A stretch of 40,165 nt of DNA from Confluentibacter flavum (GTDB taxonomy: Bacteria; Bacteroidota; Bacteroidia; Flavobacteriales; Flavobacteriaceae): positions 1-40,165 of the forward strand of contig NZ_PJEO01000039.1 of assembly GCF_002843175.1 (NCBI RefSeq). The letters are read 5' to 3'. A program made the translations under genes and the position numbers. The stretch's first letter is position 1, and each line of letters begins with the position of its first letter. The notes beneath the pieces are model-generated. The model worked only from the letters and a program-made list of their open reading frames with translations, did no database searches and had not been told where the DNA came from. This document shows, in pieces, positions 1 to 40,165 of this stretch.

Positions 1-1029
1 TAACGTGAGTTCGACGTAAAAAAGTTGATTTATTTATAATAAAAAAGCGAAAAATTTAGTAAATTAAAGTTCTGAATTTCAATTATATAACTAAATATTT
101 CGCTATGATTTCCGATTCTAAAATTACTGAAATTTTCTGTTCTATTGATGATTTTTGTCTTGAATTTGTCCCTTTTTGGCAAAAAAGCCTACTGGCCAAT
201 GGAAAAAAGCGCACCAGAGCTTCAAAAATGGGCCTCTCTGAAGTAATGACCATTCAAGTGCTTTTCCATTTATCCGGGTATAAAACCTTCAAGGATTTTT
301 ATATAGGCTATGTCTCAAAACATCTAACCAGTTATTTTCCAAACCTGGTATCCTATAATCGTATGGTGGAACTCAAAGGGCAAAGCTTTATGCCCCTGGC
401 TATTTACCTCAAAGTTTGTGGATTGGCAAATTGTACGGGGATTAGTTTTATAGATTCTACGCCCCTAAGGGTTTGTGACAAGCGAAGAATTAACCAACAT
501 AGGGTATTCAAGGATTTGGCACAAAGGGGACAATGTTCCCTGGGTTGGTTCTATGGTTTCAAATTGCACATAATCACCAATGACCAAGGCGGTATCATTG
601 ATTTTATGATAACTAAAGGCAATGTGGATGATAGAAAACCTTTACGCTTCAAAGCCTTTGTTAAAAAGCTGTTTGGGAAGCTCTTTGGTGACAAAGGCTA
701 CATCTCCAAAGATCTATTTACTGAGTTGTTCTATAATGGAGTGCATCTGGTAACCAAGCTTAAAAAGAACATGAAAACAAAACTATTGACCCCTGTGCAA
801 GATGCTTATCATTTAAGAAAAAGGGCCATTATCGAAACTATTTTTGACCAACTCAAGAACATTTGCCAAGTTGAACATTCTAGACATAGAAGCGTAACCA
901 ACTACTTCAATAATATTTTTGCCTCACTTATTGCCTATAATTTTAAAGATAGAAAACCTTCTTTAAAAAACAACTTCGTCGATACAAAGCAACTGTATTT
1001 AACTTTATAATTACATCGAACTCACGTTA
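1..1029 (+). mobile_element. IS982-family insertion sequence, complete
   Basis: A transposase gene is enclosed by imperfect terminal inverted repeats. The left end reads aacgtgagttcgacgtaa (2-19). The right end (1011-1028) is its reverse complement with one mismatch. The left repeat starts at the first bases of the window, so the left flank and any target-site duplication cannot be seen. The right repeat is followed by AT-rich sequence leading into tag. Confidence 0.85.
105..1010 (+). CDS. IS982-family transposase (DDE type)
   Basis: A 301-residue transposase that would cut and rejoin the ends of its own element. The DDE triad is visible: D117 in SFIDSTPL, D196 in GDKGYIS and E244 in IIETIFDQLK. 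The length is normal for IS982 transposases, and no frameshift or internal stop is seen, so the enzyme is probably intact. The frame ends directly before the right inverted repeat, and an AT-rich leader of about 85 bp separates the left repeat from the ATG. IS982 is common in Bacteroidota. The family call is confident; the exact element name cannot be given. Confidence 0.9.
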   Translation: MISDSKITEIFCSIDDFCLEFVPFWQKSLLANGKKRTRASKMGLSEVMTIQVLFHLSGYKTFKDFYIGYVSKHLTSYFPNLVSYNRMVELKGQSFMPLAIYLKVCGLANCTGISFIDSTPLRVCDKRRINQHRVFKDLAQRGQCSLGWFYGFKLHIITNDQGGIIDFMITKGNVDDRKPLRFKAFVKKLFGKLFGDKGYISKDLFTELFYNGVHLVTKLKKNMKTKLLTPVQDAYHLRKRAIIETIFDQLKNICQVEHSRHRSVTNYFNNIFASLIAYNFKDRKPSLKNNFVDTKQLYLTL

Positions 1030-1071
1030 ATTAGAGTTTTTCTAATTTAAAAATCTTTGTTTGGCGAAATT

Positions 1072-1638
1072 TTAAACCTCACCATACCTAAAACAATCAA
1101 CTTCATGGTCATTAACCATACCAGTGGCTTGCATATGTGCATATATAACGGTAGAGCCTACAAATTTAAAACCTCGTTTTTTTAGGTCTTTGCTTAAGGC
1201 ATCACTAATGGAGGTGGTTGGAAGAGCTTCTTTATAATTTTTAAGTTTATTGATAATAGGTTTGCCATCAACAAATCCCCAAATATAGTTGCTAAAACTG
1301 CCAAACTCCTTTTGTACGGTCATAAAAGCTTGGGCATTGGTAATGGTGGCATTAATTTTTAATTTATTTCTAATGATACCAGCATCCTGTAATAAGGTGT
1401 CAATTTTATCTTGATTGTACGTGGCTATTTTTTTGTAATCAAAATTATCAAAGGCCTTTCTGAAATTTTCACGTTTACGCAATATGGTTATCCAGCTTAA
1501 GCCAGCCTGAAACGTTTCTAAAATTAAAAACTCAAAAAGTTTATTGTCATCATAAACAGGAACACCCCATTCTTCATCATGGTATGTTTCATAAAGCGCA
1601 TCACCAAGGCACCAACCGCATCTATGTTTTTCAATCAT
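1072..1638 (-). CDS. tag: DNA-3-methyladenine glycosylase I
   Basis: A base-excision repair glycosylase that removes 3-methyladenine from alkylated DNA. The N-terminus HRCGWCLGDALYETYHDEEWG carries the characteristic CxWC zinc cysteines and the YHDxEWG motif. FQAGLSWITILRKRENFRKAF is the helix-hairpin-helix/substrate region. The C-terminal HEVDCFRY gives the remaining zinc ligands. I place the start at the ATG at 1638 (MIEKHRCGWC, 188 residues, like the 187-residue E. coli enzyme) rather than 42 codons upstream, because the upstream extension resembles no Tag sequence and would overlap the divergent thioredoxin-like gene. The gene ends 43 bp from the IS982 right end. Confidence 0.93.
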   Translation of the reverse strand: MIEKHRCGWCLGDALYETYHDEEWGVPVYDDNKLFEFLILETFQAGLSWITILRKRENFRKAFDNFDYKKIATYNQDKIDTLLQDAGIIRNKLKINATITNAQAFMTVQKEFGSFSNYIWGFVDGKPIINKLKNYKEALPTTSISDALSKDLKKRGFKFVGSTVIYAHMQATGMVNDHEVDCFRYGEV

Positions 1639-1704
1639 AATATTTTTTGTGAGTATTAAAATAAAAGCATGATAAAAGTCATCTTTAAAGTAATACCAAG
1701 ATAC

Positions 1705-1712
1705 TAATTTTG
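1705..1712 (+). promoter_or_regulatory. -7 element TAATTTTG for the thioredoxin-like gene
   Basis: TAATTTTG fits the Bacteroidota consensus TAnnTTTG and lies 22 bp before the ATG at 1735. No clear TTG -33 box is seen. The position favours 1735 over 1723 as the start. Confidence 0.4.
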
Positions 1713-1734
1713 TTTTTATTAAATGATGAAAATA

Positions 1735-2352
1735 ATGGATGCAATTATTGAAAATGCCTTGCAAAATAGTATGTCATACCAAGAATATAGAGATTTAGTA
1801 AAGCAATTGATAGAACAAAAATCTACGACGGGACATACAAAAACTGAAGAATTGGCAAATTATACCATGCTTAATGATAAAAGAATGAAGCGATGGGACA
1901 AAACCATTATAGTGCCTAAAGATATTGAAAAGAAGATAAAGTCGTTTAACGAACAGGTTACTTGGTTGGTTATAGTAGAAAGTTGGTGTGGTGACGGCGC
2001 CCATACTTTGCCGGTTCTTAATAAGTTAGCTGAGTTACATAACCATATTGATTTAAAAGTGGTTCTTCGTGATGAAAATCCAGAATTGATGGATGCTTTT
2101 TTAACTGATGGAACTAAATCCATTCCCAAATTGATTATGATTGACACAAAATCTGGCAACGTTATACATACGTATGGCCCCAGACCTAGTGAAGCAGCAG
2201 CTTATGTAAACAGATTTAAGGCTAAGTATGGTAAATTAACGCCAGAATTTAAAAAAGATTTACAATATTGGTATAATACAAATAAAGGCTTAAATGTTAT
2301 GGAAGATGTTGTTGAAGCACTTTGTAGATTAAAGCCTAATTTTTGCCAATAA
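1735..2352 (+). CDS. Thioredoxin-fold protein with altered active site
   Basis: A cytoplasmic protein of about 205 residues of the Thioredoxin_9 type. The segment WLVIVESWCGDGAHTLPVLN followed by a D-rich beta strand and SIPKLIMIDTKSG (cis-proline SIPK) is a thioredoxin fold. The CxxC motif is replaced by C-G-D-G, with a single cysteine in the WCGDGAH motif, so it cannot be a normal dithiol oxidoreductase; a monothiol or binding role is possible. No signal peptide is seen. The ATG at 1735 gives MDAIIENALQNS; an ATG at 1723 is also possible. It is divergent from tag, and its 3' end overlaps the convergent TonB-like gene by 17 bp. The substrate is unknown. Confidence 0.8.
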   Translation: MDAIIENALQNSMSYQEYRDLVKQLIEQKSTTGHTKTEELANYTMLNDKRMKRWDKTIIVPKDIEKKIKSFNEQVTWLVIVESWCGDGAHTLPVLNKLAELHNHIDLKVVLRDENPELMDAFLTDGTKSIPKLIMIDTKSGNVIHTYGPRPSEAAAYVNRFKAKYGKLTPEFKKDLQYWYNTNKGLNVMEDVVEALCRLKPNFCQ

Positions 2353-3064
2353 AATAAAAAGTAATGGATCCTACTTGCGTTTTTTTAGATGGATCGGCAC
2401 TAAATTGTGAGTTCTTAGCATATTCAAGAGCATGCCCAATTAAACAATCATTGTTTGATGTCGATGAGTTGTTTAAATAGGTGTCAATAACATTTCCTTT
2501 GTCATTTACGGTAATATTTATTACTATTTTCCCGTCTACTTCACAAAGGTACACGGGTATAGGAATATAAACTTTTTTTCTGTCAACCAATGAAAAGCTG
2601 ATGGTACTTTTCGTGTTGACACTTTCAGTTTGCTGTTTTTTTAATAAATCATTTACTTTACTGAAAGACGATAGATCTTCTTTATTTACAGCAGGTTTAA
2701 GAGGTTTTTGTTCACTTACAGCACTAGAATTATCACCATCGCCATCATCATTATCTTCACTGGGTTTATTGTATTCGTAATCTTCTGGCGGGGCTATGGT
2801 TTTGTATGCTTGTGCGAATTGTTTGTTATCGGCAGTTTCATTAAAAGCACTGTTCGTTTCAGCTTTAGTATTATTTAATTTTTCTAAAGCCTCAAGGATT
2901 TTAACGTCTTCTTCAGTCAATTCTTTTTCTGGTTCCATTTCATAATAACTTTCAGAAGCTAATTCACCGCGTTGTTTTAAGTTAAAATTGAAAACAGAAA
3001 GCACCACAGTTCCAGTCAGGAAAAAGGTTATAAGTAGGGCTTTATGTTGATCTGTTAGGTTCAA
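2336..3064 (-). CDS. TonB-like C-terminal domain protein, inner-membrane anchored
   Basis: A 242-residue protein with a short cytoplasmic N-terminus, one membrane segment (about residues 9-27, LLITFFLTGTVVLSVFNF), then an acidic, Asp/Glu/Asn-rich low-complexity stretch to about residue 150. The C-terminal domain contains VDGKIVINITVNDKGNVIDTYL and SSFSxVDRKKVYIPIPVYLC. This is the layout of TonB-like energy transducers, although the middle is acidic rather than Pro/Lys-rich. No ExbB/ExbD genes are nearby. It lies directly downstream of truB on the same strand (33-bp gap). A TonB-like architecture is seen; a role in outer-membrane transport is not shown. Confidence 0.7.
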   Translation of the reverse strand: MNLTDQHKALLITFFLTGTVVLSVFNFNLKQRGELASESYYEMEPEKELTEEDVKILEALEKLNNTKAETNSAFNETADNKQFAQAYKTIAPPEDYEYNKPSEDNDDGDGDNSSAVSEQKPLKPAVNKEDLSSFSKVNDLLKKQQTESVNTKSTISFSLVDRKKVYIPIPVYLCEVDGKIVINITVNDKGNVIDTYLNNSSTSNNDCLIGHALEYAKNSQFSADPSKKTQVGSITFYFIGKN

Positions 3065-3097
3065 ATCGATAGTAATGTTTACGAAATATACGTAAAA

Positions 3098-3796
3098 TTA
3101 AATAATATAGTTGTTAAGTGATTTAACAAATTGGTCAACAGTAATAGCATTAGCTACATTAAAGTCCCCAATTTTTGTTCTTCTTAAGGCCGATAAGTGT
3201 GCACCAGATTGCAAGGCTTTTCCAAAATCATGAGCTAAGGAACGGATATAAGTTCCTTTACTACAAACCACCCTGAAATCAACATTTAGTGCATCCTTTT
3301 TTATGATTTCAAATGTTTCAATTGTAACGAGTCTGGAATTAATTTCAACATCTTCACCCGCTCTAGCAAATTCATAAAGGCGTTTACCATCTTTTTTTAT
3401 GGCTGAAAATACTGGCGGATATTGTTGAATGTCACCAGTAAACTGTTTCGTGGTTTCTTCAATTAATTTATGGGTAATGTGTTCGGTTGGAAAGGTTTCG
3501 TTTATGTCCGTCTCTAAATCGTATGAAGGCGTTGTGCTACCCAAAATCAACGTCCCTGTATATTCCTTTATTTGTGTTTGAAACGTATCAATTTGCTTTG
3601 TCATTTTACCGGTACAAATAATTAAAAGTCCCGTTGCCAAAGGGTCTAAAGTGCCAGCATGACCAACTTTAATGTTTTTAAGCTTGAACCTTTGCTTTAG
3701 TTCCCAACGTAATTTATTGACGACTTGAAAAGATGTCCAATGTAATGGTTTGTCTATGAGTAAAATTTGACCCGATTGATAGTCTTCCGCAGTCAT
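3098..3796 (-). CDS. truB: tRNA pseudouridine(55) synthase
   Basis: Converts U55 of the tRNA T-loop to pseudouridine. The N-terminus ILLIDKPLHWTSFQVVNKLR is the conserved KP-GxTS block. GHAGTLDPLATGLLIICTGKMTK contains the catalytic aspartate (GTLDP). YPPVFSAIKKDGKRLYEFAR and CSKGTYIRSLAHDFGKAL are the other TruB signatures. At 232 residues it is a short bacterial form lacking a long C-terminal PUA extension. The start lies 1 bp after the uppP stop, so the two genes are almost certainly co-transcribed. The uppP-truB order is usual in Flavobacteriia. Confidence 0.95.
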   Translation of the reverse strand: MTAEDYQSGQILLIDKPLHWTSFQVVNKLRWELKQRFKLKNIKVGHAGTLDPLATGLLIICTGKMTKQIDTFQTQIKEYTGTLILGSTTPSYDLETDINETFPTEHITHKLIEETTKQFTGDIQQYPPVFSAIKKDGKRLYEFARAGEDVEINSRLVTIETFEIIKKDALNVDFRVVCSKGTYIRSLAHDFGKALQSGAHLSALRRTKIGDFNVANAITVDQFVKSLNNYII

Positions 3797-3797
3797 T

Positions 3798-4583
3798 TTA
3801 GATAATGGTTAGCTTTTGAATGAAGAAATGTATAAGAAGGATGCAAGCTCCTGCAATAATTCTGTAATATCCAAAAAGTTTAAATCCGTGTTTGCTTAAA
3901 TAATTAATGAAAGATTTAATGGCAATTAATGCCACAATAAAGCCAACAACGTTACCAATTATTAAAAGATTAACTTCGTCTTGAGACAACTGAAAGCCTG
4001 CCTTATAATAATCATAACTTTTTTTAGCAGTGGCACCTAACATGGTTGGAACAGCCAAGAAAAATGAAAATTCTGCAGCAACAGTTCTCGATAATTTTTG
4101 GCTCATACCGCCAACGATACTCGCACCACTTCTTGACACACCTGGAATCATTGCCAAACATTGGAAAAAGCCGATTTTTAAAGCAGTCATATAAGATATT
4201 TCCGTGCCTTCTTCATTGCCAAACCAATCGTCAACCTTTAATAAAAAAAAGCCACCAATAATTAATGAAACAGCAACGGTTATGGGATTTTCCAATAAGC
4301 CATCAATAGCATCGCTAAACAATAAACCTAAAATAACGGCCGGGATAAAAGCCACCAATAATTTAAAATAGAAGTCTAAACTTTGGAAAAATCGCTTGAA
4401 ATAAAGAACGATAACAGACATAATGGTTCCCAACTGAATCACAATGGTAAAAAGTTTTGTAAAGTCTTCGTGGGCAATACCAAAGAAAGAGGACACAACA
4501 ATCATATGCCCTGTGGAAGATACCGGTAAAAATTCGGTTAAGCCTTCAACAATAGCTAGAATAATAGCTTCAATTAAATTCAT
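3798..4583 (-). CDS. uppP: Undecaprenyl-diphosphatase (bacitracin resistance protein family)
   Basis: An integral membrane phosphatase that recycles undecaprenyl diphosphate to the monophosphate for peptidoglycan and other surface polymers. Both family signatures are present: [17 protein letters not shown] near the N-terminus and [14 protein letters not shown] in the second half. The 261-residue protein has about eight hydrophobic segments, the normal size. It is followed immediately by truB. Upstream, where DUF3098 and ftsX would usually be adjacent, the gntP/glycerate kinase pair intervenes. A TATTTTTG element ends only 4 bp before the ATG. Confidence 0.95.
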
Positions 4584-4587
4584 GCTG

Positions 4588-4595
4588 CAAAAATA
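4588..4595 (-). promoter_or_regulatory. -7 element TATTTTTG abutting the uppP start
   Basis: On the minus strand the sequence is TATTTTTGCAGCATG with ATG at 4583, so transcription from this element would give an almost leaderless mRNA. The same 15 bases precede glyS. Confidence 0.45.
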
Positions 4596-4679
4596 TATAA
4601 TAACATAAGGAAATCATACATGTTAGTGTTAATAATATTAAATTTTTAAGTTTATGAAATTAGATGAATTTAAATGAAT

Positions 4680-6005
4680 TTAAATGAAAATCCAGCCTAA
4701 AATCATGATTAAAATTATGCCAACAATACCTTGAAGAAATGTGGAAACAGTTTGTGTTTTTAAAGCAGTTGTAGTATTCATTCCTGAAAATTGAGCCACC
4801 ACCCAAAAGTAACTATCGTTTAAATGCGAAACAGTCATAGCACCAGCGCCAATGGCCAGAACGGTTAATGCCCGTCCCATCGAGGAATCCAACCCAAAGG
4901 ATGCTAAAATTGGAGCCATAATAGCAGCGGTAGTTATTATTGAAACAGTTGAGGATCCTTGTGCTGTTTTTAATAAAGCAGCAATTATAAAGGGTAAAAA
5001 TAGACCTAAATTTGAATCAGAAAATTTATTGCCAATAATATTTCCAATTCCTGTGGCTTGTAATATAGAACCAAATGCACCTCCAGCACCTGTAATTAAA
5101 ATAATAATACCTGCTTCCTTTAAACCATTTGTAACCCAATCATAATGTGTCGCCTCTTTCACATTGGTTTTTAGTTTAAAAGCAAGAAAAACACCAATTA
5201 ACAAAGCTATTACAGGGTTTCCAATAAAATTTGTAAAATCAAACAATAAGCCTTCACCCAATGGATGTGTTGGGTAATTTGAAATAGATTTTAGAGCTAT
5301 TAAAACAATAGGGATGACTATAGGCATAAAAGCAGTAGATGTTTTAGGGATTGTTTGGTTTTTAGAATCCGTAACAGAATCGTGATTATTAGATATATTT
5401 TTATAATGGCGTTCAATGTATTTGGCCCAAAAAAATCCAATTAGAGAAACGGGTATTGCGATAACTAATCCCAAAAGAATAACCAATCCTAAATCGGCGT
5501 TTAAAGCGGCTGTTGCTGCCAAAGGGCCTGGTGTTGGAGGGACAAAAACATGGGTTGAATATAATCCCGCAGCCAAAGAAACAGCTAAAACTACCACGGG
5601 AATTTTGCTACTTTTACTAATAGCTTTATTTAATGATGAAAGGATAATAAATCCCGAATCACAATACACAGGAATGGAAACAATAAAACCTGTAATATTC
5701 ATTGCTAAAATAGAACGTTTTGCGCCAATAGCGCTTAAAGCCCAATTGGCCAATGTTTTAGCGCCACCGCTTTTTTCTAAATAAGCACCTATAATAGTTC
5801 CAAAAGCAATAATAATTCCAATACTGCCGAGTGTTTTTCCAAATCCGTTAGTAAGTGCTGTTGTAATTTCTTCTTCACTTAACTCACCCACAAAACCCAT
5901 GATAATTCCAGCCATTAATAAAGAGAGAAAAGGATGAAATTTATATTTTGAAGCCGCAATAACCATTAGTGCCACAACAACTAACAAGACGATTAAAATC
6001 TCCAT
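4680..6005 (-). CDS. GntP-family permease, probably for glycerate or gluconate
   Basis: A 441-residue secondary transporter with about 12 hydrophobic segments. The N-terminus YKFHPFLSLLMAGIIMG, the FGTIIGAYLEKSGGAKTLA block, and the later AALLKTAQGSSTVSIITTAAI and HLNDSYFWVV blocks are characteristic of the GntP/gluconate:H+ symporter family. It is divergent from a glycerate kinase gene with only 45 bp between the starts, which suggests that the substrate is glycerate rather than gluconate; this is inference from context. The pair interrupts an otherwise typical ftsX-DUF3098-uppP-truB cluster. No regulator gene is adjacent. Confidence 0.88.
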   Translation of the reverse strand: MEILIVLLVVVALMVIAASKYKFHPFLSLLMAGIIMGFVGELSEEEITTALTNGFGKTLGSIGIIIAFGTIIGAYLEKSGGAKTLANWALSAIGAKRSILAMNITGFIVSIPVYCDSGFIILSSLNKAISKSSKIPVVVLAVSLAAGLYSTHVFVPPTPGPLAATAALNADLGLVILLGLVIAIPVSLIGFFWAKYIERHYKNISNNHDSVTDSKNQTIPKTSTAFMPIVIPIVLIALKSISNYPTHPLGEGLLFDFTNFIGNPVIALLIGVFLAFKLKTNVKEATHYDWVTNGLKEAGIIILITGAGGAFGSILQATGIGNIIGNKFSDSNLGLFLPFIIAALLKTAQGSSTVSIITTAAIMAPILASFGLDSSMGRALTVLAIGAGAMTVSHLNDSYFWVVAQFSGMNTTTALKTQTVSTFLQGIVGIILIMILGWIFI

Positions 6006-6012
6006 ACTTTCT

Positions 6013-6020
6013 TATCTTTG
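6013..6020 (+). promoter_or_regulatory. -7 element TATCTTTG for glycerate kinase
   Basis: TATCTTTG matches TAnnTTTG and ends 30 bp before the kinase ATG at 6051. It lies in the short divergent region shared with the permease gene. Confidence 0.45.
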
Positions 6021-6050
6021 TTTAGAACTAAAGTACTAATAAATTTATTC

Positions 6051-7172
6051 ATGAAATTTGTATTGGCTCCAGATAAATTTAAAGGCTCTTTAACGGGGAT
6101 AGAATTTTGTAAAGTTGTAGAAGAAAGTTTAATCAAAGAGCTTCCAAATGCTGAAATAATAAAATTACCACTTGCCGATGGTGGTGATGGCACAATTGAT
6201 ATTTTAGAATATCATTTAAAAGGGATACGCATAAATGTAAAAGTTAATGATCCGTTACTCAGACCGATTGTTTCCTCTTACTTGTATATAACTTCTATTA
6301 AAATGGCATTTATTGAAATGGCAGAAGCATCTGGCATGACTCTTTTAAAACCGGAAGAACAGAATTGTTTTTATACAACCTCGCTTGGAACAGGAGAACT
6401 TATTAAAGATGCTATTGAAAAAGGAGCAAAAACAATTATTCTTGGAATTGGAGGCAGTGCTACGAATGATTGCGGTATTGGTATGGCAAGAGCCTTAGGT
6501 TATAAATTTGAAGATAAAAATGGTGTTGAACTTAGCCCTATTGGGAAAAACCTGTCAAAAATACACTTCATAAATTCGGAGAATGTACTTCAAGTTTTAA
6601 ATGATATAAAATTTAAAGTAGCCTGTGATGTTACTAATCCATTATTTGGAACTAATGGAGCCGCTTTTGTTTATGGACCACAAAAAGGAGCTTCTAAAGA
6701 CGAAATAAAAATATTAGATGAAGGGTTGAAACATATGTCCAATATATTTATAAGTCAGTTTGGAAAAGATGTTCAGAACATAAAAGGGGCAGGTGCTGCT
6801 GGGGGTATGGGTGCAGGGGTTATGGTTTTTTTAAATGCAGAATTAAAATCTGGCATTGATTTGGTTAAAAGTTTGATTGATTTTGATGGAAAAATTAAAG
6901 ATGCCGATTGGATTATTACAGGAGAAGGCAGGTTAGATTCCCAAACACTTTCAGGAAAAGCTATTCAAGGGGTTTTAACATCTGCAAGACAAAACAATAT
7001 TCCTGTTGCAGCCTTTTGCGGAAGTATATCACTTTCTGAGCAAGAAGTAAATACCTTGGGTATTTCTTATGTAGATTCTGTTATCAACGAAGCCAAAAAT
7101 CTAGAAGATGCCGTGGCAAATGGAGCTGATTATCTTTCTAAAATAACCACTAGGTTTGTTAAAACATTGTAA
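6051..7172 (+). CDS. Glycerate kinase, type 1 (GlxK/GarK family)
   Basis: Phosphorylates glycerate with ATP, feeding it into glycolysis. The 373-residue frame begins MKFVLAPDKFKGSLTG, the family N-terminus with the KFKGSLT block. LADGGDGTIDIL, LGIGGSATNDCGIGMARALGYKF, GAGAAGGMGAGV and DWIITGEGRLDSQTLSGKA are the other signatures. An upstream in-frame ATG at 6018 exists, but its 11 extra residues do not belong to the family and it overlaps the probable -7 element, so 6051 is preferred. It is convergent with the DUF3098 gene (5-bp gap). Together with the permease it forms a small uptake-and-activation module. Confidence 0.93.
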   Translation: MKFVLAPDKFKGSLTGIEFCKVVEESLIKELPNAEIIKLPLADGGDGTIDILEYHLKGIRINVKVNDPLLRPIVSSYLYITSIKMAFIEMAEASGMTLLKPEEQNCFYTTSLGTGELIKDAIEKGAKTIILGIGGSATNDCGIGMARALGYKFEDKNGVELSPIGKNLSKIHFINSENVLQVLNDIKFKVACDVTNPLFGTNGAAFVYGPQKGASKDEIKILDEGLKHMSNIFISQFGKDVQNIKGAGAAGGMGAGVMVFLNAELKSGIDLVKSLIDFDGKIKDADWIITGEGRLDSQTLSGKAIQGVLTSARQNNIPVAAFCGSISLSEQEVNTLGISYVDSVINEAKNLEDAVANGADYLSKITTRFVKTL

Positions 7173-7177
7173 ATTAT

Positions 7178-7432
7178 TTATTTATTATTAGGATCCAATA
7201 AAATGGCATACACTTGAAAACCAAAACCAATTAGAATTAAAGTTGGCGCTAAGCGAATTCGTCTCCAGTTAAAAATATCTGGATTAAAAACATTAGGGTC
7301 ATCACTACCGCCACCAGCCATTAACATATAGCCCAAAGCGATACAAGCCAATCCTATAAACATGAATTTGTAATTTTTTCTCCCAAAAACAAATCCATCC
7401 CTAGAGTCTTCTTTACGTTTTTTCTCTCCCAT
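7178..7432 (-). CDS. DUF3098 family membrane protein
   Basis: A small 84-residue protein starting MGEKKRKEDSRDGFVFGRKNY, with two hydrophobic segments (MFIGLACIALGYMLMAGGG and LAPTLILIGFGFQVYAILL). The FGRKNY N-terminus and the DPNVFNPDIFNWRRIRLAP linker between the helices fit the Bacteroidota DUF3098 family. Its biochemical role is unknown. It normally sits beside ftsX and uppP, and here ftsX is directly upstream on the same strand, 124 bp away with a GATAGCTATC palindrome between them. An in-frame ATG five codons upstream is possible. Confidence 0.85.
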   Translation of the reverse strand: MGEKKRKEDSRDGFVFGRKNYKFMFIGLACIALGYMLMAGGGSDDPNVFNPDIFNWRRIRLAPTLILIGFGFQVYAILLDPNNK

Positions 7433-7526
7433 AATTATCTTTCTCAAAAGATTTTAGTGCAAAATAACAGATTTATTTAAAACAATAGCGTTAATGGAAA
7501 TCTAATTTATGAATTTTAAGACTCAA

Positions 7527-7544
7527 TCCCGATAGCTATCGGGA
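7527..7544. repeat. Perfect 18-bp palindrome, dispersed repeat
   Basis: TCCCGATAGCTATCGGGA is a perfect inverted repeat 12 bp downstream of the ftsX stop. Related copies occur at 9772-9785 and, with a variant centre, 26508-26523. It could form an attenuating hairpin between ftsX and the DUF3098 gene, but no T-run follows. Confidence 0.8.
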
Positions 7545-7556
7545 CCAATACCCAAG

Positions 7557-8435
7557 TTAATAATAAAGATCGTCTGTCTTTAAATTTAAAAAGCGTTGTG
7601 TTGCAATATGTGTACTTATCCAAGTGATTACGATTCCCAAGGCAAAAACGCCAACAAACAAAAGCGTAACCAACACAGGATTGCTAAGCAAATGCAGTTC
7701 GCTAAAGGTTTTGTTTAAATAATAGAGAACGATTGCCATACCTATTAACGCTACAACGGCTCCAATAATGCCTAGGCGCACACTTTGCCAAACAAAAGGG
7801 CGTCTAATAAATTGCTTGGTAGCACCAACCATTTGCATGGTTTTTATGGTAAATCGTTTGGAATATACCGCCAATCTGATAGAACTATTTATAAGTAACA
7901 CAGCAATTAAAGTGAAAATGCCACTTATGACCAATACCCAAAAGCTTATTTTTTTAACGTTATCATTCATTAAGTTTACTAAGTCGTTGTCGTAAGTCAC
8001 CTCGTCCACAAAGTTTTTGGAAGTAGCCTCTTCAGAAATTTTTTCAAGTTGTTCCGAAGTCACAAAATCGGCTTTTAAATGTACATCAATACTATTTTGC
8101 AACGGATTGTACCCCACAAAATCCATGAAATCTTCACCGTTTTCGGCTTTCATTATCTCAGCAGCTTGTTCTTTAGAGACATATTCAATGGATTTTACAT
8201 AGTCAGACAATGCCAAACTTTTTTCAAGTTGTTTTGTTTCAACGTCTTTTGCAGATTCTTTCAAATAGATGGTAAGCACCACCTGTTCCTTGAAATGATC
8301 GGATACTTTTTTGGCATTCAGGACCAACATGCCTAATAACCCTAATAAAAAAAGCACCAAAGCAATACTTAATACTACTGAAAAATAAGAAGAAATTAGT
8401 CGGCGTTTTTGGTCTTTTTCAAATCTTGAACTCAT
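7557..8435 (-). CDS. ftsX: Cell division protein FtsX (permease-like)
   Basis: The membrane partner of the FtsE ATPase, acting at the divisome to control cell-wall hydrolases. The 292-residue protein has an N-terminal membrane segment (about residues 20-41, YFSVVLSIALVLFLLGLLGMLV), a periplasmic domain including KEQVVLTIYLKESAKDVETKQLE and DVHLKADFVT, and three C-terminal membrane segments with the FtsX-type SSIRLAVYSKRFTIKTMQMVGATKQFIRRPF motif. No ftsE is in the window. The product is full length. Confidence 0.95.
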   Translation of the reverse strand: MSSRFEKDQKRRLISSYFSVVLSIALVLFLLGLLGMLVLNAKKVSDHFKEQVVLTIYLKESAKDVETKQLEKSLALSDYVKSIEYVSKEQAAEIMKAENGEDFMDFVGYNPLQNSIDVHLKADFVTSEQLEKISEEATSKNFVDEVTYDNDLVNLMNDNVKKISFWVLVISGIFTLIAVLLINSSIRLAVYSKRFTIKTMQMVGATKQFIRRPFVWQSVRLGIIGAVVALIGMAIVLYYLNKTFSELHLLSNPVLVTLLFVGVFALGIVITWISTHIATQRFLNLKTDDLYY

Positions 8436-8486
8436 AGCATAGTGCGGTTGAAGTTGTAAAAATAATAAAGAATATGAAAAGAAACT

Positions 8487-8544
8487 TCAAAAGACACAAG
8501 TCTTTTGATTTCAAATAAAATTGTCTTTCCCGCAAAAGCGGGAA
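8487..8544. repeat. Two adjacent hairpin-forming palindromes
   Basis: TCAAAAGAC-acaa-GTCTTTTGA (8487-8108 numbering omitted; left arm 8487-8495, right arm 8100s excluded) lies at 8487-8508 in this spacer, followed by TTCCCGC-aaaa-GCGGGAA at 8527-8544. Stems are 9 and 7 bp and perfect. The second matches the CCCGC/GCGGG type of dispersed repeat seen in flavobacteria. The spacer between the ftsX start and the end of the transporter gene holds nothing else I can recognise. Confidence 0.6.
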
Positions 8545-8628
8545 TCTCACTAAAGAAAACTAAAAGTTTCAATATAAGTTTTTCATTATCATGTAAACGA
8601 TTAAACTTTAAATATTGTTTTTTATTGT

Positions 8629-9591
8629 CTATTTATTAACCAACTGTTTTTGTGGTTTACTAACCAAATAAACCCCGAGAACAACTAGTAAACAACTTAA
8701 TATTTTCACTAAGTTAATATCTTTGGAATAGGTGTCATCCATTAAAGTATAAGCAAAAATGCTTACCATGATAAAGCTAACCGCTGGTTGAAAATACACA
8801 TAACTACTGTTTACGGAAGGGGATACATAATTAAGGGCATAAACATTCAAAAGATAGGTAAGAAAGGTGCTAAACAAAATAACGTAGCCCATTTGCAAAT
8901 AATTTACTGTAGTAAAAGCATCAAAATTGGTGGTAAAAACTTTGTGGATTCCAAAAGGAAGCACATAAATAAAGCCGAATAAAAAGATCCAACTGATTAT
9001 TGTAATGGCATGGTATTTTTTCATTAAAGGTTTTACAAGCACCAAATAGAGACCATAGGTACAAGCATTTAAAAACACAAACAAATTACCTACAAAAGAA
9101 CTGGTTCCAACAGCATTATTGCCATATAGAACAAGAGCGATAGCACCTGCACCACCAATGGTAATACCCAACAATTTATTTTTTGTAATGGGTTCTTTTA
9201 AAATAAGCAAACTAAAAACCAAAACGATTATGGGCGTAAATGTCATGATTATAGAGGCATCAATAGGGGATGTTAAGCTAATGCCATAAAAAAATACTAG
9301 CTGATTTACTGAGGCACCAAAAACAGCACAAGCAGCAAGTCTTAATAAATCTTTTGGGATTACCTTTTCCTTGACAAACAAAAATTTGATAAGCCAGAAT
9401 AAAAGGGCACTTACTCCCAGACGTACAAGTACCATTGCAGTAGGATTTATTTTTTCAGGCATAATACCTTTAGCTATAATATAATTGGCACCATAAATAG
9501 TATTGGCTCCTAGTAAAGCTAGATGGGCTTTGGTTGAATTGCTTATCAAAAAAAGGAAGTGTTGCTTAAGTGGCAAAATTACAAATTGCAT
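8629..9591 (-). CDS. EamA/DMT-superfamily transporter
   Basis: A 320-residue integral membrane protein with ten predicted hydrophobic helices arranged as two EamA repeats. LALLGANTIYGANYIIAKGIMPEKINPTAM is a typical first-repeat start (helix 1 with the NxxxAK motif). PIDASIIMTFTPIIVLVFSLLILKEPITKNKLLGI ends the first repeat, and SSYVYFQPAVSFIMVSIFAYTLMDD matches the equivalent place in the second. The substrate is unknown; relatives export amino acids or metabolites. A later start near residue 17 cannot be excluded because the first residues are not conserved in the family. The region upstream is shared with leuS. Confidence 0.85.
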   Translation of the reverse strand: MQFVILPLKQHFLFLISNSTKAHLALLGANTIYGANYIIAKGIMPEKINPTAMVLVRLGVSALLFWLIKFLFVKEKVIPKDLLRLAACAVFGASVNQLVFFYGISLTSPIDASIIMTFTPIIVLVFSLLILKEPITKNKLLGITIGGAGAIALVLYGNNAVGTSSFVGNLFVFLNACTYGLYLVLVKPLMKKYHAITIISWIFLFGFIYVLPFGIHKVFTTNFDAFTTVNYLQMGYVILFSTFLTYLLNVYALNYVSPSVNSSYVYFQPAVSFIMVSIFAYTLMDDTYSKDINLVKILSCLLVVLGVYLVSKPQKQLVNK

Positions 9592-9683
9592 TTTAAAGAC
9601 ATGTTAATCTAACTTATTAATTTGTGCTAAAAGTGATGTTGATTAATTAGATGCAAACCTTTACTGTTTTCTATTTAAAAACG

Positions 9684-9691
9684 TAAATTTG
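9684..9691 (+). promoter_or_regulatory. Possible -7 element TAAATTTG for leuS
   Basis: TAAATTTG fits TAnnTTTG. If used, the leuS leader would be about 125 nt and would contain the 98-bp repeat at 9704-9801, meaning the repeat was inserted between promoter and gene. Confidence 0.35.
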
Positions 9692-9703
9692 CTACCTGAA
9701 ATT

Positions 9704-9801
9704 CGTCATTCAGAGCGAAGCGTGGGAATCTGTTTAATAATAATTTCATATTATAAAGATTGCCACGTCTCCCGATAGCTATCGGACTTTTCGCAATGGC
9801 G
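9704..9801. repeat. 98-bp imperfect palindromic repeat upstream of leuS
   Basis: It begins cgtcattcagagcgaagcg and ends ttttcgcaatggcg, with inner arms gggaatctg and agattgccacg in the general pattern cgtcatt-...-aatctg / agattgcca-...-gcaatgacg. A related copy lies just after leuS at 13313-13410. The right arm contains a nested CCGATAGCTATCGG palindrome (9772-9785). This resembles widely dispersed flavobacterial intergenic repeats and could form a long hairpin in the leuS leader. Confidence 0.75.
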
Positions 9802-9820
9802 TAAATATTTGCAGTAAATA

Positions 9821-12800
9821 ATGAAATACAATTTCAACGAGATAGAAGCCAAATGGCAAAAATATTGGGCCGATAACCAAACGTTTAAAGCAAAAAACCC
9901 TCCCCTTTTGGGTGAGATGGAGGGGGCTCCTAAATTTTACGTGTTAGATATGTTTCCGTACCCAAGCGGTGCTGGCTTACACGTGGGGCATCCGTTAGGC
10001 TATATCGCTTCCGATATTTATGCACGTTACAAACGCCATAAAGGCTTTAACGTATTGCATCCGCAAGGTTATGATAGTTTTGGCTTGCCAGCGGAACAAT
10101 ATGCCATTCAAACAGGACAACATCCAGCGTTGACAACCGAAGAAAACATTAAAACGTATCGTCGTCAATTAGACCAAATCGGATTTTCATTTGATTGGTC
10201 GCGTGAAGTGCGAACATCCGACCCAAGTTATTATAAATGGACCCAATGGATTTTCATTCAATTGTTCAATTCTTGGTATAATAAGGATAGTAATAAAGCT
10301 GAAGACATTTCAGAACTCATAAAGATATTTGCTTCGGAAGGAAATTTAAAAGTGAACGCTGTTTGCGATGATACTATCGAATCCTTTTCTGCGGAAGCAT
10401 GGAACGCTTTTGATACCGTTAAACAACAACAAATTTTATTACAATATAGATTGACTTATTTGGCTGAAACCGAAGTGAACTGGTGTCCTGCATTGGGAAC
10501 GGTTTTGGCAAATGATGAAATAGTCAATGGCGTTTCCGAACGTGGTGGTCATCCCGTTATCCGTAAAAAGATGACCCAATGGAGCATGCGCATTTCGGCT
10601 TATGCTGAGCGTTTGCTTCAAGGTTTGGAAACCATCGATTGGACGGAATCTTTAAAAGAAACCCAACGTAACTGGATAGGGAAATCGGTTGGGGCTTCTG
10701 TATTTTTCCCCATCCTATCCTTCCCCAAGGGGGAAGAGAAAGCAGGCTCTGAAAAGCGACCTGGATATTTGACTGGGGGTAATAATTCTCATTTAATTTT
10801 AGAAAGGGCTAAAGAGATGCGTGCAAATCCAACTCTGGCAGAAGCAGCTCTTTGGGAACAATTAAGGAATAAAAACCTTGATGCAAAGTTTAGACAACAG
10901 CATTTAATAGAAGATTATATTGTCGATTTTGTTTGCTTAGATAAAAAATTGATTGTCGAAGTAGATGGTAAAATCCATGATTCTCAAATAGAAGAAGATG
11001 CTAAGCGAACCGAAATTCTAGAAAATAATTACTACAAAGTCATTCGATTTACCAATGATGAAGTTTTAGGAAATATTGAAGGTGTTTTAAAAACGATTCA
11101 AGAAGAATTATCTAAAAGAGCATCGGTTAAGAATACGCAAGTTCCCCCTTCGGGGGCTAGGGGGATTGAAGTTTTCACAACCCGCCCCGACACCATTTTC
11201 GGAGTGTCATTTATGACATTAGCTCCAGAACACGAACTAGTATCTCAAATCACAAGCCCAGCACAAAAAGCTGAGGTGGAAGCCTATATTGAAGCAACAG
11301 CCAAACGTAGCGAACGCGATAGAATGGCGGATGTAAAAACCATTTCCGGAGCATTTACTGGGGCGTATGCAGAACATCCGTTTACCAAAGAACCTATTCC
11401 GGTGTGGATTGGCGATTACGTGCTAGCAGGTTACGGAACAGGTGCTGTAATGTCTGTGCCATGTGGTGACCAACGTGATTACGATTTTGCAAAACATTTC
11501 AATATCCCTATTCTAAACATTTTCTCGATAACCAACCCCCCTCCTTCGGAGGGGTCGGGGGAGGATAAAGCTTTTACTGAAAAGTCTGGATTTGTTTTAA
11601 TGAATTCAGGGTTTTTAAATGGATTAAGCTACAAAGAAGCCACTCAAAAAGTCATTATTGAACTTGAAAAACTAGGACAAGGACAAGGTAAAACCAATTA
11701 CCGTTTGCGTGATGCGGTATTTAGTCGCCAGCGTTATTGGGGCGAGCCATTCCCAGTGTATTATGTAGATGGGATGCCACAAATGATTGATGCCAAACAT
11801 TTACCCATAAAATTACCAGAAGTTGAAAAATATTTACCAACCGAAACTGGCGAGCCACCTTTAGGTAACGCTAAAAAATGGTATTGGTTGCAATACGGCG
11901 ATAAAGCAGACATAGTCTCTAAAGAGGAGTTTGATAATTCCTCCCCTTTGGGGAGGTTAGGTGGGGCTTTAGAACTCAACACCATGCCAGGTTGGGCAGG
12001 GAGTTCGTGGTATTTTAATCGTTATATGGATGAGCATAACGAAAACGAGTTTGCCAGTAAAGAAGCCTTAAACTATTGGAAAGATGTTGATTTATACATT
12101 GGTGGCAGCGAACACGCCACAGGCCATTTATTATACTCGCGTTTTTGGCAAAAATTCTTGTTTGATAAAGGATTGGTGCCTGTGGATGAATATGCCAAAA
12201 AGCTGATTAACCAGGGGATGATTTTGGGGACTAGTGCTTTTGTTAAAAATTTAAATTTTGTCTTTAAATACAAAAGTGAAGAAGATTTAATTGAGGATAC
12301 ACCTACGGCTTCAGTTTATTTTGCTCCATTATATGTGTCTAATAATATTTTAAAAGATAAAGAGAGACTTGAAAAATTATTAATTGATTTAATAAACTCT
12401 AATAGCAAGTTTAAAACTCTTAAAAATTATATTCAATCAGGAAAATTTGAAACAGAACCGGAAATTTTCTTTTATGAAAAACATGCTGATGTTTCTTTCG
12501 TAAATGCATCAGATGAATTGAATATTGAAGCCTTCAAAAATTGGAGAGAAGAATATAAAAATGCTGAATTTATTTGTGAAGAAGACGGGACTTTCAGAGT
12601 AAAACGCGAAGTGGAAAAAATGTCCAAATCCAAATACAATGTGGTCAATCCAGACCAAATTTGTGTTGAATATGGTGCCGACAGCTTACGTCTTTACGAA
12701 ATGTTTTTAGGGCCTTTAGAACAATACAAACCTTGGAATACAGCAGGAATTACAGGTGTTCATGGTTTCCTTAAAAAACTGTGGAGATTATATCACCAAG

Positions 12801-13312
12801 GAGAAAACGAAAGCTTCTACGTAACGAGTTCCCCTCCTTCGGAGGGGTTAGGGGAGGCTCTTAAAACCCTCCACAAAACCATCAAAAAAGTTCAAGAAGA
12901 TATCGAGAATTTCTCATTCAATACATCGGTGTCCTCATTTATGATTGCCGTTAACGAATTAACTGAGCAAAAATGTACCAGCAAAGAGATTCTTGAGCCG
13001 CTATTGATTTTATTGTCACCCTATGCACCACATATTGCTGAAGAATTATGGAGTCAGTTAGGGCATGCCGAATCCATTTCAACAGCACCATTTCCAAAAT
13101 TTTATGCTAGCCATTTGGTAGAAAGCAGTAAAAATTACCCGATTTCTTTCAATGGGAAAATGCGATTTACTTTAGAATTGCCAATGGATTTTAATCCACA
13201 ACAAATTGAAGAAGCGGTGATGGCACACGAAAAAACACAAGAACAATTACAAGGACGTGTTCCTAAAAAAGTGATTATTGTTCCCGGAAAAATAGTAAAT
13301 ATTGTAGGTTAA
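9821..13312 (+). CDS. leuS: Leucyl-tRNA synthetase with DUF559 nuclease domain and repeat-derived insertions
   Basis: Charges tRNA-Leu in the cytoplasm. Class I signatures are intact: HVGH at residues 54-57 and KMSKS at 933-937. The CP1 editing domain has TTRPDTIFG (453-461) and GTGAVMSVPCGDQRDYDFA, and the anticodon-binding/C-terminal part ends PKKVIIVPGKIVNIVG. The frame is 1163 codons, whereas I expect about 920-960 in this phylum. The excess has three visible sources: residues about 297-448, a DUF559 domain with flanks; short Gly/Pro/Glu-rich peptides at about 26-36, 572-583, 707-717 and 1004-1014, each encoded by a GC-rich palindromic repeat; and an unfamiliar lysine/asparagine-rich stretch at about 808-887. 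All are in frame and no other leuS is visible, so it is probably functional. Confidence 0.95.
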   Translation: MKYNFNEIEAKWQKYWADNQTFKAKNPPLLGEMEGAPKFYVLDMFPYPSGAGLHVGHPLGYIASDIYARYKRHKGFNVLHPQGYDSFGLPAEQYAIQTGQHPALTTEENIKTYRRQLDQIGFSFDWSREVRTSDPSYYKWTQWIFIQLFNSWYNKDSNKAEDISELIKIFASEGNLKVNAVCDDTIESFSAEAWNAFDTVKQQQILLQYRLTYLAETEVNWCPALGTVLANDEIVNGVSERGGHPVIRKKMTQWSMRISAYAERLLQGLETIDWTESLKETQRNWIGKSVGASVFFPILSFPKGEEKAGSEKRPGYLTGGNNSHLILERAKEMRANPTLAEAALWEQLRNKNLDAKFRQQHLIEDYIVDFVCLDKKLIVEVDGKIHDSQIEEDAKRTEILENNYYKVIRFTNDEVLGNIEGVLKTIQEELSKRASVKNTQVPPSGARGIEVFTTRPDTIFGVSFMTLAPEHELVSQITSPAQKAEVEAYIEATAKRSERDRMADVKTISGAFTGAYAEHPFTKEPIPVWIGDYVLAGYGTGAVMSVPCGDQRDYDFAKHFNIPILNIFSITNPPPSEGSGEDKAFTEKSGFVLMNSGFLNGLSYKEATQKVIIELEKLGQGQGKTNYRLRDAVFSRQRYWGEPFPVYYVDGMPQMIDAKHLPIKLPEVEKYLPTETGEPPLGNAKKWYWLQYGDKADIVSKEEFDNSSPLGRLGGALELNTMPGWAGSSWYFNRYMDEHNENEFASKEALNYWKDVDLYIGGSEHATGHLLYSRFWQKFLFDKGLVPVDEYAKKLINQGMILGTSAFVKNLNFVFKYKSEEDLIEDTPTASVYFAPLYVSNNILKDKERLEKLLIDLINSNSKFKTLKNYIQSGKFETEPEIFFYEKHADVSFVNASDELNIEAFKNWREEYKNAEFICEEDGTFRVKREVEKMSKSKYNVVNPDQICVEYGADSLRLYEMFLGPLEQYKPWNTAGITGVHGFLKKLWRLYHQGENESFYVTSSPPSEGLGEALKTLHKTIKKVQEDIENFSFNTSVSSFMIAVNELTEQKCTSKEILEPLLILLSPYAPHIAEELWSQLGHAESISTAPFPKFYASHLVESSKNYPISFNGKMRFTLELPMDFNPQQIEEAVMAHEKTQEQLQGRVPKKVIIVPGKIVNIVG
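9898..9928 (+). repeat. In-frame GC-rich palindromic element, copy 1 in leuS
   Basis: ccctccccttttgggtga followed by tggagggggct encodes NPPLLGEMEGA in the N-terminal region just before the KFYVLDMFPYPSG block. It has the hairpin-then-G-rich-tail order of the other copies but is the most diverged. Confidence 0.6.
10709..10736 (-). repeat. Inverted copy of the palindromic element at the left end of the DUF559 insert
   Basis: CTTCCCCAAGGGGGAAG (10720-10736) is the hairpin core, with the C-rich tail ccccatcctatc to its left, that is pointing outward. It is in the opposite orientation to the copy at 11142-11164. Confidence 0.7.
11142..11164 (+). repeat. Palindromic element at the right end of the DUF559 insert
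   Basis: CCCCCTTCGGGGG (11144-11156) followed by the tail ctaggggg encodes VPPSGARG directly before IEVFTTRP. It is the mirror partner of the element at 10709-10736 and shares its inner bases TTCCCCCTT in inverted orientation. Confidence 0.75.
11536..11564 (+). repeat. In-frame palindromic element, copy 4 in leuS
   Basis: CCTCCTTCGGAGG core with upstream C-run and tail gtcgggggagg, encoding NPPPSEGSGED between IFSIT and KAFTEKSGFVLMNSGF in the region after the editing domain. Confidence 0.8.
11940..11970 (+). repeat. In-frame palindromic element, copy 5 in leuS
   Basis: CCTCCCCtttGGGGAGG followed by ttaggtggggct, encoding SSPLGRLGGA just before LELNTMPGWAGSSWYF. The stem is a perfect 7 bp. 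Confidence 0.8.
12831..12860 (+). repeat. In-frame palindromic element, copy 6 in leuS
   Basis: CCCCTCCttcGGAGGGG followed by ttaggggaggct, encoding SPPSEGLGEA between NESFYVTS and LKTLHKTIKKVQEDI. This is the clearest copy and serves as the consensus. Confidence 0.85.
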
Positions 13313-13410
13313 CGTCATTACGAGGAGCGCAGCGACGTGGTAATCTGTTCAATATAAAGTTTAATTAAAAAGATTGCCACAACTTTTTATCAAAAGTTTC
13401 GCAATGAACG
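13313..13410. repeat. 98-bp imperfect palindromic repeat downstream of leuS
   Basis: It begins cgtcattacgaggagcgcag one base after the leuS stop and ends gtttcgcaatgaacg, with inner arms gtggtaatctg and agattgccac. It is related to the repeat at 9704-9801. It may act as a terminator-like hairpin for leuS, but no clean T-run is present. Confidence 0.75.
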
Positions 13411-13432
13411 TTCTAAATTAAAATTTTAAACA

Positions 13433-13738
13433 ATGAAACACATATATATTATTTCGATTCTTTTTCTGTTTATGGCATGCTCAAATAGTAAACCAAAAAA
13501 ACAAACTGTAGAATTGTCTTGCGGCCAATGTCAATTTGGATTGACTTCTCAAAAAGGTTGCGATTTAGCAGTTCGTATTAATGAAAAGGCTTATTTTGTA
13601 GATGGCGCAGATATAGACGAATTCGGTGATGCTCATGATGAAAATTCCGGATTTTGTGAAGTCATTAGAAAAGCAGAAGTGGAAGGCGAATTAATTAATA
13701 ATAGGTTTAAAGTAACAACCGTAAAGTTACTGGATTAA
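13433..13738 (+). CDS. Small lipoprotein, DUF6370-like
   Basis: A 101-residue protein with a lipoprotein signal peptide (MKHIYIISILFLFMAC, cysteine at 16 as probable lipidation site). The mature part has ELSCGQCQFGLTSQKGCDLAVRINEKAYFVDGADIDEFGDAHDENSGFC, whose paired cysteines and GC-x-LAVR block I associate with a small Bacteroidota family (DUF6370). The CxxC could bind metal or form a disulfide. It ends 3 bp before the SemiSWEET gene, so the two are probably one transcript. The function is unknown. Confidence 0.75.
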   Translation: MKHIYIISILFLFMACSNSKPKKQTVELSCGQCQFGLTSQKGCDLAVRINEKAYFVDGADIDEFGDAHDENSGFCEVIRKAEVEGELINNRFKVTTVKLLD

Positions 13739-13741
13739 TAT

Positions 13742-13996
13742 ATGGAAATCATCGGATTTATTGCGGCAACACTTACTACAGCTGCCTTTTTACCACAAGT
13801 TTATAAAACATGGAAAACCAAGGATGTTTCCGCGTTGTCGTTGCCCATGCTTTTAATGTTTTTTGTTGGGGTTTTTATTTGGCTGATATATGGTTACTAT
13901 AAAAACAGTCCGTCTATGATCGTGGCAAATGCCATCACATTGTGTTCCGCCTTTTTACTTATTTATTTTAAGATAAAATACGCCAAAACCCCCTGA
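13742..13996 (+). CDS. SemiSWEET-family sugar transporter (PQ-loop)
   Basis: An 84-residue membrane protein with one triple-helix bundle: helix 1 IIGFIAATLTTAAFLPQVYKTW contains the PQ motif, helix 2 is LSLPMLLMFFVGVFIWLIYGYY, and helix 3 is MIVANAITLCSAFLLIYFKI. The size and the FLPQVYKTWKTKDVSALS segment match bacterial SemiSWEETs, which dimerise to move sugars down a gradient. The actual substrate is not known. It follows the lipoprotein gene with a 3-bp gap. Confidence 0.9.
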   Translation: MEIIGFIAATLTTAAFLPQVYKTWKTKDVSALSLPMLLMFFVGVFIWLIYGYYKNSPSMIVANAITLCSAFLLIYFKIKYAKTP

Positions 13997-14096
13997 ATAT
14001 CGGACTCGTTTTATTGTTTTTTCAGTAAATCAATCATTTCGTCTAAAAAAATTCACAAAATTTAATATATATTTCATTATTCTCAATCTAATATTT

Positions 14097-14104
14097 TAAT
14101 TTTG
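14097..14104 (+). promoter_or_regulatory. -7 element TAATTTTG for ald
   Basis: TAATTTTG matches TAnnTTTG and ends 33 bp before the ald ATG. The intergenic sequence around it is very AT-rich. Confidence 0.45.
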
Positions 14105-14137
14105 CCAATGAAGTGACTATTCAAATAATTAATACTT

Positions 14138-15238
14138 ATGAAAATTGGTGTTCCCATAGAAATTAAAAATAATGAAAACAGAGTAGGTATGACACCTTCT
14201 GGTGTATTCGAACTGACTAAGAGAAACCACACCGTTTACGTGCAAAAAAATGCAGGTTTTGGCAGTGGTTTTTTTGATAAGGATTACACGAAAGCTGGTG
14301 CTACAATTCTTGATACTATTGAAGAGGTTTATACTGCGGCAGACATGATTGTTAAAGTTAAAGAACCTATTGAAAAAGAATATGATTTGATTAAACCACA
14401 TCATGTTGTGTTTACCTATTTTCATTTTGCTTCAAGCGAACCGCTTACAAAAGCCATGATTAAAACTAAAGCGGCTTGCATTGCTTACGAAACCGTTGAA
14501 GATCATGATGGCACCTTGCCGTTGTTAATCCCCATGTCTGAAGTAGCTGGTAGAATGTCCATTCAACAAGGTGCCAAATATCTTGAAAAACCTATTAAAG
14601 GAAGAGGCGTTTTACTTGGTGGTGTACCAGGTGTACCTCCGGGAAAAGTATTGGTTCTAGGCGCTGGCATTGTCGGTATTCAAGCAGCTAAAATGGCTGC
14701 GGGTTTAGGTGCGAACGTTATTATCATGGATGTAAACATGAAGCAATTACGTCATGTTTGCGATATCATGCCTAAAAATGTCATTACCGAATTTTCTAAT
14801 GAATATAATATTAGAAAACATATTAAGGATTCCGATTTAATTATTGGTGGTGTGTTATTAAAAGGAGCAAAAGCTCCTAAGTTAATCACGAGAGACATGC
14901 TTAAAGATATGCGCCCGGGAACCGTAATTGTAGATGTGGCGGTAGACCAAGGCGGCTGTTTTGAAACTACCAAAGCAACCACCCATGAAGCACCAACCTA
15001 TATTATTGATGATGTGGTGCATTATTGTGTTGCCAATATGCCGGGAGCTGTTCCTTATACGTCTACAGTAGCGTTAACCAATGTCACCTTGCCTTACGTT
15101 ATTAAATTAGCAAACGAAGGATGGAAACAAGCTTGCCAGAACAGCGCACCCTTGAATAAAGGACTAAATATTGTGAATGGGAACATTGTATACAAAGAAA
15201 TAGCTGAAGCGTTTAATTTAGAATTTTCAGCATCATAA
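14138..15238 (+). CDS. ald: Alanine dehydrogenase
   Basis: NAD-dependent interconversion of L-alanine with pyruvate and ammonia. The 366-residue product is normal length. The N-terminal catalytic domain has MKIGVPIEIKNNENRVGMTP (substrate arginine at 15), VKVKEP (lysine at 75) and FTYFHFA (histidine at 96). The Rossmann domain carries VLVLGAGIVGIQAAKMAAGLGA and IVDVAVDQGGCFET. MPGAVPYTSTVALTNVTLPY is the usual C-terminal block. The gene stands alone behind its own promoter-like element. An Lrp/AsnC regulator, a class that often controls ald, is encoded 11 kb away, but no link is shown here. Confidence 0.95.
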   Translation: MKIGVPIEIKNNENRVGMTPSGVFELTKRNHTVYVQKNAGFGSGFFDKDYTKAGATILDTIEEVYTAADMIVKVKEPIEKEYDLIKPHHVVFTYFHFASSEPLTKAMIKTKAACIAYETVEDHDGTLPLLIPMSEVAGRMSIQQGAKYLEKPIKGRGVLLGGVPGVPPGKVLVLGAGIVGIQAAKMAAGLGANVIIMDVNMKQLRHVCDIMPKNVITEFSNEYNIRKHIKDSDLIIGGVLLKGAKAPKLITRDMLKDMRPGTVIVDVAVDQGGCFETTKATTHEAPTYIIDDVVHYCVANMPGAVPYTSTVALTNVTLPYVIKLANEGWKQACQNSAPLNKGLNIVNGNIVYKEIAEAFNLEFSAS

Positions 15239-15329
15239 ATCATTTATCTGACAAAATTTCAGATTGTATAATTGGCGTTATTATTGCTATATTTATTTCG
15301 TAAATTAATTTTAAAAAAATAGAAAACAA

Positions 15330-16028
15330 ATGATTGGATATTATATATTATTAGGTGCTATTGCTCTTATAAGCTGGTTGGTTAGCAGTACGCTAAAACG
15401 TAAGTTTGAAAAATACTCTAAAGTACAATTGCGTAATGGCATGAGCGGTAAAGAAATTGCCGAAAAAATGCTGTCAGACCATGGTATTTATGATGTTGAA
15501 GTTATCTCAACGCCGGGTCAATTAACAGACCATTATAATCCAAAAAACAAAACGGTTAATTTGAGTGAATCGGTTTATAACCAACGTAATGCAGCAGCAG
15601 CAGCGGTTGCGTCTCACGAATGTGGTCATGCGGTGCAACATGCAAAAGCTTATGAATGGTTAAAAATGCGGTCTGCTTTAGTACCGATTGTAAGTGTCAC
15701 TTCGGGTATGTCGCAATGGGTCGTTTTTGGTGGATTGATGTTAGGGGCTGCTGCGGGTCTTGGTTTTGGCTATTGGGTTGCCGTTGCAGGTTTAGTGATG
15801 ATGGGGTTTGCAACTCTATTTAGTTTTATAACATTACCAGTTGAATATGATGCGAGTAACCGTGCGTTGGCTTGGTTAAAAAACAAAAATATGGTATCCC
15901 AACAAGAATATGCAGGCTCGGAAGAGGCGCTTAAATGGGCGGCTAGAACCTATTTGGTGGCTGCTATCGGCGCATTAGCGAATCTTGTGTATTGGGGATT
16001 TCAAGTGTTTGGAGGCTCAAGAGATTAA
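15330..16028 (+). CDS. Membrane-anchored neutral zinc metallopeptidase (YugP-like)
   Basis: A 232-residue protein with an N-terminal membrane segment (ILLGAIALISWLVSSTL), a zincin motif HECGHAVQHA at residues 96-105 and further hydrophobic segments (WVVFGGLMLGAAAGLGFGYWVAVAGLVMMGFATLFSFITLPVEYDASNRAL). The LPVEYDAS motif contains the probable third ligand. This matches the Zn_peptidase_2/YugP family, widespread but of poorly known substrate. It is full length and followed by a strong terminator. Confidence 0.9.
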   Translation: MIGYYILLGAIALISWLVSSTLKRKFEKYSKVQLRNGMSGKEIAEKMLSDHGIYDVEVISTPGQLTDHYNPKNKTVNLSESVYNQRNAAAAAVASHECGHAVQHAKAYEWLKMRSALVPIVSVTSGMSQWVVFGGLMLGAAAGLGFGYWVAVAGLVMMGFATLFSFITLPVEYDASNRALAWLKNKNMVSQQEYAGSEEALKWAARTYLVAAIGALANLVYWGFQVFGGSRD

Positions 16029-16046
16029 AAATAGTATAACATTACA

Positions 16047-16076
16047 AAGCCCTGAAAAAATTCAGGGCTTTTTTAT
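16047..16076 (+). terminator. Rho-independent terminator after the zinc peptidase
   Basis: AAGCCCTGAA (16047-16056), loop aaaa, TTCAGGGCTT (16061-16070): a perfect 10-bp stem followed by ttttattt. Confidence 0.92.
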
Positions 16077-16103
16077 TTGTTAAATTCATATTCAAAATTA
16101 AGA

Positions 16104-17876
16104 ATGAATAATCCTTTAGAATATTACCTAATGCATTTACAAAGTTACAAGGCTCAGGTAAGCAAACTTTATAAAAAAATGACCGCTTTAAGTTTGTACC
16201 GGCTTTTGGTTTTTGTTTTAACGGTTGTTGGTATTTATTTTGTCTTCGGGCAATGGCAAATTGCTGTTCTTGTTGCAGTGATTGGAATCTCCCTGTTTCT
16301 TTATTTGTTATCTAAATACAATGACACTAAAGGCGAAAGACATTTTAATCAAGCCTTGGTAAAAATTAACGAAGAAGAAATCAATATCGCTTCGGGTGAT
16401 TTTCATAATAGAAATGATGGCCTACAATTTCAAGACCCAACCCATTTTTATAGCTTGGATATTGATTTATTCGGACGAGGTTCTTTTTTTCAATTTATAA
16501 ATAGGACAACCATTAATGAAGGTTCCCAAAAACTTGCAGGTGCCTTAAAGGCTAACAACATTGAAGGTATTAATTTGCGTCAGGAAGCCATAAAAGAATT
16601 GAGTAGTAAACCACAATGGCGCCAGCATTATTCGGCAACATCTAGTTTGGTTTTGGTAGAAACGCCTGCGACACAAATTATTGATTGGTTACAAAAGTAC
16701 CAATCATTTTTACCTAAAGTAATGCGATGGCTTCCTTTAGCTTTCAGTGTTTTGTCCGTACTTATTTTAGCTTTTATAATATTCAATTTAATATCAAACC
16801 AAGCATTTATAGGTTATTGGTTGCTTATAGGATTGGGTATCACGGGGCGTTATTTAAAAAGAATAAACCATCTATCATCAAACACGGATAAGGTAAAAGA
16901 CACGTTCAGGCAATATGCGTTGCTGTTGAATTTGATTGAAAAAGAATCCTTTTCTTCTGAGCTGTTACAACAAAAGCAACAACAAATTCAGCAAGAAGGT
17001 AAAAAGGCATCTGTTATTTTTACTGAACTTTCAAAGGCTTTGGACGCTTTAGATAACAGGAATAATTTAATTTCGGCAATCTTTGGAAACGGTCTTTTCC
17101 TATCGGATATAAAAAACAGTTTTCATATTGAGCAATGGATTAAAGAACATGCTGATAAAGTGACTGATTGGTTTGAGGTAGTGTCTTTTTTCGATGCTTA
17201 TAACTCTTTAGGAAACTATGTTTTTAATAACCCCGATTTTGTATTCCCAGAAATAATGGAAAAAGGAACTGTTATAAAAGCTGAAAGCTTAGGTCATCCC
17301 TTGCTTAAAAAAGAAAAGCGTGTAGATAGTGATGTTACCATAAATAACGAACAATTCTTTATAGTTACAGGAGCCAATATGGCGGGGAAGAGTACCTTTT
17401 TAAGAACGGTATCTTTACATATTGTTATGGCTAATGTTGGATTACCCGTTTGTGCCAAGTCGAGTCACTATTCGCCAGTAAAACTGATTACAAGTATGCG
17501 AACAACCGATTCATTAACCGATGACAGTTCCTATTTCTTTTCAGAATTAACCCGCTTAAAATATATTGTGGATGCTATTCAAAAAGAACCTTATTTTATT
17601 GTGCTTGATGAAATTTTAAAAGGAACTAATAGCACCGATAAAGCTATTGGGTCGCGTAAGTTTGTTGAAAAGTTGGTAGCCTTACATGCTACCGGCATTA
17701 TAGCGACGCACGATTTAAGCTTATGTGAGATTGAAAAAGAACTTCAAGAGGTTAAAAACTATTATTTTGACGCTGAAATTATTAATGATGAACTTTATTT
17801 TGACTATACATTGAAAGAAGGGATTTGTAAAAACATGAATGCCTCTTTTTTATTGAAAAAGATGAATATTGTTTAG
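16104..17876 (+). CDS. Membrane-anchored MutS-family ATPase
   Basis: A 590-residue protein with only the lever/clamp-like middle and the ATPase domain of MutS. Near the C-terminus it has Walker A TGANMAGKSTFLRTV, SSYFFSELTRLKYIVDA, Walker B FIVLDEILKGTNSTDKA and IIATHDLSL. The N-terminal part has two membrane segments (about residues 32-70, with VFVLTVVGIYFVFG and IAVLVAVIGISLFLYLL) and the middle has another pair (about 205-245). The mismatch-recognition domain and its Phe-x-Glu motif are absent, and no Smr nuclease domain is present, so canonical mismatch repair is unlikely. I start at the ATG at 16104, after the terminator hairpin. Its function is unknown. Confidence 0.85.
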   Translation: MNNPLEYYLMHLQSYKAQVSKLYKKMTALSLYRLLVFVLTVVGIYFVFGQWQIAVLVAVIGISLFLYLLSKYNDTKGERHFNQALVKINEEEINIASGDFHNRNDGLQFQDPTHFYSLDIDLFGRGSFFQFINRTTINEGSQKLAGALKANNIEGINLRQEAIKELSSKPQWRQHYSATSSLVLVETPATQIIDWLQKYQSFLPKVMRWLPLAFSVLSVLILAFIIFNLISNQAFIGYWLLIGLGITGRYLKRINHLSSNTDKVKDTFRQYALLLNLIEKESFSSELLQQKQQQIQQEGKKASVIFTELSKALDALDNRNNLISAIFGNGLFLSDIKNSFHIEQWIKEHADKVTDWFEVVSFFDAYNSLGNYVFNNPDFVFPEIMEKGTVIKAESLGHPLLKKEKRVDSDVTINNEQFFIVTGANMAGKSTFLRTVSLHIVMANVGLPVCAKSSHYSPVKLITSMRTTDSLTDDSSYFFSELTRLKYIVDAIQKEPYFIVLDEILKGTNSTDKAIGSRKFVEKLVALHATGIIATHDLSLCEIEKELQEVKNYYFDAEIINDELYFDYTLKEGICKNMNASFLLKKMNIV

Positions 17877-17900
17877 ATAAAAATTAGTTACTTTTAACAT

Positions 17901-18677
17901 ATGGAAGACAAACTTAAAGTTGCCATTATACAATCTAATCTGGTTTGGGAAAACCCTAAACAGAATCGGGAAAATTTCTCTGAAAAAATAGAAACCATAC
18001 ATGATATTATAGATGTTATTGTCCTTCCAGAAATGTTTGCTACGGGATTTACAATGAATGCCTCTGGAGTAGCAGAAAACATGGATGGAAAAACAGTTGA
18101 ATGGATGCAAAAAATAGCTTCTGAAACCAATGCAGCTATTATAGGAAGTTTAATTATTTCTGAAGATAATAAATATTATAACCGTTTACTTTTCGTAGAG
18201 CCTTCTGGAACCATAACATATTATGATAAACGCCATACCTTTACTCTTGCGGGCGAGAATAAAGTATATGCTTCTGGTACAAAAAAGCTTATAATTGACT
18301 ACAAAGGCTGGAAAATTTGTCCGTTAATTTGTTACGATCTACGTTTCCCAGTTTGGGCAAGAAATACCGAGAATTACGATGCGCTAATTTATGTTGCTAA
18401 TTGGCCAAAGCCTAGAATTTTGGCATGGGATACCTTGTTAAAAGCACGTGCTATAGAAAACATGAGTTATTGCATTGGGGTAAATAGGGTTGGAGAAGAT
18501 AAAGACTATAACGAATATTGTGGACATTCGGCAGTGTATGATGTGTTAGGGAATAACATCACGCCCATTAAACCAAATAAAGAGCATATTGAAGTGGTCA
18601 CTTTAGAAAGAAGCCACATCAATTTTTATAGAAATAAACTTAGGTTTTTGGATGATAGGGATATGTTTACTGTTTGA
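17901..18677 (+). CDS. Nitrilase-family omega-amidase (YafV-like)
   Basis: A cytoplasmic carbon-nitrogen hydrolase of 258 residues, the length of E. coli YafV. The Glu-Lys-Cys triad is present: E44 in VLPEMFATGF, K110 in YYDKRHTFTL and C144 in PLICYDLRFPVW. The AGENKVYASG and WPKPRILAWDTLLKARAIENM segments are typical of the YafV group, which hydrolyses alpha-ketoglutaramate-type amides in metabolite repair. It starts 24 bp after the MutS-like gene and may be co-transcribed. Its end overlaps the convergent lipoprotein gene by 11 bp. Confidence 0.92.
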   Translation: MEDKLKVAIIQSNLVWENPKQNRENFSEKIETIHDIIDVIVLPEMFATGFTMNASGVAENMDGKTVEWMQKIASETNAAIIGSLIISEDNKYYNRLLFVEPSGTITYYDKRHTFTLAGENKVYASGTKKLIIDYKGWKICPLICYDLRFPVWARNTENYDALIYVANWPKPRILAWDTLLKARAIENMSYCIGVNRVGEDKDYNEYCGHSAVYDVLGNNITPIKPNKEHIEVVTLERSHINFYRNKLRFLDDRDMFTV

Positions 18678-20277
18678 GTAGTTCAAGAGGATGTATTTGT
18701 TCCCAATCTGCTCTAACAGGGTCATTAATTTCAAAATAGCTTGAATTTTCGGGCTGAATTTTTTTGAGATAATTTCCAGTATCGTATTTTCTGTTGCCAT
18801 TAACATCATTAATAACTCTGACTTGATATTTGCTTGGAGTTAAATTCAAGAAATCTAAATCCTCTTGTTTTGTAGAATACTTTTCATATCTAATATCACC
18901 ATTTTCAGTAATTAATTGGACAATGATAGGGTAGGTCGCATTTATTACTTGTAATCTCCAAGAGCCAAAATTGCTTTTTTTGGGAGTTGCTAATTTGTAA
19001 TTTAATGAGTCGTTTGTATCTCCAAAAATATCTGTAAAAGTTTCAGGTAAGACACTTATATTATAACTATTATCTTCGGTTTTTATAAAATTTAATGCTA
19101 AGGTGTTTGAAATAGTATCAAATGCTGAAGAGAAGGTAACTTCTGTAGAATCTTTATCTATAATAGCTATTTTAGTCGTGTCAAAAGATTTAAAAGGTGT
19201 TGTTCCAAAAATTTTAAAATCCTGATCGTATCCAATACTTCCACTAGTATTTGTATTAATAACCAACGTATCTCTTTTATTATCTTTCAACCTAATAACA
19301 AAATCTTGTTTAAAATCATCCTTAGATACATTAAAAACTAAAGAGTCGAGTTCTAGTTTTGGTTGATACCAATAGTAAAGCGTATCGGTTTCAACATCCT
19401 TCGTTGTTCTAGATAAAAAACCTTCAGGCACATCTGATTTTAAAGTGATTTGCATGTCTTTATAATCACCTTCATAGCCAAAAGCAATTTTTCCGCCCGA
19501 AATTAATTGTGGCCTAACCGCATTAAAATTGGTAGCTTCTTTGAAAAGTTTTAAGGTGTATAAAGAATCTGTTGGAACATCTATGAAGCTTTTATGAAAG
19601 GCTATTTTATCTGTTTTTTGCTGAAATTTATTATCATTATTCGCATCCTTCAAGGCAACCAACATATATTTTCCTGCTTTTACATTATCTATTGAAAATG
19701 TGGTAACACTATCTAATGTATTGGTAATGTATTTAGGTGGGTTTTTGTAAATAACGGAATCAGTATACGTAGAATCTACTTCATATAACATGACGGACAC
19801 AAACGTATCTGGAGCTAGTTTTTCAGCATCCAATATATTGCCCTTAACGGAAAGAGAATCTATATAATCACCCGTAGAAAATACATATTTGTAATATGGA
19901 TATGGGTTACCTTCATTATTATCTGTTATGCTATTTCCAAAATTGAACGCATACGTAGTGTTAGGTGGTAGCGTGTCATAAATTTTAATACTAATATATT
20001 TACTTGCGTTTCCCAACGGTATTATTTCCGGTTGTGTGTTCATGGGAGGCGAAATAATGAGCTGTTTTTGTATGTCCTTTATCTTAATATATTCATCAAA
20101 ATAAATTTTAATTTCTTTACCATTAAAATGGATGGAATAATTTTCGGGTTCTGTCTTTATAATTTTCGGAGGGTCAAGATCTTTTGGGCCACCTTCAGGG
20201 TTGCCACGATTGGCACAGTTAATAAAAAGAGCGCTTATAAAAACTATTAATATGAAATTTGAAAGTGTCTTATTCAT
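18667..20277 (-). CDS. Lipoprotein with N-terminal Ig-like domain
   Basis: A large (536-residue) exported lipoprotein. The signal peptide MNKTLSNFILIVFISALFINC gives a lipobox ending at Cys21. It is followed by ANRGNPEGGPKDLDPPKIIKTEPEN, the N-terminus typical of Bacteroidota Ig-like (Big_5) proteins, then FNGKEIKIYFDEYIKI. The rest is beta-rich, with carboxypeptidase-like repeats (KAGKYMLVALKDANNDNKFQ and PSKYQVRVINDVNGNRKYDTGNYL). The start at 20277 is chosen because the leader before it matches the leader of the next lipoprotein gene; an ATG at 20298 overlaps the likely -7 element. It is probably a surface or periplasmic protein of unknown role. Confidence 0.85.
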   Translation of the reverse strand: MNKTLSNFILIVFISALFINCANRGNPEGGPKDLDPPKIIKTEPENYSIHFNGKEIKIYFDEYIKIKDIQKQLIISPPMNTQPEIIPLGNASKYISIKIYDTLPPNTTYAFNFGNSITDNNEGNPYPYYKYVFSTGDYIDSLSVKGNILDAEKLAPDTFVSVMLYEVDSTYTDSVIYKNPPKYITNTLDSVTTFSIDNVKAGKYMLVALKDANNDNKFQQKTDKIAFHKSFIDVPTDSLYTLKLFKEATNFNAVRPQLISGGKIAFGYEGDYKDMQITLKSDVPEGFLSRTTKDVETDTLYYWYQPKLELDSLVFNVSKDDFKQDFVIRLKDNKRDTLVINTNTSGSIGYDQDFKIFGTTPFKSFDTTKIAIIDKDSTEVTFSSAFDTISNTLALNFIKTEDNSYNISVLPETFTDIFGDTNDSLNYKLATPKKSNFGSWRLQVINATYPIIVQLITENGDIRYEKYSTKQEDLDFLNLTPSKYQVRVINDVNGNRKYDTGNYLKKIQPENSSYFEINDPVRADWEQIHPLELLKQ

Positions 20278-20323
20278 TACCAAATGAAACTTTTGCACAA
20301 ACCTACATAATTTTAGAGATATA
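20272..20323 (-). repeat. Duplicated promoter/leader block, copy A
   Basis: This 52-bp block covers the first two codons and upstream region of the Ig-like lipoprotein gene. It differs from copy B (22616-22667) at only four positions by my alignment, with no gaps. Confidence 0.85.
20298..20305 (-). promoter_or_regulatory. -7 element TAGGTTTG in a duplicated leader
   Basis: On the minus strand TAGGTTTG lies 20 bp before the ATG at 20277, inside a 52-bp block (20272-20323) shared with 22616-22667. Confidence 0.55.
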
Positions 20324-20374
20324 TTGTAAGGGTTAAGTTTGATTTATATAACGCAATAAACATTAATAAATTTT

Positions 20375-22621
20375 TTAGATATTTAAAGGTTTTAATTTAA
20401 TTTCTTGTGGTTGTGAATTGCCTTCCAGAATTTTATAGAAAGTATTTAATTTAATATTTTCAAATACTTGTTGCGTGCCGCTGCCTGCCCAAATTATTTT
20501 TAATTGAATTATTTTTGAAGCTTTTCCTAAACCTATTTCTGCCCTTAAAGTGGAACAGCCAAAACTCCCTCCCGAGCTGATGGAATTAAAAATAGTGCGT
20601 TGTTTTCCATTCTCCATCACCGTTATTTCTAATTTACTTCCAATGGCAGATCGGTTTGCTTTAGTGCCTTCTAAAGTAAAAGTTACCCACTTATTTTCAT
20701 TTTGATACGGATTCCTAAATAGAGAATTAAAAAAAATGTCGCCTTCAAAAGCGCCTCCCATAACAACATGTATGTCTTGGTCGCCATCATTATCAATATC
20801 AGCAAAAGATACGGCATGTCCTTTTTGTATATTTCCGAATCCTCCAACAGTGGTAACGTCTTGAAAGGTTTCGCCTAAATTATTTCTAAACACTTTATTT
20901 GGTATAGTTGATTGAAAACTCACTTCACCAGTACTTAGATAAATATCGAGGTAGCCATCATTATCCAAGTCACCATAATTAGCTCCCATAGCATAACCAA
21001 TTCTGTTCAGTCCAACTTCATTTGCAACGTCTGTAAAGGTGCCACCATTGTTTTTGTAGAGATGCATGGTTTCTGCATGATAGGGCTCGCCTAAATACTC
21101 ACGTACTATATCATCTGTGATTGGGAAAGAGGTTCCTCGCTCGTAACCAGCTACAAAAATGTCCATCCATCCATCATTATTGTAATCAAAAGACCAAGTA
21201 GGGAAGCTAGAAAATTTCTCGTCCAATCCAACATTAGCACCAACTTCATTAAACGTAATATGTCCTTCTTTATCTTCTCCTTTATTCATAAACAGTAGGT
21301 TTTTACTATTACTGTGAAGAGTTGATACATATATATCCATCCATCCATCATTATTATAATCAGCCGCAGTAACGCCTTTTACATAGTAGAAATTTTGAGC
21401 ATCGCTTACCGTAAGTCCCGCATTTATGGTATCATTGGAAAAAGTACCATCACCATTGTTCATATACAATTCGCATGGATATATATTATCTTTATCAGAT
21501 TCATTTCCAATAAATAAGTCTATCAAACCATCATTGTTGAAATCTGCCCACACCGCTGTTTGGGTTGGGTGAAATGATAGTAAACCGGCTTCAATAGTAA
21601 CATCTGTAAAGGTATTGTCCCCATTATTTCGTAACAATGAATTAGGTTGTTTGCCTGAAGCCCCCATCCATGCGCCTCTTAAAATTAAAACATCTAAAAA
21701 GCCATCATTGTTATAATCGGCTTGTACCATATTTAATCCACCTCCAGTTTCCATAATGCCTGCTGTTTCAGATTTTTCAGTAAAACTGCCATCACCATTG
21801 TTTACAAAATACCTTAGGTGGTGCGTAGGAAACCAACTAGACGCCATAACATCTAACAAATTATCATTATTAAAATCATCTACCACACTACCACCAGAGA
21901 GTTCATTGACATTTAAACCTAATTTAGGGGCAATATCTTCGAATTTTTTTAGCGGATATTCCGATTGAAAAACACTTTCTGGTATTAGAAATTTCTCTGG
22001 TACACCAGATGGGTATTCTCCTAAAGTCATATAGGCCACATTTAATAGCCAACGGCTAGTTAAATCATGGGAATTGTAGCTCAACATATCCTCATATAGC
22101 AATATGGCTTTTCTGGATCCTTCTTGAACATGGTGGAAGCCTTTAGGAGCAATAGGAATTATACAGGATGCTGAGGCATCATGGTGGTGAAAGCAATTTT
22201 CCTGCTCACCTAAACGCAAATAAGAAAGGGCAAGCAGTGGTCCTATCTTTGCTTCTTCATTAGAATCTAAGTTATACCGTAAAGAACCCTTTTTGCTTTT
22301 TCCCCATAAATCTTCTAAAACTTTGATGGCCTCTTTGGTTTTTCCAGCATAGAGGAGCGCTTCGCCTTTTTTTAAATTATAACCATCTTTTTGATTGGCA
22401 GGAGCAATTTTAGAAATACTATCAAAATAAGCAGCTCTAGCCGAGGATAGATAAAAATTTTCATGCGCAAAAAATTGTTCTGTAGCCGTTTTTTTAATAA
22501 GTTCAGCCATGGTCGTTTCTTTTTTACCACATGAAGAAATTATTAAGAACAGAAATAAAATTTTTAGTAAATACTTTTGGATTTTAAACATTTTTGATAA
22601 AAAATTAATGATTAAATTCAT
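20375..22621 (-). CDS. FG-GAP/VCBS and ASPIC/UnbV lipoprotein (CRTAC1-like)
   Basis: A 748-residue exported protein. The N-terminus has a lipoprotein signal (LLKILFLFLIISSC). About residues 40-220 look TPR-like (KKGEALLYAGKTKEAIKVLEDLW; SRWLLNVAYMTLGEYPSG). Then come seven calcium-binding FG-GAP motifs of the form D-x-N-N-D-G-x-x-D (for example DYNNDGFLDV, DFNNDGLIDL, DYNNDGWMDI twice, DLDNDGYLDI, DIDNDGDQDI), a beta-propeller. The C-terminus is an ASPIC/UnbV domain (GSKLEITVMENGKQ; GCSTLRAEIGLGKASK). The start at 22621 matches the shared leader; MFKIQKYL ten codons later would still leave a signal peptide. Probably surface-exposed adhesion or binding; the ligand is unknown. Confidence 0.9.
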   Translation of the reverse strand: MNLIINFLSKMFKIQKYLLKILFLFLIISSCGKKETTMAELIKKTATEQFFAHENFYLSSARAAYFDSISKIAPANQKDGYNLKKGEALLYAGKTKEAIKVLEDLWGKSKKGSLRYNLDSNEEAKIGPLLALSYLRLGEQENCFHHHDASASCIIPIAPKGFHHVQEGSRKAILLYEDMLSYNSHDLTSRWLLNVAYMTLGEYPSGVPEKFLIPESVFQSEYPLKKFEDIAPKLGLNVNELSGGSVVDDFNNDNLLDVMASSWFPTHHLRYFVNNGDGSFTEKSETAGIMETGGGLNMVQADYNNDGFLDVLILRGAWMGASGKQPNSLLRNNGDNTFTDVTIEAGLLSFHPTQTAVWADFNNDGLIDLFIGNESDKDNIYPCELYMNNGDGTFSNDTINAGLTVSDAQNFYYVKGVTAADYNNDGWMDIYVSTLHSNSKNLLFMNKGEDKEGHITFNEVGANVGLDEKFSSFPTWSFDYNNDGWMDIFVAGYERGTSFPITDDIVREYLGEPYHAETMHLYKNNGGTFTDVANEVGLNRIGYAMGANYGDLDNDGYLDIYLSTGEVSFQSTIPNKVFRNNLGETFQDVTTVGGFGNIQKGHAVSFADIDNDGDQDIHVVMGGAFEGDIFFNSLFRNPYQNENKWVTFTLEGTKANRSAIGSKLEITVMENGKQRTIFNSISSGGSFGCSTLRAEIGLGKASKIIQLKIIWAGSGTQQVFENIKLNTFYKILEGNSQPQEIKLKPLNI

Positions 22622-22667
22622 TACTAAATGAAATTTTTACACAAACCTACATGATTTTAGAGATATA
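22616..22667 (-). repeat. Duplicated promoter/leader block, copy B
   Basis: Partner of 20272-20323, with 48 of 52 positions identical by eye. It spans TATATCTCTAAAAT, the TAGGTTTG element and TTTCATTT up to ATGAAT. Confidence 0.85.
22642..22649 (-). promoter_or_regulatory. -7 element TAGGTTTG in the duplicated leader, second copy
   Basis: Same element and same 20-bp distance to the ATG (22621) as in the Ig-like lipoprotein gene. Confidence 0.55.
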
Positions 22668-22842
22668 ATGACAAGATTGAAAAGTTTGTTGATTAGGATT
22701 TTTTATTATCTTAATTGCTAAATTAAAAAACGAATTATATTATATTGTGAATTAAACCATTACAGATTGATTCAGTCTAATGAAAGATTGGAAAAATCAC
22801 ATAAAAAATAAATTCATTTTAGCAACAATTAAACTCAAAATT

Positions 22843-23181
22843 ATGACAAAAAAAATTTTTATCCTATTATTCTTTTTAGGAAGTGTTGCCACTTTTGCAC
22901 AAAGCAAAATTGATGGCAAATGGAAAGGTACTCGTGAAGGACAAAATGGTACCATTGAATTAAATTACACCTTTAAAGTTGAAGGAGACAAACTTACTGG
23001 AACTTCAACAACCCCTAGAGGTGAAAATCCAATTGAGAACGGGAAAGTTGACGGTAATAAATTCTCGTACACAATGTCATTTGGAGAGATGACCATAGAG
23101 AACAACGGAGAATTAGTAAGCGATAACGAAATCGTTATTAAAACCCAAAGAGGAGAAATGAAACTCACTAGAGTGGAATAA
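22843..23181 (+). CDS. Small secreted protein, tandem paralogue 1
   Basis: A 112-residue protein with a Sec signal peptide (MTKKIFILLFFLGSVATFAQS). The mature beta-rich domain begins SKIDGKWKGTREGQNGTIELNYTFKVEGDKLTG and continues ENGKVDGNKFSYTMSFGEMTIENNGELVSDNEI. The pattern (WKG, FKVEGxKLTG, GKVDGxKFSY, GELVSDxEI) recurs in two following genes and resembles small domains attached to secreted Bacteroidota enzymes. The start at 22843 is chosen over 22780 for the signal peptide. A terminator follows, so it is probably its own transcript. The function is unknown. Confidence 0.85.
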   Translation: MTKKIFILLFFLGSVATFAQSKIDGKWKGTREGQNGTIELNYTFKVEGDKLTGTSTTPRGENPIENGKVDGNKFSYTMSFGEMTIENNGELVSDNEIVIKTQRGEMKLTRVE

Positions 23182-23199
23182 TTCTAAACCTTATTTTAT

Positions 23200-23236
23200 A
23201 ACCTCAAATAGGAACTTCTTATTTGAGGTTATTTTT
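23200..23236 (+). terminator. Rho-independent terminator after paralogue 1
   Basis: AACCTCAAATA (23200-23210) pairs with TATTTGAGGTT (23220-23230), an 11-bp perfect stem followed by attttttaaa. Confidence 0.88.
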
Positions 23237-23360
23237 TAAATCACAAAACAAACTAAATGCAACAATTATTATGAAATCGCCATAAACAACTAATTTGCTT
23301 GCAAACACCAAGAAGTTAAGCGATTCCATATGACCTTTAAAAAACAAATATTATCTACAT

Positions 23361-23696
23361 ATGAAAAATTTATTTACATTATTGTTTTTTGTGGGATGCT
23401 TTTCCACATTTGCGCAAAGCAAAATTGATGGCGACTGGAAAGGTACCCGCGAAACTCCAAACGGAACATTTGAATTGAATTATACATTTAAAGTTGAAGG
23501 CGAAAAACTCACGGGAATTTGGAAAACCCAATTTGGTGAATCTCCATTAGAAAACGGGAAAGTTGACGGAAATAAATTTTCGTATAGTATTTCTTTTAAT
23601 GACATGACCATTGAAAATACAGGAGAACTTGTTAGCGATGATGAAATAGTCATTAAAAATGAACGAGGCGATATGACACTTGCCAGAGTTAAATAA
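23361..23696 (+). CDS. Small secreted protein, tandem paralogue 2
   Basis: A 111-residue protein with a Sec signal peptide (MKNLFTLLFFVGCFSTFAQS) and a mature domain aligned without gaps to paralogue 1: SKIDGDWKGTRETPNGTFELNYTFKVEGEKLTG, then ENGKVDGNKFSYSISFNDMTIENTGELVSDDEIVIK. The shared central half is nearly identical, while the stretch after KLTG differs (IWKTQFGESPL against TSTTPRGENPI). No terminator is seen between it and paralogue 3, 40 bp downstream, so those two are probably co-transcribed. Unlike paralogues 1 and 3 it starts MKNLF rather than MTKKIF. Confidence 0.85.
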   Translation: MKNLFTLLFFVGCFSTFAQSKIDGDWKGTRETPNGTFELNYTFKVEGEKLTGIWKTQFGESPLENGKVDGNKFSYSISFNDMTIENTGELVSDDEIVIKNERGDMTLARVK

Positions 23697-23736
23697 TTTA
23701 TTTTTTCAAATTTTAAATCAATTAAACTATACAATT

Positions 23737-24081
23737 ATGACTAAAAAAATTTTTATTTTATTATTTCTTGCGGGATGTTTCACCACGTTTGCCCAAAGTA
23801 AGATTGACGGAGACTGGAAAGGTACTGCAGAATCTCCAAATGGGGTGTTTGAATTAGCTTATACTTTTAAAGTTGAAGGCGATAAACTGACTGGAGCCTT
23901 GAAAACCGAATTTGGAGACACACCCATAGAAAATGGGAAAGTTGACGGCAAAAAGTTTTCTTATACACTCTCCTTCAATGGTGACATGGTAATAAACGTT
24001 ACTGGAGAACTTGTTTCAGATGACGAAATTTCAACGAAAACTGATATGGGCGAAACAAAACTTAACAGAGTAAAATCTTAA
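23737..24081 (+). CDS. Small secreted protein, tandem paralogue 3
   Basis: A 114-residue protein with the signal peptide MTKKIFILLFLAGCFTTFAQS, almost that of paralogue 1. The mature domain SKIDGDWKGTAESPNGVFELAYTFKVEGDKLTG then IENGKVDGKKFSYTLSFNGDMVINVTGELVSDDEISTK has one extra residue in the FNGDM loop. The upstream in-frame ATG at 23680 lies inside the end of paralogue 2 and would hide the signal peptide, so 23737 is chosen. It is followed by a terminator that faces comF. Confidence 0.85.
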   Translation: MTKKIFILLFLAGCFTTFAQSKIDGDWKGTAESPNGVFELAYTFKVEGDKLTGALKTEFGDTPIENGKVDGKKFSYTLSFNGDMVINVTGELVSDDEISTKTDMGETKLNRVKS

Positions 24082-24103
24082 GTTCTTATATTTAAAACCC
24101 TAA

Positions 24104-24144
24104 AAAATCAGTAATACGCTTTAAGCCTATTGCTGATTTTTTTT
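24104..24144 (+). terminator. Terminator between paralogue 3 and comF
   Basis: AAAATCAG (24104-24111) pairs with CTGATTTT (24133-24140), with extra pairing of aat/att inside the stem and a T-run following. It may serve plus-strand transcription mainly. Confidence 0.75.
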
Positions 24145-24153
24145 ATAGCCAAG

Positions 24154-24831
24154 TTATGCTATGGCCATACAAGCCACACTTACTTTAATATTTTTTGCTT
24201 GGCTTAAAACGGTAATACATGCTTCTAAAGTAGCGCCAGTGGTGATAATATCATCCACCAACAGAATATGTTTGTCTTCAATCCAAGCAGAATTTTGCAT
24301 AATGAATAACTCATCCGTTTGATTCCAACGGGCAAATCGTTTTTTGCTTGTCTGTGATCCTGTATTGGTTATTTTTAAAAGCACATCATCTTTATAGGCA
24401 GCATTAATGGATTTTGCTATTTGCTTTCCAAATCCTGTAACTTGGTTATAGCCCCTCATTTTTAATTTCTTTCTATGGAGCGGAACAGGTATCACCATAT
24501 CAATGTCTTCGTAATCTTTTATAGTTCTTAATTCACCTCCCAACCAATCGCCTAAAAAAGGGCTAATTTGCTCGTAACCTTTATATTTTAGGCCATGTAT
24601 GAGTTGTTGAACAATACTTTTTTTCTCAAACCTAAATAGAGCAGTAGCATTTTCAACCTTAGCACGGCCATAAAATATTTTTATAATAGTATCATCATTA
24701 TTAAAATGAAAATTGGTTACGGGCATGTTGTGTCGGCAGGAAATGCAAATTGTATCTTCATTATCATTTAAATAATTCAGGCAAGCATAGCACACTTTAG
24801 GAAAAAATAAATGAATCAACGATTTTAACAT
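24154..24831 (-). CDS. ComF family phosphoribosyltransferase-like protein
   Basis: A 225-residue cytoplasmic protein. The N-terminal CYACLNYL...CISC gives four cysteines of a zinc finger. The centre has FRFEKKSIVQQLIHGLKYKGY and VIPVPLHRKKLKMRGYNQVTGFGKQIA, the ComF block, and the C-terminus has the PRPP-binding loop HILLVDDIITTGATLEAC. ComF acts in natural transformation, helping move incoming single-stranded DNA; homologues occur in many bacteria not known to be competent. It is divergent from glyS. Confidence 0.92.
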   Translation of the reverse strand: MLKSLIHLFFPKVCYACLNYLNDNEDTICISCRHNMPVTNFHFNNDDTIIKIFYGRAKVENATALFRFEKKSIVQQLIHGLKYKGYEQISPFLGDWLGGELRTIKDYEDIDMVIPVPLHRKKLKMRGYNQVTGFGKQIAKSINAAYKDDVLLKITNTGSQTSKKRFARWNQTDELFIMQNSAWIEDKHILLVDDIITTGATLEACITVLSQAKNIKVSVACMAIA

Positions 24832-24932
24832 AAACTATTGTAAGAATTACCCTTTTGTAAACTTAAGTAAAAAATTAATGAGTCAACAACATAATTTTTA
24901 TCAAACAATCTCATTTGTTTGGATCGCTTTTT

Positions 24933-24940
24933 TATTTTTG
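24933..24940 (+). promoter_or_regulatory. -7 element TATTTTTG abutting the glyS start
   Basis: TATTTTTGCAGCATG with the ATG at 24945 leaves only 4 bp between element and start codon, the same 15 bases as at uppP. Confidence 0.45.
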
Positions 24941-24944
24941 CAGC

Positions 24945-26486
24945 ATGGTAAATCAAGAGGATAAATTTAAAAAGGTAATATCTCATGCAAAGGAGTACGG
25001 ATACGTGTTTCAAAGCAGTGAAATATACGATGGGTTAAGTGCTGTATACGACTATGCCCAAAATGGTGCTGAATTAAAGAAAAACATACGCGACTACTGG
25101 TGGAAAGCCATGGTACAAATGCATGATAACATTGTTGGTATTGATGCCGCTATTTTTATGCACCCAACCACTTGGAAAGCGTCTGGTCACGTGGATGCGT
25201 TTAACGATCCATTGATTGATAATAAAGATTCAAAAAAGCGTTACAGGGCCGATGTATTGATTGAAGAACATTGCGCTAAAATTGAAGCTAAAATAGATAA
25301 AGAAGTTGAAAAGGCAGAGAAACGTTTTGGAGATGCTTTTGATAAAACTCAATTTTTAGCAACCAACCAACGTGTCGTTGAATACCAAGAAAAAATAAAT
25401 GCAACGCTTTCGCGAATGGCAAAATCTTTGGAAAATGAAGATTTGGCAGATGTAAAAGCGCTAATTGAAGAATTGGAAATTGCAGATCCTTTAACAGGGA
25501 GTAGAAACTGGACAGAAGTAAAGCAATTCAATTTAATGTTTGGCACCAAAATAGGTGCTTCCGCAGAAAACTCCATGGATTTATATTTACGTCCAGAAAC
25601 CGCACAGGGTATTTTTGTTAACTTCTTAAATGTACAGAAATCTGGTCGTTTAAAAATCCCTTTCGGAATTGCGCAAACAGGTAAAGCTTTTAGAAATGAA
25701 ATTGTAGCAAGACAATTTATTTTTAGAATGCGTGAGTTTGAGCAAATGGAAATGCAGTTTTTTATAAAACCAGGCACACAAGTAGAATGGTACAATCACT
25801 GGAAAGAGACCAGGTTAAAATGGCATTTGTCATTAGGAATGGGTGGTGAAAATTACCGTTTCCACGACCATGAAAAGTTAGCGCATTACGCTGATGCCGC
25901 CTGTGATATTGAATTTAAATTCCCATTTGGTTTTAAAGAATTGGAAGGTATTCATTCTAGAACGGATTTTGATTTATCCCAGCACGAAAAATTCTCAGGT
26001 AAAAAATTACAATATTTCGACCCAGAAGAAAATAAAAGCTATGTGCCTTATGTATTGGAAACTTCAATAGGGCTAGATAGGATGTTTTTGGCAGTATTTT
26101 CAAATTCCTTAGTTGAAGAAGAACTGGAAAATGGCACTACAAGAACCGTTTTAAAATTGCCGAGTGTTTTGGCGCCTGTAAAAGCAGCTATTTTACCCTT
26201 GGTAAAAAAAGATGGTTTACCAGAAATCGCCAAACAAATTGCAGACGATTTAAAATGGGATTTCAATGTTGATTATGATGAAAAAGATGCCGTGGGCAGA
26301 CGTTACAGAAGGCAAGATGCCAATGGAACACCATTTTGTATAACGGTAGATCATGACACCTTGAATGATAATACAGTAACCATTCGCCATAGAGATTCCA
26401 TGGAACAACAACGTGTTAAAATAGAAGATTTAAGAAATATCATTAAACTAGAAGTCGATGTGCGTTCTTGGTTGATGAAAATGTGA
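24945..26486 (+). CDS. glyS: Glycyl-tRNA synthetase, dimeric type
   Basis: Charges tRNA-Gly. The 513-residue protein is the alpha2-type class II enzyme: DKFKKVISHAKEYGYVFQSSEIYDGLSAVYDYAQNGAELKKN at the N-terminus, motif 2 around GKAFRNEIVARQFIFRMREFEQMEMQFF, motif 3 around SIGLDRMFLAVF, and a C-terminal anticodon-binding domain (LPSVLAPVKAAILPLVKK ... ITVDHDTLNDNTVTIRHRDSMEQQRV). The ATG at 24945 is chosen for MVNQEDKFKK; the upstream ATG lies in the promoter region. A bidirectional terminator follows. Confidence 0.96.
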   Translation: MVNQEDKFKKVISHAKEYGYVFQSSEIYDGLSAVYDYAQNGAELKKNIRDYWWKAMVQMHDNIVGIDAAIFMHPTTWKASGHVDAFNDPLIDNKDSKKRYRADVLIEEHCAKIEAKIDKEVEKAEKRFGDAFDKTQFLATNQRVVEYQEKINATLSRMAKSLENEDLADVKALIEELEIADPLTGSRNWTEVKQFNLMFGTKIGASAENSMDLYLRPETAQGIFVNFLNVQKSGRLKIPFGIAQTGKAFRNEIVARQFIFRMREFEQMEMQFFIKPGTQVEWYNHWKETRLKWHLSLGMGGENYRFHDHEKLAHYADAACDIEFKFPFGFKELEGIHSRTDFDLSQHEKFSGKKLQYFDPEENKSYVPYVLETSIGLDRMFLAVFSNSLVEEELENGTTRTVLKLPSVLAPVKAAILPLVKKDGLPEIAKQIADDLKWDFNVDYDEKDAVGRRYRRQDANGTPFCITVDHDTLNDNTVTIRHRDSMEQQRVKIEDLRNIIKLEVDVRSWLMKM

Positions 26487-26507
26487 TGAACAAGTTCATC
26501 ATGCTGT

Positions 26508-26523
26508 CCCGATAGCAATCGGG
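26508..26523. repeat. Imperfect copy of the CCCGATAGC palindrome
   Basis: CCCGATAGCAATCGGG, 16 bp, with a single change from the perfect palindrome at 7527-7544. It sits inside a longer inverted arrangement with atgctg to the left and cagcat to the right, typical of flavobacterial intergenic repeats. Confidence 0.75.
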
Positions 26524-26546
26524 ATTGTTTCAGCATCTTAATAATA

Positions 26547-26581
26547 AAACTAAGCCCAAACAGATTATTTGGGCTTAGTTT
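26547..26581. terminator. Bidirectional terminator between glyS and the Lrp gene
   Basis: AAACTAAGCCCAAA (26547-26560) and TTTGGGCTTAGTTT (26568-26581) form a perfect 14-bp stem with a 7-base loop. A-rich sequence precedes and T-rich sequence follows, so it can serve both convergent genes; it overlaps the Lrp stop codon. Confidence 0.9.
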
Positions 26582-27050
26582 ATATCTGTATCTGCCTATC
26601 AATTTGCTGGTCTAACGATACAAAGGTTTCAGTTCTTAATACCCCAGAAATAGTTAGAATATCCTCATTTAAAATATGCATTAAATGGGCATTATTTTTA
26701 CTTACCACTTTAACAAACAAACTCCATTGTCCAGAAGTAAAATGACATTCCAAAACTTCTGGAATTCTTTTTAGAAGTTTTACGGCGTCCAAATGACTCA
26801 TGGTTTTATCTAAATAAACACCAACAAAAGCCAATGTATTATAACCTAAAACTTTATGATCTATAATGCATTGCGAACCAGAAATTAATCCTGATTTCTC
26901 CAATTTCTTTAATCGTTGATGTATGGCAGCCCCAGAAATACCAACCAATCTGGCAATTTCAAGAATAGGTGTTCTGGCATCTTCCATAAGTTTGCGGAGG
27001 ATTTTTTTATCAATACCGTCAATGGTTATGCTTAGATTTTTTGCTTTCAT
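26580..27050 (-). CDS. Lrp/AsnC-family transcriptional regulator
   Basis: A 156-residue DNA-binding regulator. The N-terminal helix-turn-helix is DKKILRKLMEDARTPILEIARLVGISGAAIHQRLKKLEKSGLI, with the AsnC-type second helix. The C-terminal RAM domain includes VLGYNTLAFVGVYL, CHFTSGQWSLFVKVVSKNNAHLMHIL and SGVLRTETFVSLDQQIDRQ. Such proteins bind amino acids and regulate amino-acid metabolism. It is divergent from the DUF423 gene. Its targets are unknown. Confidence 0.93.
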   Translation of the reverse strand: MKAKNLSITIDGIDKKILRKLMEDARTPILEIARLVGISGAAIHQRLKKLEKSGLISGSQCIIDHKVLGYNTLAFVGVYLDKTMSHLDAVKLLKRIPEVLECHFTSGQWSLFVKVVSKNNAHLMHILNEDILTISGVLRTETFVSLDQQIDRQIQI

Positions 27051-27160
27051 GAGTTTGACATTTCAATTTAAAACTTAAAAATAAGTATTTGGTTTTAAAT
27101 TGAAATCATTTTAAGTTAGTCTTTACCATTGAAAGATGGAAAGAATGTCATTATGTTAAC

Positions 27161-27168
27161 TAACTTTG
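27161..27168 (+). promoter_or_regulatory. -7 element TAACTTTG for the DUF423 gene
   Basis: TAACTTTG matches TAnnTTTG and ends 30 bp before the ATG at 27199. Confidence 0.45.
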
Positions 27169-27198
27169 TATTCTAACGAGATTTTATAGGTTATAAAT

Positions 27199-27582
27199 AT
27201 GAACAAGAAAATACTAATTACGGCTTCTATTTTAGGGATTATAAGCATTATTTTAGGAGCTTTTGGAGCACATGCTTTAAAAGAATTAATCTCCCCGGAC
27301 ATGCAACAAACATTTGAAACTGGTGTACGCTATCAAATGTATCATGCACTTTTTTTACTGTTTGTTGGAACAACTTCAATAATTTCAGAAAAAGCTAAAA
27401 AAATTATTTACTATTTAGTCATTTTAGGGGTTGTGTTTTTCTCAGGATCCATTTACGGTTTAGCTACCAATAACTTAACGGATTTTGATTTTAAAAGTAT
27501 TGGCTTAATAACACCACTTGGCGGATTGTGTTTTATTGTTTCTTGGGGTATTTTATTTGTGAATTTGATAAAAACCAAATAA
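27199..27582 (+). CDS. DUF423 family membrane protein (YgdD-like)
   Basis: A 127-residue protein with four hydrophobic helices. ILGIISIILGAFGAHALKELISPDMQQTFETGVRYQMYHALFLLFVG is the family signature (GAFGAHALK, FETGVRYQMYHAL). PLGGLCFIVSWGILFVNLIK closes it. It is full length and widespread, but the function is unknown. It is followed by pckA, which has its own promoter-like element. Confidence 0.92.
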   Translation: MNKKILITASILGIISIILGAFGAHALKELISPDMQQTFETGVRYQMYHALFLLFVGTTSIISEKAKKIIYYLVILGVVFFSGSIYGLATNNLTDFDFKSIGLITPLGGLCFIVSWGILFVNLIKTK

Positions 27583-27624
27583 AACTATTAGATTTTTTTA
27601 ACTAAAAACTCTAATAGAAAGCCT

Positions 27625-27632
27625 TAATTTTG
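27625..27632 (+). promoter_or_regulatory. -7 element TAATTTTG for pckA
   Basis: TAATTTTG matches TAnnTTTG and ends 27 bp before the pckA ATG. Confidence 0.45.
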
Positions 27633-27659
27633 TATGATAATCCAATTTTTTGAAAAATC

Positions 27660-29276
27660 ATGACAAATCACAACCAATTTACGAAAACGATTTCGTTGGA
27701 AAAGTATGGTATTAAAAATGCGAAAGTAAACTATCAATTATCGCCAGAAGAACTCCAAGATATTACTTTAAAAAAGGGACAAGGTGTTGAAGCTTCTACT
27801 GGAGCATTGGCCGTTAATACAGGAGAGTTTACTGGTAGATCACCAAAAGACAGATTTATTGTTAAAGATGATATTACAAAAGACCGCGTTTGGTGGGGTC
27901 CGGTAAATATTCCATTTGATTCCGATGCATTTGAAAAACTTTATAACAAGGTTTCAAACTATTTATCAAATAAAGATATTTATGTAAGGGATTGTTATGC
28001 TTGTGCTGACAAAGATTATCAAACGAACATTAGGGTTATTAATGAGTATGCGTGGAGCAACCAGTTTGCTTACAATATGTTTTTACGCCCAACAGAAGAA
28101 GAGTTGAAGGATTTTAGTCCAGAATGGACCGTTATTAATGCGCCAGGGTTTAAAGCTAATCCTCAAGAAGATGGAACTAGGCAACATAACTTTGCCATTT
28201 TGGATTTTACAAGAAAAATAGCTTTAATTGGAGGTACCGGATATACTGGTGAAATTAAAAAAGGGATTTTTTCAGCATTAAATTTTATGTTACCGGTTTT
28301 TAAAGAAACCCTACCTATGCACTGTAGTGCCAATATTGGGAAAGACGGCGACACCGCCATTTTCTTCGGACTTTCAGGAACTGGGAAAACAACGTTGTCC
28401 ACAGACCCCAACAGAAGCTTAATTGGTGATGATGAACATGGTTGGACAAAGGATAATAAAGTATTTAATTTTGAAGGGGGCTGTTATGCCAAAGTGATTG
28501 ATTTATCACGAGAGCACGAGCCAGAGATTTATGACGCCATTAAAAAAGGTGCTATATTAGAAAATGTGATATTGGATGCTGCAGGACATGTGGATTTTGC
28601 AGATACATCAATAACTGAAAATACTCGGGTAAGTTACCCAATAGATCATATTGAAAATATCCAATTACCTTCCATTGGTCGAGATGTTAAAAATGTGTTC
28701 TTTTTAACAGCAGATGCTTTTGGAGTTATACCTCCAATTTCAAAATTGACCCCAAGTCAGGCAGCTTATCATTTTATTTCTGGATACACGGCTAAAGTTG
28801 CTGGCACAGAAGCAGGTGTTGTAGAGCCAGAACCGTCATTTTCAGCATGTTTTGGTGCGCCTTTTATGCCATTGCACCCCGCTAAATATGCAGAAATGTT
28901 AAGTGAAAAAATGATTACGTCAGGCGTTAATTTTTGGTTGGTTAATACGGGGTGGACAGGTGGGCCTTATGGTGTTGGTACACGTATGAAGTTAAAATAT
29001 ACTCGAGCTATGATAAACGCAGCGCTAAATGGTGATTTAGGATTATATACCTATGATAAATACCATATACATTCCGTATTTGGTGTAGCCCAACCTCGAG
29101 AATGCCCTGGAGTTCCAACAAGTGTTTTGAGTCCTAGAACAACTTGGAATAACGATGACGCTTATTACAAAACCGCTTTTAAACTAACCAATGCGTTTAG
29201 GGAAAATTTCAAGAAATTTGAAGCGCATTGCAGTGAAGAAATCAGGCGAGGTGGTCCGCAACGTTATACTTTTTGA
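27660..29276 (+). CDS. pckA: Phosphoenolpyruvate carboxykinase (ATP)
   Basis: Converts oxaloacetate to phosphoenolpyruvate at the start of gluconeogenesis. The 538-residue product is normal length. STGALAVNTGEFTGRSPKDRFIV is the N-terminal substrate region. PMHCSANIGKDGDTAIFFGLSGTGKTTLSTDPNRSLIGDDEHGW holds the kinase-1a P-loop and the metal-binding aspartates. NFEGGCYAKVIDLS and WLVNTGWTGGPYGVGTRMKLKYTRAM are further family blocks. It stands alone, with a promoter-like element before it and a very strong hairpin after it. Confidence 0.97.
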   Translation: MTNHNQFTKTISLEKYGIKNAKVNYQLSPEELQDITLKKGQGVEASTGALAVNTGEFTGRSPKDRFIVKDDITKDRVWWGPVNIPFDSDAFEKLYNKVSNYLSNKDIYVRDCYACADKDYQTNIRVINEYAWSNQFAYNMFLRPTEEELKDFSPEWTVINAPGFKANPQEDGTRQHNFAILDFTRKIALIGGTGYTGEIKKGIFSALNFMLPVFKETLPMHCSANIGKDGDTAIFFGLSGTGKTTLSTDPNRSLIGDDEHGWTKDNKVFNFEGGCYAKVIDLSREHEPEIYDAIKKGAILENVILDAAGHVDFADTSITENTRVSYPIDHIENIQLPSIGRDVKNVFFLTADAFGVIPPISKLTPSQAAYHFISGYTAKVAGTEAGVVEPEPSFSACFGAPFMPLHPAKYAEMLSEKMITSGVNFWLVNTGWTGGPYGVGTRMKLKYTRAMINAALNGDLGLYTYDKYHIHSVFGVAQPRECPGVPTSVLSPRTTWNNDDAYYKTAFKLTNAFRENFKKFEAHCSEEIRRGGPQRYTF

Positions 29277-29288
29277 TACTAGTAAGTA

Positions 29289-29338
29289 ATTAAAATAAAA
29301 GGGCGATTTCACAATAGAAATCGCCCTTTTATTTTAAT
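29289..29338. terminator. Bidirectional terminator between pckA and hemD
   Basis: A 22-bp perfect stem (29289-29310 with 29317-29338) around the loop acaata, with a GGGCGATTTC/GAAATCGCCC core and A/T flanks that give a T-run on both strands. Confidence 0.92.
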
Positions 29339-29353
29339 AGTGATAACATATTG

Positions 29354-30106
29354 TTATTTGCTTCCTTTGTTTGCTTTTTCAATATATTTTTCCAAAGCCA
29401 TAGTCATTGATGGGGTGTCGGGTGTAGGTGCAGGAATATCAATTCTTAAACCTTTATCTTCAACCGCCTTAATGGTGGTAGGGCCAAAAGCAGCAATGCG
29501 TGTTTCGTTTTGTTTGAAATCTGGGAAATTATGAAATAAGGAATCTATCCCCGATGGACTAAAAAATACTAAAACATCATAATATACATCAGCTAAATCA
29601 GTAAGGTCACTAATAACTGTTTTATAGAAAATAGCTTGTTTCCAATTAACGCCTAAAGCATTTAAAGTGTCTGGAACTTCAGGTTTAACTTTATCTGTAT
29701 TGGGCAATAAAAATTTCTCGTCCTTATATTTTTTGATTAGTGGAGACAATTCTGAAAAAGAACTTTTGCCCACATATATTTTACGTTTTCTATACACTAC
29801 ATATTTCTGTAAATAAAAAGCAACAGCTTCCGATTGGCAGAAATATTTTAAAGTATCTGGGATTTTAAAACGCATTTCTTCAGCAACTCTAAAAAAATGA
29901 TCAACCGCGTTTCGGCTTGTTAATATAATCGCTGTATAATTGTTTAAATCTACTTTTTGTTGTCTAACATCTTTAGCAGAAACACCCTCAACATGAATAA
30001 AAGGTCTAAAATCAATTTTTACTTTTTGTTTTTCCTGAAGATCGAAATAAGGCGAATTCTCTATTTTCGGTTCTGGTTGAGATACCAAAATGGTTTTCAC
30101 TTTCAT
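29354..30106 (-). CDS. hemD: Uroporphyrinogen-III synthase
   Basis: Closes and inverts the D ring of hydroxymethylbilane in haem biosynthesis. The 250-residue protein has the weakly conserved HemD pattern: VKTILVSQPEP at the N-terminus, NNYTAIILTSRNAVDHFFRVAE, then a second domain with PEVPDTLNALGVNWKQAIFYKTVISDL, VYYDVLVFFSPSGIDSLFHNFP and ETRIAAFGPTTIKAVEDKGLRIDIPAPTPDTPSMTMALEKYI. The last block (FGPTT, P-TP) is the best signature. It is 15 bp downstream of the DUF4271 gene on the same strand. Confidence 0.9.
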   Translation of the reverse strand: MKVKTILVSQPEPKIENSPYFDLQEKQKVKIDFRPFIHVEGVSAKDVRQQKVDLNNYTAIILTSRNAVDHFFRVAEEMRFKIPDTLKYFCQSEAVAFYLQKYVVYRKRKIYVGKSSFSELSPLIKKYKDEKFLLPNTDKVKPEVPDTLNALGVNWKQAIFYKTVISDLTDLADVYYDVLVFFSPSGIDSLFHNFPDFKQNETRIAAFGPTTIKAVEDKGLRIDIPAPTPDTPSMTMALEKYIEKANKGSK

Positions 30107-30121
30107 GGGCGCAAGTAGTTT

Positions 30122-30766
30122 TTAAGCATTAAATACTTTGTATAAAATGATATAAGGTGCAATTTCAAGAGTGCAAAGATACAAAATAAAATAGAAGAAG
30201 TTTCTTTTTAGTAAACTTTGATGGGCTTTAAACGTCGTAATTACACCAACTATATTAACAATTAACAATAAAATAATAATGATGTAAAGAATTTTTAAAG
30301 TAGGACTGAAACTAAATAACAATAGAGCATTTATGGGTAATAATAAAACGCCTAAATAATTTTTATAGGTTATTTTTTGAAAAAGATAATCGTCTATTAA
30401 TTTATCTATTTCAAAAAGGCTTCCAATTAAACGTTCCAAAAGCACTTTAATCAAAATAAAAATACCAATACCAACCGTGAATTTAAACATGATATTAGAT
30501 GAAGGCTCAGAATGTTTAATGGTAAAATCGTAAATTAAGAAACCAAAAATAGAAGCTGAGATGACTAAGTTAATAAAAAGCAAGGCATCAAATTTGTCGA
30601 AAAACTTTTGCTCTTTTATGTATATTTTCAGGTATTTGGAATTTCCTATAACAAGCATAAAATCGTCAAAACGCTTAGGCGAGATTAACTTAGCTATGGC
30701 AATAAAAACCATCCCAATAACCATTAAAACGGTAAACAATTCGTATGAAGTAACCTCTCGAAGCAT
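30122..30766 (-). CDS. DUF4271 family membrane protein
   Basis: A 214-residue protein with about six to seven hydrophobic segments. SPKRFDDFMLVIGNSKYLKIYIKEQKFFDKFDALLFINLVISASIFGFLIY is characteristic of the Bacteroidota DUF4271 family, as are the following FKFTVGIGIFILIKVLLERLIGSLFEID and the C-terminal FFYFILYLCTLEIAPYIILYK. The function is unknown. It sits directly upstream of hemD and divergent from the glycosyltransferase gene, an arrangement I associate with flavobacteria. Confidence 0.85.
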   Translation of the reverse strand: MLREVTSYELFTVLMVIGMVFIAIAKLISPKRFDDFMLVIGNSKYLKIYIKEQKFFDKFDALLFINLVISASIFGFLIYDFTIKHSEPSSNIMFKFTVGIGIFILIKVLLERLIGSLFEIDKLIDDYLFQKITYKNYLGVLLLPINALLLFSFSPTLKILYIIIILLLIVNIVGVITTFKAHQSLLKRNFFYFILYLCTLEIAPYIILYKVFNA

Positions 30767-30846
30767 GCCATAAAATTATTATAATTATTCACACATTGTA
30801 TATAATTATTAAGGAATATTTAAAAAAAAGAGTCTTATAAAAAATG

Positions 30847-30854
30847 TACATTTG
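30847..30854 (+). promoter_or_regulatory. -7 element TACATTTG for the glycosyltransferase-pyrC operon
   Basis: TACATTTG matches TAnnTTTG and ends 29 bp before the ATG at 30884. Confidence 0.45.
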
Positions 30855-30883
30855 CTAAAATTGTAAGGTTTATTAATATTACT

Positions 30884-31609
30884 ATGCAGGACGCTATTGT
30901 CATCATTCCAACATATAATGAAATAGAGAATATTGAAGCTATCATAAAAGCGGTGTTTTCACAATCAAATGCTATTCATGTACTTATAATTGATGATAAT
31001 TCTCCAGATTTAACAGCAAACAAGGTCAAGGAACTTCAAAATGAGTTTCAAGGCAAACTGTTTTTAATTTCCAGAAAAGACAAACAAGGTCTGGGAACTG
31101 CCTATATTTATGGGTTTAAATGGTGTTTGGCTAGAATATATAAGTATATTTTTGAAATGGACGCCGATTTTTCGCATGATCCCAAAGATTTAATTAAATT
31201 GTATGATGCCTGTGCCTTAGATGGTGCAGATATGTCTATTGGTTCCAGATATGTAACGGGCGTGAATGTTGTTAATTGGCCCATGGGAAGAGTGCTTATG
31301 TCTTATTTGGCATCAAAATATGTGAGGGTTATTACGGGAATGAAAATTAATGATACCACAGCAGGTTTTGTCTGTTATAAAAGAGAAACCTTAGAAGCTT
31401 TAGATTTAAATAAGATCAAGTTTATAGGTTATGCGTTTCAAATAGAAATGAAGTTTAAAACCTATCTTAAAAAATTCAAAATAATTGAAGTTCCTGTTAT
31501 CTTTACCGACAGAACCAAAGGAGTATCTAAGTTAAGCAAAGGCATCATTTCTGAAGCTGTTTTTGGGGTCATATCGATGAAACTTAGAAGTATTTTTAAA
31601 AAGTATTAA
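30884..31609 (+). CDS. Polyprenol-phosphate mannosyltransferase-like GT2 enzyme
   Basis: A 241-residue family-2 glycosyltransferase of the dolichol-phosphate mannose synthase type. AIVIIPTYNEIENIEAIIKAV is the nucleotide-binding start. HVLIIDDNSPDLTANKV, FEMDADFSHDPKDLIKLYDAC (DxD-type metal site) and GADMSIGSRYVTGVNVVNWP follow, with KFIGYAFQIEMKFK in the acceptor part. There is no C-terminal membrane domain, so it is the soluble or peripheral form. The sugar donor and acceptor are inferred from the family. It is the first gene of a tight group with pyrC and a DUF4296 gene. Confidence 0.9.
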   Translation: MQDAIVIIPTYNEIENIEAIIKAVFSQSNAIHVLIIDDNSPDLTANKVKELQNEFQGKLFLISRKDKQGLGTAYIYGFKWCLARIYKYIFEMDADFSHDPKDLIKLYDACALDGADMSIGSRYVTGVNVVNWPMGRVLMSYLASKYVRVITGMKINDTTAGFVCYKRETLEALDLNKIKFIGYAFQIEMKFKTYLKKFKIIEVPVIFTDRTKGVSKLSKGIISEAVFGVISMKLRSIFKKY

Positions 31610-31613
31610 GAGA

Positions 31614-32960
31614 ATGAAGATGAAAACCATACTTATAAAAAACGCCCATATTGTTAATGAAGGAACAATACTAAAAGGTGATATTTTAATAGAAGGAGAC
31701 TATATAAAGGAAATCAATGATTCCATAAGTGCTAAATCTGCCAATGTGATTGTTTTTGATGCAGAAGGGAAATATGTGTTACCGGGCGTCATAGATGACC
31801 AAGTGCATTTTAGGGAGCCTGGTTTAACAAATAAAGCAACCATAGAAACAGAGTCTAAAGCAGCTATAGCAGGCGGCATTACGTCTTTTATAGAAATGCC
31901 CAATACCAATCCTCAAACAACGACTATAGAAGAATTAGAGAAAAAGTTTGAGATAGCTTCTAAAACATCATCGGCAAACTATTCATTCATGTTTGGGGGT
32001 ACAAACGATAATTTAGATGAAATTTTAAAAGTTGATCCCAAAAAGGTTGCAGCATTGAAATTGTTTTTGGGCTCATCAACAGGAAATATGTTGGTAGACG
32101 ACCCGAAGGTTTTGGAGACCATTTTTTCGAAAACGAACTTGTTAATCGCGGTTCATTGTGAAGATGAAGCGACTATAAAAGCAAATTTCGAAATTTATAA
32201 AGAGAAGTTTGGTGATGATATTCCTATAAAGTATCATCCAGAAATAAGAAGCGAAGAAGCTTGTTATCTATCATCTTCAAAAGCGATTGCATTAGCGAAA
32301 AAAACAGGGGCTAGATTGCATGTTTTTCATTTGTCTACAGGAAAAGAAACGGATTTATTCAGCAATAAAATTCCGTTAAAGGAAAAGAAAATTACTGCTG
32401 AGGTTTGCATACATCATTTATGGTTTACAGATAAAGATTATGATACCAAAGGCACACTAATAAAATGGAATCCGGCTGTTAAAACCAAGAACGATCGGGA
32501 ACAATTGTGGGAAGCCTTACTAGATGATCGAATTGATGTGATTGCAACCGACCATGCGCCACATACTATTGAAGAAAAGAAAAACGTTTACACTAAAGCA
32601 CCGTCAGGTGGCCCACTGGTTCAGCATGCCCTTCCAGCCATGCTAGAAATGTATCATAAAGAAAAAATTTCTATTGAAAAGGTGGTAGAAAAAATGTGCC
32701 ATAATCCAGCTATATTGTTTCAAATTGAGAAAAGAGGATTTATTAAAGAAGGTTATTTTGCAGATTTGGTTGTGGTAGATTTGAATAATCCTTGGACGGT
32801 TAAAAAAGAAAATATATTATATAAATGTGGTTGGTCTCCTTTTGAAGGCACAACATTTAAATCCAGAATTACACAAACGTTTATAAACGGAAGCTTAGTT
32901 TACAATAATTCTAAATTTAGTGATGTGAAAGCCGCCAAACGATTAACTTTTAATAGATAA
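31614..32960 (+). CDS. pyrC: Dihydroorotase
   Basis: Third step of pyrimidine biosynthesis, a zinc amidohydrolase of 448 residues (AllB/PyrC class I type). Metal- and substrate-site blocks are VLPGVIDDQVHFREPGLTNKATIETES, AALKLFLGSSTGNML, LLIAVHCEDEATIK, ARLHVFHLSTGKE and DVIATDHAPHTIEEKK. The usual HxH at the first block is QxH (DDQVHFREPG). I recall this from Bacteroidota dihydroorotases, so it is probably functional, but it should be checked. The gene starts 4 bp after the glycosyltransferase and its stop overlaps the DUF4296 start by 1 bp. An in-frame ATG two codons downstream is possible. Confidence 0.92.
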   Translation: MKMKTILIKNAHIVNEGTILKGDILIEGDYIKEINDSISAKSANVIVFDAEGKYVLPGVIDDQVHFREPGLTNKATIETESKAAIAGGITSFIEMPNTNPQTTTIEELEKKFEIASKTSSANYSFMFGGTNDNLDEILKVDPKKVAALKLFLGSSTGNMLVDDPKVLETIFSKTNLLIAVHCEDEATIKANFEIYKEKFGDDIPIKYHPEIRSEEACYLSSSKAIALAKKTGARLHVFHLSTGKETDLFSNKIPLKEKKITAEVCIHHLWFTDKDYDTKGTLIKWNPAVKTKNDREQLWEALLDDRIDVIATDHAPHTIEEKKNVYTKAPSGGPLVQHALPAMLEMYHKEKISIEKVVEKMCHNPAILFQIEKRGFIKEGYFADLVVVDLNNPWTVKKENILYKCGWSPFEGTTFKSRITQTFINGSLVYNNSKFSDVKAAKRLTFNR

Positions 32961-33448
32961 TGTTAAAGAAGCTTATTCCATATATTATCGTTTTATTGTT
33001 TGTAGTGTCTTGCTATAAATTTAAAGAACCAGAAAAACCTAAGAACTTAATTTCTAAGGCAGATATGGTTAATATTTTGATTGATTTAAAATTAATAGCA
33101 TCAATAACAGCAGCAAATGATATAAAAGTTCTGGACAGCAGTAATGTTCAATCAGAAAAGTATATTTATAAAAAATATAACATAGATAGCATACAATTTG
33201 CCTTAAGTAATAATTATTACGCTTATCATCTTGAAGAATACGAAGACATTTATACTAAAGTAAAAGATAGTTTGGAAGCTCTTAGTAGTTTTTATGACGC
33301 ATTAGAGCTAAAGGAATTAGATGAACAAAGAACAAAAGATTCTTTAAAATCGTTAGCAAAAAATGATTCAATAAAGGAGATTAATGCAAAAGAAGAGATG
33401 AAAAGGAGATTGATTAAACCTGTTTCAGATACAGATTCCCTACCTTAG
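32960..33448 (+). CDS. DUF4296 family lipoprotein
   Basis: A 162-residue exported lipoprotein: signal LIPYIIVLLFVVSC with Cys18 as probable lipidation site, then PKNLISKADMVNILIDLKLIASITAAND, ending in a Lys/Asp/Glu-rich tail. The KADMVNILIDL block and YKKYNIDSIQFALSNNYYAYH are typical of the Bacteroidota DUF4296 family. The function is unknown. It overlaps pyrC by 1 bp (taatg) and its 3' end overlaps the convergent epimerase gene by 35 bp. Confidence 0.85.
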   Translation: MLKKLIPYIIVLLFVVSCYKFKEPEKPKNLISKADMVNILIDLKLIASITAANDIKVLDSSNVQSEKYIYKKYNIDSIQFALSNNYYAYHLEEYEDIYTKVKDSLEALSSFYDALELKELDEQRTKDSLKSLAKNDSIKEINAKEEMKRRLIKPVSDTDSLP

Positions 33449-34421
33449 AAATCGTTTGACCAACAGGTTGAAACTCAAAATTCAAAGTGGATTTTATTTT
33501 CTCGTTGCTATAATACTTCTCTGTAGATAAAGAGTTGCTCAATTGTTTCGTTAGTTTTCTTGGCTTACCGGTTAGCGAATATTTTAGCCAATCCAATCTC
33601 CACAAAATTTGCAAAAGCCAAGACGGCGCTAGTTTTTCTGGCGGGGTTTTATTAACGGATTTTGCCAACACCTGTAAAAATTTCTTGTAAGTCCAATTTT
33701 CTGCTACCAAAACAAAGCGTTCATTTTTAATATCACTTTTTAAAAGCGCCATCATAATTAGAACAACATCTTCAACTGAGACTAAAGCGACTGTTCCACT
33801 GGAGTAAAATGTAAAACCTTTATGGGCTTTTTTAAATAAACTTCCACTTCCGTCGTTCCACATACCAGCACCCAAAATAACGCCGGGATTTACAATAACA
33901 GCATCCAATCCTTCTTGGGTGGCACGCCAAACTTCCATTTCGGCGCCATACTTTGTAATGGCATATACATTATTATCGTTCTCAGGATTCCAAACGGTTT
34001 CTTCGGTAATGGGTTCTTTATTTAGCGTATTTCCTAATGTAGCAACAGAGCTTACATAACAGAGTTTTTTAATGTTATTTGAAATACAAAAATTCACAAC
34101 ATTTGCTGTGCCTTCAATATTAACCTTTCTTAATTGATGGTATCTATTGGGTTCAAAAGTCACCAAAGCAGCACAGTGGTATACATAAGAAATTCCTTGA
34201 AATGCTTCAGTTAATGAAGGAATGTCTAGGATATCGGCTTTAATCCATTCAATAGTTTCAAAAAGACTTATATGATTTTCAGTATAACATGAAAAAACAT
34301 GTTTTACGTCGTTAAGCTTTTGCTCATTTCTATAAATGGCTCTTACTTTTTTATTTGTGCTTACAAGCTTATAAAGTAAATGCGAACCAACTAAACCAGT
34401 ACCACCCGTTACTAAAATCAT
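33414..34421 (-). CDS. NAD-dependent epimerase/dehydratase (extended SDR)
   Basis: A 335-residue Rossmann-fold oxidoreductase. MILVTGGTGLVGSHLLYKLV is the dinucleotide-binding motif (TGGTGLVG). GISYVYHCAALVTFEPNRY is the HCAA block and NVYAITKYGAEMEVW holds the catalytic YxxxK. AVIVNPGVILGAG and KFLQVLAKSVNKTPPEKLAPSWLLQILWRLDWL follow in the substrate domain. The closest relatives in memory are dihydroflavonol-reductase-like or sterol-type epimerases; the substrate is unknown. It is divergent from tyrS. Confidence 0.88.
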   Translation of the reverse strand: MILVTGGTGLVGSHLLYKLVSTNKKVRAIYRNEQKLNDVKHVFSCYTENHISLFETIEWIKADILDIPSLTEAFQGISYVYHCAALVTFEPNRYHQLRKVNIEGTANVVNFCISNNIKKLCYVSSVATLGNTLNKEPITEETVWNPENDNNVYAITKYGAEMEVWRATQEGLDAVIVNPGVILGAGMWNDGSGSLFKKAHKGFTFYSSGTVALVSVEDVVLIMMALLKSDIKNERFVLVAENWTYKKFLQVLAKSVNKTPPEKLAPSWLLQILWRLDWLKYSLTGKPRKLTKQLSNSLSTEKYYSNEKIKSTLNFEFQPVGQTISKVGNLYLKQV

Positions 34422-34474
34422 GCAACTAAATTAAAGAATTATTCATAATACATGAGTAATTATGCATTGATTTT

Positions 34475-34482
34475 TATCTTTG
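34475..34482 (+). promoter_or_regulatory. -7 element TATCTTTG for tyrS
   Basis: TATCTTTG matches TAnnTTTG and ends 27 bp before the tyrS ATG. Confidence 0.45.
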
Positions 34483-34509
34483 CCCTAGTTTACTAAAAAT
34501 TAAACATTA

Positions 34510-35811
34510 ATGATAAATAATTTTGTTGAAGAATTAACATGGAGGGGCATGATACATACTGTTATGCCTGGCGCAGAGGAACATTTAATGGAAAGCATGC
34601 GAAGTGCTTATGTTGGTTTTGATCCTACAGCCGATTCTTTACATATTGGAAATTTGGTGCCTATTATGTTACTGGCACATTACCAACGTTGTGGGCATAA
34701 ACCAGTGGCTTTAGTTGGTGGGGCAACGGGTATGATTGGCGACCCATCTGGTAAATCCAGTGAACGTAATTTGTTGGATGAAAAAACATTGCGCCACAAT
34801 CAAGAAGCCATTAAAAAGCAATTATCACATTTTTTGGATTTTGAAGGGGACTCCGATAATTCTGCTGTTTTAGTTAATAACTATGATTGGATGAAAAACT
34901 TCTCGTTTCTTGAATTTATTCGGGATGTTGGTAAACATATTACCGTCAATTACATGATGGCAAAAGATTCGGTTAAAAATAGAATTTCATCCGATGCTTC
35001 CGAAGGCATGAGTTTTACTGAGTTTACCTATCAATTGGTACAAGGATATGATTTTCTTCATCTTTACAAAGAAAAAAACTGTTCCATTCAAATGGGCGGT
35101 AGTGACCAATGGGGTAATATTACAACGGGAACGGAATTGATTAGACGGATTTCTGGCGGAAAAGGGTTTGCCATTACGTGTCCATTAATTACAAAATCAG
35201 ATGGGTCTAAATTCGGGAAATCTGAAGGAGGCAATGTTTGGTTAGACGCCAATAGAACATCGCCATATAAATTCTATCAATATTGGTTAAATTCAAGTGA
35301 TGAAGATGCTGAAAAGTATATTAAAATATTTACTTTTTTAACTGAAGAAGAGATACATGCTTTAGCCAAAGAACATAAAGAAGCCCCGCATTTAAGAGTG
35401 TTACAAAAACGTCTTGCTGAAGAAATTACCATGATGGTACATTCTAAAGATGATTTAGAAAACGCTATAAAAGCTAGTGAGATTCTGTTTGGTAATTCTA
35501 CAAGTAATGATTTAAAGCAACTTAACGAACAAACCTTTTTAGATGTGTTTGATGGTGTGCCTCAAACAGAACTAGCTATAAGCGAAATTGAAAACGGAAT
35601 GGACATCATTGCTGCTTTAGCTGAGAAAGGAGGATTTTTAAAGTCGAATGGTGAAGCTAGACGGGCACTTAAAGAAAATTCGATTTCTGTAAATAAAGAA
35701 AAAGTAACTGAGGATTACAGGATAACTTCAAAAGACTTGATTAACAATAAATTTGTTTTGCTTCAACGGGGTAAGAAAAACTATTTTGTACTACAGTATA
35801 AAAAAACCTGA
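34510..35811 (+). CDS. tyrS: Tyrosyl-tRNA synthetase
   Basis: Charges tRNA-Tyr. The 433-residue class I enzyme has [22 protein letters not shown] (HIGN), [32 protein letters not shown] and [17 protein letters not shown] (KFGKS). The C-terminal S4-like RNA-binding domain is [24 protein letters not shown]. All catalytic blocks are intact. The gene ends inside a terminator hairpin. Confidence 0.97.
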
Positions 35812-35830
35812 TGGGGAACATCAGGTTTTT
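35802..35830 (+). terminator. Rho-independent terminator at the tyrS 3' end
   Basis: AAAAACCTGATG (35802-35813), loop gggaa, CATCAGGTTTTT (35819-35830): a perfect 12-bp stem that includes the tyrS stop codon. Confidence 0.92.
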
Positions 35831-35926
35831 CAACTAACCAATCAAACTATAAATTAAGAAAATCTTTCTTTTTCATAGCACTTGTTTTGTCGGAAGGCTT
35901 TTATAAAAACTTACACAAAAACTAAT

Positions 35927-36382
35927 TTATTTTTTGAATTTTATTTTTTCCCAGTTTTTATCTGCCTTTTCCTTTAATAGTTTAGGATTTTCTTTTTGCC
36001 ATAAATCTAGGGTGTTTGTGCCCCAAGCATTATAGAACAAATAAAGTTTGCCATCTTTTACTTCAAAAGTTTTAGGATTAATGGATACTTTATCATTTTT
36101 TGCACCCACAGCATAAGCACAGTAACCGCCATATTGTGGTACAAATTTTTTAGGATTTTTGCTGAATGCATCCAAGTTTTTTTGAGAAGAGAATTTATAA
36201 TTTACTCCGCCGTATCTGGTCGTAAATTTCGTGTCGCCTTCAATAGCTTTGTTTTCAAAATAGGCAACCACATCATAACCTTCAGCAACATAGCCTTTTT
36301 TTAAATTATAGTCTATGGATTGAGAAAAAGTAGATGATGTTGTTAGAAAAAATAAAATCATTACATATCTCATAGCATTCAT
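35927..36382 (-). CDS. Secreted YHS-domain protein
   Basis: A 151-residue exported protein with signal peptide MRYVMILFFLTTSSTFSQS. The mature part has GYVAEGYDVVAYFENKAIEGDTKFTTRYGGVNYKFSSQKNLDAFSKNPKKFVPQYGGYCAYAVG, a YHS-like domain (YKFSS-x-NLDAF-x-NP-x-F-P-QYGGYCA). Such domains are thought to bind metals or act with redox proteins. The following VSINPKTFEVKDGKLYLFYN is also conserved in the family. It stands next to a LuxE-like gene on the same strand, 43 bp away. An internal Met at residue 4 may be the true start. Confidence 0.88.
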   Translation of the reverse strand: MNAMRYVMILFFLTTSSTFSQSIDYNLKKGYVAEGYDVVAYFENKAIEGDTKFTTRYGGVNYKFSSQKNLDAFSKNPKKFVPQYGGYCAYAVGAKNDKVSINPKTFEVKDGKLYLFYNAWGTNTLDLWQKENPKLLKEKADKNWEKIKFKK

Positions 36383-36425
36383 TTTTAATAGTAAGTCCGA
36401 AATACACGAGATAACTTACATCAAA

Positions 36426-37406
36426 TTAAATAACCATAAGGTTGCAGCCACGAATATCGGAACTATCAAAACGTCCAATAACTTCAAAAGAACCATTTTT
36501 ATAAACTTTTCCTAAATCTTGCGTAGCAATAAAGGAACAAGAGTTCATATTGGCTAAATCAATAATATTAATGCCTCCTGTTTTTTCTTTGGGTTGAATG
36601 CTTAAAGCATCTTCGGTATCTCTAGTTAATACGCGCATCCAATTTGGACAATTAAAAAGGCCGTTTCCTTTAGAATATGCCTGACTCAATAATTCGGTCA
36701 TACCATATTCGCTATGTATGGTTTTAACACCAAAACCTAGTTTTAATATTTTGTGAAGCTCGTCTCTTATCAGTTCTTTCCGTCTGCCTTTCATACCGCC
36801 AGTTTCCATAACGATGGTGTTTTTTAAATTGAATTGAAAGGTTTCAACCAAATCTAATAAAGCAAAGGACACACCAATAAGAAGCACTTTTCTACCTTGG
36901 GAATCTAAGGTTGTTAAGGCGTTTTTTAACTCTGAAATGTTGTTGAGATAAAATCCACTTTCCTTATAACTGGATTTTGAAATCATAGCTTCAACCATAT
37001 ATATTAAGGAAGAGCCTTTTCTTTCTAAATAAGATGGCAGTAATGCCAGAATCGTATAGTCTTCAATACTACCATAAAACGATTCAAACCCTTTGGTAAA
37101 ACTTGTTTTGTATATCTCTAAATTGGTAACATGATGTTTGCTCGTGACGCTTCCTGTAGTTCCGGAACTTGTAAAAGTAGTTTTAATAATATTGTTAGAA
37201 CTAACAACGTTGTGTGTTTTAAAAAACTGAATGGGCAGAAATGGGATTTGATGTATGTTTTTTACATCACTAGAATGAATGTACAGCAAATCACAAAAAG
37301 AGCGATATACTCGGTTATTTTCAAACTGAAATTTAAAAACCTTAAGAGCTAAAGCTTCAAATTCTTGTTGGTTACTAATATTAAAAATGGATGTATGGTC
37401 TATCAT
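36426..37406 (-). CDS. LuxE/PaaK-type acyl-protein synthetase-like protein
   Basis: A 326-residue adenylate-forming enzyme. PFLPIQFFKTHNV, TTFTSSGTTGSVTSKHHV (the SSGTTG phosphate loop), ALLPSYLERKGSSLIYMV, METGGMKGRRKELIRDELH and SEYGMTELLSQAYS are LuxE-family blocks, the last being the usual adenylate-binding YGMTE. LuxE activates fatty acids for the luciferase aldehyde supply, but no luxAB or luxCD genes are in the window, so it probably serves lipid or surface-glycan metabolism. The function is unproven. Confidence 0.85.
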   Translation of the reverse strand: MIDHTSIFNISNQQEFEALALKVFKFQFENNRVYRSFCDLLYIHSSDVKNIHQIPFLPIQFFKTHNVVSSNNIIKTTFTSSGTTGSVTSKHHVTNLEIYKTSFTKGFESFYGSIEDYTILALLPSYLERKGSSLIYMVEAMISKSSYKESGFYLNNISELKNALTTLDSQGRKVLLIGVSFALLDLVETFQFNLKNTIVMETGGMKGRRKELIRDELHKILKLGFGVKTIHSEYGMTELLSQAYSKGNGLFNCPNWMRVLTRDTEDALSIQPKEKTGGINIIDLANMNSCSFIATQDLGKVYKNGSFEVIGRFDSSDIRGCNLMVI

Positions 37407-37420
37407 AATTATTAATAGAA

Positions 37421-37428
37421 CAAAAATA
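37421..37428 (-). promoter_or_regulatory. -7 element TATTTTTG for the LuxE-like gene
   Basis: On the minus strand TATTTTTG lies 14 bp before the ATG at 37406. Confidence 0.35.
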
Positions 37429-37572
37429 CGAGTTGTCTTAAAATAAGTTGACAGTTTTTAATAAAATTAAACCAGGTATAGAAGTTGATTTCCCTACGTT
37501 ATACATAGCAGCAAAATAGGTGGTTACATCAGAGTCCTAGTTGGTAAAATATCCTATTTATAGAGGTGTGTT

Positions 37573-38469
37573 TTATGGTATATTTTTTTTATCGACTTTC
37601 CAAATATCGGAATTGGACAAGCCACTTGGCTGTCCTTTGAACATTTTTGCAGCTTCTTCATTTCCCTTTAATTGCCATTGGTACCAAGCAGTGGCAACTT
37701 TAGCAAATTCACCACCATGGGGTTTGCTATAGGTGCCTCCGTGGCCTACGTCCATATTGGCTACAAATACCGGCACATGGTCAATGCGTTTAAAGTCGTC
37801 CATACCATTATTATAGGCAATATCCGTTTCACCTCCTAAAACATACAGAGTGGGGGTATGCAGTTTTTTCAAATCGTCTTTTACAAGTGCCGGCATACCT
37901 GGCATACCACCACCATCACCTAAAATGCCACTATTATAAATTACCGCTGTGGTCACTCTTGGGTCTGGAGCTTTTTCTAAGGTTTGTAAACCACCACAAG
38001 ACATACCACTAACCGCTATTTTAGTAATATCAATTTTATTGTGATATGGGCTTTTACTATCATTATTTTGAGCAATGGCCCAATCTATGGCATCTAATAA
38101 CTGTTTGGATGTAGAGCGACCACTACCACGCTCACCTTCTTGGGGCATAGGGCCTATGGCGATGACTAAAAAACCATAAGACGATACTTCCGAAAGAAAA
38201 TTAATGTGTTCCCAAGGGGAATTGGCACAAGCCCCGTTGCCCCAAACAATGATGGGAAGTTTATTGTTGTTATCAAATTTACTAAGGTCTTGTGGCCTAA
38301 AAACGGTATGGGTTGGAAGTGTTTCCTCTGAAAGCATAAGGGCACTATATGGACCAGTGCCTCCATCTTCAACAATTCTAGAAGTTGGAGTGATTTGTGC
38401 AAAAACAGAATCAATAGGACTTAATGAAACAACACTAAGAAAGGCTAATAAAGCATAAATTTTTTTCAT
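37573..38469 (-). CDS. Secreted alpha/beta hydrolase
   Basis: A 298-residue exported enzyme with the signal peptide MKKIYALLAFLSVVSLSPIDSVFAQ. The domain contains LPIIVWGNGACANSPWEHINFLSEVSSYGFLVIAIGP (oxyanion-hole side), the nucleophile elbow ISGMSCGGLQTL written here as GMSCGG, TLYVLGGETDIAYNNGMDDF (acidic residue) and VGHGGTYSKPHGGEF (catalytic histidine). It resembles chlorophyllase/cutinase-like dienelactone-type hydrolases; the substrate, perhaps an ester of polysaccharide or plant or algal origin, is inference. The ATG at 38469 is chosen for the signal peptide instead of an upstream ATG. Confidence 0.85.
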   Translation of the reverse strand: MKKIYALLAFLSVVSLSPIDSVFAQITPTSRIVEDGGTGPYSALMLSEETLPTHTVFRPQDLSKFDNNNKLPIIVWGNGACANSPWEHINFLSEVSSYGFLVIAIGPMPQEGERGSGRSTSKQLLDAIDWAIAQNNDSKSPYHNKIDITKIAVSGMSCGGLQTLEKAPDPRVTTAVIYNSGILGDGGGMPGMPALVKDDLKKLHTPTLYVLGGETDIAYNNGMDDFKRIDHVPVFVANMDVGHGGTYSKPHGGEFAKVATAWYQWQLKGNEEAAKMFKGQPSGLSNSDIWKVDKKNIP

Positions 38470-38618
38470 AATAGTCAATTTAAAGGCAAAGTCAATGTAA
38501 TTGGTTTTAGTAACCCCTAATGTAATTATTATTGTGCTTATTTTCAAACCGAGATCATTTTTTGTTCTAGTTAGATAGTTTATTGAATTTTTATTTTCTT
38601 AGTGAAGACAATGCATAA

Positions 38619-38646
38619 AAAAAGCCCCTTGAACTAGGGGCTTACT
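38619..38646 (-). terminator. Terminator for the 38667-39566 lipoprotein gene
   Basis: AAGCCCC (38622-38628) pairs with GGGGCTT (38637-38643). On the minus strand it is followed by a run of seven T, just after the gene's stop. Confidence 0.85.
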
Positions 38647-38666
38647 ATATGCGTTTTTAATAGGGT

Positions 38667-39566
38667 TTATTCAGAAGGACATTCAAATTTAATGTTTGTA
38701 CTATCACCTTTTTTTGAAATGTCATTTACTTTAAAATCGGTAAAAATATTGGCAAAACCACCACTGTTTTGTTCACAATCTGCTTCAAAAGCCAATGTAA
38801 ATGTAATTTCTGTACAGGCTTCAATATCGCCTGTCCATGTTAAAACAGTTGGCGATCCTTTTCCGTTGCCAGAATTTACATCATAATTTTTTCCGTCTAA
38901 AGATTCAAAACTAATAATATGTGGACAGGTAAGTTTAACCTCAGCAGCATTTAAATCTTCAGGGCTTATATATGTAAAAGTGTAACTATTATCTTCATTT
39001 TCTTGATAACTAAAGCTTTCTTCACAACCTTCTGGGCAAACACCTACAAGTGCATATTCTAACTCTGAAAATTCTATTGGATTGCCTAATGCTTCTTGAA
39101 CAATGTCGAAAGAAATTACATTACAAGCTACCCAGCCTTCAGGAAGGTCAAAGTAACGAGTTACTGTACTGCCTTTTGCTACATCTTCAAAAAGTAAATC
39201 ATTACCATCTATTGTAATGGTAATATCAGCTTTAGCATTGGAAGTTCCAGCTATAATATCATAAAAAACATTTACAATAAATTGAGTTTCTGTGTTATAA
39301 GCTTCGTAGCTTACTTGTTTGGTATGAGGGCCATTAGAACCAGTTTTAGAATCGTTTATTTTATAATAAGTTCCAGATCCAGCTTCAATGCAAACAGATT
39401 CACAATCTATATAATCCAATAGTGTAGTTTCGGCAGTATCTATGGTTAAATCGGCGGTTTTAAAAGCTTCGTTGCTTTTTGAGTTCAAGTCTTCCGTTTC
39501 ACAAGAGAAAAAGGAAACTGATAAAATAATACAGGTAAGAATACGGGTAAATAGAGTTGATTTCAT
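38667..39566 (-). CDS. Hypothetical lipoprotein, cysteine-rich, beta-rich
   Basis: A 299-residue exported protein I do not recognise. The signal is MKSTLFTRILTCIILSVSFFSC, with Cys22 as probable lipidation site. The mature part contains about ten further cysteines (DCESVCIEAG, WVACNVISF, VGVCPEGCEESF, KLTCPHIISF, EACTEITF, ADCEQNSG, KFECPSE), suggesting disulfides in a surface or periplasmic protein. TYYKINDSKTGSNGPHTKQVSYEAY and ITIDGNDLLFEDVAKGSTVTRYFDLPEG look like beta strands. It has its own terminator, and the IS200-like element begins about 26 bp beyond its start codon. Confidence 0.75.
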   Translation of the reverse strand: MKSTLFTRILTCIILSVSFFSCETEDLNSKSNEAFKTADLTIDTAETTLLDYIDCESVCIEAGSGTYYKINDSKTGSNGPHTKQVSYEAYNTETQFIVNVFYDIIAGTSNAKADITITIDGNDLLFEDVAKGSTVTRYFDLPEGWVACNVISFDIVQEALGNPIEFSELEYALVGVCPEGCEESFSYQENEDNSYTFTYISPEDLNAAEVKLTCPHIISFESLDGKNYDVNSGNGKGSPTVLTWTGDIEACTEITFTLAFEADCEQNSGGFANIFTDFKVNDISKKGDSTNIKFECPSE

Positions 39567-39591
39567 AATATAGGTTAATTCGAAGAAAATA

Positions 39592-40156
39592 CCTCGAGGC
39601 TCTGCCTCGGGGACAATAGAGGAAAAGTTTGAAAAACGGATGGTTTTTCATAACACTTTGAAAAAGTGTAGTTTTGAACTATGGATGATCATATTTTAAA
39701 AAGACATAACAAAACATTACTTCTGTATCATTTAGTTTTTCCTGTAAAATATAGGAATTCAGTTATTACAGAGGAAGTTGGATTTGGTTTGAAAGAAATA
39801 TGTATTGATTTGTCACAACGCTATGAAATACATTTTGTGGAAGTTGGTTATGAAGAAAACCATGTTCATTTTTTAATACAAAGTGTTCCCAGTTTGTCGG
39901 TGAGTGAAATTTGTATGAAAGTAAAGAGTATCACGGCGAAAGAAATTTTCAGACGATTTCCTGAAGTGAAGACAAAGCTTTGGGGAGGAAACTTTTGGAC
40001 AAGTGGTTACTATGCAAACACAGTAGGTCAATACGGGAACAAAGATGTTATCAAAAAATATATTGAAAATCAAGGTAAAGAAATAAAATATCAAAAGGTA
40101 TATGAAGCTCAGCTTACACTTTTTGATTTCTAATACTTCGGGGCTCTGCCCCGGGG
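39592..40156 (+). mobile_element. IS200-like element (tnpA only) with end hairpins
   Basis: A Y1-transposase gene is bracketed by two subterminal hairpins with a tct loop: CCTCGAGGC-tct-GCCTCGGGG at 39592-39612, and CGGGGC-tct-GCCCCG at 40139-40153 within a longer stem with G-T pairs (40136-40156). There are no terminal inverted repeats, as expected for this family. No tnpB is present. The window ends 9 bases after the right hairpin, so the exact right end may lie outside it. Confidence 0.8.
39681..40133 (+). CDS. IS200/IS605-family Y1 (HUH) transposase TnpA
   Basis: A 150-residue single-strand DNA transposase. The HUH motif is H61-V-H63 (NHVHFLIQS). The probable catalytic tyrosine is Y127 in VIKKYIENQG, with Q131 one turn away, as in the well-studied family members. 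The N-terminus KTLLLYHLVFPVKYRNSVI and the C-terminal LWGGNFWTSGYYANTVGQYG are also typical. The frame is complete and normal in length, so the enzyme is probably active. The stop lies 2 bp before the right-end stem-loop region. Confidence 0.92.
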   Translation: MDDHILKRHNKTLLLYHLVFPVKYRNSVITEEVGFGLKEICIDLSQRYEIHFVEVGYEENHVHFLIQSVPSLSVSEICMKVKSITAKEIFRRFPEVKTKLWGGNFWTSGYYANTVGQYGNKDVIKKYIENQGKEIKYQKVYEAQLTLFDF

Positions 40157-40165
40157 TAGTTTATT

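Follow-up and report, generated by a model that had tools for sequence, protein, structure and literature searches.

The leuS gene of Confluentibacter flavum carries a complete DUF559 nuclease domain that lies in frame within a loop of leucyl-tRNA synthetase (LeuRS) and is bounded by palindromes. The window analysed is the whole stretch of 40,165 nucleotides of contig NZ_PJEO01000039.1. The insert is probably a palindrome-bounded, homing-like nuclease element of core genes, translated without splicing, and we infer its mobility. Relatives with the same kind of element in leuS and in other core genes suggest, at the level of sequence comparison, a mobile element surviving by translation in a host protein. 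A selfish nuclease normally occupies an essential gene by way of an intron, an intein or an intergenic gap; here one seems to persist as a domain that is translated but not spliced, in tRNA synthetases, a helicase and methionine synthase. If this holds, the large and little-studied DUF559 family would acquire a function and palindromic repeats a candidate enzyme, and enzymes would have one more way to pick up domains. Pairs of insert-bearing and insertless leuS genes make homing directly testable.

The chimeric leuS gene

The chimera (positions 9821..13312, plus strand) is a single frame of 1163 aa with no stop codon inside, assigned from the open frame and from Pfam and NCBIfam matches. Comparison with insertless relatives places the stretch that replaces the usual loop at residues 297-448 (10709..11164, plus strand), in agreement with the limits drawn in the sequence-only reading; the insertion is not clean, residues of the loop having been replaced. 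Within it, the DUF559 domain (PF04480; 10802..11110, plus strand; residues 328-430) has an E value of 3.5e-35 and 120.6 bits against a curated cut-off of 20.6, with D369, E380, D382 and H386 (chimera numbering) as conserved residues. In Pfam, the domain sits in the loop ahead of TTRPDT and is flanked on either side by LeuRS domains, including the editing domain PF13603 at residues 447-614 (E 5e-52). The whole product reaches 873 bits with the NCBIfam model leuS_bact (TIGR00396; equivalog cut-off 548). The earlier description of an uninterrupted frame running through a full DUF559 domain and back into LeuRS, with the synthetase motifs intact, is therefore borne out.

The genome (57 contigs, rated 100% complete) contains three PF04480 matches, the chimera included, and a PF13603 search of it found no second leuS, normal or otherwise. 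The only other PF13603 match, in a 905-aa frame on contig C21, covers 60 of 185 positions and is too partial for that frame to be a leuS. An intein splicing domain is absent from the insert, where Pfam gives just DUF559 and MTES_1575; no group I or group II intron RNA matched in Rfam up to E 0.1 across 9700-13500, and no Y1_Tnp match was found by Pfam anywhere in the chimera. Since the intein domain is absent, the nuclease would remain in the LeuRS product. The structure model of the chimera has a mean pLDDT of 67 and a pTM of 0.47, and the insert modelled alone a mean pLDDT of 73. It predicts the DUF559 fold as a unit between the LeuRS strands 288-298 and 448-453, to which it is joined by linkers that are themselves poorly predicted; floppy linkers of this kind would account for the tolerance of LeuRS to the nuclease.

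Distribution of the insert at the leuS site

A search of the genome collection with the insert as query, which may omit genomes very near C. flavum, returned 52 loci. Of these, 46 are leuS genes with a frame passing through DUF559 into TRPDT at the same place (45 found by a site pattern plus L023, which the pattern missed; some end at contig ends or break elsewhere). The others are a leuS whose frame breaks inside DUF559 (L061), a leuS that runs into N (L039), an hsdM gene (L062), two free-standing copies (L064 and L065) and a weak match in a short frame (L066). Carriers of the same-site leuS insert comprise dozens of species, nearly all Flavobacteriaceae, among them Flavivirga, Mariniflexile, Bizionia, Hyunsoonleella, Subsaximicrobium, Gelidibacter, Maribacter, Zunongwangia, Polaribacter, Lutibacter and Aquimarina, plus one Vicingus MAG from another family. 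Inserts at the same site in other genomes practically exclude chance or an assembly error, and the frames run through in dozens of other assemblies.

Across the family the insert is infrequent and patchy. Among 130 evenly drawn and searched family genomes, 128 had a leuS match and nine of these an insert of DUF559 size, two of the nine (G006 and G115) being decayed forms. Four genus-mates of C. flavum are without the insert and have 14 to 27 residues at the site. One genus-mate (L161, G001:C33) has an insert in recG and none in leuS; C. flavum has the leuS insert but no DUF559 match in a recG-sized frame. The usual loop is 14 residues long in many relatives, as the sequence-only reading had supposed in calling it short. 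A non-redundant set of 102 leuS genes was picked to hold both states, 60 with a long insert and 42 without. In the tree of these 102 LeuRS rows, insert presence changes at least 19 times, with 11 of the changes forced by starred branches. The insertless sites measure up to 16 residues in 23 cases and 17 to 53 in 19; several of the longer ones and a few of the shorter ones look by eye like other in-frame short repeats, e.g., GTCATTGCGAGCGAAGCGAAGCAATCTC or CAGAATTCAGAATT. Because other short repeats are also taken in there, the leuS loop appears to be a tolerant spot for repeats in general.

Fold, conservation and decay of the nuclease

The nearest solved relatives of the domain are 3hrl, a Neisseria endonuclease-like protein (profile match, E 5e-30), and the catalytic domain of the homing endonuclease I-Bth0305I (3r3p; profile match E 2.4e-7, Foldseek match to 3r3p_B E 3.6e-5). 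Vsr itself gave a weak fold match in Foldseek. The presumed catalytic residues are nearly constant in the DUF559 alignment (D50 in 146/146 rows, E61 in 145/146, D63 in 144/146 and H67 in 143/146), and all four are fully conserved in the 38 rows of the insert alignment, from which two decayed copies were left out. With decayed copies again left out, the median dN/dS of the 84 pairs whose host dS was below 1.3 came to 0.19 in the insert and 0.12 in the host; judged by these ratios, the nuclease in leuS is under purifying selection. In the leuS loci L248 and L249, the DUF559-like stretch has diverged and no longer has D63 and H67, and the site shows no hairpin with a stem of at least 5. Such sequences may represent the end stage expected of a homing cycle.

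The Vsr-like I-Bth0305I (EDxHD) is thus homologous to the insert in its nuclease domain, by sequence profile as well as by fold, and the likeness in persistence at a fixed site is one of analogy. This homology, with neither an intein domain nor intron-type RNA at the locus, makes the earlier comparison with a homing endonuclease without an intein a good one. The two cases differ in that I-Bth0305I bears the PDB name 'Mobile intron protein', whereas leuS lacks an intron and its nuclease forms part of the host protein. A passage of a review groups I-Bth0305I with the group I intron endonucleases (PMC3943268). In Caulobacter, according to a passage of another paper, a DUF559 protein described as Vsr-like makes the loss of a cytosine methyltransferase harmful (PMC12907096).

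Palindromes in leuS and around DUF559 genes

The left edge of the insert consists of a C-rich tail and a hairpin with a 7-bp stem and a 3-nt loop (10708..10736, plus strand); the right edge is a hairpin with a G-rich tail (11142..11164, plus strand), inverted relative to the left one, so that the tails point outward. Three nuclease-less palindromes lie in frame in the same gene on the plus strand, at 11536..11564 (peptide PPPSEGSGE), 11940..11966 (SSPLGRLGG) and 12831..12857 (SPPSEGLGE). These five structures were missing from the sequence-only reading, whose picture was also incomplete in treating the insert as a single case, given the dozens of species with an insert at this site and the other core genes with DUF559 elements described below. 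When up to two mismatches are allowed, the pattern CCCCTTCGGGGG matches four times in the window, always in leuS, against 0.6 expected, and none of 100 shuffles reached four. A stricter pattern derived from the leuS copies has nine matches in the C. flavum genome, and its reversed control pattern none.

The association of DUF559 with palindromes was surveyed in 299 family genomes, 114 of which had a match at E 1e-10. Among the matches listed (at least 150), 46 lay in open frames over 300 aa and 104 in shorter frames; the 45 long-frame copies besides that of C. flavum were fetched together with 55 of the 104 shorter ones, and 99 passed the profile (45 fused, 54 free). Hairpins were counted when they had a stem of at least 7 and CCC and lay within 200 bp of DUF559, measured from the edges of the conserved core, or within 200 bp of the ORF ends in control genes. 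Under this rule, both sides carried a hairpin in 27 of the 54 free and 13 of the 45 fused copies, in comparison with 0 of 157 control genes from the same loci (non-overlapping ORFs of at least 150 aa; a looser set with overlapping ORFs gave 0/210). Counted by side, left and right hairpins numbered 37 and 37 in the free copies, 27 and 14 in the fused ones, and 3 and 6 in the controls. About half of the free copies fall short of a strict hairpin on at least one side. At the 60 insert-bearing leuS sites, stems of at least 5 occurred in the first 90 bases in 55, in the last 90 in 48 and at both ends in 45. In the part of the copies read by eye, the tails point outward in leuS and inward in many free copies.

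Other host genes and free-standing copies

The 45 fetched fused copies are distributed over leuS (17), recG (9), hemD (9), metH (8, in seven genes, one of which has two copies at two sites), ileS (1) and hisD (1). The fusion is amino-terminal in hemD and carboxy-terminal in hisD. Pfam confirmed DUF559 hosts for one recG, one ileS, one hisD, two metH, two hemD and the hsdM locus L062; NCBIfam names the same hosts except hemD, with hsdM below its cut-off. A DUF559 tree of 146 rows and 117 columns, poorly resolved, needs seven host changes, where the minimum is six and shuffling averages 67.5. In it, the eight metH rows form one clade (support 98, starred), the nine hemD rows group with one free copy (support 99, starred), the nine recG rows group together (support 63) with the single ileS row beside them, and 60 leuS rows fall on one side of a branch with a support of only 25. 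The in-frame elements thus appear, from this tree, to be largely one lineage per host site. The two DUF559 copies in the metH gene of L125 are sisters (support 93), which looks like a jump within one gene.

In the plasmid collection, 11 DUF559 places out of 29 matching records were examined: ten from cyanobacteria and alphaproteobacteria, and the Escherichia coli gene ycjD, whose record is classed as a plasmid. Of the 11, eight had a stem of at least 7 upstream, six had one downstream and four had one on both sides; 0-25% of 60 shuffles match per flank. On a Synechocystis plasmid (L264, CP101712.1), DUF559 and palindromes lie inside a DUF1156 gene; as DUF559 is out of frame there, that host gene is split. 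Phages gave three weak matches.

The DUF559 gene ycjD lies between sapF and fabI. Megablast found it in 3365 of the 5426 complete E. coli genomes, a search in which absence may also mean divergence. Downstream of ycjD is a palindrome that has a G-rich tail and a perfect stem of at most 6, and there is none upstream under the hairpin rule. In one record (H68), a 41-bp piece of this region is matched by itself, and the whole 1500-bp region matches at a median of four places per genome. These matches fit a dispersed repeat, and the palindrome next to ycjD seems to be repeated. As a laboratory species, E. coli may offer a presence/absence system in ycjD.

Exchange of the insert and vertical descent

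Exchange of the insert between species is clear, on sequence grounds, in L024 (Bizionia algoritergicola) and L026 (MAG UBA5079), which agree at all but one position over the final 327 bp of the insert, as far as the right edge, while identity in their nearest leuS flanks is 88% over 120 bp and 89% over 200 bp. Also in common are 32 bp with the left palindrome, and the stretch between differs. The dS of this pair is 0.19 in the insert and 0.71 in the host, and L235, the sister of L026 in the host tree (support 82), is without the insert. Values of the same direction were obtained in L043/L046 (0.04 and 0.47) and L044/L045 (0.11 and 0.46); the opposite direction, with the insert above the host, was seen in L015/L016, L015/L020 and L051/L054. 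At synonymous third positions, the insert was more alike than the host in eight of 1770 non-independent pairs after Bonferroni correction, and the reverse occurred in none. Among the pairs with a P value this low, L150/L248 is too diverged to signify exchange. Clear recent exchange is found in only a few pairs, some of them within one genus.

On a deeper scale, insert identity is correlated with host identity (rho 0.42). The AU test rejected the host topology for the insert, and it rejected the four tested LeuRS blocks of 158 columns each as well. The relative misfit (tree misfit divided by that of a shuffled tree) was 0.24 for the insert and 0.20-0.42 for the blocks. AU rejection was dropped as evidence of transfer, the LeuRS control blocks being rejected to a similar relative degree. 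The insert thus departs from the host tree no more than LeuRS itself does, which leaves room for a largely vertical history with losses. In our reading of these sequences, the history of the insert would be mostly descent with loss on the deep scale and exchange of the insert only on the recent scale. The earlier claim that a nuclease gene had invaded leuS stands as to the in-frame nuclease; the invasion is an interpretation, vertical descent with many losses being compatible as well.

Proposed mechanism and competing readings

In the proposed mechanism, a nuclease of the Vsr fold (DUF559) would act like a free-standing homing endonuclease gene with no splicing partner. The element would reside in loops of core genes with the frame open through both palindromes and the nuclease, so that host protein and nuclease would be made as one polypeptide and splicing would be unnecessary. 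The nuclease would cut element-free alleles, or nick or cut at the palindromes, and repair off the element-bearing copy would convert the empty site. Selection on the host function would hold the frame open. Later, the nuclease may decay or the element be lost, and the loop would shrink back.

A different history would be an ancient insertion, inherited vertically with repeated losses, kept for a use to the host (e.g., repair or defence by a LeuRS-tethered nuclease) and immobile now in leuS. Several observations agree with such a history: the fit of the insert to the host tree is about equal to that of LeuRS blocks to the remaining LeuRS sequence, the nuclease shows the signature of purifying selection, and the leuS inserts group together, at a support of 25. 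We nevertheless hold it to be unlikely, given the patchy presence with its at least 19 changes, the near-identical insert in diverged hosts, and the occurrence of like elements at unrelated positions in recG, metH, ileS, hisD, hsdM and hemD, for which a common host use is hard to see. As for an assembly or frame artefact, or a pseudogene accompanied by a second good leuS, the same-site inserts in dozens of assemblies, the search that found no second leuS and a LeuRS score far over the cut-off make it extremely improbable.

It is also conceivable, and in our estimate quite improbable, that the palindromes are the mobile unit, REP-like and moved by, e.g., a Y1/RAYT transposase, with DUF559 genes as passengers caught between two of them. 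Palindromes without DUF559 do exist, three in this leuS and others elsewhere in the genome; the leuS loop of relatives takes other short repeats; and genome G017 has ten palindrome-pattern matches and no DUF559 at E 1e-10 among the matches listed. REPs within genes, tRNA synthetases among them, are known from a passage in PMC3733652. Against this reading, DUF559 is present in 13 of 16 palindrome-carrier genomes and in 32 of 114 others, a contrast weakened by the derivation of both patterns from DUF559 flanks, some matches being those flanks; when only palindromes more than 1 kb from a listed DUF559 are counted, it is found in 7 of 10 carrier genomes. Y1_Tnp occurs in 6 of 16 carriers and 23 of 114 other genomes.

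Returning to the homing-like element, its closest parallels differ in enzyme or in architecture. It resembles REP/RAYT systems (REPtrons), by analogy, in a nuclease gene placed between palindromes and in nuclease-less palindromes dispersed in the genome, some of them intragenic; the enzyme here is of the DUF559/Vsr fold, whereas RAYT is a Y1 HUH transposase, and an identity of these palindromes with REPs of the GTAG/CGTC type is not implied. Inteins with homing endonucleases are alike in having an in-frame nuclease in an essential gene and unlike it in their intein domain. In fungal mitochondrial rps3, an endonuclease frame and a host protein gene are joined with no intein involved, as in leuS; those endonucleases are organellar, belong to other nuclease families and are not known to have the Vsr fold. 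To our knowledge, Rickettsia palindromic elements and intragenic REPs have no nuclease gene, whereas some copies here hold a whole nuclease domain. What they have in common with the present case is translated palindromes inside coding genes, as a passage of one paper describes (PMC3733652). In the literature covered (most subscription journals lie outside it), no DUF559 work on such inserts or palindromes was found by title, no joint mention of DUF559 and leucyl-tRNA synthetase was found, and co-mentions of DUF559 and 'palindromic' were unrelated by title.

More tentatively, DUF559 proteins at large, perhaps including E. coli ycjD, might be a Vsr-fold counterpart of RAYT/REP that mobilises a broad class of GC-rich palindromes with tails across Bacteroidota, Cyanobacteria and Pseudomonadota. 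In Flavobacteriaceae these elements would have specialised in loops of essential genes, being translated there without splicing, so that imprecise deletion would harm the host.

Other features of the window

Positions 1-1029 look like an insertion sequence at the edge of the window, with a DDE transposase ORF at 105-1010 (PF13612) and inverted repeats at 1-19 and 1011-1029. An IS200-like Y1 transposase lies at 39681-40133; the genome has seven identically scoring copies including this one, three of them at contig starts. Elsewhere in the survey, Y1_Tnp, a further nuclease domain in large proteins, was matched inside open frames of 1172 aa (G000:C1:23798-24100), 1241 aa (G125:C1:1820339-1820671), 677 aa (G051:C88:3738-3941) and 621 aa (G076:C54:940970-941275). 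Positions 22780-24081 of the window hold three small paralogues in tandem, ORFs of 111-133 aa whose starts resemble signal peptides. A 55-nt direct repeat (91%) at 20272-20326 and 22616-22670 covers the start regions of two neighbouring minus-strand genes.
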